A DNA stretch of 64,000 bases from Candidatus Gastranaerophilales bacterium. Its GTDB lineage: Bacteria; Cyanobacteriota; Vampirovibrionia; Gastranaerophilales; Gastranaerophilaceae. Under the pieces are notes generated by a model, which searched no databases, had not been told where the DNA came from, and worked only from the letters and a program-made list of their open reading frames with translations. Positions 1 to 64,000 of the stretch are shown piece by piece. Numbering within the stretch: position 1 is the first letter of the stretch; the number at the start of each line of letters is the position of its first letter. Location: the NCBI GenBank assembly GCA_944323615.1, contig CALUTG010000002.1:1-64000 (forward strand), read 5' to 3'. Both the position numbers and the translations under genes were made by a program.

Positions 1-2498
<2,498 letters not shown>

Positions 2499-2510
2499 TT
2501 TTAATTCTCC

Positions 2511-5500
2511 TTATATTTCACCTAGTGTTGTAGATGTTTCAAAGAAGTTAATATTTAACAACTCTGAATCAATATCTGATAAAGTTCTTTTTGGAGCAGA
2601 TTTTCTCAAATCGTCCATATCGCTCATCAGATCAACTTCAACACCATTCTTCTTCGCAACTGTAATATCAAGTCCGATACTTTGCAATTCTCTTACAAGT
2701 ACCTTGAATGATTCCGGAATACCAGGTCTAGGGATATTATCCCCCTTAACGATAGCTTCATAAGCTCTGTTTCTTCCGTTAACATCGTCTGACTTAATAG
2801 TTAACATTTCTTGAAGAGTATAAGCCGCACCGTATGCTTCAAGTGCCCATACTTCCATTTCCCCGAATCTTTGTCCGCCGAACTGAGCTTTACCGCCTAA
2901 TGGCTGTTGTGTAACAAGTGAGTACGGACCTGTTGAACGAGCGTGGATCTTGTCGTCAACAAGGTGGACAAGTTTAAGGATATATGATAGACCAACTGCA
3001 ATAGGCTCATCAAACGGTTCACCGGTTCTACCGTCAATTAAGTATACCTTACCGTCTTCTCTTACCCAATCACAGCCGGATTCTTTAATACCTCTTAAAA
3101 GTTCCGCCTTAGTAGCGATTTCTGACTGGTTATCACCATATCTTTCATCAAAAGCCGGCGCTTCGTAGTGTTCTTTTGTAAGATAAGCTGCCAAACCTAA
3201 TAAGCATTCATAAGTTTGACCAACGTTCATACGGGAAGGAACACCAAGAGGGTTCAATACTATATCAACAGGAGTTCCGTCAGGAAGGAACGGCATATCT
3301 TCTTTAGGAAGAATTCTTGATACAATACCTTTGTTACCGTGACGTCCTGAAAGTTTGTCACCTACTGATACTTTACGTTTTTGAGCTATATAAACTCTGA
3401 TTACAGTATTAGCTCCAGGAGGAAGTTCATCACCTTTTTCTCTGTCGAATACCTTAACATCAAGTACTCTTCCGCCTTCACCATGAGGAACTCTCAAAGA
3501 GTTATCTTTAACATCTCTTGCTTTTTCAGCAAAGATAGCTCTTAAAAGTTTTTCTTCAGGCGGATGTTCAGATTCACCTTTTGGTGTAACTTTACCTACC
3601 AATATATCGTCAGCATAAACTCTTGCCCCGATACGAACAATACCTCTTTCATCCAAGTGTCTCAAAGCTTCTTCTGAAACGTTCGGAATTTCTCTGGTAA
3701 TTTCTTCAGGTCCGAGTTTAGTCTGTCTTGCATCTATTTCTAATTTTTCAATGTGAACTGATGTGAAGATATCATCATGAACACATCTTTCAGATAACAG
3801 GATAGCATCTTCGAAGTTATATCCTTCCCAAGGCATATAAGCAACAAGGATGTTTTTACCGATTGAAAGTTCGCCGCAGCTAGTCGAAGCACCGTCTGCA
3901 ATTACATCCCCTGCTTTAACCTTATCACCTTCATTAACGATAGGTTTTTGGTTAATACATGTATCCTGGTTAGAACGAACATATTTCATTAATGTATGCA
4001 GATGCTGCTTTCCGCTTAAATCTGTAATAACGATTTCTTCACCGGTTACACGGGAAACGACACCGTCAACTTTAGCGCAAACTACCATACCTGAGTCTTT
4101 TGCAACTCTTCTTTCCATACCTGTACCGACAACCGGTCTTTCAGTAATAAGAAGAGGTACTGATTGACGCTGCATGTTTGAACCCATCAATGCACGGTTA
4201 GCATCATCGTGCTCAATAAACGGAATCATTGATGTTGCAACAGAGATAATCTGAATCGGGCAAACACCTACATAGTCAACTTTTGAAGATTCGCACATTG
4301 TGAACTCAGATCTGTAACGAACAGGAACCTGAGCGGACTTAAATGTACCGTCAGCATTCAACTGAACGTCAGCCGGAGCACAACGATAGTTTTCATCTTC
4401 GTCAGCTGTCATATAAACAACTTCATCCGTAACTTTTCCGTCTTTTACAACGAAGAACGGAGATTCAATAAATCCATAATCATTAACTCTTGCGTGAGTA
4501 GCTAATGAACCGATCAAACCTGCGTTTGGACCTTCAGGAGTTTCAATAGGACAAATACGTCCGTAGTGAGAAGGGTGGATATCACGAACTGCGAAACCGG
4601 CTCTTTCTCTCTGTAAACCGCCAGGCCCTAAAGCTGAAATACGTCTTTTGTGAGTCAATTCAGCAAGAGGGTTAATCTGATCCATGAACTGTGACAATTG
4701 TGAACTTCCGAAGAATTCCTTCAATGAAGCTACAAGAGGTTTAGTATTTAATAAGTTCAAAGGAGTTAAAGTTTCAGAATCCTGAAGTGTCATTCTTTCT
4801 TTAACAATTCTTTCGATTCTTGAAAGACCGACTCTGAATTGGTTTTGAAGAAGTTCACCAACTGAACGTATTCTTCTGTTTCCTAAGTGGTCAATATCAT
4901 CCAATGAACCTTCGTCATAAGTTAAGTTAATTAAGTATTCAATTGAAGCTACGATATCCTGAACAGTCAAAGTTCTTGTGCTGTTAGGAATATTTAAGTT
5001 CAATTTTTTATTTAATTTATAACGACCTACACGACCGATATCATATTTCTTATCGTCAAAGAATCTTGATTCAAGAATCTGACGTCCGCCTTGAGCAGAA
5101 GCAGGATCACCCGGTCTCAGTTTTTTGTATAAGTCAATTAAAGCATCATCTGTTGTTTCTGTAGTATCTTTATCCAATGTTTTCTTTAAGAATTCAAAGT
5201 GAGTGAATAAAGATTCCATTTCAGAAACGGTAATACCCATTGCTTTCAATAATGTAGTAGCAAGGATCTTTCTGTTTTTATCAATCTTAACGTAAATTAA
5301 ATCGTTAGAATCTGTTTCAATCTTCAACCATGCCCCGCGGTTAGGAATCATAGTTGCGTTATAAAGTCTCTTACCTGTAGGAGAGATTTCTCTTTTAAAA
5401 TAAACGCCAGGGGAACGTACGATTTGAGAAACAATAACACGTTCAGCACCGTTTACAATGAAAGTACCTTTATCAGTCATTGTAGGAATATCGCCAATGT

Positions 5501-5825
5501 AAACTTCCTGTTCTTTAATTTCACCGCTGTCACGGTTAACAAGCCTTACCATAACACGAAGCTGTTTCGCATAAGTCGCATCATGAATACGGGCTTCTTC
5601 AACAGTGTATTTTGCATTATCAAATGTGTAATTCGGTAAGAAATGAAGCTCTAACCTGCCTGTATAATCTTTAACAGGGGAAAATGCAAGAAGCTCTTCT
5701 TTCAAACCTTCTTTTAAAAACCATTCAAATGATTTTTTTTGCACGTCAATTAAATCCGGTAAATCATCCAGACGAGTATTAGGAATACCCATTGGAGTTA
5801 CTCTTTTTGCATATTTTGTCGACAT
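2511..5825 (-). CDS. rpoB: RNA polymerase beta subunit
   Basis: The protein is 1104 residues, the length expected for a beta subunit without large lineage insertions. Conserved blocks include the rifampicin-pocket region ([18 protein letters not shown]), [14 protein letters not shown], the [12 protein letters not shown] block and the C-terminal [23 protein letters not shown]. The ATG at 5825 has GAGGTG eight bases upstream. The gene is first in rpoB-rpoC1-rpoC2 and is not preceded by rplJ-rplL; purB lies 195 bases upstream on the same strand. That gap holds candidate promoter elements and a perfect HLR1-type operator (separate entries). Confidence 0.98.
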
Positions 5826-5933
5826 TAATTCACCTCATCTATTCTAATGATGTACGTACTATATAAAAATTAATTATTTATTCTACTTTATTTCGGACAT
5901 AATTATCCCATGTACATGTTCTCATGTTCTACT

Positions 5934-5961
5934 ATCGTACAACATCAATATAGCTAGTCAA
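5934..5961 (-). promoter_or_regulatory. Candidate rpoB promoter
   Basis: Read on the minus strand, TTGACT (5961-5956) is followed after 16 bases by TACGAT (5939-5934), a plausible sigma-70 type -35/-10 pair. It would give a 5' leader of about 100 bases before rpoB. A second candidate -10, TTATAC at 5977-5972, lies about 24 bases downstream of the HLR1 site and would put that site around -36 to -53. The sequence alone does not decide between them. Confidence 0.35.
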
Positions 5962-6000
5962 GTTGATAAGGGTATAACTTACAATTTTTCAAGTGGTATC

Positions 6001-6018
6001 TTTACAAAAATTTACAAA
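6001..6018 (+). promoter_or_regulatory. HLR1-type operator (putative RpaB site) upstream of rpoB
   Basis: The 18-mer TTTACAAAAATTTACAAA fits the cyanobacterial HLR1 consensus (G/T)TTACA(T/A)(T/A)NN(G/T)TTACA(T/A)(T/A) at every defined position, with the 10-base spacing of the two half sites. It lies between the purB stop and the rpoB start. RpaB binding is inference; no rpaB gene is in this window. Confidence 0.55.
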
Positions 6019-6020
6019 TT

Positions 6021-7304
6021 TTAATAATTAAATCTCTCAAACACTTTATCTATGTTATTAAGATAAGCTTCAACATTGAAACATTCATCCAGTTCAGACG
6101 GGGTTAATATATTTTCACTCTCAAGACCTTTTCTGAAATCTCCGCCGCTTAAAGCATTAAGGGCGTGTTTTTGAACAATTCTATAAGCATCTTCTCTTGT
6201 AAAACCTTTTTCTTCAACAAGTTTAAGAAGAACTTTCTGAGAACAAACGACTCCGCCGTATAATTGTGTATTTTTTAACATATTATCTTCATGCACAACG
6301 AGGTTTGCCATTACCCCCTTGAATCGGTGAAGCATAAAATCAATTAAAATTAAAGAATCAGGAAAAATAATTCTTTCCGCTGATGAGTGGGAAATATCTC
6401 GTTCGTGCCAGAGATTAATATTTTCAAAAGCCGCAATCATATTGGAACGTATAACACGCGCTAAACCGCATAAATTTTCACATAATACGGGATTCTTTTT
6501 ATGAGGCATAGCGGAAGATCCCTTTTGATTTGCAGTAAAACCTTCTTCAACTTCTCTTACTTCAGTCCTTGAAAGATGGCGGATTTCCGTGGCATATTTT
6601 TCAATTAAAGACGAGATAACAGCTAACTCGGAGAAAAATTTAGCGTGCCTGTCTCTGGAAATAATCTGGGTAGAAATTCTTGCAGGTCTTAGACCTAACT
6701 CTTTGCAAGCTATTTCTTCTATTTCAACCGGCAGATTGCTGTATGTACCAACGGGGCCTGAAATCTGTCCTACAGAGACTTCTGCGAGGGCAAATTCAAA
6801 ACTCTTTTTAGCCCTTTCAAGTTCATCAAGCCAGTTTAAGAGCTTAAAGCCGAAAGTTGTTACTTCTGCATGAACTCCATGCGAGCGGCCTATACAAATT
6901 GTATTTTTATATTTAAAAGCCATCTGTTTTATTTCAGATATTAAGTCATCCAAATCATTTAGAATTATTTTGGAACTGTCTTTTATTTGCAAAGCAAAAG
7001 CGGTATCAATAACATCGGAACTTGTTAATCCCATATGAATATATCTCGCATTTTCAGAGCCTACTGATTCATTTACTGCAGTTAAAAAAGCAATGACATC
7101 GTGCTTAACTTCACGTTCAATTTCATCAATTCTTTCTACTGAAAAAGAGGCTTTTTTCTTTATCTCTTCAAGTGCCTCTAACGGGATCATTCCAAGAGTT
7201 CTGTATGCTTCACAGACAGCAAGTTCAACTCTTAAGTAATAATCAAACTTGGACTCTAGATCCCAAATTCGCTTAATTTCTTCTCGTGAATATCTTTCAA
7301 TCAT
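6021..7304 (-). CDS. purB: Adenylosuccinate lyase
   Basis: The enzyme catalyses two fumarate-releasing steps of purine synthesis: SAICAR to AICAR, and adenylosuccinate to AMP. It has 427 residues, normal for the short bacterial form. The fumarase/aspartase superfamily signature appears as SSAMPHKKNPV, and the substrate-binding segments TSSDVIDTA and GRSHGVHAEV are present. The ATG at 7304 has no Shine-Dalgarno; a TATAAT at 7317-7312 is placed so that transcription would begin about one base before the start codon. No terminator is visible after the stop, so read-through towards rpoB is possible. Confidence 0.95.
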   Translation of the reverse strand: MIERYSREEIKRIWDLESKFDYYLRVELAVCEAYRTLGMIPLEALEEIKKKASFSVERIDEIEREVKHDVIAFLTAVNESVGSENARYIHMGLTSSDVIDTAFALQIKDSSKIILNDLDDLISEIKQMAFKYKNTICIGRSHGVHAEVTTFGFKLLNWLDELERAKKSFEFALAEVSVGQISGPVGTYSNLPVEIEEIACKELGLRPARISTQIISRDRHAKFFSELAVISSLIEKYATEIRHLSRTEVREVEEGFTANQKGSSAMPHKKNPVLCENLCGLARVIRSNMIAAFENINLWHERDISHSSAERIIFPDSLILIDFMLHRFKGVMANLVVHEDNMLKNTQLYGGVVCSQKVLLKLVEEKGFTREDAYRIVQKHALNALSGGDFRKGLESENILTPSELDECFNVEAYLNNIDKVFERFNY

Positions 7305-7311
7305 AAAATCA

Positions 7312-7317
7312 ATTATA
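7312..7317 (-). promoter_or_regulatory. -10 element of purB, near-leaderless
   Basis: A consensus TATAAT lies on the minus strand seven bases before the purB ATG. It directly follows the terminator of the upstream gene, so purB should have its own promoter here. No clear -35 is seen and no ribosome binding site fits between this element and the ATG. Confidence 0.5.
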
Positions 7318-7322
7318 TAATA

Positions 7323-7350
7323 AAAGAGAAGGTTTGGGAACCTTCTCTTT
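7323..7350 (-). terminator. Intrinsic terminator after the small secreted protein gene
   Basis: Stem AGAGAAGGTT (7325-7334), loop TGGG, stem AACCTTCTCT (7339-7348). On the minus strand it is followed by a T-rich run (TTTTATTATAT). It sits just after the stop at 7354 and just before the purB promoter. Confidence 0.75.
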
Positions 7351-7353
7351 TTC

Positions 7354-7665
7354 TTATTTTGTTAAAGATTTCCAATAATCCTTTTCTGCCTGAATGGCAT
7401 CCTTTGTTGCCTGACGTCTCGCTTGAGCTTCTTTTCTCTGTTTTTCTCTTGCTGCTTGTCTTTCTTTTTGTTGTTTTTCGTATGCCGCTTTTTTTGCCGC
7501 ATTTTCTCTTTGCTGAGCTTCTACTTTAGCATTAAATTCTTTTTCCTTATTAGTAATAGGAGAAAGTTTTTTGTTTACATAATTTTCTAATCTTGATTCT
7601 GCTGCTGATACAGCAAGTGTTCCTGTTAAAGCAACAAGAGTTAAAACTGTTAATAATTTTTTCAT
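7354..7665 (-). CDS. Small secreted basic helical protein, unknown function
   Basis: The protein has 103 residues. It begins with a clear signal peptide (MKKLLTVLTLVALTGTLAVSAA), so it is probably exported to the periplasm. The mature part is almost entirely a charged, Lys/Arg/Gln/Ala-rich helix likely to form a coiled coil. AGGAG lies upstream of the ATG, and an intrinsic terminator follows, so it looks like a single-gene unit. The family is not recognised. Such small Ala/Lys/Gln-rich periplasmic proteins can be envelope-stress chaperone-like or peptidoglycan-associated, but nothing here decides that. Confidence 0.75.
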   Translation of the reverse strand: MKKLLTVLTLVALTGTLAVSAAESRLENYVNKKLSPITNKEKEFNAKVEAQQRENAAKKAAYEKQQKERQAAREKQRKEAQARRQATKDAIQAEKDYWKSLTK

Positions 7666-7723
7666 ATAAAACTCCTTTCTCTGAATAAATCACATTTTAG
7701 ACTACATTTTTTTAATTTTCAAG

Positions 7724-7729
7724 TATAAT
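7724..7729 (+). promoter_or_regulatory. -10 element placed for a leaderless wecG-like mRNA
   Basis: TATAAT is followed by six bases and then the ATG at 7736, so the predicted first transcribed base is the A of the start codon. No Shine-Dalgarno is present and the -35 region is poor. Confidence 0.5.
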
Positions 7730-7735
7730 GTAAAT

Positions 7736-8452
7736 ATGAGTGTAGAATTACTAGGATTAAATGTAGATACATTTAGCTTTGAAGAAGCCGTAAACAGAGC
7801 TAAAGTTCTTATTGACGGGAGAAAAGTTTCTCAGGTTGTAACAATTAACCCTGAGATGTTTGAAGCAGCCCAAAAAGATAACGATTTCGCCGAAATTATA
7901 AAAGAAGCCGACATGGTTATTCCGGACGGGGTCGGGGTTAAAATTGCTTTAAAACTTAATGGTGTTAATACAGAAAGAATTCCGGGAATAGATTTTGCAA
8001 GAAGGCTGCTATCAGAGGCTGCAGTTAATAATATTCCTGTAGCTATAGTAGGAGCTAAAGAAAAAGTTATACAAAAAGCCGTAGAGAATCTTAAAAATGA
8101 GATTAACGGGCTAAATATTGTTTATTATCATAACGGTTATTTTGATAATGACAATACTATCTATGAAGAAATCAACGCAAAATCACCGAAACTTATCCTC
8201 GTTGCAATGGGCTCTCCAAGGCAGGAAAAATTTATTTACAACGCCAAAAAAGTTCTAAAACCTGCTCTCATGATTGGAATCGGCGGAAGCCTTGATGTCT
8301 GGTCAGGCATGGTTAAAAGAGCTCCCAAAATATTTCAGATTATGGGGCTGGAATGGTTCTACAGAACTGTAACGCAGCCTTCCAGAATAAAAAGAATATT
8401 CCCGACTTTACCGGTATTTTTAATAAAATCTATTACAAAAAGGAGTTTATAA
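7736..8452 (+). CDS. WecG/TagA/CpsF family glycosyltransferase
   Basis: The protein of 238 residues belongs to glycosyltransferase family GT26. Members transfer N-acetylmannosamine(uronate) or related sugars onto a lipid-linked carrier for surface polysaccharides. Family features are the N-terminal NPEMFEAA block, the VIPDGVGV motif near residue 65, and the C-terminal [21 protein letters not shown] and GLEWFYR blocks. The exact sugar cannot be assigned. The start lacks a Shine-Dalgarno and seems leaderless. The stop overlaps the transketolase start (TAATG), so the two genes are translationally coupled. Confidence 0.9.
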
Positions 8453-9279
8453 TGCTTACAGCTCAAGAGATTAAAAATCTTAAAGATTCAGCAAAAGAAG
8501 TCAGAAGAAATATTGTAAAAATGGTCCATAGTGCAAAATCCGGGCATCCGGGAGGTTCTCTCTCCGGTGCTGATATATTGACAGTGCTTTATGAAAAATG
8601 TTTAAACATTCCTTCTGACTGGAACAAGAACCCCGATTTTGATAAAAGAGACCGATTTATAATCTCAAAAGGCCATGCGTCACCATTATTGTATGCAGTC
8701 CTTGCTCAACATGGAATTATCTCAAAAGATGAACTAAAGACTTTCAGAAGAATCAACAGCAGACTGCAAGGACATCCCGCTCACGGATATATTCAGGGAG
8801 TTGAAACTTCAACCGGTTCTTTAGGACAGGGGCTTTCCGTAGGGTGCGGGATTGCTATGGGACTTAAGCTTGATAAAAATCCTGCCAAAGTTGTTGTATA
8901 CCTCGGAGACGGAGAATTACAAGAGGGATCCTGCTGGGAAGCCTTTATGCAAGCTTCGCACAGAAATTTAGATAACCTCATTGCAATTATTGACAGAAAC
9001 AAGCTCCAAATAGACGGCTGCACAGAAAACGTTATGGCTCTCGGAGATGTTGCAGAGAAAATTAAAGCTTTCGGATGGGAAGTTGCAGAAATAGACGGAC
9101 ATAATATTGAAGAAATATACACGGCCGTGGAACAAGCAAAAACTTCAAATAAGCCTTTTGCCATAGTTGCAAATACTATTAAAGGCAAAGGTGTGTCGTT
9201 TATGGAAAATCAAGCCGGCTGGCATGGAAAAGCACCTAATGATGAACAACTTGAACAAGCATTAAAAGAATTGGAGTAA
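8452..9279 (+). CDS. Transketolase, N-terminal (thiamine diphosphate binding) subunit
   Basis: The protein has 275 residues and matches only the first half of transketolase. The thiamine diphosphate motif starts at GDGELQEG and ends about 30 residues later at DRNKLQ; SGHPGG, SKGHASP and TGSLGQGL are also present. The start at 8452 has AAGGAG seven bases upstream and overlaps the preceding stop by one base; an earlier in-frame start would only extend it into the glycosyltransferase gene. In split transketolases a second gene encodes the C-terminal pyrimidine-binding half and usually follows directly. Here a 67-residue Cys-rich protein follows instead, so the partner must lie outside the window. 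Confidence 0.92.
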
Positions 9280-9281
9280 AT

Positions 9282-9481
9282 ATGAAAACTTGTCCGTTTA
9301 ACGATAATAAAAACTGTGACAGTAATTGTCCGCTATTTATCTCTCCCGATGATTTAAATGAGTTTGTAACAGCAAGACTCTCTTCAATCGGGGTAATTAA
9401 CCGAAAAGAAGGCGAATGCTCTCTAAAAATGCTGGCATTGAGCCAGAGCAGGATTGTATTTGAAAACACAAACACAAGAGG

Positions 9482-9485
<4 letters not shown>
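9282..9485 (+). CDS. Cys-rich mini-protein, unknown function
   Basis: The protein of 67 residues starts two bases after the transketolase stop with GGAG five bases before the ATG, so it is clearly in the same operon. Four cysteines lie at residues 4, 12, 16 and 47; the N-terminal CPFNDNKNCDSNCPLF resembles a small metal-binding knuckle. The remainder is a plain helical segment. It is not recognised. Its 3' end overlaps the convergent membrane protein gene by four bases. Confidence 0.7.
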
Positions 9486-13216
<3,731 letters not shown>

Positions 13217-13221
13217 TAAAG

Positions 13222-13746
13222 TTACCCTACATTAACATTCTCGCCGGAATCTTTAACATCAACGTCATTAGAAACCCTGACATCAGATATTGTTCCGTTA
13301 AACTTATAAGACTCTCCCTCTAAGGTAACAGGCAGACCCATTTTAATCTTATTTCCGCCAACAACTGCACCGTCTTTAGTAATTTTAGCAGTATCAGTTA
13401 TAGTCACAACCGCATCAAATATCGCCGGCTGAGATGGATCATTTACTAATGTATAACGTCCTGACGGAGAAAGAGTTTTTCTTGGCTGTGAATTTACATC
13501 TACAACGGTTAATTCTGTATAAGGAACATTCCTTATTGTAATAAATGTCTTAGCATCTTTTTTAACAGGGAATTCCTCACCCGTTACAGTAACTCCACGT
13601 AAAAAGACCTGAAAAGTTATTGGAGATGTAGCTTCAATCTGTTTATCTGCTGTTTGCCTGAAATGTTTAGCTGTATAAATACCTACAAGCAAAGCAATTA
13701 TTACTCCTCCTATAATAACCAAATCCACTAAACTAAATTTTTTCAT
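13222..13746 (-). CDS. DUF4330-like single-pass membrane protein
   Basis: The protein of 174 residues has an N-terminal transmembrane anchor (about residues 7-25) and a beta-rich extracytoplasmic domain, the pattern of DUF4330 proteins found beside polysaccharide genes in cyanobacteria and Firmicutes. AAGGAG precedes the ATG. It lies between the heptose kinase (14 bases) and the O-antigen ligase (5 bases), which suggests a role in surface polysaccharide export or assembly. The family assignment is by pattern and gene context and is moderately sure. Confidence 0.6.
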   Translation of the reverse strand: MKKFSLVDLVIIGGVIIALLVGIYTAKHFRQTADKQIEATSPITFQVFLRGVTVTGEEFPVKKDAKTFITIRNVPYTELTVVDVNSQPRKTLSPSGRYTLVNDPSQPAIFDAVVTITDTAKITKDGAVVGGNKIKMGLPVTLEGESYKFNGTISDVRVSNDVDVKDSGENVNVG

Positions 13747-13760
13747 ATAACACTCCTTAA

Positions 13761-14780
13761 TTAATTTTCAAGCTCTATTTTTTCAGGCATAGAAGCCAGA
13801 ATCTCTTCTATATTTGTAGTAGCACATCCAAATTGTTTAATTACAATTCCAGCTGCAATATTTCCTATTATTGCAGCATATACAGGCTCTGCACCTGCAG
13901 CCAGAGCAAGAGTATAAGTTGCTGTTACTGTATCACCAGCACCGGTTACATCAAAAACTTTTGATTTATTAAATACCGGAATATGTGTATACTTACCGCC
14001 TCTTTCAACAACAACCATCCCTTCAGAGCCACAAGTGATAAGGACACATTCTGCACCAGTTAAATCCATTAATGAATACCCGGCACGCATGAAATCCTCT
14101 TTTGATTTTAAAGGATATCCCACAAATTTTTGGGTATCAGGATAATTAGGCGTCATTGAGTAGACACCTTTATATCTGTTTAAATCCTTCTGAGCATCTA
14201 CTATAATTTTTTTAGAATATTTTTTAGCACACTCTGTAACACACTTAATAATATTATCTGAAAGAGTTCCAATGTGATAATCCGAAAGAATCACTGCATC
14301 AAATTCAGGAATAAGATTTTCAATCTTTTCTATTAATTTTTGTTCAGTTTCCTTAGATATAGGTGAATTTGTCTGTCTGTCAATTCTTACTATCTGTTGT
14401 GTAATAGAATGAGAGCAGGAGCCAGATATTCTTGTTTTGGTAATTGTTTTACGTTCTTTATCTGTAATCAGATCTGAACAATCAATTCCGGCTTCGGTAA
14501 AAGCGGTTTTTAAATCATTAGCCTGATAATCCTCGCCGATAACACCAATTACACTAACCTTTCCTCCGTTAATGGATGAAACGTTGTGAGCAGCATTTGA
14601 AGCCCCTCCAAGAATATGTTTTGTATGAGTATGTTGAAGAATTAAAACAGGAGCTTCCCTTGAAATCCTCTCAGTATCTCCATAAACCATCTCATCTAAA
14701 GCTAAATCTCCTATAACAAGGATCTTAAAATCCTTCAGCTTTAATATAAAATTTTTAAGTTTATCGACATTTATCTCCAT
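13761..14780 (-). CDS. D-glycero-beta-D-manno-heptose 7-phosphate kinase-like PfkB sugar kinase
   Basis: This PfkB-family kinase has 339 residues from the ATG at 14780. Earlier in-frame starts exist (ATG 14789, TTG 14807), but AGAGAG is best spaced for 14780. Conserved blocks are VIGDLALDEMVYG, RISREAP, GGASNAA and the catalytic VFDVTGAGDT near the C terminus. They match the N-terminal kinase half of HldE; the nucleotidyltransferase half is absent, as in stand-alone HldA. Known role: phosphorylation of heptose 7-phosphate at C1 on the way to ADP-heptose for the lipopolysaccharide core. It is first in the operon with the O-antigen ligase. A different sugar phosphate substrate cannot be excluded. 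Confidence 0.8.
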   Translation of the reverse strand: MEINVDKLKNFILKLKDFKILVIGDLALDEMVYGDTERISREAPVLILQHTHTKHILGGASNAAHNVSSINGGKVSVIGVIGEDYQANDLKTAFTEAGIDCSDLITDKERKTITKTRISGSCSHSITQQIVRIDRQTNSPISKETEQKLIEKIENLIPEFDAVILSDYHIGTLSDNIIKCVTECAKKYSKKIIVDAQKDLNRYKGVYSMTPNYPDTQKFVGYPLKSKEDFMRAGYSLMDLTGAECVLITCGSEGMVVVERGGKYTHIPVFNKSKVFDVTGAGDTVTATYTLALAAGAEPVYAAIIGNIAAGIVIKQFGCATTNIEEILASMPEKIELEN

Positions 14781-14866
14781 AATATCCATCTCTCTTATGA
14801 TTGCCAACTATTAAAATATCATATATAATATTATCATAAAAATAAAAGGTGAGCTTTTAGGATAAG

Positions 14867-15796
14867 ATGGCTGATAATAATTTACAAAACAATAAATTCC
14901 TTAGTAAAAATGATGCTCTGGACATTAATGAGCTCGCGTCCTTAAATGAAGAAATAACGCCGGAATTCATTGAACAGCTTCAAAATAAAGTATCTCAAAC
15001 AGCGAATAAATTGAATCAAAAAGAATCCGCGGCTATTGATACAAGTGATGATACAACTTTGTTTGAAGAAGTGCAGAGTCCTCAGCAGCAAGCCAACGAA
15101 AATCCGGACATTGAAATTCATCAAAACAATGAAGAGAAACAAGAAACTTCACCTCGCACAAAAGTTAATATTGATAACACTATTGATGATAATTTTATAA
15201 AAAAATATAAAGCTAAGCTTAATAAACAGGAAGCAGAAGCTCAAGCAGAAGCTAATGCCCAAGCTAAAGCACGGGAAGAAATGCAAAATTCTGCAACTAC
15301 TCAAGCTATAAAAACTGAAATTAAAGAGTCTGCTGACAATCAAGCTACAGGCCTTAAGGAAAATAAAGAAATTGAAAATCTTACAAGCGGTAACATTCTT
15401 GAAAAACCTGCTACAACTGAACAAATCAACTATAATGACACCTTGGATTACCTTGATAATAATGTGAAATATACAAAATATGTTATATACATAGATCCTG
15501 AAAACAAAGATTTTATAGATAGTTTAACAATCAAAGAACGCAAGAATCTTATCAATAGAATTCTTCGGCAACAAGATGATATTGCTATCACAAAAAGAAG
15601 ATTAGGAATGGTTCAAACTGTTATAAAACATTCAATTATTGCAATTCTGACAATCACAATTGCAATACCTGCTATTTACTTTACAATAAATACTTCGTTA
15701 GAAGCAACAATAAACAACTATAGACGCTCTCAGTCAATATTCCAAACATTATACAGAGAACACGGTAAAATAAAAACAAACACCAGTTTTAAATAG
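14867..15796 (+). CDS. Acidic, Gln/Ala-rich protein with one C-terminal membrane segment, unknown function
   Basis: The protein has 309 residues. The first 170 or so are low complexity, Glu/Gln/Asn/Ala-rich and probably disordered. A more ordered block follows (YTKYVIYIDPENKDF, KERKNLINRILRQQDD), and then a single hydrophobic segment (about residues 250-275) close to the C terminus. It is probably tail-anchored or has a short periplasmic end. The ATG is preceded by TAGGATAAG, and TATAAT-like sequences lie in the short divergent region shared with the heptose kinase. Family not recognised. It converges on the next gene with one base between stops. Confidence 0.7.
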   Translation: MADNNLQNNKFLSKNDALDINELASLNEEITPEFIEQLQNKVSQTANKLNQKESAAIDTSDDTTLFEEVQSPQQQANENPDIEIHQNNEEKQETSPRTKVNIDNTIDDNFIKKYKAKLNKQEAEAQAEANAQAKAREEMQNSATTQAIKTEIKESADNQATGLKENKEIENLTSGNILEKPATTEQINYNDTLDYLDNNVKYTKYVIYIDPENKDFIDSLTIKERKNLINRILRQQDDIAITKRRLGMVQTVIKHSIIAILTITIAIPAIYFTINTSLEATINNYRRSQSIFQTLYREHGKIKTNTSFK

Positions 15797-15797
15797 T

Positions 15798-16496
15798 TTA
15801 TACCGTTTGCTCTCCTAAAATTTTATCTCCAAGAAAGACTCCAGCTTGATAACCTGTTATTGATGCAGCCACAAAAGCTAATCCTTTTAACATACCAGGA
15901 AGCGGTTTTAGAGAAATTTTATTAAATAATTTTTTAGTTACACAATAATCTTTTATAGCTGCCGCTTGTTCTTTTAAAAACGGATTGTGGCTATATAAAC
16001 TTTCTCTTGCCACTGTTAGCTTCTTACCATCAATTTTCTTTGTTACGGGCATTCCAAGGAATTTTTTTGCAGCCGCTTCGGCAGAAAACATTGTAGTTAA
16101 TGCTAAAGACTCTCTTGCAAGAGCATCAGTTCTGTCATCCGAATACAAAACTTTAACACCGCTTGTAGCACAAATAATAGGGTTAATATTATCTGCTGTA
16201 AATTTGACAACTTTTCCGACACCTTGCAAAAACTTACTATCAGTAGCCATGTTTTTAATAGCCTGCTCCGCACCCTTAAAAGTTTCACCTGTTACAGCGT
16301 CGCTAACCTGAACCATGTCCTTAGTTGCTTTCGCTGCCTTAAGGGTTTGTCCAGCAGCTAAATCCATATTCATCATACCATATATAGGATTTTCATCAAT
16401 AGCATCAACCCCTTTAGAAGCTCTTCTAAAAGAGAATACAGCATTTGAAGCTATAGCCGGAGCAAATAATGCAATTGATGATAAACCTGATGTCAT
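15798..16496 (-). CDS. Lineage-specific protein with hydrophobic N- and C-terminal segments, unknown function
   Basis: The protein has 232 residues. The first 20 are hydrophobic and Ala/Ser-rich, and a second hydrophobic stretch (LKGLAFVAASITGYQAGVFL) lies near the C terminus; the middle is Ala/Lys/Asp-rich and helical. AAGG lies seven bases before the ATG. No known domain is recognised. The general style (Ala-rich membrane-linked helices) resembles the 676-residue protein at 40.3 kb, but I see no convincing shared motif. It is probably specific to this lineage. Confidence 0.65.
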   Translation of the reverse strand: MTSGLSSIALFAPAIASNAVFSFRRASKGVDAIDENPIYGMMNMDLAAGQTLKAAKATKDMVQVSDAVTGETFKGAEQAIKNMATDSKFLQGVGKVVKFTADNINPIICATSGVKVLYSDDRTDALARESLALTTMFSAEAAAKKFLGMPVTKKIDGKKLTVARESLYSHNPFLKEQAAAIKDYCVTKKLFNKISLKPLPGMLKGLAFVAASITGYQAGVFLGDKILGEQTV

Positions 16497-16596
16497 ATTT
16501 TAACCTTACACACTGTAATACTACATTTATATAAAGTATTTTTGTGACAAAAAATTGCATAAATTTAATAAGCTTTTACAAATCTTAACATATAGT

Positions 16597-17943
16597 TTAA
16601 GCTTCCTCAACAGCATCCATTTCGGCATTTGCAGGTTCTTTATATATCTGCAATTTAGTTATCCTTGCGCCATCTACTTCGACAACAGTAAAGGTAAGAC
16701 CTTCATAAGTAACAGAATCACCAGTATTAGCTATATGCCCTAATAATTTCACTACAAGTCCCGCAATTGTCTCAACATCATCTTCCTCAAACTGAGCTTC
16801 ATTTATACCAAAAAATTCTGCCAGTTCATCAATTCTCATCATAGCGTTTGCTATGTATGTATTTTCAGCAATTTCCTTAATATCTGCCTCTTCTTCTTCA
16901 TCAAACTCATCTTGAACTTCGCCTATAATCTCTTCAAGAACATCTTCCAGTGTAATAAGACCGGCGGTACCACCGAATTCATCAATAACAACAGCCATCT
17001 GTGCATGCTCTTTTCTGAATTGAATAATTAAATTATCCAGAGTCATTGTCTCTGGAACGAGCATTAGCGGTCGTATCAGTTTTTCAAGAGAGAAGTTTTC
17101 TTTAGTCATAGAAAGCGAATACAAATCTTTTACATGTATAAAACCTAGTATTTTATCAATATTTTCTTCATATACAGGATACCTTGTGTATTGATTTTCT
17201 AAAGTAAACTTGGTTAATTCTTCATAAGAAATATCATTAGGGATACACATCATATCCGTACGTGGAATCATAACCTGCTTAGCCATCAGATCAGAAAATT
17301 TAAACATATTATGAAGCATTTCCGCCTCAGTTTCATTTAAAACACCTTCGTTATAACTTACATCCACTAACATATCTAACTCTTCTGTTGAATGTACTAA
17401 GGAAGAATCGCAAGCCGTGGCATGACAAGCTGATAAAATTTTATCTCCAGATACCAGCAAAAGCCAAACAAAAGGTTTAAATATTGTAATAAACATATTC
17501 ATAGGAGTAGCAACCCACAAAGCCAACCTATCAGGATGCTGCAAAGCAAAGCATTTTGGGAGTTGTTCTCCTAAAAGGACATGAAAATATGTTACTAAAA
17601 CAAACGATATAGGAACCGCTACTGCATGAGCAAATATAGCAGAATTCGCAACAGGAAGAAGTTTGATAAGGGGCTCTATTAATTGAACAATAGTAGCTTC
17701 TGCAACCCAACCTAACGCAATACTGGCAATAGTTACCCCTAACTGTGCAGCTGCCAACATCTTATTAGTCTCATTAACGAGTTTTAGTGCCCGTTTAGCA
17801 TTAGAGTTCCCTTCATTACTAAGCTGTTCAAGACGAGTCTTACGAACTTTCACAAGAGAAAATTCCGCTGCCACAAAAAAACCATTAACAAAGAGTAAAA
17901 ATAATATTATGAATATATTAACAAATATATCGGTTAGGTCCAT
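16597..17943 (-). CDS. CNNM/HlyC/CorC family transporter with CBS domains
   Basis: The protein of 448 residues has an N-terminal CNNM transmembrane domain (about 1-190, VNGFFVAAEFSLVKVRKTRLE at its start). It is followed by a CBS-domain pair (about 205-330, with MIPRTDM and VVIDEFGGTAGLITLEDVLEEIIGEVQDE, read here as family hallmarks) and a C-terminal CorC/HlyC domain. Homologues are membrane proteins linked to magnesium or cobalt efflux; the bacterial name 'haemolysin' is historical. It stands alone on the minus strand, with the previous gene divergent. A specific ion cannot be assigned. Confidence 0.9.
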   Translation of the reverse strand: MDLTDIFVNIFIILFLLFVNGFFVAAEFSLVKVRKTRLEQLSNEGNSNAKRALKLVNETNKMLAAAQLGVTIASIALGWVAEATIVQLIEPLIKLLPVANSAIFAHAVAVPISFVLVTYFHVLLGEQLPKCFALQHPDRLALWVATPMNMFITIFKPFVWLLLVSGDKILSACHATACDSSLVHSTEELDMLVDVSYNEGVLNETEAEMLHNMFKFSDLMAKQVMIPRTDMMCIPNDISYEELTKFTLENQYTRYPVYEENIDKILGFIHVKDLYSLSMTKENFSLEKLIRPLMLVPETMTLDNLIIQFRKEHAQMAVVIDEFGGTAGLITLEDVLEEIIGEVQDEFDEEEEADIKEIAENTYIANAMMRIDELAEFFGINEAQFEEDDVETIAGLVVKLLGHIANTGDSVTYEGLTFTVVEVDGARITKLQIYKEPANAEMDAVEEA

Positions 17944-18030
17944 TCCTCTAAAATACCTTTGGATTACGGTTATAATTTTACATCAGACATGAATATTTTG
18001 CAATATTGGACAAAGTCATAAGGGTTATAA

Positions 18031-18036
18031 TATAAT
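18031..18036 (+). promoter_or_regulatory. -10 element placed for a leaderless DUF3326 mRNA
   Basis: TATAAT (one of two overlapping copies in TATAATATAAT) ends seven bases before the A of the ATG at 18043, so the start codon would be the first transcribed codon. TTGGACA around 18006-18012 is a plausible -35 at a slightly long spacing. No Shine-Dalgarno is present. Confidence 0.5.
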
Positions 18037-18042
18037 CAACAT

Positions 18043-18996
18043 ATGGATATTGGAGCATTTATAATACCAACTGGAATTGGAGCATCAATAGGCGGTTTTG
18101 CAGGAGATGCAAGCAAGTGGGCAAGAAAAATTTCGGAAAAATACCAGCTGATAGTAAACCCAAATGTTGTTAATGCGGCTTGTTTTTCTGGAATAACAGA
18201 TAATATGCTTTACCTTGAAGGATATTCAATGGATGAATTTTTTAAGGGTAATCTTTGTTTATCTGAATCAAAAAACAATAAAATTGGAATCATTTTTGAC
18301 AAAGCAATTCCCCAAGATGTTTACAATATACATATAAACACGATAAATGCTGTAAAAACAGTATATGATTTAGACATAAATCGAATTGAAATAACAGAGG
18401 AAGAAGTCGGCGTTGAATTTTTCATAAATCAGGCGGGAGATTCTGTTGGAAACATAAAAAATCCTCATACATTACTTAGAGCAGGGAAAAAACTTCTTGA
18501 AGCCGGATCTGATGCAATTGCAATAGTTTGTTATTTTCCGGAAGAGCAAGGAGACGATTATGCAAAGGGAAATAGCGTGGACCCGGTTGGAGGCGTCGAA
18601 GCAATCATCTCTCACTATATATCAAAAGAACTTAGAGTTCCCTGCGCGCATGCTCCGGCATTTTCAGATTTTTCAATAACTTCAACAATCGTTGATCCAA
18701 GATGTTCCGCCGAATTTATAACACCTACATTCTTACCTTGCATATTATTAGGTCTTAATAACGCGCCAAAATTAGATTATGAAAAGAATGAAAACTCTGT
18801 TTCTATAAAGGATGTTAAATTTTTAATAACACCATATAATTGTCTTGGAGGGATTCCGATACTTGAGATGCACAAACTAAATAAAAAAATCTTTGCAATA
18901 AAAGAAAATAATACTGTATTAAACATAGACCAGAAGAATTTTCAAATAAACTGTGATATAATTAATACATACAAAGAATTACTGGAGCTTTTATGA
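18043..18996 (+). CDS. DUF3326 family protein
   Basis: The protein has 317 residues and matches the DUF3326 family, known mainly from cyanobacteria and plants with no established function. Recognisable blocks are IIPTGIGASIGGFAGDA at the start, NPNVVNAA, VDPVGGVEAIISH and CAHAPAF in the second half. No transmembrane segment is seen. It appears to be transcribed from a leaderless promoter and overlaps the downstream pseudopilin gene by four bases (ATGA). Its presence supports a cyanobacterial relationship and shows the family is not restricted to phototrophs. Confidence 0.85.
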   Translation: MDIGAFIIPTGIGASIGGFAGDASKWARKISEKYQLIVNPNVVNAACFSGITDNMLYLEGYSMDEFFKGNLCLSESKNNKIGIIFDKAIPQDVYNIHINTINAVKTVYDLDINRIEITEEEVGVEFFINQAGDSVGNIKNPHTLLRAGKKLLEAGSDAIAIVCYFPEEQGDDYAKGNSVDPVGGVEAIISHYISKELRVPCAHAPAFSDFSITSTIVDPRCSAEFITPTFLPCILLGLNNAPKLDYEKNENSVSIKDVKFLITPYNCLGGIPILEMHKLNKKIFAIKENNTVLNIDQKNFQINCDIINTYKELLELL

Positions 18997-19748
18997 TAAA
19001 CAAATTTAGACGAGCATTTTCCTTAGCAGAACTGTTAATAGTAATAGCTATTATTGCAATAGTTACTGCGATGAGTTTTACCATAGCAAAAAAAGGTATA
19101 AAAAATGCCTATAATTTATTCTTCTATACTGGATATAACGGAATTTATGAAGCAATTGGTGATGCAATAGATTACGGTTATGCTTTATCAAGTACGAACC
19201 TGTCCAATTGTGATTTTACAAACCACATAGTTAAAATCCTTTCAGCAGAGAAAACTGGCTCAGGTAATAGTGTTCAAATATCTGCACCAAACGGAATAGT
19301 CTATACCATGTCTTTTTTAACAAGTTATATTGACGATAGAGGAGAAGAAGACGTAACTGGTTCTATCTATAAAATAGTTATGAAGATTCCTTATCAAAAA
19401 ACAGGTAACATAAAGGAAGCTAAAGTTAGTTTATATTACCTGCCAGATTACAATAACGGAATTCTTATACCTAGCGGAGTTATAAATACGGATAATAATA
19501 TTAACCTACAAATTAGAAAAGATTTACTGCCATTTTATATTGATGACGGAAGCGTGGGAAGATCTCTTGAAACATCATCAGGAGGATATAATTACACAAA
19601 ACCTACTTATACAAATTTTAAAACGGCTTTTTGCAATGCTAATGGTTCTTTGGTACTGGATAATAATACCTATGTCAGCTGTACGGGAATCGCCACAAAT
19701 TCCAAAAAAGGCTTACTAAAAGCCGTCAACCCAAGAAAAATATTTTAA
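18993..19748 (+). CDS. Type IV pilin-like / pseudopilin protein
   Basis: The protein of 251 residues starts with a class III signal: a short basic leader, then AFSLAELLIVIAIIAIVTAM, with the conserved Glu at position +5. The residue before the predicted cleavage is Ala instead of the usual Gly. Prepilin peptidase would remove the leader, and the hydrophobic helix would pack into a pilus or pseudopilus. The C-terminal domain carries two Cys late in the protein that could form a disulfide. It is translated from an ATGA overlap with the DUF3326 gene. Other pilus genes are not in the window except a second pseudopilin at 54.9 kb. Confidence 0.85.
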   Translation: MINKFRRAFSLAELLIVIAIIAIVTAMSFTIAKKGIKNAYNLFFYTGYNGIYEAIGDAIDYGYALSSTNLSNCDFTNHIVKILSAEKTGSGNSVQISAPNGIVYTMSFLTSYIDDRGEEDVTGSIYKIVMKIPYQKTGNIKEAKVSLYYLPDYNNGILIPSGVINTDNNINLQIRKDLLPFYIDDGSVGRSLETSSGGYNYTKPTYTNFKTAFCNANGSLVLDNNTYVSCTGIATNSKKGLLKAVNPRKIF

Positions 19749-19751
19749 AAC

Positions 19752-19780
19752 AAAAACGGGCGATAAAATCGCCCGTTTTT
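19752..19780. terminator. Bidirectional intrinsic terminator
   Basis: A perfect 13-base inverted repeat, AAAAACGGGCGAT, with loop AAA and its complement ending in TTTTT. It serves the pseudopilin gene on the plus strand and the convergent trigger factor gene on the minus strand. Confidence 0.9.
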
Positions 19781-19795
19781 AATATTTTTTTATTC

Positions 19796-21088
19796 TTATT
19801 TCATTTTTACTGTATTATTTTCGCTTAAGAACTGTGTAACTTTTTCATTAAGTGCTTGTTGAGATAATGCATTAAATACACCAGGAGTCTGCGAAAGTTG
19901 TTTAATCATGGTAGGTGTATCTATTTGATACATTCTGCTCAATTCTGCCAGTTTAGAGCCAAAATCAGCTTGGGAAACCGTAATATTTTCTTCTTTTGCA
20001 ATTTTATCAATTACAAGAGAATTTTTAACTCTAACCGCAGCATCTTCTTTTAAACTGTTCATAATATTATCATACCCTTGAGCTTCGACAGCCTGATCCC
20101 AAGTAAAGCCCTGCATTTGAAGTTTTTGTCTATATTCTTCAAGCAATTGATCAGCTTCTCTATCAATCATTGATTGCTGAATGTCAACCTTTGCATTATT
20201 TACCACTTGTGCAAAAATAGCTTTTTCTGAATTTGTTCTGTCTATATCAGCTTTTTGTCTATCAAGGTATGACTGTATATCTGATTTTAAATCATCAACA
20301 GTCTTAAATGGTCCAACCTTTTGAGCAAATTCATCATTAAGTTCAGGAAGAACTTTTGTTTTAATTTCGTTAATTCTGCATTTGAATACAGCAGGTTGTC
20401 CGGCGAGTTTCTTTTCATGGTATGTTTCAGGGAAAGTAACATTAATTTCAAAATCTTCTCCCAATGATCTGTCAACTAATTGTTCCGCAAAACCAGGAAT
20501 AAAACTTGAATGCGCTAAATCAAGCGTATAGTTTTTAGCATCGCCGTGTTCAATTTTTTCACCATTTGAAAAACCTTCAAAATCGAATACAACAATATCG
20601 CTGGCTAAAGTTTTTCTATCTGTTACTACAACTGTAGCTGCAGACTGTTCAAGTAAACCGTCAAGAGATTTCTGGAATGCGTCTTCAGGAGTTTTATATT
20701 CCTCCACTTCTACAGTCATATTTTTGTATTCCCCAAGTGTAACCTCCGGTCTCAATTCCATTCTTGCTGTAATTTTTAAATCTTCACCTATGTTATAAGT
20801 ATAAGATTCTACATATGGCTGAGCAACTATATCAAAATCATTTTTCTTAATAACTTCTGAAAAAATTCCCGGCAAAGCTGTCTCTAAAGCTTCATGTTTA
20901 ATTCTTTCTTCGCCGATATTTTGTTCTACAATATTTCTCGGAGCTTTTCCTTTTCTAAAGCCCGGAATATTAACGTACTGTGCTAATTTTTTAGCTGCCT
21001 TATTATAAAAATCAATAGCATCTTTTGCAGGAATATCAATATCAATTTTTACAACATTTTCAGGAAGTTTTTCAATCTTTGTTTCCAT
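19796..21088 (-). CDS. tig: Trigger factor, ribosome-associated chaperone and prolyl isomerase
   Basis: The protein of 430 residues has all three trigger factor parts. These are the ribosome-binding domain with the signature GFRKGKAP near residue 43, the FKBP-type isomerase domain (about 160-245, DIVVFDFEGFSNGE) and the helical C-terminal substrate-binding domain. GAGG precedes the ATG. It folds nascent chains at the ribosome exit. Usually clpP and clpX follow tig; here they do not, and an intrinsic terminator comes directly after the stop. Confidence 0.95.
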   Translation of the reverse strand: METKIEKLPENVVKIDIDIPAKDAIDFYNKAAKKLAQYVNIPGFRKGKAPRNIVEQNIGEERIKHEALETALPGIFSEVIKKNDFDIVAQPYVESYTYNIGEDLKITARMELRPEVTLGEYKNMTVEVEEYKTPEDAFQKSLDGLLEQSAATVVVTDRKTLASDIVVFDFEGFSNGEKIEHGDAKNYTLDLAHSSFIPGFAEQLVDRSLGEDFEINVTFPETYHEKKLAGQPAVFKCRINEIKTKVLPELNDEFAQKVGPFKTVDDLKSDIQSYLDRQKADIDRTNSEKAIFAQVVNNAKVDIQQSMIDREADQLLEEYRQKLQMQGFTWDQAVEAQGYDNIMNSLKEDAAVRVKNSLVIDKIAKEENITVSQADFGSKLAELSRMYQIDTPTMIKQLSQTPGVFNALSQQALNEKVTQFLSENNTVKMK

Positions 21089-21156
21089 CTATCAATCCTC
21101 TTTTTTTAATATATCCTCAATTATATACGCTACTACAAACAGTATAAATTGTAAAC

Positions 21157-21182
21157 GGGCGAAGCATTAAAATGCTTCGCCC
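21157..21182 (-). terminator. Intrinsic terminator after the NarL-type regulator
   Basis: Stem GGGCGAAGCAT (21157-21167), a four-base loop and its complement (21172-21182). On the minus strand it is followed by GTTTACAATTTAT, a modest U-rich tail, directly after the regulator stop at 21216. Confidence 0.6.
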
Positions 21183-21215
21183 CATAATTAAAAAAAAACT
21201 TAACAGTCCAAATAT

Positions 21216-21902
21216 TTAAACCAAACCTTCTTTAACAGCCTTAACTGCAGCTTGCACACGGTCATTTACACACATTTTTTGAAGGATTGAGCATACATGA
21301 GCTTTTGCGGTATGTACACTCACTATAAGCTCTTTTGCAATTTCCGTATTACTTTTGCCTTCAACCAGATGCTTAAGAACTTCATATTCTCTTTCTGTCA
21401 AAGGAACTCTTCCTTCTTCTGAAGACTTATCCTTTAAAATACCTAAAGTTTCCTGCTTAGGAAAAGAGTCGAGTACTTTTCGGGCAATAACAGGATCGAG
21501 CCAGCATACACCATTCACAACATCTCTTATTACATCTGCTAATTTGGATGGATCTATATCTTTAAGACAATAAGCCATTGCCCCTGATGACAATGCCGCA
21601 ATAACTTCCTCTTCTCTATCATGAGAAGTTAAGGCTATAACCTTTATATCCTTATTCATTTCTTTAATTTTTAAAGTTGCCTCTATACCGTTCATTCCGG
21701 CAAGACCTAAATCCATCAATACAATATTAGGATTATATCTTGAGATCAACTCCAACCCATCAATAGCATTATCACTCTCTGCAACGACTTCAATATCTTC
21801 ATTCGAATTCAAGGCACAACGAAGCCCAACTCTTGTGAGCTTAAAATCTTCAATTATAATCACGCTAATTGTCTTTTTCTCAATTTCAACTGTAGTACTC
21901 AT
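21216..21902 (-). CDS. NarL/FixJ-type response regulator
   Basis: The protein of 228 residues has an N-terminal receiver domain and a C-terminal LuxR-type helix-turn-helix. The probable phosphoacceptor Asp is in NIVLMDLGLAG near residue 60, with acidic residues at the N terminus (IIIED) and a Lys late in the domain (YCLKDID). The DNA-binding block is LTEREYEVLKHLVEGKSNTE. AAGGAG precedes the ATG. No histidine kinase is adjacent, so it is an orphan regulator here. Its target genes are unknown. Confidence 0.92.
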   Translation of the reverse strand: MSTTVEIEKKTISVIIIEDFKLTRVGLRCALNSNEDIEVVAESDNAIDGLELISRYNPNIVLMDLGLAGMNGIEATLKIKEMNKDIKVIALTSHDREEEVIAALSSGAMAYCLKDIDPSKLADVIRDVVNGVCWLDPVIARKVLDSFPKQETLGILKDKSSEEGRVPLTEREYEVLKHLVEGKSNTEIAKELIVSVHTAKAHVCSILQKMCVNDRVQAAVKAVKEGLV

Positions 21903-21987
21903 CTACTCTCTCCTTACTATTTTTGTGTACAAATCTATTAAATAATAGTAAAGGATTCCAGTATATTAGCCACTCATCTATAGTTTA

Positions 21988-23256
21988 TTATACATGTAGA
22001 CAGATAAGTTCTATAACTTCCCGTATAGAATAATTATCTTTTGTTATAAAAAATTCCTTAGAAGTTTCTGAAATCACGTAATCCATTGATTTCCCGTCAA
22101 GGAACAAATTCGTATAGGGTTTAAGCATTATAGAAGGAACTATAATATAATCGGCATCAACATCCTTAACGGTATTTATCAAGTCTTCTGATGTAATCAA
22201 GCCTGCAACCGTAATTTTATCTCCCCAATAGGTTGAAATAACAGGTCTAACTAAAACGGTCAGGTTAGTAATCGTATTGAGCTTGGATGCGATATATTCA
22301 AAGGTGGAGACAGCAGCAACGGAACAGGCAAAACATATTGTCAAAGATTTCGAAAGTTTCTCAGGCAATTCTAGCGAATCGAAGTCATCAATTAAAGTTC
22401 TTAAAGAACCGACTCCGTCATCTAACTGAGAAAAATTGCCATAATATTCAGAATTCGGGATATCCTTTCCTGCTAACAAGAAAAATTCATCCGAACAGCA
22501 AACTTTTGAAAATTTCTCAGCTATTCTTAATGTTTCTAATGCCGCTTTTTTATCAACTGTTTTTAACGTATCTTTTCTGAACTGTGTAACACCTACAGGA
22601 ACTATAGCCACAGATAAAAGAGCTTCTCCTAAAGAAGTCAAATCCGATAAGGTTCTTTCCAGCTCCTGTCCGTCATTATATCCAGGACAAAGAACTATTT
22701 GAGCATGAAACGGAATCTCTTGAGAAGCAAACCACTTTAAGTTATCCATAATTTTAGAAGCATTTGGATTCCTTAACATTTTTACACGTAAGTCAGGATT
22801 AGTTGTGTGCACAGAAATATAAAACGGACCTAAATGAAGCCTTGCTATACGTTCTTTATCTTTTGGAGTAAGATTTGTTGTTGTAATATATGTACCCTGC
22901 AAATATGAAAGCCTGTAATCATCGTCTTTTATATATAAAGTATCTCTTAAACCCTTTGGCTGCTGGGATACAAAGCAAAATATACAATTATTTAAACATG
23001 GCTTAACATTATCAAAAACAGCACTTTCAAATATTATCCCTAAATCTTCATCATAATCTTTTTCCAGCTCTATTTCTTCAATTTCACCATCTTTTTTTTT
23101 GATCTCTATTAAAAGCTGCTCGTTTTTACATAAGTAATTGTAATCAATCATATCAGACAAAGCTTCTCCGTCAATAGAAAGCAGCTCGTCACCTTCAGCT
23201 AATTCCAGCTCCTCCGCAATTGAACCGTCCACAACACCACTAATTATTGCCGGCAT
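21988..23256 (-). CDS. PDZ-like / radical SAM / DUF512 protein
   Basis: The protein has 422 residues from the ATG at 23256, chosen because GGAAGGA lies eight bases upstream; a start at 23298 would overlap the PadR gene much further. It has an N-terminal PDZ-like domain (IISGVVDGSIAEELELAEGD), then the radical-SAM cluster motif CLNNCIFC, and a C-terminal DUF512 region ending with PSIMLKP. The family is common in cyanobacteria and Clostridia, is annotated as a putative Fe-S oxidoreductase, and has no known substrate. It overlaps the PadR-like gene by 17 bases and is the third gene of an operon. Confidence 0.88.
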   Translation of the reverse strand: MPAIISGVVDGSIAEELELAEGDELLSIDGEALSDMIDYNYLCKNEQLLIEIKKKDGEIEEIELEKDYDEDLGIIFESAVFDNVKPCLNNCIFCFVSQQPKGLRDTLYIKDDDYRLSYLQGTYITTTNLTPKDKERIARLHLGPFYISVHTTNPDLRVKMLRNPNASKIMDNLKWFASQEIPFHAQIVLCPGYNDGQELERTLSDLTSLGEALLSVAIVPVGVTQFRKDTLKTVDKKAALETLRIAEKFSKVCCSDEFFLLAGKDIPNSEYYGNFSQLDDGVGSLRTLIDDFDSLELPEKLSKSLTICFACSVAAVSTFEYIASKLNTITNLTVLVRPVISTYWGDKITVAGLITSEDLINTVKDVDADYIIVPSIMLKPYTNLFLDGKSMDYVISETSKEFFITKDNYSIREVIELICLHV

Positions 23257-23752
23257 TTTTAAATCCTTCCAAGAGTGATATAAAATTTTTGTATTCACAT
23301 ATTAGATTATCAAACACAAGCTTGGGAAAAAATTCCGGCTTTTTATTATTAAGAATATTTTGCGTATCCAGTAGTATATTTTCAGCTTTAACTTTTAATT
23401 TGCGGAATAAATCTATTTGTTCTTCATTATTTAAAACATCGGCACAAGCAAGTTTAATTCTGGATGAAGTCAAGAATTGAACCGGATTATCCTGTGGCGG
23501 AGCGAGTAAAAGTTTTTTTAACTCATTAAGCCCCCCGGCAGTTATTGAATAGTAAGTAGAAGGTCTGCCCCCGACAGTCATAGTTTTTTGTGTTTTTACA
23601 AACCCTGCAGACTCAAGACGAGTTAAAGCCGGCTTAATAGTGCCGTAACTCGGAGTTGTAAGAACTGAAAACATTAGATGAATCTCTTTTGAGATACCAT
23701 ACATTGTTAATACTTTTTTACTCAATTCGTATAAAATCAAAAGCTCTATCAT
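23240..23752 (-). CDS. PadR family transcriptional regulator
   Basis: The protein of 170 residues has the PadR winged helix at its N terminus (YELSKKVLTMYGISKEI ... YGTIKPALTRLESAGFV, wing GGRPSTYYSIT) and a helical C-terminal dimerisation region. It starts 10 bases after the stop of the diguanylate cyclase gene and overlaps the DUF512 gene by 17 bases. PadR proteins are usually repressors responding to small molecules; this one may control its own operon. No operator is visible. Confidence 0.85.
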   Translation of the reverse strand: MIELLILYELSKKVLTMYGISKEIHLMFSVLTTPSYGTIKPALTRLESAGFVKTQKTMTVGGRPSTYYSITAGGLNELKKLLLAPPQDNPVQFLTSSRIKLACADVLNNEEQIDLFRKLKVKAENILLDTQNILNNKKPEFFPKLVFDNLICEYKNFISLLEGFKNAGNN

Positions 23753-23762
23753 AATTCAAAAC

Positions 23763-25655
23763 CTAATCAAACTCATTCTGCACTATTGAAACAAATTCAT
23801 TAGCGAGTTTATCACTCCATTTATTATTTACATCATCCATAATAGTATTTAAGGCTTCTTCTTTTGATACAGCAGGTCTGTAAGGACGATTTTCCAACAG
23901 AGCACAATAAGAATCCACAATTAAAATTATTTGGGATTCAATTGGAATACTATCCCCTGAAAGATTGTTCGGATACCCTGTTCCATTCCAATTTTCATGG
24001 TGTTTTTCAATAATGGGAATAACATCCACTATTGTACTTATCGGCTCTAAGATTTCTCTCGCAGCTATCAGAGGATGTTGCTTAATTGACTTTCTATCTT
24101 CATCTGTTAAAGGTTCTTTTTTCTCTAAAATCTCTTTAGGCACCATCGTATTACCAATATCATACAAAAGAACCGCAATCTTTAATTTATCAATGCTTTC
24201 CTTAGGTAAATCAAACCTTTTTGCCAACAAAGATGCTAATTGAACTTTTTGCTTTGTTCCGCCGCTTGAATGATCCGGATTATAAGTTTTAATTAATTCA
24301 TCCGATACCTGATAAAGCATTTCATTATTAATATTCATTTCTTGAAGTTTTTTTGTTAAATATTTTGAAGTTTTTACATCCAAAGGAATTCTATGCTTTG
24401 ATAAAATATCAACAAAAGTATCTATTGCAACTTCCTGCCAAGAAGTTTCACTTACCGGTTTAGCCAGAGTAACTCTGTTGCGCCCATTTCGTTTTGACTC
24501 ATACATGGCATGGTCAACAAGTTCAAGAAGTTCATCAATATCTTCTGAATGTTCCATATAAGTAGCCACACCTAAGCTTGCAGTAATTTTTCCTATCCTT
24601 TCTAAAGTAACAGACTCAATAGATTTTCTTATACGTTCAGCAACTACAAGCCCGCCAGAGGAATCAACACCGGGTAAAATAACATTAAATTCTTCTCCGC
24701 CCATTCTGGCAGCAACGTCGATTGACCGTCCATTACTTTTTAAGACTTCTGCTATAGCTTTTATAGCTATATCACCGTAATTATGTCCATATAAATCGTT
24801 AATTTTTTTCAAATGATCCAAATCAATTCCGATAACAGTAAATTTTTGATTTTGGCGGCCTGCACGAACCGCTTCCTTTTTTATATATTCTTCAAAATAC
24901 CTTCTGTTATAGAGTCCCGTCATTCCATCGGTAATTGCCTGTTCTTTAACAGCCTGAAAAAGATCTGCAATTGTTATAGCCAGCTCTATTTGTTTTGCAA
25001 ATAATGCCAAAAAGTTTAGTTCATTTTCCGTAGCACTCTCTCTTGTTGAAAAGACAACCAAAGATCCGAAATGAGAATTCTTATATGATAAAGGTATCAG
25101 AATAAATGACTTTGCTTTAGTTTCAGTAGCAACCGCGTCCGCAATTTCATTTGAAACATTAGGTAATACACTCTTAATAAGATTTGAGATCTCTTTTGAT
25201 TGATATATTTTATTGCCGTCAATTGCACCTGGAAGGTCCTCAATATTAGGAAATTTCAACCTTAAATCAGACGGTTCGCAGCTAAAAAAGTTAAGCATCT
25301 TGCCTTTAAAAAGCTCACCGGAACACGCAACAACCTGCAAATAGTCTCCTTCACTATCAACAAGTCTCTTTGCAATGCAGCTGTGAAGATAGCCTAATTC
25401 ACCCTGAAGGCTCCTCACTGTTGCATTTAAAACACTGGACAATGGTTTAGAAGAATTCATCATATCCCAAATATGCTGCAATGTAAGCATTTGTCTATTT
25501 GCAGTATCCAGCTCTTTAGTTCTCAATGCAATCTCAGCTTCAAGCCTTGCATTTCGTTCATATAACTCAAGCAGAGACTGCTTGCCACTATATACGGATG
25601 ATTCTATATGATCTATTTGATTTTTAAAATTCTTTAAACTATCGAAAAAACCCAC
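23763..25655 (-). CDS. GAF-GGDEF diguanylate cyclase with a degenerate HD-GYP domain
   Basis: The protein has about 630 residues from a GTG at 25655 with GAGG eight bases upstream. The reading frame is open to a TTG at 25715, but that stretch contains a promoter-like TATACT. Domains in order are an N-terminal coiled coil (about 10-50), a GAF sensor, GGDEF with an intact active site (GGEEF) and an inhibitory I-site (RSID five residues before it), and HD-GYP. In the last domain the metal-binding HD pair is YD (YDIGN) and the late DxxDA Asp is Cys (DSYCA), although HHENWNGTGYP is kept. It probably makes cyclic di-GMP, while the HD-GYP half is likely inactive or only binds nucleotide. It heads the operon with padR and DUF512. 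Confidence 0.88.
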   Translation of the reverse strand: MGFFDSLKNFKNQIDHIESSVYSGKQSLLELYERNARLEAEIALRTKELDTANRQMLTLQHIWDMMNSSKPLSSVLNATVRSLQGELGYLHSCIAKRLVDSEGDYLQVVACSGELFKGKMLNFFSCEPSDLRLKFPNIEDLPGAIDGNKIYQSKEISNLIKSVLPNVSNEIADAVATETKAKSFILIPLSYKNSHFGSLVVFSTRESATENELNFLALFAKQIELAITIADLFQAVKEQAITDGMTGLYNRRYFEEYIKKEAVRAGRQNQKFTVIGIDLDHLKKINDLYGHNYGDIAIKAIAEVLKSNGRSIDVAARMGGEEFNVILPGVDSSGGLVVAERIRKSIESVTLERIGKITASLGVATYMEHSEDIDELLELVDHAMYESKRNGRNRVTLAKPVSETSWQEVAIDTFVDILSKHRIPLDVKTSKYLTKKLQEMNINNEMLYQVSDELIKTYNPDHSSGGTKQKVQLASLLAKRFDLPKESIDKLKIAVLLYDIGNTMVPKEILEKKEPLTDEDRKSIKQHPLIAAREILEPISTIVDVIPIIEKHHENWNGTGYPNNLSGDSIPIESQIILIVDSYCALLENRPYRPAVSKEEALNTIMDDVNNKWSDKLANEFVSIVQNEFD

Positions 25656-25739
25656 CAGCTGAGCCTCACATGTTCTAACCTTACTAGTATAACACATTTT
25701 AAGCCAATTCTTCAATCATAAGTACATATGAAATTAAAA

Positions 25740-25813
25740 CCTCCTTGACGGGAATTGAACCCATGACCTCAGGCTTCGGAGACCTGCGCTCTATCCAACT
25801 GAGCTACAAGGAG
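25740..25813 (-). tRNA. tRNA-Arg, anticodon CCG
   Basis: It folds as a complete cloverleaf on the minus strand. The acceptor stem CTCCTTG pairs with CAAGGAG, the D arm is GCTC/GAGC with the GGATA loop containing A20 (an arginine identity base), the anticodon loop is CTCCGAA with anticodon CCG, and the T arm contains GGTTCAATTCC. The discriminator base is G and no CCA is encoded. It would read CGG codons. Confidence 0.95.
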
Positions 25814-25844
25814 GTATTTTGTGTTATTAAAATCAATGAGCTTA

Positions 25845-25850
25845 ATTATA
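25845..25850 (-). promoter_or_regulatory. Candidate -10 of the tRNA-Arg gene
   Basis: TATAAT on the minus strand, 32 bases before the mature tRNA 5' end. A weak -35 (TTGTAC, 15-base spacing) lies upstream. Confidence 0.35.
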
Positions 25851-25974
25851 AAATTTATAAATTGAGTACAAAGTAATTGTATCACAGTTTTTTAGATAAA
25901 ACTATTTATAAATAATTCTTTAGAATAGCAAAATTTTCTTTTACATGCCTTATAATAAATATAAGGAGTTTTGT

Positions 25975-26229
25975 ATGAAAGTACAATTTAAAAACATTTA
26001 TACCAACAATAACCTATACTGCACTCCAATGTTCAAGGAAAAAACAGCGAATGAATTAAGACAGGAAGAACAGAAACTGGAAAGTGAAGTTCGGGATTTA
26101 CAAAGACAAATAGACCAGCACAACAGAGAACAGCTTAGATTAGATAATGAACAAACTAAGCTGAATAATGAACAAGCAAAACTGGATAGTGAACAGAGAA
26201 AACTTGACCGAGAAAAAAACAGGCTATAA
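25975..26229 (+). CDS. Small heptad-repeat coiled-coil protein, unknown function
   Basis: The protein has 84 residues from the ATG at 25975, which has a textbook AAGGAG seven bases upstream; a longer reading from 25945 has no such site. The N terminus is MKVQFKNIYTNN. The rest is a charged coiled coil ending in near-perfect seven-residue repeats (LDNEQTK, LNNEQAK, LDSEQRK, LDREKNR). TATAAT at 25951-25956 is a likely -10. No homologue family is recognised. The short tandem unit suggests recent repeat expansion. Confidence 0.75.
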   Translation: MKVQFKNIYTNNNLYCTPMFKEKTANELRQEEQKLESEVRDLQRQIDQHNREQLRLDNEQTKLNNEQAKLDSEQRKLDREKNRL

Positions 26230-26230
26230 A

Positions 26231-27070
26231 CTATTTACAATCCAAACCTAAGTCTAATGTCGGAGCTTTAGCAACTATTGCGCTGGAAGAGATTATATCG
26301 ACACCTGTCGAAGCTATGTCATGCACAGTCTGCAGATTCACGTTACCGCTTGCCTCTACTATCGCTTTATTATCAATTAATTTTACACACTCTTTCATAA
26401 GCTCAACACTCATATTATCAAGCATTATAATATCAACCCCGCAAGCTAAAGCTTCTTTAACCTGCTCCATTGTATCGCATTCAACCTCTATCTTATGTGC
26501 ATGAGAAAGATTTTCTTTTAATTGATTAACGGCATTTGTTAATGAACCTGCAAATTTAATATGATTATCTTTTATCATGGCACAATCAGATAAGTTAAAT
26601 CTGTGCAATGCTCCGCCGCCCATCTTAACGGAATATTTTTCAAAAGCTCTAAAGCCCGGGGTGGTTTTTCTTGTATCTACAATTTTAGCCTTATATTCAC
26701 CAATTGCATCCTGATACTTTTTAGTCTCCGTTGCAATACCGCTCATTCTTTGAACATAATTCAATGCAGTACGTTCGCCCATCAATATATAACGGGCAGG
26801 ACCGTTGATATCTGCAATTTTATCGCCTTTTTTTATAATATCACCGTCATCAAAATAAAATTTCACGTCGACATTTGGTGAAAGTATTCTAAAAACACTT
26901 TCAAAAACAGCTTTACCACAGAAAACACCGTCAACACGGGTGTTTAATTCACAACTCATCAAATCTTCTTCATTAGTTAAATAGTCTGTAGTTATATCAC
27001 CAAAGCCTATATCTTCCAGAAGAGCATTTTTAACATGGTCTTCTATAAAAAAGTTATTCAACATAAACAA
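26231..27070 (-). CDS. nadC: Nicotinate-nucleotide pyrophosphorylase (quinolinate phosphoribosyltransferase)
   Basis: The protein of 279 residues converts quinolinate and PRPP to nicotinate mononucleotide in NAD synthesis. Conserved features are the N-terminal EDIGFGDITT, the Arg-rich substrate region (DTRKTTPGFRAFEKYSVKMGG), KDNHI, and the C-terminal VEASGNVNLQT and STGVDIISSS blocks. It overlaps the end of nadB by 17 bases with AGGAG before its ATG, so the two are co-translated. nadA is not in the window. Confidence 0.96.
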   Translation of the reverse strand: MFMLNNFFIEDHVKNALLEDIGFGDITTDYLTNEEDLMSCELNTRVDGVFCGKAVFESVFRILSPNVDVKFYFDDGDIIKKGDKIADINGPARYILMGERTALNYVQRMSGIATETKKYQDAIGEYKAKIVDTRKTTPGFRAFEKYSVKMGGGALHRFNLSDCAMIKDNHIKFAGSLTNAVNQLKENLSHAHKIEVECDTMEQVKEALACGVDIIMLDNMSVELMKECVKLIDNKAIVEASGNVNLQTVHDIASTGVDIISSSAIVAKAPTLDLGLDCK

Positions 27071-28676
27071 GCTCCTTAATGTTCTGCTTAATAACGGCTG
27101 AGTGTTTCGGAATATCGTCAGTTTTAGGATAATCTTCCCTTAAATGTGCCCCTCGAGACTCTTTGCGGGTAATAGCACTATCTATAATAAGCCCAGCCAC
27201 ATTTAACATATTTCTGTATTCATATTCTTCTTTTGTTACGCATTTACGGTTGCGAGTAAATTCATTTTTTAATTTTAACAATCCATCTTTTGCTTTATTT
27301 AAAGACTCTTCTGTTCGTATAATACCTACATTTTCCCACATAAGGTCTTTTAAATTTTGTTTCATTAATTCAATATTGTATTCAATATCTGACAATGATT
27401 CTTCATATATTTCTATTGTATTAATAATTGAAGAATCAATCTTTTTCGGAGGAACAAGATTCGCAAATGACAGATAATCAGCCAACTCATAAGCAGAAAC
27501 AACACACTCAAGCAGTGAGTTACTTGCGAGTCTGTTCGCGCCATGTAAGCCGGTAGAAGCCGTTTCACCTATTGCATAAAGCCCCCTGATAGAAGTTTTA
27601 CCTTCTATTGTAGCCTTAATCCCCCCCATTGAATAATGAGCCGCTGGTGCCACAGGAATAGGTTTTTGGGAAATATCAAGACCTCTATCGATACACTTTT
27701 TAGTTATTGTAGGGAATCTGTCAAATAATCTTGTTTTTTCAATGATTGAAGCGTTTAAAAATACATTCGGGGAATGTGTTCTATTCATCTCGCTGTAAAT
27801 AGCTCTTGTCACGATATCTCGTGGAGCCAATTCTCTTTTATCATGGTAATGAGACATAAACTCATTACCTTCATTATTAATAAGTTTTGCACCTTCCCCT
27901 CTGACAGCTTCTGATATTAAAAACCGTTCTCTGCTAGAAGGATTAAGAGCCAACGCCGTCGGATGAAACTGGATAAACTCCATATCCTGAAGAATAGCAC
28001 CGGCATTATATGCTAAATCAATACCATCCCCTGTAGCGCCTTCAGGGTTTGTAGTATACTTATATAACTGTCCAACCCCGCCGGTAGCAAGAACGACCGC
28101 AGAAGTATAAACAATTTCATGTTCGCCAGTAAGCTCATTAAAAAGAATTACGCCCTTACATTCACTGTCAGAATTCACCAAAAGCTCAGCAGCTACAGTA
28201 TTTTCCATTACCGTAATATTTTCGTCATCAATAACATTTTTAGTTAAAGCATCTGTTATACCCTTACCTGTAGCATCTCCGTTTACATGAAGAATCCTTT
28301 TAAAACTATGCGCAGCTTCTAAAGTAAATGCCAGATTTCCGGATTTATCGCTATCAAACTTAACACCCATATCAATAAGGTCATTAATAACTTCATCCGA
28401 ACGTTCAGATATATATCTGACAACATTTGGCTCACTCAAACCAGCGCCTGCTTTAATAGTATCTTCAACATGCAAATTTACGCTATCACCGGAATTTTGA
28501 TGTAAAACACCAACTATACCGCCCTGTGCATATTTCGAATTACTTTCGCCTAAATTTGATTTGGTTACAATCAGGATTCCTTCTGGCAACTCAATCTGCC
28601 GGGATATTTTTAATGCGGAATACAATCCTGAAACACCGCTTCCAATAATCACAACAGAATATTCAGAATATTTCAT
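27054..28676 (-). CDS. nadB: L-aspartate oxidase
   Basis: The protein of 540 residues oxidises aspartate to iminoaspartate, the first step to quinolinate. It has the N-terminal FAD-binding GSGVSGLYSALK motif, the flavin-stabilising SKYAQGGIVG, the active-site-region FHPTAL and RGEGAKL, HYSMGGI, and the C-terminal helical domain ending in ESRGAHLREDYP. GAGG lies about ten bases before the ATG. It forms an operon with nadC. Confidence 0.96.
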   Translation of the reverse strand: MKYSEYSVVIIGSGVSGLYSALKISRQIELPEGILIVTKSNLGESNSKYAQGGIVGVLHQNSGDSVNLHVEDTIKAGAGLSEPNVVRYISERSDEVINDLIDMGVKFDSDKSGNLAFTLEAAHSFKRILHVNGDATGKGITDALTKNVIDDENITVMENTVAAELLVNSDSECKGVILFNELTGEHEIVYTSAVVLATGGVGQLYKYTTNPEGATGDGIDLAYNAGAILQDMEFIQFHPTALALNPSSRERFLISEAVRGEGAKLINNEGNEFMSHYHDKRELAPRDIVTRAIYSEMNRTHSPNVFLNASIIEKTRLFDRFPTITKKCIDRGLDISQKPIPVAPAAHYSMGGIKATIEGKTSIRGLYAIGETASTGLHGANRLASNSLLECVVSAYELADYLSFANLVPPKKIDSSIINTIEIYEESLSDIEYNIELMKQNLKDLMWENVGIIRTEESLNKAKDGLLKLKNEFTRNRKCVTKEEYEYRNMLNVAGLIIDSAITRKESRGAHLREDYPKTDDIPKHSAVIKQNIKELVYVE

Positions 28677-28758
28677 TATTAGATTACCTCAAATCTATAT
28701 ATTAATATTTTAAACCAAAAATATAGAATAAATGTTAATTAAATATAAAGATTTGAAG

Positions 28759-29544
28759 TTATTTAATCGGTTTAATATCCATACGAAATATTTTAGGATG
28801 TAAGGTATCTTCTATTATAGAGTCCTCCAAACGTGCAGCAGGAGATAATTCTTTTGCCTTCGCGATATCAGCATCAGCGCCATTTAAATCACCTAATTTT
28901 TGTTTATACATAGCTCTATCTGCGTAATACTTAGGTCTATTTTTTACACGATCAATTAATAAGTCAAATACCCTAACGGATAAATCATAATGTCCTAATT
29001 CTGCATAGATATCAGCTAGACAAGCAAAGCCGGCGTAAGCATTCGGCTCTAAGCTTAAAATACTATTACAATACGACATCGCTTCTTTGTAATTGCCATT
29101 AAATTTATAAAGCATTGCAACACGTAAAAAATCCTGAGTATCTATATTCCCTGAGTGAATATAATCATCTAAGGCCCCTTTATAATCACCCCAGTATGTT
29201 CTTATCTGAGCCCGTTCTCTGTACAAATTAGATAAATCCATATCATTTCCGTATGTAGGAAATGTAATTATTGCTCTATCAATTTCTAATAAAGCAGCTT
29301 TCTTATTATCCATTTTTGTTAAATACACTGCATTATTCCGATGGAAGATCCACTCAGTAGTCTCCGCATTATTAGTTATTTTCGCTATAAACAAACGAGT
29401 GTTTGAGCCCCATAAAGCCATCTGCATGAACTTATTTCCAGGCGGTGTACAAAGCCACACAACAAATAAAAAACCTAAAATAATCATCAATAAGATGACT
29501 GCATCATTCTTTTTTTGCTTACTATTGTTAAAATTCTTAATCAT
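28759..29544 (-). CDS. Membrane-anchored TPR protein
   Basis: The protein of 261 residues has one N-terminal transmembrane segment (about 16-34) followed by tetratricopeptide-like repeats (about 60-240), for example AMLYKFNGNYKEAMSYCNSIL and CLADIYAELGHYDLSVRVFD. It is probably an extracytoplasmic protein-protein interaction scaffold. The ATG follows GAGAG at six bases. It lies alone between nadB and the metalloprotease gene on the same strand, and its partners are unknown. Confidence 0.82.
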   Translation of the reverse strand: MIKNFNNSKQKKNDAVILLMIILGFLFVVWLCTPPGNKFMQMALWGSNTRLFIAKITNNAETTEWIFHRNNAVYLTKMDNKKAALLEIDRAIITFPTYGNDMDLSNLYRERAQIRTYWGDYKGALDDYIHSGNIDTQDFLRVAMLYKFNGNYKEAMSYCNSILSLEPNAYAGFACLADIYAELGHYDLSVRVFDLLIDRVKNRPKYYADRAMYKQKLGDLNGADADIAKAKELSPAARLEDSIIEDTLHPKIFRMDIKPIK

Positions 29545-29601
29545 AATTAGCTCTCAAAAATATTTTACAGGAAAATTAAAAAAAAATAAAGATTATATTA
29601 A

Positions 29602-30375
29602 TTAATTTAAACAAATTTTTGCTAATCCTGCTAATTCGGGAACAGTATGGGATTTAATGGCTTTATTCAATATAATATAAATGTTTGGAGCCTTTACAGC
29701 CACTGTTTCTTTATTTGTATAGTACATCTCAATACATCTGGCAAAAAGTTCTCCCGGAGAATTATAATATCTATTTAGCTTCGAAATTCTTGAATTCACA
29801 CGTCTTAAAGCACGCTGTCTGGATTTCAACTTTAAATATACACCCGTTAATTCATCAAGATCTGCATTTTCTATAGAATAAACCTTGCCGGCAAATCGTA
29901 CTCTATCATACTTTAATAAAAAAGAAAACGGATATGGTACTTTTCTTTCTAAGGCAAAATATGGAGACGAAATTTTAAAATCAGGATATTTTGTCTTTAT
30001 TTTTGAAGAAAGCTCTTTAATATCCTTTTTTATAATTGCAGCTTGGTCAAAAAAAGGTTTAACACTGTTTTTAGGGATAAGAGTAACTGTCAGCTCAATT
30101 AACTCATCTTGAGTCTTTTCGTCAAGATCAGGGAAAATAAAATCCAATGATTTTAATGTCTTATCATATTTAAAATGAATATAGTGGGCAAACTCATGCA
30201 GTAAGATACCCATATTTTCTTCTTGCCCTTTTGCTATATCAATTCTAAAAGCTTTGTTTTTAGCAATAAACAAACCTTTATTGCCACGAGCCTTATTTTT
30301 CCCGTAATTAAGCTCAATCCCGAATGATTGTATAAAATCTATTAATTTTTCGGTTCTGTTTCTTTTATTATCCAT
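29602..30375 (-). CDS. Putative zinc metallopeptidase with HEFAH motif
   Basis: The protein has 257 residues from the ATG at 30375 (GGAAG upstream); a TTG at 30396 would add seven residues. A zincin-type motif HEFAHYIHF lies near residue 60. A later SPGELFARCIEMYY segment could supply a third zinc ligand through its Glu, as in the metallopeptidase domains of polyvalent or phage-related proteins. No signal peptide or membrane segment is seen, so it is probably cytoplasmic. It overlaps cutA by 34 bases. The specific family is not recognised. Confidence 0.7.
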   Translation of the reverse strand: MDNKRNRTEKLIDFIQSFGIELNYGKNKARGNKGLFIAKNKAFRIDIAKGQEENMGILLHEFAHYIHFKYDKTLKSLDFIFPDLDEKTQDELIELTVTLIPKNSVKPFFDQAAIIKKDIKELSSKIKTKYPDFKISSPYFALERKVPYPFSFLLKYDRVRFAGKVYSIENADLDELTGVYLKLKSRQRALRRVNSRISKLNRYYNSPGELFARCIEMYYTNKETVAVKAPNIYIILNKAIKSHTVPELAGLAKICLN

Positions 30376-30671
30376 TTTAAATAATCTTCCGAACAATCAA
30401 CCACAGGAAGCGCAATAATTTCAGGAACCGTATAAGGATGCATATCCTCTATTACAAGTTTAACCTTTCCGTAATTTGCTCGTCTGGTCTTTATCATCAT
30501 AAGGAGTTCTTTCTCTTCGCACAACTCACCGTCCCAAGAAAAAGCAGATTTAACCTGCTCAACCACAGAAACACAAGCAGCAAGCTTATGTTTCATAAGA
30601 ATTCTTATAATATCTTTTGCGACTTTTTTACTTTTAACAGGTAACGTACAATAAATTACAACTATATCCAT
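30342..30671 (-). CDS. cutA: CutA1 family protein
   Basis: The protein of 109 residues shows the trimeric CutA1 pattern: VIYCTLP at the start, KHKLAACVS, WDGELCEEKE and the C-terminal HPYTVPEIIALPV. The family was named for divalent cation tolerance in E. coli, but its actual function is unclear; a PII-like fold suggests signalling. AAGGAG precedes the ATG. It lies nine bases after glcD and overlaps the metallopeptidase gene. Confidence 0.93.
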   Translation of the reverse strand: MDIVVIYCTLPVKSKKVAKDIIRILMKHKLAACVSVVEQVKSAFSWDGELCEEKELLMMIKTRRANYGKVKLVIEDMHPYTVPEIIALPVVDCSEDYLKWIIKETEPKN

Positions 30672-30680
30672 AAACTCTCC

Positions 30681-32072
30681 TTATTTTATAATAAAAATCT
30701 TACCCGGATTTAAGATGTTTTTAGGATCAAAAACCTTCTTAACCCTTTTCATATACTCAATAGCTTTCTTATCTATAGTATTTTCCAAGTAAGACAATTT
30801 TTCAATACCTATACCATGCTCCGCAGAAATCGTACCGCCCAATTCCCAGGCATACTTATACATTTCGGATTTTGCTTTGATATAATTCTTAAACTGAATA
30901 TCATCCTCCAAATCAAGCGCAATCTGTGGATGTATATTGCCATCCCCGACATGACCAACGAGGCACATACTTAAATTATATCTCGCACTTATTTCTTTGC
31001 ACCTTGATACCATTTCCGCTAAACTATCTCTGGGAACTATTATATCATCCGAAACAACGTCAGGAGCCAATCTTGCAGCAGCAGCAAAAGACGAGCGTCT
31101 CGCCGTCCATATTTGATCACATTTTTCTTTTGTATCGGCAACATCTATTCCGGTCGCTCCTGTAGTTTTTAAAACATCAAGCACTCGTGAAAGCTGCTCA
31201 TTCATGGAAGATTCAAAGCCGTCAATTTCTATCAAAAGCATTGCCTCAGCATTTGTATTCAAACCGCAGGGATAAAAATCTTCCACTGTGCGAATAGAAT
31301 TATTGTCCATAAAATCAATAGTAGATGGAAAGACCTTTTCTGTTATTATACCGTTCACAGAACAAATAGCTTCCTCCATTGATTCAAAATAGGCTGTAAT
31401 AACTCGGTTTGATTCAGGTTTAGGAATCAATTTCAACACTGCTTCAACTACAATTGCAAGCGTTCCTTCACTCCCGACAATGAGTTGATTTAAATGAAAA
31501 CCCGATGCATCTTTAATTGTACCTGCGCCAAGAGTCATCAATTCACCTTCTGCGGTTACAACTTTAAGGCTCAATACATAGTCTTTTGTAGTACCGTATT
31601 TGAAAGACATTGCCCCGCCGGAAGATTGAGCAATACTCCCGCCAATAGTGGATACTTTAAAATTTGAAGGATCCGGAGGATAAAATAAGCCGAATTCTTC
31701 AACATAACTTTTTAAATCCCCAAGAACAACGCCCGGCTGAACTCTCACTGTCATATTAGTAGTGTTTAGTTCCAGAATTTTATTCATCTTAGAAAAATTC
31801 AAGACAATACCGCCGCTTTTACATACACAAGCTCCGACCATATTGGTTCCGGCACCGCGTGAAACAATAGGAATTTCATGCTCATTTGCATATTTAACAA
31901 CCTTTTGAATCTCTTCTATAGATTCGGCAAAAACTACGAGGTCCGGCAATAAGCCTTTTTCATCCATATTAGATGCATCACAAGAATAGCAATAACGTTC
32001 TTCCAAGCCGGTAAGAACATTGCCGCTTTTAAATATTGATTTGATGTCATTTAAATTACTTTTCAACAACAT
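30681..32072 (-). CDS. FAD-linked oxidase, GlcD / D-lactate dehydrogenase type
   Basis: The protein of 463 residues has the PCMH-type FAD-binding fold (VSRGAGTNMVGACV near residue 75, then GGSIAQSSGGAMSFKYG) and the C-terminal FAD-linked oxidase cap with GHVGDGNIHP and SAEHGIG. Such enzymes oxidise 2-hydroxy acids such as glycolate or D-lactate. The glcE and glcF subunits are not beside it, so it may work alone, and the substrate is not certain. Its start overlaps the end of the broken giant coiled-coil gene by 17 bases. Confidence 0.9.
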   Translation of the reverse strand: MLLKSNLNDIKSIFKSGNVLTGLEERYCYSCDASNMDEKGLLPDLVVFAESIEEIQKVVKYANEHEIPIVSRGAGTNMVGACVCKSGGIVLNFSKMNKILELNTTNMTVRVQPGVVLGDLKSYVEEFGLFYPPDPSNFKVSTIGGSIAQSSGGAMSFKYGTTKDYVLSLKVVTAEGELMTLGAGTIKDASGFHLNQLIVGSEGTLAIVVEAVLKLIPKPESNRVITAYFESMEEAICSVNGIITEKVFPSTIDFMDNNSIRTVEDFYPCGLNTNAEAMLLIEIDGFESSMNEQLSRVLDVLKTTGATGIDVADTKEKCDQIWTARRSSFAAAARLAPDVVSDDIIVPRDSLAEMVSRCKEISARYNLSMCLVGHVGDGNIHPQIALDLEDDIQFKNYIKAKSEMYKYAWELGGTISAEHGIGIEKLSYLENTIDKKAIEYMKRVKKVFDPKNILNPGKIFIIK

Positions 32073-33843
32073 GTGATGCTATTTTTTCGATACTTTTGTT
32101 TAATTTTGCTATTTGTCTGTCCATTCCTCCGACTTTTTTAGTTAGCTGGGCAGTATCTTTGTTGTCCAAAAGTTCTAATGCACCTTCAAGCTTAGCCTCC
32201 AGAGAATTTATCTTATCCTGCTGCGCTGACATTTTTTCATCCACCGCCACCAGGAATCTGTTAAGAGTTTCCTCCATCGGAGTCAGGTCAATTTTATTAT
32301 TCTTATTGTTTATTTTAGTTTCTACTATTATTTTATCAAGTTTTGCTTCAAGTGACGAAATTCGTTTTGTTTGTTTCTCAAATACATTTCCTAAAGCTTC
32401 AACCAGTTCAATACTTTCAGAATCATCTTCCGCTTCAGCCTTTAAATCAGCCAGCATTGACTTAATCTGATCGATTTCATCAAGAGTTTCAACCCTATCT
32501 GCAATAGCATTAATCTGAACACTGGCATTATCAACCCACTCTGCCAGATATTCAAATACCTGATTGAATACCTGATTAGTTTTAGCTCCTGATATCATCA
32601 TATTATTAAGAGAATTTAATTTTGAATCAATCTTATCTATGCCCGCTTCGCGAGGGAAGTTTCTGGTTCTTTCATCCAAGTCATTAATAACAAGTTTAAA
32701 GTCTTGCAAGTTATCCTGTAATGTTTTATAAGATTCATCAGATGCAAGTATAAGCTTATTTGTTCTGGTGCTTATACTTACTATATCTTCCGCAATTCCT
32801 TCAATATCTTTTTTAACAGGAATTTCTGATTTAATAGATTCCACTAATTTGTAAATATCATTTGTAGATGTAATTAAATCTGAGAATTCATTGCCATGAT
32901 CATTCTCTTTCATTTCATTCAGGACAAGCCTTAAGTTAGCAATATCTGACTCTAAATCCTGAAGACTGTAAATATAATCGATATCACCATTAGAAGAAAT
33001 AATTGAATTGATTTTGTCATTAATATGTTCAATATCATCTTTTAATGAATCAATTTTATTATCAACAACTACAACATTGTCGCTTATTTCATCAATTACA
33101 TCCACAGAAGTTACGATATGACTCAGTATAGTAATTAACTCGGAATGTTTTTCCTGAATAAAATCAAGAATCTCTTCTTGTTCCGCTACAAATGAAATTT
33201 GATTAAACACATTCAGGAATTGAGTTATAATATCAGACTTAAACTCTTTAAGCTCTGCATCCAGCCTGCTCTCAATATTCTGAGAATCTAACTTTTGAGA
33301 AAACTCTTCTATTGATTTCAGAACCGAATGCTTGACAAGAGTATTCATTTCTGTTACATCCGGCAAGCTATTGCAGCATAAGTCACTGATATCCTGAATA
33401 TATCCGAATTCTTCCTGAATCAAATCTTCCAAGCTCGCAATTTGTTTATTTATTGAAGCTTGGAATGCTTCATCAAAAGATTTATTAGAAATCTGAGATC
33501 TCAGATTTTCAAAGCTTTCCTGAAGCTTGTCAATCTGTCTTCCATTTGCTTCGCATGAAGATTTGATGGTTTCGGCAAGTTCACTGATTTTATTATTAAC
33601 GCCCGATTTTACATCCTCGAAGCGTGAAATAATATCATTAACCGAATTATTTATTTCATTAAATGAATCATTGTACTTATTAGAAATAAGCTTAATTTCT
33701 TCGTACTTGTCTACAACTGTATCAATAAACTTTTTATCAAACAGCGCAAGTTTATCCTCAATATCTTTTCTGTCAGCTGAAATCAGCTCGCCAATATCAG
33801 CAATATTCCTGCTAATAAAATCTTCTATTCTGTCATTTAAGCC
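32056..33843 (-). CDS. C-terminal part of the giant coiled-coil protein, out of frame with its N-terminal part
   Basis: From 33843 to the stop at 32056 the minus strand reads open for about 595 codons of charged, Leu/Ile-spaced coiled coil in the same style as the gene upstream. Its first possible start codon (TTG at 33432) lies 137 codons in and has no Shine-Dalgarno, so it is not a normal independent gene. The upstream gene stops (TAA 33839-33837) just where this frame opens (TGA 33846-33844). One extra T in GCTTAAAT (giving GCTTTAAAT) would join the two. I read it as the separated C-terminal part. Known domains: none; no membrane segment. Confidence 0.75.
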   Translation of the reverse strand, partial: GLNDRIEDFISRNIADIGELISADRKDIEDKLALFDKKFIDTVVDKYEEIKLISNKYNDSFNEINNSVNDIISRFEDVKSGVNNKISELAETIKSSCEANGRQIDKLQESFENLRSQISNKSFDEAFQASINKQIASLEDLIQEEFGYIQDISDLCCNSLPDVTEMNTLVKHSVLKSIEEFSQKLDSQNIESRLDAELKEFKSDIITQFLNVFNQISFVAEQEEILDFIQEKHSELITILSHIVTSVDVIDEISDNVVVVDNKIDSLKDDIEHINDKINSIISSNGDIDYIYSLQDLESDIANLRLVLNEMKENDHGNEFSDLITSTNDIYKLVESIKSEIPVKKDIEGIAEDIVSISTRTNKLILASDESYKTLQDNLQDFKLVINDLDERTRNFPREAGIDKIDSKLNSLNNMMISGAKTNQVFNQVFEYLAEWVDNASVQINAIADRVETLDEIDQIKSMLADLKAEAEDDSESIELVEALGNVFEKQTKRISSLEAKLDKIIVETKINNKNNKIDLTPMEETLNRFLVAVDEKMSAQQDKINSLEAKLEGALELLDNKDTAQLTKKVGGMDRQIAKLNKSIEKIASHVVEK

Positions 33844-36800
33844 TCAACAGAAGAATTAATCAAGAGTTCAACCGCAACTCTGTAGTCAGACATTGCTGAT
33901 GTAAATAGGTTTGCATCCAGAAGCTTATTCAAGTTTGTAATAAGCTTCTCAACGGAATCCGTAAGTTCAATTTTTAGATTATCAAGCTTACCAAGCATTA
34001 CAGAGGTATCTGTTTTAATATCAAAGAATGATTTTAAATCCTCAATATTATTGTAGATATGACTGCTTACAATATCTTCTATCTGATTTGTTAACTTAAC
34101 TGTCTCATCAGCCTGAGATTTTTTGAGAAGCTCAAATTGATCAATTAATTCTCCGATAATAACATCCGTCTCTTTTTCAACATTTTGAGAAAGAGAGTCA
34201 AGCTCTTTTTGCAAAAATTCAATAATTAAATCTTTGCAGGCAACAACATTTTGTTTTTCAGCTTCAATCTGTTCATACAGATTATTAACATAAGAATCAA
34301 TTGACTGGAGTTCTCCTGCTGAAATGTCAGCACTGGTGGAAATCAAATTATCCACTTTCTCTGCAAGCGAGTCGCTAAGTTCAAGAATAAGAGCTTTGTT
34401 ATTATCTACAAGAGAGGTTAATGCAGATAATTCTGTTTTAGCAGCTTTAGCTGCAGAAATTTGTTCATTCGCACGGTTCTCAACAGATTTAACTGCACTG
34501 AGGATATTTTGGGACTGCAACAACACTCCTTCATGCTGTTCACGTGACTGATTTCCTAAACTTTCAAGCAATGTATTATTATTGGCAGACATTTGAGTTA
34601 ACACGGAAATATCCGCACTTGAAGCCTTAACCGCGTCAAACTGCTGCTGCAAGTTTTCTTTTACTTCTATAACTCCGCTTTCTATCTTATTTGCAAGAGA
34701 TTCATTCTCTTCTGCGAGTTCCTTTATTTCTTTCTCGACAGCAGTAAAGCCTGTTACAATTGTTGTGTTAACGGTGTCAGACTTAATATTCACATCATTT
34801 TTGATTTCGTTTAAGTCAGCCTCAAATTTAGCAGCTTTTTTACCCAACTCCATTGATGAATCTGATAAATTCTGATTTAGCGCTTCAAAGCCTTCTGTAA
34901 CATTATATGAAACGGTGTTAATACCGTTATCTAAATCTGTTTTTATATCCTCTAAGCTATTAGCCAGATTGTCATTAGCTTGAGAAGCCTTATTAAATGA
35001 GGTATTAATAATATTTTTAACTTCTGAAATCAGATTTGAAAATACACCCGTAGCTGATTTTGTATTTAAATCAGCTTCATTTTTAGCCTCATTAATGGAA
35101 TTAATAATAGTTGCAACACCCGAACTATTCGCTTCCGCTAACGATTTTAAGCTCTCATCAAGTGATTGTTTATTTGAATCTGCTTTTTCGCTAATATTAA
35201 CCAGTTTTGAACTCAAATCATCATACTTAACCGCAGCTTCCTGTGCTTGAATATCAAGAACGGAGTCTATATATTTTGTTATATCGTCAAGCTGAGCCTT
35301 TAAATCCTGCGTGAGAAGCTGATTATTAGCTTCAATATTTTTAGCAAATTCATTTAACTTAGCCTTTAGGGAACAATAATCCGCAGCCGTTAATTTAATA
35401 TTTTCATCAATTACACCCTTTAGAGTCTCTGCAATCTCTTCAATCTGTTTCATATTCTCTTCAGATTGCTCTTCCCATACAGATTTCATTGCAGTATTGA
35501 TATCGGAAATTCTTTCTTTTAAATAATCCGACTGAGAAACAGCCTTTGCTTGCAAAGTATCAAAAGCTTCTTCAATTTTAGCCTTGTATCCTTCAAGTTT
35601 TTCTGATACAGTAACTTGCATTCTGTCCGAAATTGAAGAGAATTCTTCTTCAATTTTTTCAGAGAGTGCTCTGTCAGACTTATCAAAAAGTATTGTAATC
35701 TGTGAAACAAGAGATTCAAAATTGCTTTCAATGATTGAAAGCTGTCTTGTCATATCTCCGTCAACATTTTCGTCAACTTTGTCAAGAACACTTTTTAACC
35801 CCGCAAAATCTTCAAGAATCACATCTACTTTTTGAGACAAAGTTTCTGCATATTTATCATTTAAGGTATTCATAAGAGATTTTAATGAAACAAAATTTTC
35901 AAGAATTTTTGCAAGAATACCTGTCATTGCAGAGGAATTATCTTCTGATAAATGAGAGATTTGGGTCTTTAGCTCTTCCACAAGATCTATTATTTCCTGC
36001 GTATTTTTACCGTAAAGATTTTCAAAAGAGAACTTAAGTTCACTTAGTTTATCCGCATTTTCACAGGTAAATTCCTGTTTGTAATCAGTAATTTTATCCA
36101 GAAGCGAATTTTTCAGCAATGTGAACTTCGAATCAAAATCTTCTTTCAAAGAACTTGCCGCATCTAATATTCCTTCAATTTTATTGTCAGAAGAAACACT
36201 ATTAACAGATATAATCTCTTTAATTTCTTTATAAGCATCCTGTATTTCAAGTAATTTTGAATAAGAATACTTAATTTCACTCTTCAGGTCTTCCGAATTT
36301 TCCGAGATAGCACGCTTAACTAAATCTAACTCGGCAGAAGATTCCTCCTGTATAGTTTTTAAATTATTCTCAACTTGAATTCTTATTACATCAACAACAT
36401 CTCTGACATTTTCTATATAACTTAGATTGTTTTCTTTTACAATATTAGAAATTCCAGACAGTTTAGCATCAAAATCTTCCGATGATGCCGGTTTTGCTTC
36501 ACTTACATAAGATAAGACATCCACAATTGAAGAAGATATATTTTCCAATACCGGTTTTAGGGCACTTAAAGATAATGCTTGCGCCTTTTTCAACTCATCT
36601 TCCACATTATCTAATTTGCTTATTAAAAGCTCATACTTACCATATAAATCGTTTGTAAATTTTTCAGACAAATCACTGTTTGTGCTTTCAAGAGTATTAG
36701 AAATTTCTTGTTTTGAAGCGTATAAATCTACCCTTAAGTCTTTTACTGTATTTACAAAATCAAGCGCCAAAACATTTTCTACAGCAGTTTTTAAATCTGA

Positions 36801-38399
36801 AAATTCACGTTTGAGATTACCTGTTTCAACAACAGAAGAATCCATTTTATAATCAAGGACTCCGGTTAAATTCTTTATGTTTTCAATTTGTTCCACAAGC
36901 TGAGCAGAAGAATTGGAAACGGTTCTTTCCTGAGTTTCAAGAGAAGTTCTTAACCCGTTTTCAAACAGTGTAAGCCTGTCTGTTATATTTGAAAATATAG
37001 CATTATTTGCAGAAACGCTGTTTTCATCAAGCTGCGCCACAATCGTTTTTAAATCAGAAATATTTTCAAATACGGACCCGAAGTTTTTCTCACACAATAC
37101 AGCAATAGAGGATTGTGTCTCATTCAATTTTGAACTTAATGTATCAGCGCATGTTGAAATTGAATTTAAAACTCTCGTAATATTAACTTCATTTAAACTG
37201 GAAACCTTCTCTGTGCTTTCATCTATATGGTTTTTAATATTTAGTTCAGTTTTTCCTATGTTTGAAATTAGATTCTGAAAACTTATATTAATATCCAAAG
37301 CTTTTATTGCATCAGATATCTTTTGAATCTCATCCGTTGTAAACTTAAGGTTCTTATCAAGAAGCAGCGTTCCGTCTACAATATTTTTTAACACCCCTTC
37401 AAGCGAAGACTTAAACTCTTCAAATTTTTCATCCGTACTTATAGCAGAGACTTCTGCCTGGAGTTTCTCTAAGGAAGAAAGTATTTCTTTTACATTCTGA
37501 TCACTTTCATCAGCTAAGGTAGACTTTAAACTTGCAATAATATTAACGGAAGCATCAATTTTATCAGCAAGATTGTCAATACGGATATACTTATCTCCCA
37601 GCTCATTAACCGAAGCCGTAAGTTCCCTTGTTTGAGCTGTTAAATCAAATAGTTTCTCATTTTGCGAGCTAACATCCGCCTGAGTAGCAAGATTTTTCAG
37701 AGCATCTTCAACATGAACAGTCTTTTGATCCAGCATTTGCAGGGCAGACAAAACTGTATTTGATGACATTTCAATATTAGACAAAACATCTGAAAACTTA
37801 TCCAGATAATCCGTTTTATCCATAGAAGTTATAGTCTTGATAATTGTTTTAAAATTATCATTCAAACTTACAACAATAGAATCAAAGCCGTTATTTAATC
37901 TTTCCAAGTCATTTTTAAGAAGTGAAATATTTTTAATAATATCTTTTTTCTGACTGTCATCAGATCTTAAAGCATCAAGTCTTAAAGTAATATCGGTAAG
38001 CGATTCTTTCTGAGAAACAACTTCCCTTGAAAAAACAGAAAGATTTGTTGCAACAATATCAAATAACTCTTTGACCTCAGAAGATTTGAGCATTTCCGAG
38101 CTGTTTTTTAAAAGGTTTGCAAACAGTGATTCAATTGCACCAAACTTAGAGAGAAGCAAACTATGGCGTTCATCAAGATTCTGTTTTAATTCAGACAAGA
38201 AAATCTTTATTAAGTCTATATCTTCTTCTGTATTAATTTTTTCTAATTTTTCATTAATACCTGTCAGCAACTTATCAACATCAGACGTATTAAGAATACC
38301 CTGTGCTCTTATTGAATTTAATAAAGTCTTAACTGTATCAAAGTTCTCTTTTATTTCTGAAAAGTTATCAAGATCTGCCATATAACTACTATCCCACAT
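33837..38399 (-). CDS. Giant coiled-coil protein, N-terminal part (1520 residues)
   Basis: The protein has 1520 residues and, from end to end, consists of Ser/Asp/Glu/Lys/Asn-rich helix with regular Leu/Ile spacing. It has no signal peptide, membrane segment or nucleotide-binding motif. It looks like a cytoplasmic structural or scaffold protein comparable in style to bacterial filament-forming coiled coils, but no family is recognised. ATG at 38399 is used; ATG at 38381 is an alternative, and neither has a convincing Shine-Dalgarno. A strong promoter (TTGTCA, 17 bases, TATAAT) ends about 24 bases before the ATG. The reading frame ends in a probable frameshift (see the next downstream piece). 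The intact form would have about 2114 residues and precede glcD-cutA-metallopeptidase. Confidence 0.8.
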   Translation of the reverse strand: MWDSSYMADLDNFSEIKENFDTVKTLLNSIRAQGILNTSDVDKLLTGINEKLEKINTEEDIDLIKIFLSELKQNLDERHSLLLSKFGAIESLFANLLKNSSEMLKSSEVKELFDIVATNLSVFSREVVSQKESLTDITLRLDALRSDDSQKKDIIKNISLLKNDLERLNNGFDSIVVSLNDNFKTIIKTITSMDKTDYLDKFSDVLSNIEMSSNTVLSALQMLDQKTVHVEDALKNLATQADVSSQNEKLFDLTAQTRELTASVNELGDKYIRIDNLADKIDASVNIIASLKSTLADESDQNVKEILSSLEKLQAEVSAISTDEKFEEFKSSLEGVLKNIVDGTLLLDKNLKFTTDEIQKISDAIKALDINISFQNLISNIGKTELNIKNHIDESTEKVSSLNEVNITRVLNSISTCADTLSSKLNETQSSIAVLCEKNFGSVFENISDLKTIVAQLDENSVSANNAIFSNITDRLTLFENGLRTSLETQERTVSNSSAQLVEQIENIKNLTGVLDYKMDSSVVETGNLKREFSDLKTAVENVLALDFVNTVKDLRVDLYASKQEISNTLESTNSDLSEKFTNDLYGKYELLISKLDNVEDELKKAQALSLSALKPVLENISSSIVDVLSYVSEAKPASSEDFDAKLSGISNIVKENNLSYIENVRDVVDVIRIQVENNLKTIQEESSAELDLVKRAISENSEDLKSEIKYSYSKLLEIQDAYKEIKEIISVNSVSSDNKIEGILDAASSLKEDFDSKFTLLKNSLLDKITDYKQEFTCENADKLSELKFSFENLYGKNTQEIIDLVEELKTQISHLSEDNSSAMTGILAKILENFVSLKSLMNTLNDKYAETLSQKVDVILEDFAGLKSVLDKVDENVDGDMTRQLSIIESNFESLVSQITILFDKSDRALSEKIEEEFSSISDRMQVTVSEKLEGYKAKIEEAFDTLQAKAVSQSDYLKERISDINTAMKSVWEEQSEENMKQIEEIAETLKGVIDENIKLTAADYCSLKAKLNEFAKNIEANNQLLTQDLKAQLDDITKYIDSVLDIQAQEAAVKYDDLSSKLVNISEKADSNKQSLDESLKSLAEANSSGVATIINSINEAKNEADLNTKSATGVFSNLISEVKNIINTSFNKASQANDNLANSLEDIKTDLDNGINTVSYNVTEGFEALNQNLSDSSMELGKKAAKFEADLNEIKNDVNIKSDTVNTTIVTGFTAVEKEIKELAEENESLANKIESGVIEVKENLQQQFDAVKASSADISVLTQMSANNNTLLESLGNQSREQHEGVLLQSQNILSAVKSVENRANEQISAAKAAKTELSALTSLVDNNKALILELSDSLAEKVDNLISTSADISAGELQSIDSYVNNLYEQIEAEKQNVVACKDLIIEFLQKELDSLSQNVEKETDVIIGELIDQFELLKKSQADETVKLTNQIEDIVSSHIYNNIEDLKSFFDIKTDTSVMLGKLDNLKIELTDSVEKLITNLNKLLDANLFTSAMSDYRVAVELLINSSVEA

Positions 38400-38422
38400 C
38401 CTAAATTATTACATTTACACTT

Positions 38423-38451
38423 ATTATATACTAATATAAAAATAGTGACAA
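38423..38451 (-). promoter_or_regulatory. Promoter of the giant coiled-coil gene
   Basis: On the minus strand TTGTCA (38451-38446), a 17-base spacer and TATAAT (38428-38423). Transcription would start near 38416, leaving a 16-base leader. Its -35 overlaps the -35 of the divergent spmA promoter. Confidence 0.65.
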
Positions 38452-38473
38452 ATAATAATTTTTTTCTTAAAAT
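38445..38473 (+). promoter_or_regulatory. Promoter of spmA-spmB, near-leaderless
   Basis: GTGACA (38445-38450), a 17-base spacer and TAAAAT (38468-38473). The predicted start is near 38480, two bases before the spmA ATG at 38482; no Shine-Dalgarno is present. Confidence 0.5.
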
Positions 38474-38481
38474 TAATTTTA

Positions 38482-39066
38482 ATGAATTATCTGTTTTTTA
38501 TTCTAATAAGTGTATCAATCATTGCAGCCATAGTAAACGGAACGCTTCCGGAGCTTGTAAATTCAATGCTTGATGCCTGCAATACGGCAGTTAGGATAGC
38601 GTTGTCTTTAATAGGAATAATGGCGTTTTGGCTCGGGATAATGAGGATTGCAGAAAAATCGGGTCTGGTAAAAATAATCTCAAAAATAATTTACCCCTTG
38701 GCAAAACCTTTGTTTAAAGATGTAAAAAAAGACTCTCCGGCTCTTGGAGATATAACAATGAGTCTTACGGCTAATGCACTCGGGCTAACAAACGCGGCAA
38801 CTCCGATCGGGCTAAAAGTTATGAAAGAACTTCAGGAAGAAAATTCTAAGAAAGATACCGCAAGTGATCCTATGTGCATGTTTCTCGGAATGAATACCGC
38901 GGGATTCCAAATAATACCTGCAACAGTTATTGCTATTCTCTCAGGCTTAGGCGCTGAAAATCCAGCTGATATAATTCTTCCGACACTTATCGTAACAACT
39001 ATTGCCTTTATTGCTTCAATTGTTATAACCATTATTTTAAGAAAAATCTGGAGGGAAAAAGTATGA
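38482..39066 (+). CDS. spmA: SpmA-like nucleoside-recognition (Gate) domain membrane protein
   Basis: The protein of 194 residues has several hydrophobic segments and matches spore maturation protein A: AFWLGIMRIAEKSGL, ALGDITMSLTANALGLTNAATPIGL and FLGMNTAGFQIIPATVIA. In Bacillus, SpmA and SpmB affect spore core dehydration. Many non-sporulating bacteria also carry the pair with unknown function. The stop overlaps the spmB start by four bases (ATGA). No sporulation genes are seen here. Confidence 0.9.
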   Translation: MNYLFFILISVSIIAAIVNGTLPELVNSMLDACNTAVRIALSLIGIMAFWLGIMRIAEKSGLVKIISKIIYPLAKPLFKDVKKDSPALGDITMSLTANALGLTNAATPIGLKVMKELQEENSKKDTASDPMCMFLGMNTAGFQIIPATVIAILSGLGAENPADIILPTLIVTTIAFIASIVITIILRKIWREKV

Positions 39067-39581
39067 TTATACTGCCTCTGATGATTTTAATAATACTTGC
39101 TTTCGGAATATTTAAAAAAGTCCCTGTCTACGAAGAATTTGTCGAAGGTGCAAAAGACGGTTTTACGGTATCTATAAAAATTATACCTTACCTTGTTGCA
39201 TTGATTGCTGCAATATCAATGTTTAAAGCTTCCGGCGCAATGGAATGGGTTACAAGCCTTTTAGGAGTTATACTAAATAAATTTTCAATCCCTGCGGATA
39301 TTTTACCAATAATGATTACCCGGCCACTTTCAGGTTCTGCTGCTCTCGGATTATTCTCAGAATTGGCAGCTTCTCATGGTGCAGATTCTTTTGTAACAAA
39401 AATGGCAGCCATAATGATAGGAAGTTCTGAAACAACTTTCTACGTTCTTACCGTATATTTTGGCTCAATAGGAATAAAAAAATTCCGATATGCTCTGCTT
39501 ACCGGAATTCTGTCGGATATTATAAGTATTGTACTAGCAATTTGGGCTGCACATCTGTTCTTTCCTGCCAGCACTGGGTAG
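39063..39581 (+). CDS. spmB: SpmB-like nucleoside-recognition (Gate) domain membrane protein
   Basis: The protein of 172 residues is the usual partner of SpmA, with the conserved blocks VPVYEEFVEGAKDGF, RPLSGSAALGLF and GSSETTFYVLTVYFGS. It is an integral membrane protein, co-translated with spmA. Its last 62 bases overlap, on the opposite strand, the end of the zinc ribbon gene. There is therefore no room for a terminator after its stop, and the next hairpin on this strand is at 40087. Confidence 0.9.
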   Translation: MIILPLMILIILAFGIFKKVPVYEEFVEGAKDGFTVSIKIIPYLVALIAAISMFKASGAMEWVTSLLGVILNKFSIPADILPIMITRPLSGSAALGLFSELAASHGADSFVTKMAAIMIGSSETTFYVLTVYFGSIGIKKFRYALLTGILSDIISIVLAIWAAHLFFPASTG

Positions 39582-39894
39582 AAAATGATAAATTTTCGTT
39601 TTCAATAACTCTTTTATGTAAAACTGCAAAATTAATATCTATAAAGTTAATCTTAGCTAATTTTTCCAGCTTAAATTCCCCGGATCCGCAGTTTGTACAA
39701 TAGTGGTTCAGAGGTTCAATTTTATCTCCGCGCTGAACCGTGTGTAACTTTACTCCGCAGCATGCACATCTTGTAATATACCATTCATTCTTTATAAACT
39801 TACCGCAGTCCGGGCAGTAAGCTTGTTCCACATCAGGTAAAACTCTTTCATGCTGGCACTTTTTATTAAATTTAAATAAATCGATTAAAAACAT
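39520..39894 (-). CDS. Zinc ribbon protein, unknown function
   Basis: The protein of 124 residues carries three Cys-pair knuckles: CPDCGKF, CACCGVKLH and CTNCGSGEF. These would form zinc ribbons; an upstream CQHERVLPDVEQ segment may add ligands. The C-terminal 40 residues are plain and are encoded partly in the antisense overlap with spmB. It may be a nucleic-acid or protein binding adaptor; no family name is recognised. The upstream region contains an imperfect HLR1-like pair of repeats about 55 bases before the ATG. Confidence 0.75.
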   Translation of the reverse strand: MFLIDLFKFNKKCQHERVLPDVEQAYCPDCGKFIKNEWYITRCACCGVKLHTVQRGDKIEPLNHYCTNCGSGEFKLEKLAKINFIDINFAVLHKRVIENENLSFSTQCWQERTDVQPKLLVQYL

Positions 39895-40086
39895 TCCGTT
39901 TCCTCATCTGCTATTTATTTATTAACTTTGTAAATATAGAAATCAACGATTGTAAAGAATTGTTAAGAAATCACCTTATAGGAAGCAATTATTTAAACAA
40001 ATATAACTTTATATATATAAGGTATTTATAAATCGCTATACACATATATCTATTATTTATACTACACTTCACACATTTAAGTTTTT

Positions 40087-40110
40087 AGAGTCATTTTGAC
40101 TCTTTTTTTT
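40087..40110 (+). terminator. Intrinsic terminator, probably ending the spmA-spmB transcript
   Basis: AGAGTCA, loop TTT, TGACTCT, followed by a run of T. It lies about 500 bases after spmB with no plus-strand gene between, so the spmAB mRNA probably extends antisense across the whole zinc ribbon gene. Confidence 0.7.
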
Positions 40111-40188
40111 GTAATAAATGTTAATATTGACAGGCTTTTACTTGCAATTAAAAAAAATAATAAGTATACTATATACACTTAATCTTTT

Positions 40189-40218
40189 TTTGTAACAATG
40201 TTGCCGATATTTGTAACA
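40189..40218 (+). promoter_or_regulatory. Direct repeat TTTGTAACA x2, possible operator
   Basis: Two identical nonamers are 21 bases apart, i.e. two helical turns. They lie upstream of a TATAAA -10 candidate (40249-40254) of the downstream gene. The same word occurs inverted at 57746-57754 before lpxI. The binding protein is unknown. Confidence 0.35.
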
Positions 40219-40287
40219 AAATAGCAAATCTAAGAAATTAAAATACTTTATAAATTTGTGTACATATTAGGTAAAGGGTTTGTGTAG

Positions 40288-42318
40288 TTGAAAATTGAAA
40301 AATGCTGTAATCACCAAATATTAAGCTCTACAGACAACAAGCAGGATAACAGTGCTACAAAACAATACAATCCTAGTTTTGGTTCTGGCTTAACCGGAAT
40401 ACTAAGTGCTTCCGGTAACTTCATGCAAGGAATTGAAAATGGAGGATTTCTTGTTTCTTTCCTAATCCAAGACTGCTTGGGCATGACCTTACCGAGAGTA
40501 GGTGCAGCATTTTTGCGAGATAAAGAAATTACGGATCATTACAACATTCAAGAGGGTTTTGAAGTCCTTGGTAGAGAAGGTCTCACAGGACCTTGTATGA
40601 TGGCTGTAGCACCTATTATGTTTGCACTTGCAGCTGTATTCGGAAGATCAACAAGTGTAAATTCACAGCTTATAAAAAGATTCGGAAACAGTCTGAAAGA
40701 ATTAATTAGTAAACCGGAATTTGACAAAACTTTATTAAAAAATAAAGATAAATTTAAAGAAGAATTCTTCAAAAATAATATACGTAAAATGCTTGAAAAT
40801 TCTTTAGGTAAAGAAAATGTAAAAGATGAAAGTATTGAATATATACTAAAACAACTCAAAAACTATGAAAGAATTCCTAAAGATGCTAAGCTAAAAAGAC
40901 CATTCGGCAAGAATAAATACCGTAAAGAGTGTCTGTCTAACATAGTAGAACATATTGATAATATCAGATACAACACTTCATCTGACTTAAATATGCTGCA
41001 AAAAATAAAATTCGGTTCAGATGAAATAAAGGATATCAGGACATTCTCAACAAAAGATGTAATGGATGCAATGATTAAGTATAGCAATGATACTATTTCT
41101 TTAAATAAACATCTTGATACACTTGATAGTATCTCTGCTGAAAACTTAAAAAATAGCTCTATTGCAAAACGCATGATCACCAATATTTCAACAATGGCAG
41201 CAACATTAGGCGTACTTTCTATTTTACCTAAAATATATGCTAAAAACAATATTGCTCCAGGCGCTCAAACTGTAAATAAACTAAGAGAAATTAGAGAACA
41301 GGAGCGTAAATTAGAACAAGAGCTTGAACATGATAAAAAACGAGAAAAACAGCTTGAAAAAGATTTAGAGATAGAAAATGAAATTATCACAAAAGAAGTA
41401 GCTTTTAAAGGTAAAACTCCGTCCAAAAATCCATTATCAAGATTGGGCAAATTTATATCAAAACATACAAATGAGAATTTTTCATCCGAACTGGAATATG
41501 ACGGACATAACTTTACACACACTTTAATGGCAGGACTATCCCTTTTTGGATTACTCCTTCCTAGAGGACTGAGAGCCTTTAATCGTGCACAAACTGATGA
41601 TGTAACCGGTAAGAAAGACTTAACTGAACTATATGAGATTCTAATAAGAGATATCACATCTAGCCTGGCTGTTGTTTTTGTTGTACCTATGCTTACCAGA
41701 GCTTTTGTCACCTCTTATGAAAATCACTCTGGATTCGTCTTGATGCAAAAAAATAGAGATATGAGCAAATTGAAAACATCTCTAGACTTACTAAATCCAT
41801 ATAGCAAAGCACATGTGCTTACAAATTCAGAAATATCCTCTTTATATAATAATATTGATAACTTAGAAAAAATGAAGAATTTCTGCAAGTATATCGATCA
41901 AAATAATGGAGATCTGCAAAAAATTCTTTCTAAATCAGAAACTGCTACGACCCTATTTAACGAAAAAACTCTTGATTTATCTAAATTAAAAGATTTGAGC
42001 AGATCAGATAAAAACAAAAAAGTAATAGAATTCTTCAATAAATTTGGCGAACAAGCACAAAAACTTGGCAAATCAAATGATAAAGAAAGCCTAAATAAAC
42101 TGATTACCGACTTAATGAAGAGTGTCAAAAAACCTAAAGGTAACGGTATTACCTCTTTTGCAAGAGGATTGAATTCTATTCCAGCTCTATTAACAACACT
42201 ATTCATATCACCATACATCTTAGGCTGGTTTATTCCTAGATTAACTTATGCTAATACAAGGAGAATCCACGAAAAACAGGAACGTGAAAGAGAAGCTATT
42301 CTCAACAAACGCGCGTAA
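40288..42318 (+). CDS. Large lineage-specific membrane protein, unknown function
   Basis: The protein has 676 residues from a TTG start with AAAGGG nine bases upstream; an in-frame stop just before it rules out an earlier start. After a short N terminus with a PSFGSGL motif there are about five hydrophobic segments (around 100, 300, 410, 460 and the C-terminal 640-660). A highly charged Glu/Lys coiled coil (about residues 330-370) and long soluble helices separate them. It ends with a basic Arg-rich helix. No known domain is recognised. It is probably a membrane scaffold specific to this bacterial lineage. Confidence 0.75.
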   Translation: MKIEKCCNHQILSSTDNKQDNSATKQYNPSFGSGLTGILSASGNFMQGIENGGFLVSFLIQDCLGMTLPRVGAAFLRDKEITDHYNIQEGFEVLGREGLTGPCMMAVAPIMFALAAVFGRSTSVNSQLIKRFGNSLKELISKPEFDKTLLKNKDKFKEEFFKNNIRKMLENSLGKENVKDESIEYILKQLKNYERIPKDAKLKRPFGKNKYRKECLSNIVEHIDNIRYNTSSDLNMLQKIKFGSDEIKDIRTFSTKDVMDAMIKYSNDTISLNKHLDTLDSISAENLKNSSIAKRMITNISTMAATLGVLSILPKIYAKNNIAPGAQTVNKLREIREQERKLEQELEHDKKREKQLEKDLEIENEIITKEVAFKGKTPSKNPLSRLGKFISKHTNENFSSELEYDGHNFTHTLMAGLSLFGLLLPRGLRAFNRAQTDDVTGKKDLTELYEILIRDITSSLAVVFVVPMLTRAFVTSYENHSGFVLMQKNRDMSKLKTSLDLLNPYSKAHVLTNSEISSLYNNIDNLEKMKNFCKYIDQNNGDLQKILSKSETATTLFNEKTLDLSKLKDLSRSDKNKKVIEFFNKFGEQAQKLGKSNDKESLNKLITDLMKSVKKPKGNGITSFARGLNSIPALLTTLFISPYILGWFIPRLTYANTRRIHEKQEREREAILNKRA

Positions 42319-42323
42319 TCAGC

Positions 42324-42989
42324 TTAAAGGTAACTTGATAGTATAGAGCGGACATAATTTTGAGTTTCCTTATAAGGAGGAACGCCGTCATACTTGTCAA
42401 CAGCACCCGGACCGGCATTATATGCAGCCAGAGCAAGAATTATATTTCCATTATAACGATTTAACATTGATTTAAGATACTTTACCCCGCCTTCAACATT
42501 TTGTTCCGGATCAAGAGGGTTAGTAACACCTAATCCTTTAGCTGTTGCGGGCATAAGCTGCATCAACCCCAGGGCACCGACCCTCGATTTTGCGTTAGGG
42601 TTAAACCCTGATTCTTGATTAACTAAAGCATTTACAAGTTTTTCATCAACACCATGTTTTTTAGATACTCTTGAGATTAGTTCTTTAATTTTTGACTTAG
42701 TAGAGTAATCTTTTACTGCTCCTTCTGCTTTATTTGTATAAATAGAAGCATTTACCCTGGTAGCAGGATTTGTTAACAGATCTCCAAACTTTGTCTGTGC
42801 AGAAGATTTTAAAACTTTATCAAAAGATTCTATATTAGTTTTATTTAAAACGGCCTGAGGAGTGTTGGTCTCAACAGGAGTCCAATGGGCATTTAATCTG
42901 TTAATATAATTATTCATCTGAGAAGCTCTCTGCATCGCACTTGATTGCCCTGATGATGATAACAGATTTTGAATCATAGCTGAAAACAT
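42324..42989 (-). CDS. Lytic transglycosylase, SLT domain
   Basis: The protein has 221 residues from the ATG at 42989, which has AAGGATA eight bases upstream; an earlier in-frame start at 43010 has none. The C-terminal half is an SLT/lysozyme-like domain with the catalytic Glu in [13 protein letters not shown], then [13 protein letters not shown] and [11 protein letters not shown]. It would cleave peptidoglycan glycan strands to 1,6-anhydromuropeptides. The N-terminal 90 residues are low complexity without a clear signal peptide, so the export route is not obvious. It is divergent from the DUF1822-like cluster. Confidence 0.92.
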
Positions 42990-43154
42990 TGTTGTATATC
43001 CTTTCACCAATACAAAACGGTTTTTCGTAACATTTCTTTAAGTAATTTATAAAAAATACACTATATGGTTTAATATTTTTATTGAATAAGTCAAAAATAT
43101 GGATTTTTTTTTTACAATATGGTATCATTAGCTCATAATGAGGGAGAGTGTCCG

Positions 43155-45290
43155 GTGAATAACGATAATTTTTTGATAGAAGAGAATGATTTAGAACTAG
43201 CAAGAGATATTTGTAAATACATTGAGAATCCAGATATCAGAAATCGAGCAGTTGCAAATGCTATTGCTGGAAATATTGCAGAAAAATATTTTACAGAAGT
43301 TGAAATTGATACAAAGTCTGGACTTCATAACATATCATATGTTTTGAAAGATCTTGAAATAGCAGATATCTATATAAATAATTGTTACATAGATGTAAAA
43401 CTATACTTTAATGAAAATGAAATATTTGTACCCAAAAGTCTTTTTGACAAAGGAATAGCTCCGGTAGCATTCATGTTCATTAAAATTACTCCAGATTTAT
43501 CTGGCGGAAGCGTAACAGGATTTATTTCTTCAAACGAAATAGATTTTTCAAAAGAACAAAATGGTTATTATAAAGTTGATGAATCAGAATTAACATCATT
43601 TTATGACATCGAACCTTTGTTAATTGACAGGCAGACACCGGAGTTTGTTGATAACATTGATAAAAAAATCTTTTCTTTTCTTGAAGGTTCAATGGAAAAT
43701 GTTGACGAGTTTTATCTGGAACTCATCAACTCCAGAGATGCAAGGGAAAGGCTTGCAATAGCGGCTAAGGCTCAAAGTATTTTTAATTTGATTTCAGTAA
43801 CTCAATCAGAGAATAAAGCTGATGTTGAAAACAATACCGAAGGAGCCTCCGAAGGCGAGGAAACTGAAGATTTCTCTCTAAACTTAGAAGCTGATAGTAT
43901 TGAGCCTCTAAGCCTAGATGCTAATGTCCCGACAGAATTAAATTTTGATGAAAATATAACAGAGCCTCTCAATGAAATTGATGACCAAATTGAAGCATCT
44001 GAGAACTTCATTTTAGATACAGAACCAGAGAGCTTTGAACTTGAAGCTTCTGACATTGTTTCTGAATTAGAAGAAGCTTCTGGGAATGAATTAGAAGAAA
44101 ATACTGTAACAGTAGCTGAAAGTGATGATGAAGCACCTGCTGATACAGTATCCGAAGAACTTGATGATAATATAAAAGAAGTGGAATCGGAAGAAATCCC
44201 GAATATTGATGAAAGTATTAGTTCTAATCCGACAGAATTTAATATGAGCAATTACGATGAGATTAGCACAATTGAAGACAGCAATACCGAACCTTTAATA
44301 ACAGAAGAACTGGTTGAATATAATCCTTCAGAAACAGCCGGTGATGAATCTTCACCATATAAAACGTCTGAAATCCCAGAATACAAATCCGATAAAGAAG
44401 GTAATGATGCTGGAAACGAGTTTAATTACTCAACGGAAACAACCCCAAGCCTAAATACTATTGATAATAATGAAGATTCAGTAGAGCTTGATATAGCAAA
44501 TCTGGAATCTCTTCTTGATAATGAACCTAAACAAGATGTTCAAGAAGAGCCAAACAACAATAACGAGAATATAGAGACTTCACCGCAAATAGACAGATTG
44601 TTCGGACAGTCTTCAGAAAACGAAGATTTAGATGACAACGTTATTGCTGAATCACCTAAGAAAAAAACTTCTAAACTTTTACCGGTAGTTGGAGCTATTG
44701 CCGTACTAGGAGCAATTGGATACTATAGTTATACTAAATTTGTAAATCCGGCTCCTGCTGATCTACCGCTGCCTCCAAATGATTTGAAACAGACACAAGC
44801 ACCTAAAAGTACAGCTCCAAAAACTCCGGTACAAGAAGCTATGCCTGTTGAAACTATAGAAAACATAGAAAAACCTACAGCTACGGAAGAAGCGGCTTCG
44901 GTATCTATACCGGCAATAGAACAGAATCTTGACGCATCTATTCTGGTATCAAACCTTTCTGTAAACTGGGAAGTTCCAAGCGGTTATGTTTCTAACAATA
45001 CCGCTAAACGTTATTTCTTGAAACTTGGAAAAATTATACAGCTTAATCTAAAAACAGAATTATTATTGCTTAGCAAACCACCTATTACAAATAAAATAGC
45101 AGTGGAAATTGAATACAATAAAAATACAAAAAAATTCGAAGTTAAGGGTATTACGGAATCTAGCGGAGAAAAGAGTGTAGATGATATTATTTTAAAAACA
45201 GTTAATAATGCTTTAAATATAAATCTTAGAATGAATACAAGTTCATTTGGAAATATTGCAGGCAACCCTGTATTAGTAATTCATTTGTAA
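43155..45290 (+). CDS. DUF1822-like / acidic linker / TM / TonB-C-like membrane protein
   Basis: The protein has 711 residues from the GTG at 43155 (GAGGGAG eight bases upstream; the ATG at 43119 lacks a site). Residues 1-165 follow the pattern of the cyanobacterial DUF1822 family: RNRAVANAIAGNIAEKYF, an ADI/L block, a VPKSL block and a VTGFISSNE block. A long Glu/Asp/Ser-rich, probably disordered region then runs to about 500. One transmembrane segment (about 508-527), a Pro-rich linker and a C-terminal domain with a TonB-C-like layout (LKLGKIIQLNLK ... ITESSGEKSVDDIILKTV) complete it. It is first of a three-gene unit. The DUF1822 and TonB-C calls are by pattern only. Confidence 0.65.
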   Translation: MNNDNFLIEENDLELARDICKYIENPDIRNRAVANAIAGNIAEKYFTEVEIDTKSGLHNISYVLKDLEIADIYINNCYIDVKLYFNENEIFVPKSLFDKGIAPVAFMFIKITPDLSGGSVTGFISSNEIDFSKEQNGYYKVDESELTSFYDIEPLLIDRQTPEFVDNIDKKIFSFLEGSMENVDEFYLELINSRDARERLAIAAKAQSIFNLISVTQSENKADVENNTEGASEGEETEDFSLNLEADSIEPLSLDANVPTELNFDENITEPLNEIDDQIEASENFILDTEPESFELEASDIVSELEEASGNELEENTVTVAESDDEAPADTVSEELDDNIKEVESEEIPNIDESISSNPTEFNMSNYDEISTIEDSNTEPLITEELVEYNPSETAGDESSPYKTSEIPEYKSDKEGNDAGNEFNYSTETTPSLNTIDNNEDSVELDIANLESLLDNEPKQDVQEEPNNNNENIETSPQIDRLFGQSSENEDLDDNVIAESPKKKTSKLLPVVGAIAVLGAIGYYSYTKFVNPAPADLPLPPNDLKQTQAPKSTAPKTPVQEAMPVETIENIEKPTATEEAASVSIPAIEQNLDASILVSNLSVNWEVPSGYVSNNTAKRYFLKLGKIIQLNLKTELLLLSKPPITNKIAVEIEYNKNTKKFEVKGITESSGEKSVDDIILKTVNNALNINLRMNTSSFGNIAGNPVLVIHL

Positions 45291-45307
45291 TAGGGAAAAG
45301 AGAATAT

Positions 45308-46813
45308 ATGGAAAATAACAAATACTATGATTTAATAATTGAATTAATTCAGGAAAACAATAAATTTCCCGGTCATGAAGATATTCTGAAGGATATCGCA
45401 GAGGATGTTTATAACCATGCCAAAGTAGTTTTAAATTCTGTGACAAATGAAGATGTCATATCAGCTTATCTTGAAAAAGTTATATCCACTTCAATAATTA
45501 CAGTATCTAAAAAGCTGAATAAAGGAGTAAGACCTCGTTCATCAGGAGCTGTAGATGCGATTATTGCTGCAAGAAAAGCTGCGTCTGAAGCACGCACCAC
45601 TGCCAGAAAAACTGCAACTGTAGAAAAAGATTTAACATCTGTAAATACAGAACTTGTTGATAAAATGATTAACGGACCGGAAGCTCCGTCCGCTAAAATC
45701 GAACCAATATCCGAAAGCACAGAGGAACAAGTTGCTTTAGATCTGCAAAGTTCTCCGGAAAATAATAACCTCGACATTTTAGAAGAATCGGAGTTATCAA
45801 CTGACATAACTTCGGATGAAATAATCCAACCGGATACAGAACAGTCTTTTGTTTTTGAAGAAAATACAGTTTCTAATGACTTTATACAAGAAGATCTTCA
45901 ACCTGAATCGGATATGACAGCAGCAGTACAAGACTCTCCTGTTTTTGAAGGAATCCAAGAAGAGTCAATTGATTCGGATGAAATACAAAAAGAGGATTTT
46001 GTATCCACAGAGCTGAATGAATCTCCGACAGCTCCAATTGAAGCAAGCTCTTTGACGGAAGAAACTCCTGACAACTTATTGGAAGATATGTCTGCCATTG
46101 ATGAATTATCGGAAATTGAGATAAATACTTCGGAAATTTCGGAAGAAGAACCGGCCGATCTTATGGAAGAAGAGATACCTGTCTCTGATAATTTATCTGA
46201 TTTTGAAACTGATTCTGCAAGAGAAGAAGAATTTGACACCATAATTGAAGATACCTCCGTATCAGAAGATTTACCAAGTTTTGAAGCCAATCCAGATTTA
46301 ATGCAAGAGCAGAATAATCTTTTGGATGAACAAAAACCCGAATTAATAACTGCTGAAAACTTAGTTGAAGAAGCAGAAGTATTGGAAGAAGTCAATGAAT
46401 TATCTCTTGAGAATGGTTCAGAAGATCTTGAACTTACAGCTGATACTGAAGCTGAAGATTTAACATTTACAGAATCTGATCTAGAAGAATTGGAGCCGGC
46501 TGATATAGACAAGCCTCTTATTTCTGAAACTAAAACCCTGCCTAAAGAAGAGACTGTTAAAGCTGTAATCGGACCAGATTATTCATGCTTTAGCTATAAT
46601 CCTGATGTTCAAGATTCTCTATGGAATGAAGGAGATGTCACTGAGGCTCTGGAAATTATAAATAAAAAAGATCCCGATTCCAATGTTTTCAAAATCTATA
46701 AACTAAGATTTAACGACGGAAACACGGTTGATAAAATCAGTAAAGAACTTAACCTGACAGAAGAACAAGTTATAGATACTCTAATTGAGATATCCTTATT
46801 AGTAAAGGAATAA
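45308..46813 (+). CDS. Acidic protein with C-terminal sigma-region-4-like helix-turn-helix
   Basis: The protein has 501 residues. A folded N-terminal helical part (1-90) is followed by about 340 residues of Glu/Asp/Ser-rich repetitive sequence. The last 60 residues include an N-terminal TPR-like piece and a helix-turn-helix (FNDGNTVDKISKELNLTEE) of the kind found in sigma factor region 4. It starts 17 bases after the preceding gene and ends 7 bases before the next, so all three are co-transcribed. It may bind DNA, or the HTH may be a protein contact; no sigma region 2 is visible. Confidence 0.6.
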   Translation: MENNKYYDLIIELIQENNKFPGHEDILKDIAEDVYNHAKVVLNSVTNEDVISAYLEKVISTSIITVSKKLNKGVRPRSSGAVDAIIAARKAASEARTTARKTATVEKDLTSVNTELVDKMINGPEAPSAKIEPISESTEEQVALDLQSSPENNNLDILEESELSTDITSDEIIQPDTEQSFVFEENTVSNDFIQEDLQPESDMTAAVQDSPVFEGIQEESIDSDEIQKEDFVSTELNESPTAPIEASSLTEETPDNLLEDMSAIDELSEIEINTSEISEEEPADLMEEEIPVSDNLSDFETDSAREEEFDTIIEDTSVSEDLPSFEANPDLMQEQNNLLDEQKPELITAENLVEEAEVLEEVNELSLENGSEDLELTADTEAEDLTFTESDLEELEPADIDKPLISETKTLPKEETVKAVIGPDYSCFSYNPDVQDSLWNEGDVTEALEIINKKDPDSNVFKIYKLRFNDGNTVDKISKELNLTEEQVIDTLIEISLLVKE

Positions 46814-46820
46814 AAGCTTA

Positions 46821-49769
46821 ATGCAATGTCCCAGATGCAAAAAAGAAATTGAAGACAATTCTTTGAAATGCAGCTTTTGCGGTGCAAAAGTCGGGTCAAT
46901 ATGCAAATCTTGCGGATCTTATAATACTATAACAGCAAAAGAATGCTCCGGCTGCGGGAATATTCTGCTAAAAATTTGTCCTGAATGCGGTGCTGCAAAT
47001 TTACCTGCTGCTAAACTATGCCGTAAATGCAAAGCCAATCTGGACAAAAGAGAAGAAAAAGAACAATCTATTTTACCTGCATACACAGCAAATACATACT
47101 CACAGCAGAAAGTCAAAACAAAACTCCTGGAAGCAATTAAAAATGCTGAAACAAAAATAATTACTATAGGCGGAGAAAGCGGTTCCGGAAAGAATCTGGT
47201 TTTAAGATACAGTATTAATGAATTAAAAAAGGCAAAGCTGATATGGATGCTTGGATCCTGCACGCAAATTACACAATTATCTCCTTTCGGTTTCTTTCAG
47301 GATTTGTTTTTAAACTTTTTTAATATAAACAATTTTTGTCCGGATACACTTCAACTAAAAAAGAATTCTCTTAAATTTTTCAAACAGGATTTCCCGTCAC
47401 TTACCAATAACGAAATTTTAGATTTACTCAACTTTTTGTATCCGGAAAATACCGATAAATATGAAAATATTTATTATAACAAGGCAAAAATGTTTAATAT
47501 AATGAAAAAAGTTGTCTTAACCATCATTGAGAAGATGAAGGTTGTCTTTATTATAGATAACTTTGAATATATTGACGGAATGTCTTATGACTTTATAGAA
47601 GAACTTTTAAAAGAAGAACTGGTACTGGAAAGAAGCAAATTCATAATAATTTCAGCTGAAACTAAACCTGGCCTCGGCAGGTTGCCTTCTCCGTTACTAG
47701 ATGCTGTAAACTATATGGATTTAAATATCGCACAATTTTCACAAAACCAAATAGAATCTTTGCTGGGGCAATACAGCGGTATGAAATTCGAAAAGCCTTT
47801 TGTTGAAAGAACTATAAGAATAGCTAACGGTAACCCGTCAGTGGTAGAGCAAATTGTATTACTTTACCATGATATTAGAAGAAATAACTTTAAACCGGTA
47901 TCCTATAACTCCCTGGAAGATATTATTAATTTTAGATTAAATATTCTTAAGCAAACAGATTTGCACGCATACAGACTCCTAACCGCAATGTCGATTTTAG
48001 GGAAGAAAATTTACCCTGCCATGCTGGAAAATTTTGACAACAATCCTGCTCAAGAATTTGAACGTATTGTTGAAAAACTTGTGGATTTGGGCTTTATAAC
48101 CCAGATTAATACTTTATCTTTTGAATTCAAAAGCACCAATATATGGAAATTAATTGTCGCGAATGTCAAAAACGATGAATATTTTGAAGAAATCTTAAAT
48201 ATTCTCTATGAAACTTTAAGCATCTATAAGCAATCCTCTATCGCATTATTAGGATATATTGTTCAGAAATTAAGCAATAATGACCACGCTTTTGAGATTT
48301 GGACGCTTCTTATGAAACAAGCCTGCTATATTGGAGATATTGGATTATATATTATTACCCAAAAGCAAGCACTTAAACTCATAGAAAATAAAACCAATCC
48401 GTTTTTCCAAAAAGTGAAAAGAAATATTTATACAAGAGTAGGAAAACTACTTGAACCAATAGATTACAAAACCTCATTTGAATATCTGCAGACAGCAGTA
48501 ATGATGCTTGACGATAACGATGATGCTGAGCATATAGAATTACTGGGATATCTCGCGTCCTGTTCAATGAAATCTGGAAACTATTGGGGTGCAATTGAAT
48601 GCACGGACAGTGTCTTAAACAAACTGCCGGACGAGATGAGGTTTGAAAAAATCCTGATAAAATCAAGACAAGTCACCCCTCTTCTTCGCTTAGGAAATTA
48701 CGGACAGCTTATAAACCTTATTGAAACTGAACTTCTGCCCGAAATTGAAAAAGTCCTTTCTAAGGGAAAAGACTTACCCGTTATCAGAATTTCCGACCTG
48801 TATGAAACCTGGCTGGGAATATACTTTGACTTTGCGGAAGCTCTTATTTTCCAAGGTGATGGAAAAATGTTTGACGTTATACAAAGTATAGGAGATATTC
48901 TTGAAAAAAATCAAACAACAGAGCCTTCCGTGACATGCAGACTTTGCTTGCTTATTGCACTGGCTAATACAATAAAAGGAGATTTTAAAACCTCTAAAAA
49001 GGTTCTTGATGATCTGCTGAAAGATTATCCGCTCGATAATATGGATTCGTTTATTGTCTCAAGGTGGAACTTTATTGATATTTTAAACAAATTCTTTGAA
49101 AAAGATTACAATACGCTTTACAGTGAACTATTTAATGTTACTGCATACGCAAATAATGTTAATGATAACTTTACAAAAAACATCTTAAAGACACTGCTTG
49201 CAAAAATTTTAAAAGACGGCGGCCAAACAAAAAAAGCTCTTGAAATACTTGAAGAGCAGGTTTCTTATTTTGCAAAAACAAAAGTTGCAACAGGAGTATT
49301 GCTTTCCTGGTACCTGATAGCAGAGATAAAACTTATCACTAACGGGACTCAGTTTGCACTTGATATAGCAACAAAAGCCCTTGATATTGCACAGGGGCCA
49401 AATATTAATAATTATTATTTCATAGCACTATTTAACAGATTAATAGGTGAAATTTACCTTGCAAAACAAGATTTTGAATCCGCGCAAGTCTACATAGAAA
49501 AATCTATTATGGTAGCTAAGCAGTTTGGACTTGAATTTATACTTCTTAACAGCTATCTCCAAAATGCAAAATTGTATCAGGAACTGGCTCTTCCTAAGTC
49601 AAGCAAACGAAACGACTATATCAAACAGGCTCTTAAATTGTTCCAGCTTGCTAAAAACCTCACAATTGTATCAGAACAGCCCGTTATACAAAAAACAATC
49701 AAAGAAGAATTAAATTTGCTGCTGTCATTCTGCAAACTTAACGGTATTACCATCGGCGGAGGTAAATAG
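46821..49769 (+). CDS. Zinc-ribbon STAND-type ATPase with TPR-like repeats
   Basis: The protein has 982 residues. The first 75 contain four zinc knuckles (CPRCKK, CSFCGAK, CKSCGS/CSGCGN, CPECGA/CRKC), i.e. tandem zinc ribbons. An AAA/STAND ATPase follows, with Walker A GESGSGKN (118-125) and a Walker B-like MKVVFIIDNFEYID near 250. It has a winged-helix-like region and, from about residue 480 to the end, helical repeats resembling TPR. This resembles the ATPase of adenylate-cyclase-associated or LuxR/MalT-type regulators but without a cyclase or LuxR output domain. It probably senses a partner and switches with ATP. Confidence 0.75.
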   Translation: MQCPRCKKEIEDNSLKCSFCGAKVGSICKSCGSYNTITAKECSGCGNILLKICPECGAANLPAAKLCRKCKANLDKREEKEQSILPAYTANTYSQQKVKTKLLEAIKNAETKIITIGGESGSGKNLVLRYSINELKKAKLIWMLGSCTQITQLSPFGFFQDLFLNFFNINNFCPDTLQLKKNSLKFFKQDFPSLTNNEILDLLNFLYPENTDKYENIYYNKAKMFNIMKKVVLTIIEKMKVVFIIDNFEYIDGMSYDFIEELLKEELVLERSKFIIISAETKPGLGRLPSPLLDAVNYMDLNIAQFSQNQIESLLGQYSGMKFEKPFVERTIRIANGNPSVVEQIVLLYHDIRRNNFKPVSYNSLEDIINFRLNILKQTDLHAYRLLTAMSILGKKIYPAMLENFDNNPAQEFERIVEKLVDLGFITQINTLSFEFKSTNIWKLIVANVKNDEYFEEILNILYETLSIYKQSSIALLGYIVQKLSNNDHAFEIWTLLMKQACYIGDIGLYIITQKQALKLIENKTNPFFQKVKRNIYTRVGKLLEPIDYKTSFEYLQTAVMMLDDNDDAEHIELLGYLASCSMKSGNYWGAIECTDSVLNKLPDEMRFEKILIKSRQVTPLLRLGNYGQLINLIETELLPEIEKVLSKGKDLPVIRISDLYETWLGIYFDFAEALIFQGDGKMFDVIQSIGDILEKNQTTEPSVTCRLCLLIALANTIKGDFKTSKKVLDDLLKDYPLDNMDSFIVSRWNFIDILNKFFEKDYNTLYSELFNVTAYANNVNDNFTKNILKTLLAKILKDGGQTKKALEILEEQVSYFAKTKVATGVLLSWYLIAEIKLITNGTQFALDIATKALDIAQGPNINNYYFIALFNRLIGEIYLAKQDFESAQVYIEKSIMVAKQFGLEFILLNSYLQNAKLYQELALPKSSKRNDYIKQALKLFQLAKNLTIVSEQPVIQKTIKEELNLLLSFCKLNGITIGGGK

Positions 49770-49810
49770 GGGTAAGGGGTAAATAATTAATATTAAAATA
49801 AACTTGTTTT

Positions 49811-50368
49811 TTATACGTAGTCGTCAGGGTTACCTGAATAGTCCTGAATCATGCCTTCTGAATCCGTGTCAGCAGCCACACCGGAATACTCATGAACAGA
49901 GGATCTATATGCAAGAGCTCGTTTATTTAGCTCATCCATTGCCATAGGACCTGTCAAAACTTCAATAACTTCTCCGTTTGAATCATATAATTTTAGACGG
50001 GGAATTTCAACACCTTGAGGAGTTTTATATCCCATTAGAGACATCGGACCATATTCGCCAAACCCGTCTTTCATCTCGTAATACAATTCTTTAAGGTTTT
50101 CGTTATCAAGGCAGCTTATTGCGACATTGTTACTGGTTTCTCTCTGAACCCAATCCTGAACGGTCTGGGTTTCGTCAAGCAGCTCCGCTAATTGTTCCGA
50201 AGTCGCTTTAATATTGACAAACAATGAGTCTCCCCCTTTACCTACGGCTGTAGGGCCTTTTTCTTTTGACCTGAACACCCTGTAATTTGCTTCGTCAATA
50301 ACCTTTTTTTCACCGGGATCCTGATTGTCATTATTTAAACTTTTTTCAACGTGAAATTCTTCAGCCAT
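49811..50368 (-). CDS. Acidic soluble protein, unknown function
   Basis: The protein has 185 residues from the ATG at 50368, with AAGGAG upstream; a longer frame to 50455 has no such site and would run into the operator region. It is soluble and acidic, with a central beta-rich part (DSLFVNIKATSEQLAELLDE, GYKTPQGVEIPRLKLYDSNGEVIEVL) and an acidic C terminus ending in DDYV. No family is recognised. It is divergent from rnpA, and a perfect HLR1-type site lies in the shared upstream region. Confidence 0.7.
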   Translation of the reverse strand: MAEEFHVEKSLNNDNQDPGEKKVIDEANYRVFRSKEKGPTAVGKGGDSLFVNIKATSEQLAELLDETQTVQDWVQRETSNNVAISCLDNENLKELYYEMKDGFGEYGPMSLMGYKTPQGVEIPRLKLYDSNGEVIEVLTGPMAMDELNKRALAYRSSVHEYSGVAADTDSEGMIQDYSGNPDDYV

Positions 50369-50434
50369 AGTTTTACTCCTTATATTTTGATTTACGGCAC
50401 AAAATAAGGAATCTTTAATGTTTTGAGATAAATA

Positions 50435-50452
50435 TTTACAAATATTTACATA
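50435..50452 (+). promoter_or_regulatory. HLR1-type operator between rnpA and the divergent unknown gene
   Basis: TTTACAAATATTTACATA matches every defined position of the cyanobacterial HLR1 consensus, with half sites 10 bases apart. It lies 66 bases before the rnpA ATG and 66 bases before the divergent gene's ATG, so it could act on either. The binding factor is inferred. Confidence 0.55.
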
Positions 50453-50518
50453 CATTATCTGAAGATGAAAAAAACCTAAAAACTGTACAATTAAAACAAT
50501 GTATTATATCATTAAACT

Positions 50519-50863
50519 ATGCTGCAAAAAGAATACAGACTAAAAAAAAGAAGCGCATTTAATGCTACGTACAGAACCGGAATATCGTTTCACAGAGACG
50601 GAATTACAATGTTCTGCGGGAAAACAAAAGATAATGATATTCCTGCCAGAATAGGATTTGTTGTTAGTAAAAAAATCCATAAACGTGCCGTTAAAAGAAA
50701 CCGGATAAAACGTTTAATGAGAGAAAGCGTACGGCTTTATATAAAAGATAACAGATTTACAACAAAATATTTGTCTGTAATCTTCACTGCATCCTCAAAA
50801 TGTTTAAACAAAAACTTTTCTGAAATTGACACCGGAATAAAAAAACTTATAGGTTTATTATGA
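50519..50863 (+). CDS. rnpA: Ribonuclease P protein component
   Basis: The protein of 114 residues binds the catalytic RNase P RNA and helps it remove 5' leaders from pre-tRNA. The family signature RAVKRNRIKRLMRES is present, with YRLKKRSAF at the N terminus and GFVVSKKIHKR in the middle. Unlike in most bacteria, rpmH (ribosomal protein L34) is not directly upstream; the region there is a regulatory gap. A TATTAT at 50502-50507 would give a leader of only about five bases. The downstream unknown gene overlaps by four bases. Confidence 0.95.
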   Translation: MLQKEYRLKKRSAFNATYRTGISFHRDGITMFCGKTKDNDIPARIGFVVSKKIHKRAVKRNRIKRLMRESVRLYIKDNRFTTKYLSVIFTASSKCLNKNFSEIDTGIKKLIGLL

Positions 50864-51429
50864 TTGACGGAATTATAACACCTGCCATTAGAGATTTAGA
50901 CTATCTTGCTCCCTGTGCCCCGTATCCTGCCATTCCGTCAGGGTTAACAATAGGGCAAGAAAGTTATTACAGATTCTCAATACCCTCAGAAGAACAGCCG
51001 ACACTCACAATAAAAGATTATATTCCCGACTACAACGGAAACTTTATAAAACCCGGACACTATGAGCTTGCCCTTTCAGATGACAGAGAATTTCTGTACA
51101 TTATTGAATCAAAAAATTTAATCGCAGTTGTTCCGGTCTTTAAGCTTGCCGAAAATGAAAAAGAACTAAAAAAGTACAGAGACCAGACACGAGAATTAAC
51201 AAAGTCCGAAATCAAAGAATTAAAAAAAGAAGAACGCGCTAAAAGAAGAAAAAAGCGTTTCAATGATATTGTAGACAAAAAATATGCCCAAACCGGAGCA
51301 ACATTACCCGAAAGAGAATATATTCATATGGAAGCATCTATTGAATATATTAAAGAAGGAGGGTACTATCTTCTGTTTTACGAAAGAGGTTTTATAAGAG
51401 CCTGGGGTGCAATTAAGGTAAAATCTTAA
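50860..51429 (+). CDS. Unknown protein coupled to rnpA
   Basis: The protein of 189 residues begins at an ATGA overlap with the rnpA stop. It has beta-rich ends (YYRFSIPSEEQPTLTIKDYI and EYIKEGGYYLLFYERGF) flanking a highly basic helical middle (about 95-145, rich in Lys, Glu and Arg). No membrane segment and no known domain are recognised. At this position other bacteria often have yidD, but this sequence does not resemble YidD (no conserved YidD Cys/His pattern). It may be a lineage-specific nucleic-acid or ribosome-associated protein; function not assigned. Confidence 0.72.
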   Translation: MIDGIITPAIRDLDYLAPCAPYPAIPSGLTIGQESYYRFSIPSEEQPTLTIKDYIPDYNGNFIKPGHYELALSDDREFLYIIESKNLIAVVPVFKLAENEKELKKYRDQTRELTKSEIKELKKEERAKRRKKRFNDIVDKKYAQTGATLPEREYIHMEASIEYIKEGGYYLLFYERGFIRAWGAIKVKS

Positions 51430-51611
51430 CGTTCGTAATATTTATGTACAAAATCCGCATTATATGATATGATAAAAACATAGTAGTAGATAAAATTTTT
51501 GAAGATATATGCGATAACAAGACTGAGTATTTAATAAAAAAGTTGCCGGGTAGGTTATATGTGCCCGGATGTCGTGTATATATAAAAAAATAGAAAAGGA
51601 AAAGGTGCTAA

Positions 51612-53132
51612 ATGAGTGCATTACTGACCGTTGCAGTTATTGTATTGGTTATACTGGCTGCTGTCATTGCAGTGCAAAGAGTTAAGTACAAAAATCTTAT
51701 GCTGCAAACCGAACAAAGCATGAAAGACTTGCAGGAAAGAGAATCTATCATGCAAAAAGAAGCTATGATAAAAGCAAAAGAAGCCCTGCAGAGTGAACGA
51801 GAACAGCTTAACGAAGATGAAAGAGAACGCAGACGTGAGTTTGCTGCCATTGAAAATAAGCTTTCCAAAAGAGAAGATCAGATCGAAAATAAACTTCAGG
51901 AAATTACAGATAAAGAAGTTGAACTTGATAAAATGAAAGATCAGCTTATTGAAAAAGAAGACTTTCTTGATGAAATAGTCCAAAAAAGAACTCTTGAACT
52001 GGAAAGAATCGCCGGAATGTCTGCAGAAGAAGCTAAAAAAATGCTTATGGAGCAGCTCAAAAGCGATTTGGCACAAGAACAATTACAACTAATCAGAGAA
52101 AATGAAGCAAAAATAAGAGAAAATGCTCTCGAAAAATCAAAAGAAATTCTCTCTACAACAATGCAAAGATGTATGATGGAACAGGTTGTAGAATCTACAG
52201 TATCAGTCGTTTCACTCCCTAATGATGAAATGAAGGGAAGAATTATCGGAAGAGAAGGCAGAAATATAAGAACCTTAGAAACACTTACAGGAGTTGATCT
52301 GATTATTGACGATACTCCGGAAGCTGTCGTACTTTCATCTTTTGATCCGGTAAGAAGAGAAATTGCAAAAATTGCTCTTGAAAAACTTATACAGGACGGC
52401 AGAATCCACCCTGTAAGAATTGAAGAAACAGTTGAAAAATCAAGAGAAGAAGTTGAACAAAAGATTATGAAAGAGGGTGAAAATGCTGCTCTTGATATGG
52501 GTATAATGGGGCTTAACAAAGAACTCATTAAAAACCTCGGACGTTTATATTACAGAACAAGCTATGGTCAAAATGTTCTTAAACATTCTCTTGAAGTAGG
52601 ACACATTGCCGGAATGCTTGCTGCTGAATTGGGAGCTAATGTTAACGTAGCAAAAAGAGCCGGGCTGCTCCACGATATCGGAAAAGCTGTCGACCAAACC
52701 CAGGAAGGAACTCATATTCAGCTGGGGGTTGAACTGGCCGCCCGTTATGGTGAAAAACCAGAAGTTATTCACGCTATAGAAGCTCACCACGATGATGTTA
52801 CGGCTAACACAATAGAAGCTGTTCTTGTAAAACTTGCTGATGCAATATCTGCAGGCAGACCGGGAGCAAGAAGAGATACTCTTGAAATCTACATCAAACG
52901 TCTCCAGAAGATTGAAGAAATAGTAAACAGCTATGAAGGAATCAAGCAATCTTTTGCAGTACAAGCAGGCAGAGAAGTCAGAGTAATTGTTCAATCAGAA
53001 ATGTTTGATGATTTAGCGTCTCAGAAACTTGCAAGAGATATTGCTAAGAAAATTGAAGACGAACTTGATTATCCGGGACAAATAAAAGTTACAGTTGTAA
53101 GAGAGTTCAGAACAACAGAAATTGCAAAATAG
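51612..53132 (+). CDS. rny: Ribonuclease Y
   Basis: The protein of 506 residues has the classical RNase Y order. It has an N-terminal transmembrane anchor (about 4-24), a long coiled coil (about 30-190), a KH domain ([13 protein letters not shown] near residue 212) and an HD domain with the metal-binding pair in LLHDIGK near residue 352, then the RNase Y C-terminal domain. It starts decay of mRNA at the inner membrane. Its leader of 120-180 bases contains a small GC hairpin (51546-51568, CCGGG/CCCGG). An intrinsic terminator follows, and ymdB comes next, as in Bacillus. Confidence 0.97.
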
Positions 53133-53138
53133 TAATAG

Positions 53139-53164
53139 AAGCAGGGAAGATAACTTCCCTGCTT
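53139..53164 (+). terminator. Intrinsic terminator after rny
   Basis: AAGCAGGGAAG, loop ATAA, CTTCCCTGCTT, then TTTAC. It lies just past the rny stop. Confidence 0.8.
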
Positions 53165-53190
53165 TTACTGATATAAAATAGAGTTTTGGT

Positions 53191-54036
53191 ATGGAAACAT
53201 TAAAGTTATTATTTTTTGGAGATATTACAGGCAGACCGGGGAGGCTTGCCGTAAAATCATACCTGAATTCGCTAAAAGAAAAACCGAATTTTGTAATTGC
53301 TAATATTGAGAATGCCTCGCACGGTTTCGGATTAACAAAAAAGAATTATGAGGATCTAAATTCTGCCGGTATAGATTGTTTCACATCCGGAAATCATATC
53401 TGGGATAAAAAAGATATTCACGACTATATTGAAGAGGCAGAAAATCTTTTAAGGCCTGTAAATTATCCGGAAGGAACTCCCGGCAGAGGAGTACAAATAT
53501 TTGAGGTTAACGGACACAAAATAGGGGTTATAAATGCTCTGGGAAGAGTATTTATGCCACCGATAGATTCTCCGTGGAATATTGTAACCTCCGAAATAGA
53601 AAAGTTACAGGCAGATGCTGTAGACAGCATATTTATAGATTTCCACGCAGAAGCAACTGCTGAAAAAATATGCTTCGCTAAATACCTTGCATCAAAATAT
53701 AACACCGAAAATACAGCCCTTATTAAAGGATTCTTCGGAACTCATACCCACGTTCAAACAGCTGACGAAAATATTATAAAGTGTATGGCATATATAACAG
53801 ACGCCGGATTCTGCGGAGCATCCAACGGTGTTATAGGAATGGAATTCGCAACATCCCTCAAGAGATTAGCAACAAGTCTGCCTGAGAGATATGAAATAGC
53901 GCAAGATAGCGAGGCTCAAATCAACGGTGTTGAAGTTCTTTTTGATAGAACAAAATCAACACGTATAACCAGAATTAATGTTAAAGTAAATACTAATGAA
54001 AATGAAAAGGAGGCCAGCATTGATTCCGGCGGTTGA
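53191..54036 (+). CDS. ymdB: YmdB-type metallophosphoesterase
   Basis: The protein of 281 residues matches the YmdB/TIGR00282 family of dinuclear-metal phosphoesterases: FFGDITGRPGR, NIENASHGFGLT, TSGNHIWDKKD and GFFGTHTHVQTAD provide the metal ligands. In Bacillus, YmdB hydrolyses 2',3'-cyclic nucleotides and affects motility and biofilm decisions, and its gene follows rny, as here. The ATG at 53191 has only a weak GAG upstream; a TATAAA about 14 bases before the ATG may give it a separate promoter with a short leader. Confidence 0.93.
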   Translation: METLKLLFFGDITGRPGRLAVKSYLNSLKEKPNFVIANIENASHGFGLTKKNYEDLNSAGIDCFTSGNHIWDKKDIHDYIEEAENLLRPVNYPEGTPGRGVQIFEVNGHKIGVINALGRVFMPPIDSPWNIVTSEIEKLQADAVDSIFIDFHAEATAEKICFAKYLASKYNTENTALIKGFFGTHTHVQTADENIIKCMAYITDAGFCGASNGVIGMEFATSLKRLATSLPERYEIAQDSEAQINGVEVLFDRTKSTRITRINVKVNTNENEKEASIDSGG

Positions 54037-54051
54037 TATCGGAGGTGAATC

Positions 54052-54906
54052 ATGAGAGGTGATTATCACATCCACACATACTATTCAGACGGCGTTTTTT
54101 CTCCTGAAAAAATCGTTGATTTAGCCTTAGAAGCCGGTCTGCAGGCAATTTCGCTTACAGATCATGATAACGTTTTGTCTTACAACGTTGCTGTTGACTA
54201 CCTCAAAACCAAAGAAGTTAATTTAAAAATAATTCAGGGAATTGAGGTTAACACACTTTATAAAGAATACGAAGTCCATATTCTCGGATATTTTCCTGAT
54301 GTAACAAAAAGCGACTTTAAAAACCTTTTGAAAGTACAGCAGCAAGCCCGTACAAAACAAACTAAAGAGATCTTGGCACTTCTTGCTAAAAAAGAAGGAA
54401 TAAAAATTAAGTATGAAGATGTCAAAAATATGGTTGCGGAAGGAGGCAGTATAGGGCGTCCTCATATTGCAAAAGCTATTACTAACGCAGGCGGCACAAG
54501 TAACGTAATGGAAGCTTACAGCAAATATATTCACAGAGCATCTCCTGTTTATGTTGAAAGAAAAACAGTGTCGCCATTTGATGCAGTAGAAGTTATATAT
54601 GACTCCGGAGGGGTTCCGGTAATAGCTCACCCGTATGATATTGATATCGCAGAAAAACTCATAAAAGAACTTATGAACTACGGATTAAGAGGTATTGAAG
54701 CATATCACAGGAAACATTCTCCTGCTATTGTAGAATACTTTTCATCTATGGCAGAAAATCTGGGACTTATTGTGACGGGCGGCTCGGATTTTCACGCGCC
54801 TAATATTATGAACGGACAAATAATTCTGGGGAAAAACTTTGTCCCTGAATGGATTTACGACACTTTAATCAAGGAGAAAAAACGCCTTGATATGGCTCAA
54901 TCTTAA
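54052..54906 (+). CDS. PHP-domain phosphoesterase (TrpH/RNase AM type)
   Basis: The protein of 284 residues has PHP metal-binding motifs in order: HIHTYYSDG at residue 6, SLTDHDN, the Glu in IQGIEVN, the middle GGSIGRPHIAKA, PVIAHPYD, and the C-terminal GGSDFHAPN. Known relatives hydrolyse nucleoside 3',5'-bisphosphates or act as 5'-3' exoribonucleases. GGAGGTG precedes the ATG, fifteen bases after ymdB, so rny-ymdB-PHP form an RNA-metabolism neighbourhood. Exact substrate not certain. Confidence 0.9.
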   Translation: MRGDYHIHTYYSDGVFSPEKIVDLALEAGLQAISLTDHDNVLSYNVAVDYLKTKEVNLKIIQGIEVNTLYKEYEVHILGYFPDVTKSDFKNLLKVQQQARTKQTKEILALLAKKEGIKIKYEDVKNMVAEGGSIGRPHIAKAITNAGGTSNVMEAYSKYIHRASPVYVERKTVSPFDAVEVIYDSGGVPVIAHPYDIDIAEKLIKELMNYGLRGIEAYHRKHSPAIVEYFSSMAENLGLIVTGGSDFHAPNIMNGQIILGKNFVPEWIYDTLIKEKKRLDMAQS

Positions 54907-54920
54907 TTAGAGAGGTATAT

Positions 54921-55502
54921 ATGAAAAGAGGCTTTACAATTATTGAAGTATCAATTCTTTTTGTCATTTTTTTGATTGTAGCAATACTTGTTGCACCGCT
55001 TTCACTTGATGACACTATTCAGGCAAAAAATACTTCAAGATGGAGAAATGTTCAGGCAGACTTTTCCAATATCTACTACTCGCTAACAACAAGACTTGAA
55101 GAAAATAATGTAAATTTCATGGAAGCATTTCAAACCATAATGGATAATGAAACAAAAAACAACATTCCGTCATATAAAATAAACAGTTTAGGAAACAAAC
55201 CCGTAGATGAAAATTACATATTTGATAATTATAAAGTTACCTATTCAAACGCAGTATATTCAGCCAAGATATTTGCTACCCCTCAGGACAATGGTTTAAA
55301 AGGGTATATTATGTACGACGTAAACGGTTCTGCGAAACCTAATACATGGGGAAAAGATGTTTACGGCTTAAATATCTACGCAGACAGATTTGAACCGTTC
55401 TGCAAAGCTGAACCATTAAAAATCCAGAAGCAAGACTGTTCTAAAAACGGCAGCGGTTTATGTTGTTCGAATTATTATCTGATTGGAGGAAATTTTGACT
55501 AA
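54921..55502 (+). CDS. Type IV pilin-like / pseudopilin protein
   Basis: The protein of 193 residues starts with a canonical class III signal: MKRG followed by FTIIEVSILFVIFLIVAIL, with Gly before the cleavage site and Glu at +5. The C-terminal domain contains four late Cys (FCKAEP, QDCSKN, LCCSN) that could form disulfides. AGAGG precedes the ATG. It lies 14 bases after the PHP gene and overlaps the LOG gene by eight bases. It is probably processed by prepilin peptidase and part of a pilus or type II-like secretion fibre encoded elsewhere. Confidence 0.85.
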   Translation: MKRGFTIIEVSILFVIFLIVAILVAPLSLDDTIQAKNTSRWRNVQADFSNIYYSLTTRLEENNVNFMEAFQTIMDNETKNNIPSYKINSLGNKPVDENYIFDNYKVTYSNAVYSAKIFATPQDNGLKGYIMYDVNGSAKPNTWGKDVYGLNIYADRFEPFCKAEPLKIQKQDCSKNGSGLCCSNYYLIGGNFD

Positions 55503-56082
55503 TATAAAAAATATTTGCGTTTTTGCATCTTCTTCAAATGATTTGGATGAAATTTATTATAAAGATGCACGTAATCTTGGGCTTTTAATCGGACAGGCCG
55601 GAATGAACATTGTATATGGCGGAAGCCGCAGAGGGTTGATGTATGCTTGTGCAGGAGCTGTCAAAGAAGCAGGAGGAGAACTCATCGGTATTATGCCAGA
55701 AAAACTTGCAAACATGGGCTTTTCAAATCCTGATGACTGTAAAGAGTTTCATATCACGGAAGGTATGAGAGAAAGGAAAGCACTGCTTGATAAATTATCT
55801 GAGGGAGTAATTGCCATTCCCGGAGGGTACGGTACTCTTGAGGAATTATCGGAAATGATAGTCCAAAAACAGCTTGGTTACAATAATAAACCAATTGTTG
55901 TTTTAAACACTGCAGGATTTTACGACAAACTTATAGAATTTATGGACAGCACAATTCTTCTAAACTTTGCCAATAATAATGCAAAGAGACTTTACTATAT
56001 TGCCTCCTCTCCCGAAGAAGCAATAGCATATATTCAAAATTACGTACCTGTAGAAATCGGCTCTAAGTTTGCAGTTAAATAA
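55495..56082 (+). CDS. LOG family protein (TIGR00730), probable nucleotide phosphoribohydrolase
   Basis: The protein has 195 residues from a TTG at 55495, chosen for its GGAGG; the start overlaps the pseudopilin stop by eight bases. It has the Rossmann-like LOG signature: YGGSRRGLM, GIMPEKL and PGGYGTLEE. Family members cleave ribose 5-phosphate from purine monophosphates (cytokinin-activating enzymes in plants; pyrimidine/purine nucleosidases in bacteria). The physiological substrate is unknown. Its end nearly abuts the convergent LuxR-type gene. Confidence 0.92.
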   Translation: MTNIKNICVFASSSNDLDEIYYKDARNLGLLIGQAGMNIVYGGSRRGLMYACAGAVKEAGGELIGIMPEKLANMGFSNPDDCKEFHITEGMRERKALLDKLSEGVIAIPGGYGTLEELSEMIVQKQLGYNNKPIVVLNTAGFYDKLIEFMDSTILLNFANNNAKRLYYIASSPEEAIAYIQNYVPVEIGSKFAVK

Positions 56083-56085
56083 TAT

Positions 56086-56313
56086 TTATTTAATATCAGG
56101 AACGCATATAACACCGATTGCTACGCCGTAAACTACAGCTTGAACTTTATTATGAACGGACCATTTCTCATAAATACTTTCAATATGTTTCTTGATTGTA
56201 GTTACGGAAACACACAGTTTTTCAGCAATCTCTTTATTAATGAATCCTTCCGCAATTAATTCCAGAACTTCTACTTCTCTTTTTGTTAAATTTTTATCTT
56301 GTAAATCCATCAT
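56086..56313 (-). CDS. Stand-alone LuxR/GerE-type helix-turn-helix regulator
   Basis: The protein of 75 residues is nothing but a LuxR C-terminal DNA-binding domain: LTKREVEVLELIAEGFINKEI, then CVSVTTIKKHIESIYEKW and NKVQAVVYGVA. No receiver or ligand domain is attached, similar in size to GerE of Bacillus. It seems leaderless (TATGAT at 56325-56320, ATG at 56313, no Shine-Dalgarno). A perfect HLR1-type site lies 59-76 bases upstream, so it may be a relay regulator under RpaB-like control. Confidence 0.85.
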   Translation of the reverse strand: MMDLQDKNLTKREVEVLELIAEGFINKEIAEKLCVSVTTIKKHIESIYEKWSVHNKVQAVVYGVAIGVICVPDIK

Positions 56314-56319
56314 ATTACT

Positions 56320-56325
56320 ATCATA
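56320..56325 (-). promoter_or_regulatory. -10 element placed for a leaderless LuxR-type mRNA
   Basis: TATGAT on the minus strand ends seven bases before the A of the ATG at 56313. The -35 position is poor (AAAGAA), as expected for an activator-dependent promoter. Confidence 0.5.
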
Positions 56326-56371
56326 CTACTAACGCATCGATTTTCTTTAATGTATTTTCCAATCATAAAAA

Positions 56372-56389
56372 TTTACAAAAATTTACAAT
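56372..56389 (+). promoter_or_regulatory. HLR1-type operator upstream of the LuxR-type regulator
   Basis: TTTACAAAAATTTACAAT matches every defined position of the HLR1 consensus. It is centred near -68 relative to the predicted start of the regulator gene on the minus strand. The first 15 bases are identical to the rpoB site. Confidence 0.55.
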
Positions 56390-56399
56390 TTTTAGAGGT

Positions 56400-57056
56400 C
56401 TATGTATTAAATATACGATCGCCTGCATCCCCCATTCCTGGCACAATATAGCCTCTTTCATTTAAATGTAAATCGACTGCGGCAACAATTAATTTTATAT
56501 CAGGAAATCTCTCAAAAACGGTTTTTATACCTTGCGGAGCAGAAATCATACACACACAGCAGATATTTTTCTGCGGAATTCCCTTTTCTGTATATAAATT
56601 TATGGCTTCAACAAGAGAGTTTCCGGTTGCAAGCATAGGATCAGTTATAAAAACATAATATTTTGAAGGATCCTCAACCGGCATAGGAACCTTGTTATAA
56701 TACCAAACGGGCTTTAAAGTTTTCTCATCACGATACATACCGATATGTCTTATAGTAGCCTGAGGAAGAATATCAACAGCTTCATCTGTAAATATCAAAC
56801 CAGCTCTTAATATTGGAGAAATTATAATTGTAATATCTTTGTTAATAGTTTTAGTTATACATTTGGTTAATGGTGTTTCTATTTCAATATCTGTTTGGGG
56901 CAGGTTTTTAGTGGCCTCATAAAGAAGAATTCTTGTAAGCGTCCTTGCGGCAAGTCTTACACCCTGAGTATCAGTATCCTTATTCCTCAGAGTACATAGA
57001 CTTTGATTAACAATAGGATTTGAAATTACTTTTAAATTTTCATAATTATTCATCAT
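56400..57056 (-). CDS. upp: Uracil phosphoribosyltransferase
   Basis: The protein has about 218 residues from the ATG at 57056 (57053 is equally possible; both overlap the end of the MlaD-like gene). It converts uracil and PRPP to UMP in pyrimidine salvage. Conserved features are PILRAGLIFTDEA, the PRPP-binding loop VFITDPMLATGNSL and the C-terminal uracil-binding GYIVPGMGDAGDR. It is coupled to an MCE/MlaD gene, an unusual partner. Confidence 0.95.
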   Translation of the reverse strand: MMNNYENLKVISNPIVNQSLCTLRNKDTDTQGVRLAARTLTRILLYEATKNLPQTDIEIETPLTKCITKTINKDITIIISPILRAGLIFTDEAVDILPQATIRHIGMYRDEKTLKPVWYYNKVPMPVEDPSKYYVFITDPMLATGNSLVEAINLYTEKGIPQKNICCVCMISAPQGIKTVFERFPDIKLIVAAVDLHLNERGYIVPGMGDAGDRIFNT

Positions 57057-57699
57057 TTTTCTGCCTGCCTTCAAGTTTATTTCCCAGTTCTTCTACACGA
57101 CTACTTGAATCATCAATTAACTCATCGGTGTATTTTAAAAATTGCTCAATATTTCCGTTGTTGCTGCCAAAATTCAGGTTAATAAAATTAACCTTATTAC
57201 TGAAAGAAGATGCAGAATAAATAATTGTCATTATCTTATTATACATTTCGTTCAGCAAGCCAAGGGCATCATGAAGCCGCTTAGGTGGCATGACAACAAG
57301 TAATGGTGATACTTGATCAACAGAAGTATCTTCTTCAGGCAAATATAGTTCAAGAGACTTTGATCCTGCCATACCGCTAAATTCTACTGTAACAACAGTT
57401 CCCTGAGGGATATATACTTCCGGATTGGTTAAAACAAACTTAACATAAATTTCTCCACCCATAGGCTTAATTTTTGTTACATGTCCGACTTCAATCCCCA
57501 TCATTCTTACAGGAGAACCTACTATCAGACCATCAACATCATCAAGAAAAATCTGATAGTCATTTTCATCATTTTTTTCTTTTATACGAACAAATATTAT
57601 TGAGAAAGATAAAATCAAAAAAATTATAAAAAGCCATATTAATAACTCTGCACTGTGAGTTATATAAATTACTCTGCCCTCTTTATCATTCCCTTTCAT
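57046..57699 (-). CDS. MCE/MlaD family protein
   Basis: The protein of 217 residues has an N-terminal transmembrane anchor (about 17-37) and an MCE domain (about 45-120, QIFLDDVDGLIVGSPVRMMGIEVGHV), then a helical tail. MlaD-type proteins form hexameric periplasmic rings that carry phospholipids between inner and outer membranes with MlaE and MlaF; those genes are not adjacent. It overlaps upp by 11 bases. Its presence supports a two-membrane envelope. Confidence 0.88.
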   Translation of the reverse strand: MKGNDKEGRVIYITHSAELLIWLFIIFLILSFSIIFVRIKEKNDENDYQIFLDDVDGLIVGSPVRMMGIEVGHVTKIKPMGGEIYVKFVLTNPEVYIPQGTVVTVEFSGMAGSKSLELYLPEEDTSVDQVSPLLVVMPPKRLHDALGLLNEMYNKIMTIIYSASSFSNKVNFINLNFGSNNGNIEQFLKYTDELIDDSSSRVEELGNKLEGRQKNDE

Positions 57700-57832
57700 A
57701 TTGCAAGTATTATACTACAAATTTAAAGATTAATAAAGCTGATATTGTTACAAATCTATAACTCCTATTACCTTAAATATATATTTATAGTATTATAAAA
57801 AGTGAAGAATGGATTAGGAGGTAGATTCAATA

Positions 57833-58648
57833 ATGTCTATTGCGCTCGAGCAAAAACAAGGTTTAATTGCAGGAGATGGGCTTTTACCTGTAAAAATGGC
57901 ACAATACGCTAAAGAAAACGGCTTTGATGTGGTTGCAATATCACTTTCAAATGATAACTACGCACAGTTAAAAAAATACTGCTCTAAAGTGTACTCTTTT
58001 TGTCCTGGAGAAGTACAAAAGATTGAAGATACTCTTAAGGCAGAAGGAATTAAACAAATCACATTCTTAGGAAAAGTGAGCAAAACCATTCTTCTTAAAC
58101 GTCCTAAATTTGATGCAAGAGCCATTGATTTTATAAAAAAAGCTATAAGACTAAATGATGATAAAGTTATGCTCATGATTATTGAAGAAATGGAAAAAGC
58201 CGGCATTACAATTCTGGATCAGACATTATTTATTAAAAATTTAATGATTCCGTCAGGAGTCCTCGGTAAGGTTCAGCCTACCCAAGAACAAATAGAGGAT
58301 GTAAACTACGGTTACTGGTTGGCAAAGGAAACCGGAAAGCTTGATGTAGGACAGTCTGTTGTAATAAAAGATAAAATGATTATGGCTGTAGAAGCTATTG
58401 AAGGTACTGACAACTGTATTAAACGCGGCTGCAAAATAGCAAAGAAAAATTCACGTGTCATCAAGGTCGCAAAACCTTCTCAAGACAAAAGATTTGATAT
58501 TCCTGCTATCGGTTTAAGAACTCTTAAGACAATGAAAAAATACAAAGCCGATTTAATTGCAGTAGAAGCAGGCGAAACAATTATTGTTGATAAAGAAGAA
58601 GTGGTTAAATTTGCGAACAAACATAATATCGTTGTAATGGCTATTTAA
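57833..58648 (+). CDS. lpxI: UDP-2,3-diacylglucosamine pyrophosphatase LpxI
   Basis: The protein of 271 residues matches the LpxI (DUF1009) family that replaces LpxH in several lineages: GLIAGDGLLPVKMA at the N terminus and AVEAIEGTDNCIKRG and GLRTLKTMKKY in the C-terminal part. It releases UMP from UDP-2,3-diacyl-GlcN to give lipid X. AGGAGG precedes the ATG, and TATTAT at 57791-57796 is a likely -10. lpxB follows one base after its stop, so the two consecutive lipid A steps are co-translated. Confidence 0.95.
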   Translation: MSIALEQKQGLIAGDGLLPVKMAQYAKENGFDVVAISLSNDNYAQLKKYCSKVYSFCPGEVQKIEDTLKAEGIKQITFLGKVSKTILLKRPKFDARAIDFIKKAIRLNDDKVMLMIIEEMEKAGITILDQTLFIKNLMIPSGVLGKVQPTQEQIEDVNYGYWLAKETGKLDVGQSVVIKDKMIMAVEAIEGTDNCIKRGCKIAKKNSRVIKVAKPSQDKRFDIPAIGLRTLKTMKKYKADLIAVEAGETIIVDKEEVVKFANKHNIVVMAI

Positions 58649-58649
58649 T

Positions 58650-59774
58650 ATGAAAAAAATCTTTGTTATTACAGGAGAATATTCAGGCGATATCCATGCC
58701 GGAAGGGTTGTTCAATTACTTAAAGAAATCAACCCTGATATAGAAGTTCAAGGTATAGGCGGAGAAAACCTAAAGAATGCCGGAGCTGTTTTATTCTGTG
58801 ATCATTCTAAAATGTCTGCTTTTGGTTTTAGCTTAAAAATGGCATTCGACCATTTAAGATTGGAAAAAGATGTAGCAGAATACATCCTTGACGAGTATAA
58901 ACCTGATCTGGTTTTGCTGATTGATTACGGGACATTTAATCTTCGGGTAGCTAAACGGCTCAAAGGACATGGAATAAAAGTTGTCCACTATATACCGCCT
59001 CAAGTTTGGGCGAGCAGAAAATGGCGGATAAAAGGTATTAAAAAATATGTGGATAAAGTTCTCTGCATATTTCCATTCGAAGAAGATATGTATAAAGAAT
59101 ACGGGATAGATGTTACTTATTGCGGGCATCCTCTCGTAAAACAGCTTCCTCCGAAAGCTGACAGGGAGAAATTCTTTGCCGAGCACAACTTAGACCCGGC
59201 AAGACAGCTTGTCTCAGTGTTCCCGGGCTCACGGCCCCTTGAATTGAAATTCTTTGGGGAGACCTTCCTTAAAGCTGCTAAAAGATTAAAAAAGCAGCAT
59301 CCGGAACTCCAGATTTGTATCTCTCATGCGCCAAATTTGAAAGATGATATTTTTGATAAATATATCAAAAACACTGATTTTAAAGTAATTAAAGGTGAAA
59401 ATCAGGCACTTTTGAGCGTTTCAGATTCTCTTATTCTGGCATCAGGAACAGTTGCTCTGGAAGCAGCCCTATATGAGACCCCTATGATTATCGGATACAA
59501 AGGGCCTTGGATTCTTTACCTTATATACCTTCTGGTTAGATGTATTAAAAGAGTATCTCTTCCTAATATTATTACAGGCAAAGATATTGTTCCGGAGCTT
59601 ATTCAATCAAAGTTCAACGTAGATAATATCTGCTATGAAACAGAAAAATTACTATACAATAAAGAATGCCGTGATAAAATGATCAATGAGCTTGGCGGAG
59701 TAAAAGAAAAACTATCCGATAAATATTCCGCTAAGGTCGCAGCAGAAGCCATTTCAGCTATGCTCAATTCTTAA
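58650..59774 (+). CDS. lpxB: Lipid-A-disaccharide synthase
   Basis: The protein of 374 residues is a GT19 glycosyltransferase that joins lipid X and UDP-2,3-diacyl-GlcN into the lipid A disaccharide. Conserved features are GEYSGDIHAGRVVQ, the HYIPPQVWASRKWR block, VFPGSRPLELK and the nucleotide-binding ASGTVALEAAL. It starts one base after lpxI. Its last 21 bases overlap the end of the convergent ogt gene. Confidence 0.96.
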   Translation: MKKIFVITGEYSGDIHAGRVVQLLKEINPDIEVQGIGGENLKNAGAVLFCDHSKMSAFGFSLKMAFDHLRLEKDVAEYILDEYKPDLVLLIDYGTFNLRVAKRLKGHGIKVVHYIPPQVWASRKWRIKGIKKYVDKVLCIFPFEEDMYKEYGIDVTYCGHPLVKQLPPKADREKFFAEHNLDPARQLVSVFPGSRPLELKFFGETFLKAAKRLKKQHPELQICISHAPNLKDDIFDKYIKNTDFKVIKGENQALLSVSDSLILASGTVALEAALYETPMIIGYKGPWILYLIYLLVRCIKRVSLPNIITGKDIVPELIQSKFNVDNICYETEKLLYNKECRDKMINELGGVKEKLSDKYSAKVAAEAISAMLNS

Positions 59775-60206
59775 GAGTTTTTCCTTTATATTTACTCCGC
59801 CTGCGTAACCGGTGAGATTTCCGTTAGAACCTATTACTCTGTGGCAAGGTATTATAATCGGAATAGGATTTTTATTGTTTGCCATTCCGACGGCTCTTGA
59901 GCCCTCTGGATTATTTACTCCTGCAGCAATATCTTTATAGCTTCTTGTTTCCCCGTACGGAATCTTTAGGAGTTCCTTCCATACCATCTTTTGAAAATCT
60001 GTGCCTTTAGGATTTATCTTTATATCAAACTCTTTTCTTTTTCCCTCAAGATACTCTTCAATCTGGTTAAAAGCATTATTAATTAGAGGAGTTAAGACAA
60101 ACTCTCCGTCCCGTTTCTGCTTGCCAAACAATACGCAGGTAATAGCGGAGTTTTCTTCCGTTATTGTTAGATATCCGATTTTAGTATTTTTATAATAGTA
60201 GTTCAT
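59754..60206 (-). CDS. ogt: Methylated-DNA--protein-cysteine methyltransferase
   Basis: The protein of 150 residues repairs O6-alkylguanine by transferring the alkyl group to its own Cys121 in the IIIPCHRVIG motif; the DNA-binding helix (RAVGMANNKNP) is present. The ATG at 60206 has no Shine-Dalgarno, and TATAAT at 60218-60213 would make the start codon the first transcribed codon. The 3' end overlaps lpxB antisense. Confidence 0.94.
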   Translation of the reverse strand: MNYYYKNTKIGYLTITEENSAITCVLFGKQKRDGEFVLTPLINNAFNQIEEYLEGKRKEFDIKINPKGTDFQKMVWKELLKIPYGETRSYKDIAAGVNNPEGSRAVGMANNKNPIPIIIPCHRVIGSNGNLTGYAGGVNIKEKLLRIEHS

Positions 60207-60212
60207 ATTGTA

Positions 60213-60218
60213 ATTATA
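60213..60218 (-). promoter_or_regulatory. -10 element placed for a leaderless ogt mRNA
   Basis: TATAAT on the minus strand, six bases, then the ogt ATG. The predicted transcription start is the A of ATG. Confidence 0.5.
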
Positions 60219-60255
60219 ATACTGATTTGATAAAATTTATACAGGGGAGGTTATA

Positions 60256-61782
60256 ATGATAAAGAAATTTTTAGCCCTTCTTTTGTCTCTGGTCTTTATA
60301 AATTCCGCATACGCTGCCGGATACCCGGGATTAAGAACGCTGTTTTTAAATAATAAAGCTATTATTTGCGCTATAAATTTAAGAACTTTTAATGCAAAAG
60401 ACATAAACGGAAACGGTATTATTGATAATGATGAAGAAAGCGGTAATTTTATAAACGCGGTAGAACGCTTAGATGAGCTGAAAAGCCAGAATATAAATAC
60501 AATACACCTTCTTCCGATTACTCCTACTGGAAAACTAAAAGCCTTAGGTACTGCAGGTTGTTTATACTCGATGGCAGACTTTTGGAGTATTAATCCGCAG
60601 CTTGTCGATATGACCTCATCACTTACTCCTATGGAACAAGCGAAATATTTTATAGAAGAATGCCATAAACGCGGGATAAAGGTTATGGTAGATTTGCCAA
60701 GCTGCGGTGCTTATGACCTGTTTCTCTCTCATCCGGAATTGTTCCTGAAAGACAGAAAACAGCTCTCAATAGTTCCTTCTGATTGGACGGATGTAAGACT
60801 TTTTGATGTCGGAAAAGAAGATGAATTAAACTCCGATGTTATGGACGCTCATAAAAGATTTGTCGATATGGTTCTTGATCTTGGCGCCGACGGCATAAGG
60901 GCAGATGTCGCTACAATCAAGCCGTATTCTTTCTGGAAAGAACTGATTAAATATACCAGAGACAAAGATAAAGACTTTTTATACTTAGCAGAAGCTTCCG
61001 ACTCCTGGAGAGAACCGCCTTCTAAATATGCTCCGTTTACTCCTTATGATAAGCTTCTAAGCGCCGGATTTGACGGATATTACGGCAGCTTCTTTAATAT
61101 GAAAGACTGGAAAAAATCAGAAGAATTAATCGGACATGTTCAGTTTAATAATAAGCTGTTAAACTCATATCCGGAAAATAAAAGTGTTATTCTGTCTTTC
61201 ACAACCCATGACGAAGTAAGTCCTGTTGTACTTCACGGGGAAAATTTTTCTGTTATGATATGCTGGCTTGAAGCAACCCTTCCTTATAATCCGTATTTCA
61301 TTGACGGGTTCTCAACGGGAGATGATTATCTTTACCCTTGGGCAAACACAAAAGCTGCTATGACAGAAACTGATGACGATTTTTATTTTGTCCACAGAGG
61401 TAAATTAGATATATTTAATTTCTCTCGAAAACCGGGCGGAAACAGCAAATTAATTGCCGATAATTTCAAAAAAGCATTCCAATTTAGAACCGAGAATCAG
61501 GACTTAATATCAAAGGGAACATTTACTCCCCTGAAAGCTGATAAGGATAAGGCATTTGCTTATGCAAGAAACTATCAGGGTGAAACTATTATAGTAATTG
61601 GGAATCTTGATCAAAAGCGAGGACAAAGACGTGTTACGGTTAAAGTTCCGGGGATAAAAAAGAAGGAGAATCTGGAACTTATCCACGGAATGCCTAATTA
61701 CAGAACATCAAAAAACAAGTTATATACTGATCTGGAAGCCGGAGAAATAAAAGTTTTGAGAATAGCTGATTTTTCTATATAA
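60256..61782 (+). CDS. Secreted GH13 alpha-amylase family enzyme
   Basis: The protein of 508 residues begins with a signal peptide (MIKKFLALLLSLVFINSAYA), so it acts in the periplasm or outside. It has a GH13 barrel with the nucleophile Asp in GADGIRADVAT, the acid/base Glu in LYLAEASDSW and the third Asp in SFTTHDEV. In region I the usual NH after the Asp is replaced (MVDLPSCGAYD). This departure from classic amylases suggests an unusual subfamily or specificity. Likely substrate: alpha-glucans or malto-oligosaccharides. GGGGAGG precedes the ATG. Confidence 0.87.
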   Translation: MIKKFLALLLSLVFINSAYAAGYPGLRTLFLNNKAIICAINLRTFNAKDINGNGIIDNDEESGNFINAVERLDELKSQNINTIHLLPITPTGKLKALGTAGCLYSMADFWSINPQLVDMTSSLTPMEQAKYFIEECHKRGIKVMVDLPSCGAYDLFLSHPELFLKDRKQLSIVPSDWTDVRLFDVGKEDELNSDVMDAHKRFVDMVLDLGADGIRADVATIKPYSFWKELIKYTRDKDKDFLYLAEASDSWREPPSKYAPFTPYDKLLSAGFDGYYGSFFNMKDWKKSEELIGHVQFNNKLLNSYPENKSVILSFTTHDEVSPVVLHGENFSVMICWLEATLPYNPYFIDGFSTGDDYLYPWANTKAAMTETDDDFYFVHRGKLDIFNFSRKPGGNSKLIADNFKKAFQFRTENQDLISKGTFTPLKADKDKAFAYARNYQGETIIVIGNLDQKRGQRRVTVKVPGIKKKENLELIHGMPNYRTSKNKLYTDLEAGEIKVLRIADFSI

Positions 61783-61808
61783 TAGAATAGTCAAAGAGAG
61801 GTAAATAT

Positions 61809-62810
61809 ATGAAGAAAAGAATAATGTCTGGTATGCGTCCGACAGGAAAGTTACATTTGGGACACTATCTCGGAGTTATTAACAATTGGGTAAAGCTGCA
61901 AGATGAGTATCAATGCTTTTATCAGGTGGCAGACTGGCATGCTCTAACTACAAAATATGACAACACGGATGACTTAAGACAGAATGTAATTGATGTTGTC
62001 TCAGACTGGCTTGCCTGCGGTCTTGATCCGGAAAAAACAGTCATATATTTGCAATCTCTTGTACCGGAGACAGCTGAACTCCATATATATTTAAGTATGA
62101 TTACTCCTCAAAATTGGGTGGAAAGAGACCCTACCCTAAAAGATATGGCAAAAATCCTGAAATCAAAGGAAGGCTTTGCATCTCAAATTAACTATGGTTT
62201 GATGGGCTATCCGGTCTTGATGACAGCTGATATACTTTTATTTAATGCCGATTTTGTACCTGTGGGCGTAGATCAGGTTGCTCATGTAGAATTAACCCGC
62301 GATATTGCAAGACGGTTTAACAATGTATACCATACGGATTTCTTTAAAGAACCTCAGCCGCTCTTAAATAACTGTTCTCTTATCTGCGGACTTGACGGAA
62401 ATAAGATGGGTAAATCCTTTAATAATGATATTAAGATTTCTGACACAGACGAAGTTACTGCAAAAAAAGTAATGTCTGCTATCACTGACAGAAGTCGTAT
62501 GAGAAAAGATGATCCGGGGCATCCTGATGAATGCGAAGTAGCTTTTAAATATTGGAAAATCTTCGGTTCAGAAGAGGAAATTAATACCATCAGATGTGAA
62601 TGCGAAAAAGGGCTCAGAGGCTGTGCAGACTGTAAACGTCAATTAGGAGCTAAGATTAACGAAAGATTAGCTGATATTCGAGAAAAAAGACGATACTATG
62701 ACGCTCATCCGGAAATAGTTGATAAGATAATACGCGAAGGTTCAGAAAAAGCTCAAATTGAAGCTCAAAAGATTCTTAAACAAGTTCGGGAACTCGTAAA
62801 AATGTACTAA
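61809..62810 (+). CDS. trpS: Tryptophan--tRNA ligase
   Basis: The protein of 333 residues is a class I aminoacyl-tRNA synthetase. The HIGH motif appears as GKLHLGHYLG near residue 13, and the KMSKS motif as NKMGKSFNN near 200; GVDQVAHVELTRDIA is the tryptophan-specific segment. GAGAGG precedes the ATG. It converges on der with three bases between stops. Confidence 0.97.
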   Translation: MKKRIMSGMRPTGKLHLGHYLGVINNWVKLQDEYQCFYQVADWHALTTKYDNTDDLRQNVIDVVSDWLACGLDPEKTVIYLQSLVPETAELHIYLSMITPQNWVERDPTLKDMAKILKSKEGFASQINYGLMGYPVLMTADILLFNADFVPVGVDQVAHVELTRDIARRFNNVYHTDFFKEPQPLLNNCSLICGLDGNKMGKSFNNDIKISDTDEVTAKKVMSAITDRSRMRKDDPGHPDECEVAFKYWKIFGSEEEINTIRCECEKGLRGCADCKRQLGAKINERLADIREKRRYYDAHPEIVDKIIREGSEKAQIEAQKILKQVRELVKMY

Positions 62811-62813
62811 TCG

Positions 62814-64000
62814 TTATTTTTTAGATTTTTCCGACCGAGTTCTAACAGAAATTCTGATAGGAGTACCGAAAAATCCGAAAGCTTCTCTGATTTTATTTTC
62901 AATATACCTTTTGTAATGATCCTTTAAAAGGTTTTCATCATTGACAAAAAGCAATATTGTCGGAGGCTGAATTGCAGCTTGCGTTGTATACAGAACCTTA
63001 AGCCGTTTATTTCTGATTGTCTGCGGAGGATTAAGAGCGTACGCTTCATTAATCACCTTATTGAGAAGCCCCGTGGATACGCGTTTGGTGCATTCGCCAT
63101 AAACTTCCATAACCTTTGTGAATATTTGATTAAGACGCTGACCGGTTTCTGCACTTATATAAATTTTCGGAACATAATCTAAAAACGGAATTTCATTAGC
63201 AAGTTTCGTGTCAAATTTATTAATTGTGTTTGATTTTTTATCCTCAATTAAGTCCCATTTGTTAATTGCAATAACCATGCCCTTTCCGGCTTCCGTTATA
63301 ATAGATGCAATCTTTTTATCCTGATCAGAGATGCCGTTAACAGCTTCAGTTGCATCTATTACCATTAAAGCGACATCACATTCCCGAATTGAACGGATTG
63401 CTCTATCTACAGCAAACTTTTCTACCCCGTATGTAACCTTGGATTTTTTTCTAATACCGGCTGTATCAATAATTATAAATTCTTTATCTTCAAACTTCAG
63501 CCTGGAATCTATACTATCCCGTGTAGTTCCTGATATATCCGAAACTATTACCCTATTTTCCCCGAGAAGAGCATTAACAATAGAAGATTTACCTGCGTTA
63601 GGACGTCCTACAATTGCAATTTTTATAGTACCGTCTTCTTTTTCCTCATCATCGACCTCAAAATCAGATGTAATCTCTTCTAACAAATCTCCAACACCGC
63701 CTGAACCATGCAAAGCTGAAATTGCCATCGGTTCACCTATCGCAAGCGAATAAAAATCACTCAACATTGTTATTTGGGAACTTGAATCAATCTTGTTTAC
63801 AGCAAGAAAAATAGGTTTTCCTGACTGTCTTAAAATGTTTGCAATATTCTCATCAACCGGTGTTACACCTTCTATTCCGTCTACCAGAAAAATAATTTTA
63901 TCGGCCTCTGCACAAGCTATTTTAGCCTGATCATAGATTGAGACCATAATCTCATCCTCATCACCCGGGACAATACCGCCTGTATCAATAACCGTAAAAT
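62814..64000 (-). CDS. der: Ribosome biogenesis GTPase Der (5' end outside the window)
   Basis: About 395 codons are visible and the frame stays open to the right edge, so the N terminus is missing. The visible part begins inside the first G domain with its DTGG motif (G3), then NKID. It contains the whole second G domain (GRPNAGKS, DTAGIRKKS, NKWD) and the C-terminal KH-like domain ending in RTRSEKSKK. Tandem G domains are diagnostic of Der/EngA, which assists 50S ribosome assembly. Confidence 0.96.
   Translation of the reverse strand, partial: FTVIDTGGIVPGDEDEIMVSIYDQAKIACAEADKIIFLVDGIEGVTPVDENIANILRQSGKPIFLAVNKIDSSSQITMLSDFYSLAIGEPMAISALHGSGGVGDLLEEITSDFEVDDEEKEDGTIKIAIVGRPNAGKSSIVNALLGENRVIVSDISGTTRDSIDSRLKFEDKEFIIIDTAGIRKKSKVTYGVEKFAVDRAIRSIRECDVALMVIDATEAVNGISDQDKKIASIITEAGKGMVIAINKWDLIEDKKSNTINKFDTKLANEIPFLDYVPKIYISAETGQRLNQIFTKVMEVYGECTKRVSTGLLNKVINEAYALNPPQTIRNKRLKVLYTTQAAIQPPTILLFVNDENLLKDHYKRYIENKIREAFGFFGTPIRISVRTRSEKSKK

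Follow-up and report, generated by a model that had tools for sequence, protein, structure and literature searches.

Perfect HLR1 repeats in a non-photosynthetic relative of the cyanobacteria are probable operators of an RpaB orthologue

RpaB is central to the regulation of photosynthesis in cyanobacteria, and HLR1 is the DNA switch through which they respond to strong light. In photosynthetic members of the phylum its operator, HLR1, mediates activation when it is placed at -66 to -45 and repression when it lies over the transcription start (PMC13421787). Passages in Di Rienzi et al. 2013 (PMC3787301) report homologues of RpaA, RpaB and NblS in Melainabacteria and consider that these may have another function, and homologues of the same three proteins are also reported in Soo et al. 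2014 (PMC4040986). A literature search on HLR1 together with Melainabacteria yielded one incidental review, and we encountered no description of an HLR1 regulon in this group.

The DNA analysed here (the window) is a stretch of 64,000 nucleotides from a Candidatus Gastranaerophilales bacterium. It was searched with the HLR1 pattern KTTACAWW-NN-KTTACAWW, 18 bases long and with every defined position required. Exact matches to KTTACAWWNNKTTACAWW were found at 6001-6018, where the sequence reads TTTACAAAAATTTACAAA, at 50435-50452 and at 56372-56389, each on the + strand. All three are intergenic when sensible start codons are assigned; the open reading frame 49811-50455 runs into the second site merely through over-extension of its start, the likely ATG being at 50368. 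In 400 dinucleotide shuffles of the window the mean number of matches was 0.0175 and the maximum 1, and none of 562 permuted half-site consensuses (mean 0.06 matches) reached three. When the spacing between TTACA half-sites was varied from 0 to 15, N5 gave three matches in the window and every other spacing none or one. The sequence-only reading of this DNA had named three perfect, intergenic copies at these positions and had put the chance expectation well below 0.1; the observation is confirmed on each of these points. A pattern taken first, TTNACA-N5-TTNACA (11-bp period), differs from HLR1 and gave a weak excess only. In Rfam scans of the loci with HLR1 sites, tRNAs were the sole RNA families found.

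The whole genome (Gastranaerophilales; 1,926,808 bases, 1.93 Mb, in 90 contigs) was searched for the genome-wide counts and contains 35 exact HLR1 sites, of which 17 are forward and 18 reverse; the reversed pattern, taken as control, occurs 4 times. According to open reading frame maps drawn for all 35 loci, the repeats lie between genes, inside spurious short reading frames or near a predicted gene end, and nearly all are intergenic. Chance matches in A+T-rich intergenic DNA might be suspected, as the motif is itself A+T-rich and the window has 35% G+C, but this explanation is already refuted by the HLR1 counts, with 3 copies observed where 0.0175 are expected and 35 against 4 in the genome, and the fixed spacing between HLR1 and promoters described below also speaks against it.

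Exact HLR1 was also compared with a control pattern across 60 genomes of the class. In the organism's own family all 13 genomes contain HLR1, and the summed count is 270 versus 48 in the control. A smaller excess is present in families f8, f9 and f3, and almost no exact HLR1 occurs in families f2, f4, f5, f6 and f7. HLR1 is enriched upstream of genes both in the genome and across the family. Photosynthetic genomes hold 1-16 sites versus 0-2 in the control, and as a positive control the strict pattern finds in them genes of the psbA and hli types, names that we assigned by reading the N-termini. A target list common to distant Vampirovibrionia (f3, f8 and f9) and this genome was sought and none was found.

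Three OmpR-type DNA-binding proteins are encoded in the genome. One of them (L036, 261 aa) is RpaB according to the NCBIfam equivalog NF045944 (353.1 bits, cut-off 330), which supplies the orthologue that the sequence-only reading had proposed to look for. Its recognition helix, DTRVVDVHISRLR, is identical to that in photosynthetic cyanobacteria, its wHTH shares 71-74% identity with that of photosynthetic RpaB, and the protein groups with RpaB of the phylum, apart from the RpaA-like and the third OmpR protein. The closest named records with an RpaB of this type, 82-95% identical, are from Candidatus Gastranaerophilales of rumen and gut, in agreement with the earlier view that the host is a non-photosynthetic relative of cyanobacteria. 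It is unlikely that the repeats are bound by one of the other two proteins, the RpaA-like L038 or the PhoB/MtrA-like L037, with no involvement of RpaB. Both are present in the genome, and their family recognises direct repeats spaced about 10-11 bp; on the other hand, their wHTH identity is only 31-33%, the recognition helix of the known HLR1 readers is found in RpaB only, and the repeat spacing is strictly that of HLR1. We consider instead that the three window sites are operators of the RpaB orthologue and belong to a regulon with 35 or more perfect sites, a reading to which, together with the mode of action proposed below, we give a probability of roughly 0.78.

The kinase is less easily assigned. 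For L070 the best NCBIfam family is NblS, yet the score of 324 bits is far under the cut-off of 1000. In each of the ten photosynthetic genomes tested L070 has one match, with 34-38% identity. The NblS-like sensor thus appears to be diverged or not assignable to NblS.

RpaB was detected at E 1e-60 in the sampled genomes of families f2, f6 and f7, and was not found at this threshold in those of f4 and f5 (G003, G009, G015, G005, G011 and G017), so that a regulator central to photosynthetic cyanobacteria has apparently been lost there or has diverged strongly. A joint loss of RpaB and HLR1 in f4 and f5 was considered as a clean test of their connection and rejected, because RpaB is retained in f2, f6 and f7, where exact HLR1 is almost absent; the pattern in f4 and f5 is only suggestive, and a conserved RpaB is no guarantee of an HLR1 regulon. 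Family f6 (L292, L293 and L294), which has almost no exact HLR1, encodes a second RpaB-like protein with 46-48% identity besides RpaB.

Of 137 HLR1 sites classified in the family, 52 have a gene on the opposite strand only and 25 on the same strand only, and for the opposite orientation the most frequent distances to the start codon are 74-91 bp. Flanking sequences, including 168 reverse flanks, were analysed in eight genomes of the family and in six from distant lineages. A sigma28 promoter, TAAAGTTT-N11/12-GCCGATAA, follows HLR1 after 16-19 bp in 23 of these (class A), and no forward flank carries the box at that position. A different box, GMAATT...TATACTTTATATA, follows after 32-36 bp in 27 of the 168 (class B). 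The score thresholds for classes A and B were met 498 and 213 times, respectively, in 1.2 million positions over all loci. Judged by orientation and promoter position, each HLR1 site in the window most likely acts on the opposite-strand gene. Many exact HLR1 sites of this genome match neither class. A class B-like element, GMAATT...TATACTTTATATATATAAGAGAG, was seen 32-36 bp past HLR1 at L022 and L018 and, in relatives, at L115, L136, L148, L156, L185, L190 and L210. Downstream of HLR1, perfect tandem repeats with 5-bp units (TCATA, ACCAT and variants of these) occur at L016:1435-1460, L195:3152-3173, L015 and L164; the units differ between genomes and could represent a phase-variable leader.

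The association was also examined in reverse, starting from the promoters. The genome contains 17 promoters of the sigma28 consensus with N11 spacing (4 exact and 13 with one mismatch), and, with up to two mismatches allowed, 14 of them are preceded by an HLR1 whose end lies exactly 17 bp away; this HLR1 is perfect in 6 cases, has one mismatch in 5 and two in 3. At all other gaps from the 17 promoters HLR1 was found at 8 of 3383 positions (0.24%). One more of the sigma28 promoters, at L306, has HLR1 at a gap of 28, about one helical turn further upstream than 17. A FliA-type sigma factor is encoded (TIGR02479, 228.4 bits, cut-off 189.6). Loci sampled from other families of Vampirovibrionia, f3, f8 and f9 included, showed no sigma28 coupling of HLR1. 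If transcription is taken to start about 7 bp past the -10 box, the class A operator would span roughly -69 to -52, close to the known activator position of RpaB, and in both classes HLR1 would be placed about 50-70 bp upstream of the predicted transcription start.

The fixed 17-bp gap could also arise if the direct repeat belonged to an extended or UP-like promoter element that the sigma28-type polymerase recognises on its own, RpaB being uninvolved. We regard this as highly improbable, since the repeat is also found at another fixed distance from a second promoter box and lies upstream of the TTGACT...TACGAT promoter at rpoB, every one of its positions fits the known RpaB operator, and it is enriched in photosynthetic genomes too. 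An RpaB operator remains the preferred identity of the repeat.

The exact match at 50435-50452 (+ strand) is the HLR1 of a composite HLR1-N17-sigma28 element of class A. The sigma28-like promoter TAAAGATT-N11-GCCGTAAA, with three mismatches to the consensus, is found on the - strand at 50391-50417, exactly 17 bp past the repeat, and the site most likely belongs to the leftward open reading frame at 49811-50368 (- strand, 185 aa, no Pfam match), not to rnpA. The genes rnpA, gyrB (L017) and MatE (L002) had been taken first as targets, and each time the orientation of HLR1 indicates the divergent neighbour. The perfect HLR1 at 56372-56389 (+ strand) is 58 bp upstream of a small GerE (LuxR-type HTH) gene at 56086-56313 (- strand, 75 aa; PF00196, 2e-19), which is most likely the gene it belongs to. 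A possible -10 box, TATGAT, was read at 56319-56324 (- strand), with no clear -35 box. The encoded protein consists of the GerE HTH domain and nothing else, and similar small GerE proteins are found beside HLR1 in three other genomes (G022, G058 and G055).

The remaining window site, at 6001-6018, is an exact match on the + strand and lies in reverse orientation relative to a - strand open reading frame at 2511-5825, downstream of it, which we take to be rpoB (RNA polymerase beta subunit) from reading its N-terminus; orthologues in relatives are 84-99% identical across the first 100 aa. On the opposite flank, the stop codon of an adenylosuccinate lyase-like gene (6021-7304, - strand; PF00206, PF10397) is 3 bp from HLR1. 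Between the repeat and rpoB we read a likely -35 box, TTGACT, at 5956-5961, 39 bp downstream of HLR1, and after a 16-bp spacer a likely -10 box, TACGAT, at 5934-5939 (both - strand), and related genomes likewise have TTGAC...TACGAT in front of rpoB. HLR1 is 175 bp from the rpoB start codon and, by the predicted promoter, would occupy roughly -91 to -74, slightly outside the -66 to -45 interval.

Among 28 genomes of the family in which the upstream sequence is complete, six have a perfect HLR1 upstream of rpoB. In five of them (G000, G136, G140, G124 and G129), which include members of different genera, the repeat is 167-203 bp upstream of rpoB, always reversed and above TTGAC...TACGAT; in the sixth (G144) it is 293 bp upstream and in the other orientation. 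Three further genomes have a good HLR1 with one mismatch, and the remainder a weak match or none. None of 560 shuffles of this comparison reached such scores. The claim that RNA polymerase synthesis is controlled through this site is weak: the site is well placed above a conserved promoter, yet no more than 6 of the 28 genomes show a strong match, and HLR1/RpaB control of RNA polymerase synthesis is best regarded as tentative. RpaB might use HLR1 genome-wide while the 6001 site plays no part in rpoB expression, a possibility that we rate as appreciable though below even odds. The scarcity of strong matches in relatives, the varying distance between HLR1 and promoter and the 175 bp to the start codon agree with it, whereas the recurrence of a perfect, reversed repeat above the same promoter in different genera, at scores absent from all shuffles, does not. 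Taken together, the 6001 site is probably real and functional here, as a lineage-variable element and no conserved feature of the family.

The proteins encoded behind class A promoters mostly lack a Pfam match, the exceptions being EF-hand (weak), LysM and GAF/HD-GYP. Ten sigma28-like targets were scanned and no flagellar Pfam domain was found; one has GAF/HD-GYP. Families related to photosynthesis or high light were absent among the annotated genes flanking HLR1. Homologous targets in relatives keep HLR1 at the same distance, as exemplified by a gene for a 640-aa protein divergent from one for a 56-aa protein, for which the distance is kept in seven genomes. Genes that we recognised from their N-termini as presumably infC and glnA also lie beside HLR1 in relatives. 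Most of the probable targets are uncharacterised, lineage-specific proteins rather than growth genes.

We propose that an NblS-like kinase probably controls phosphorylation of RpaB, and that phosphorylated RpaB would bind HLR1 and, in most cases, activate transcription from upstream. The usual layout has HLR1 running against the gene and ending exactly 17 bp above a sigma28-type TAAAGTTT-N11-GCCGATAA promoter, and in the alternative one it lies about 32-36 bp above a GMAATT...TATACTTTATATA box. At rpoB it would be an upstream operator, likely real, on a housekeeping-type promoter. An RpaB regulon without photosynthesis is well supported at the level of sequence by the orthologue with its identical helix and by the enrichment of HLR1 in genome and family, in line with this part of the sequence-only reading, and RpaB appears to have an old function unrelated to light. 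Its further suggestion, that the ancestral role of RpaB was in growth or stress, was not supported: in this genome HLR1 is coupled mainly to sigma28-type and one other alternative-sigma-like promoter of lineage-specific proteins, and the loci sampled in other families of Vampirovibrionia did not show this coupling. The motif and recognition helix are common to this family and photosynthetic cyanobacteria, which suggests that the HLR1 code predates their split. A more far-reaching scheme, in which RpaB of Gastranaerophilaceae co-activates the sigma28 polymerase and a second alternative sigma to drive a programme of surface or secreted proteins, HLR1 predates photosynthesis, and control by light is a re-use, is speculative and, as a whole, rather unlikely.

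With the sigma28 (FliA/SigD) promoters of flagellated bacteria the system shares the TAAAGTTT-N11-GCCGATAA consensus and a FliA gene. It differs in that most of the best promoters here carry a dedicated upstream activator-type operator, and in that the targets examined are without flagellar Pfam domains. To our knowledge, such an operator is not usual at sigma28 promoters. The papers on Melainabacteria homologues (PMC3787301, PMC4040986, PMC5877343) deal with these proteins in the group studied here; in the relevant passages they describe genes, and no operator, regulon or promoter architecture. The function of RpaB in the non-photosynthetic sisters has been a question since 2013, and its operator can now be read directly, so that candidate targets can be listed and a testable promoter rule stated (HLR1, 17 bp, sigma28 box). 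Compared with RpaB-HLR1 of photosynthetic cyanobacteria (PMC13421787), the regulator family, the identical recognition helix and the 18-bp consensus are shared, and by the predicted promoters the class A and class B operators would lie close to where RpaB activates. In contrast, no photosynthesis genes are among the annotated targets here, which are mostly lineage-specific, the repeat is reversed and at fixed spacing to a sigma28-type and a second type of promoter, and the kinase appears to have diverged. A DNA-binding code common to the phylum is thereby separated from a light input that is not, and the role of RpaB before photosynthesis becomes a testable question.
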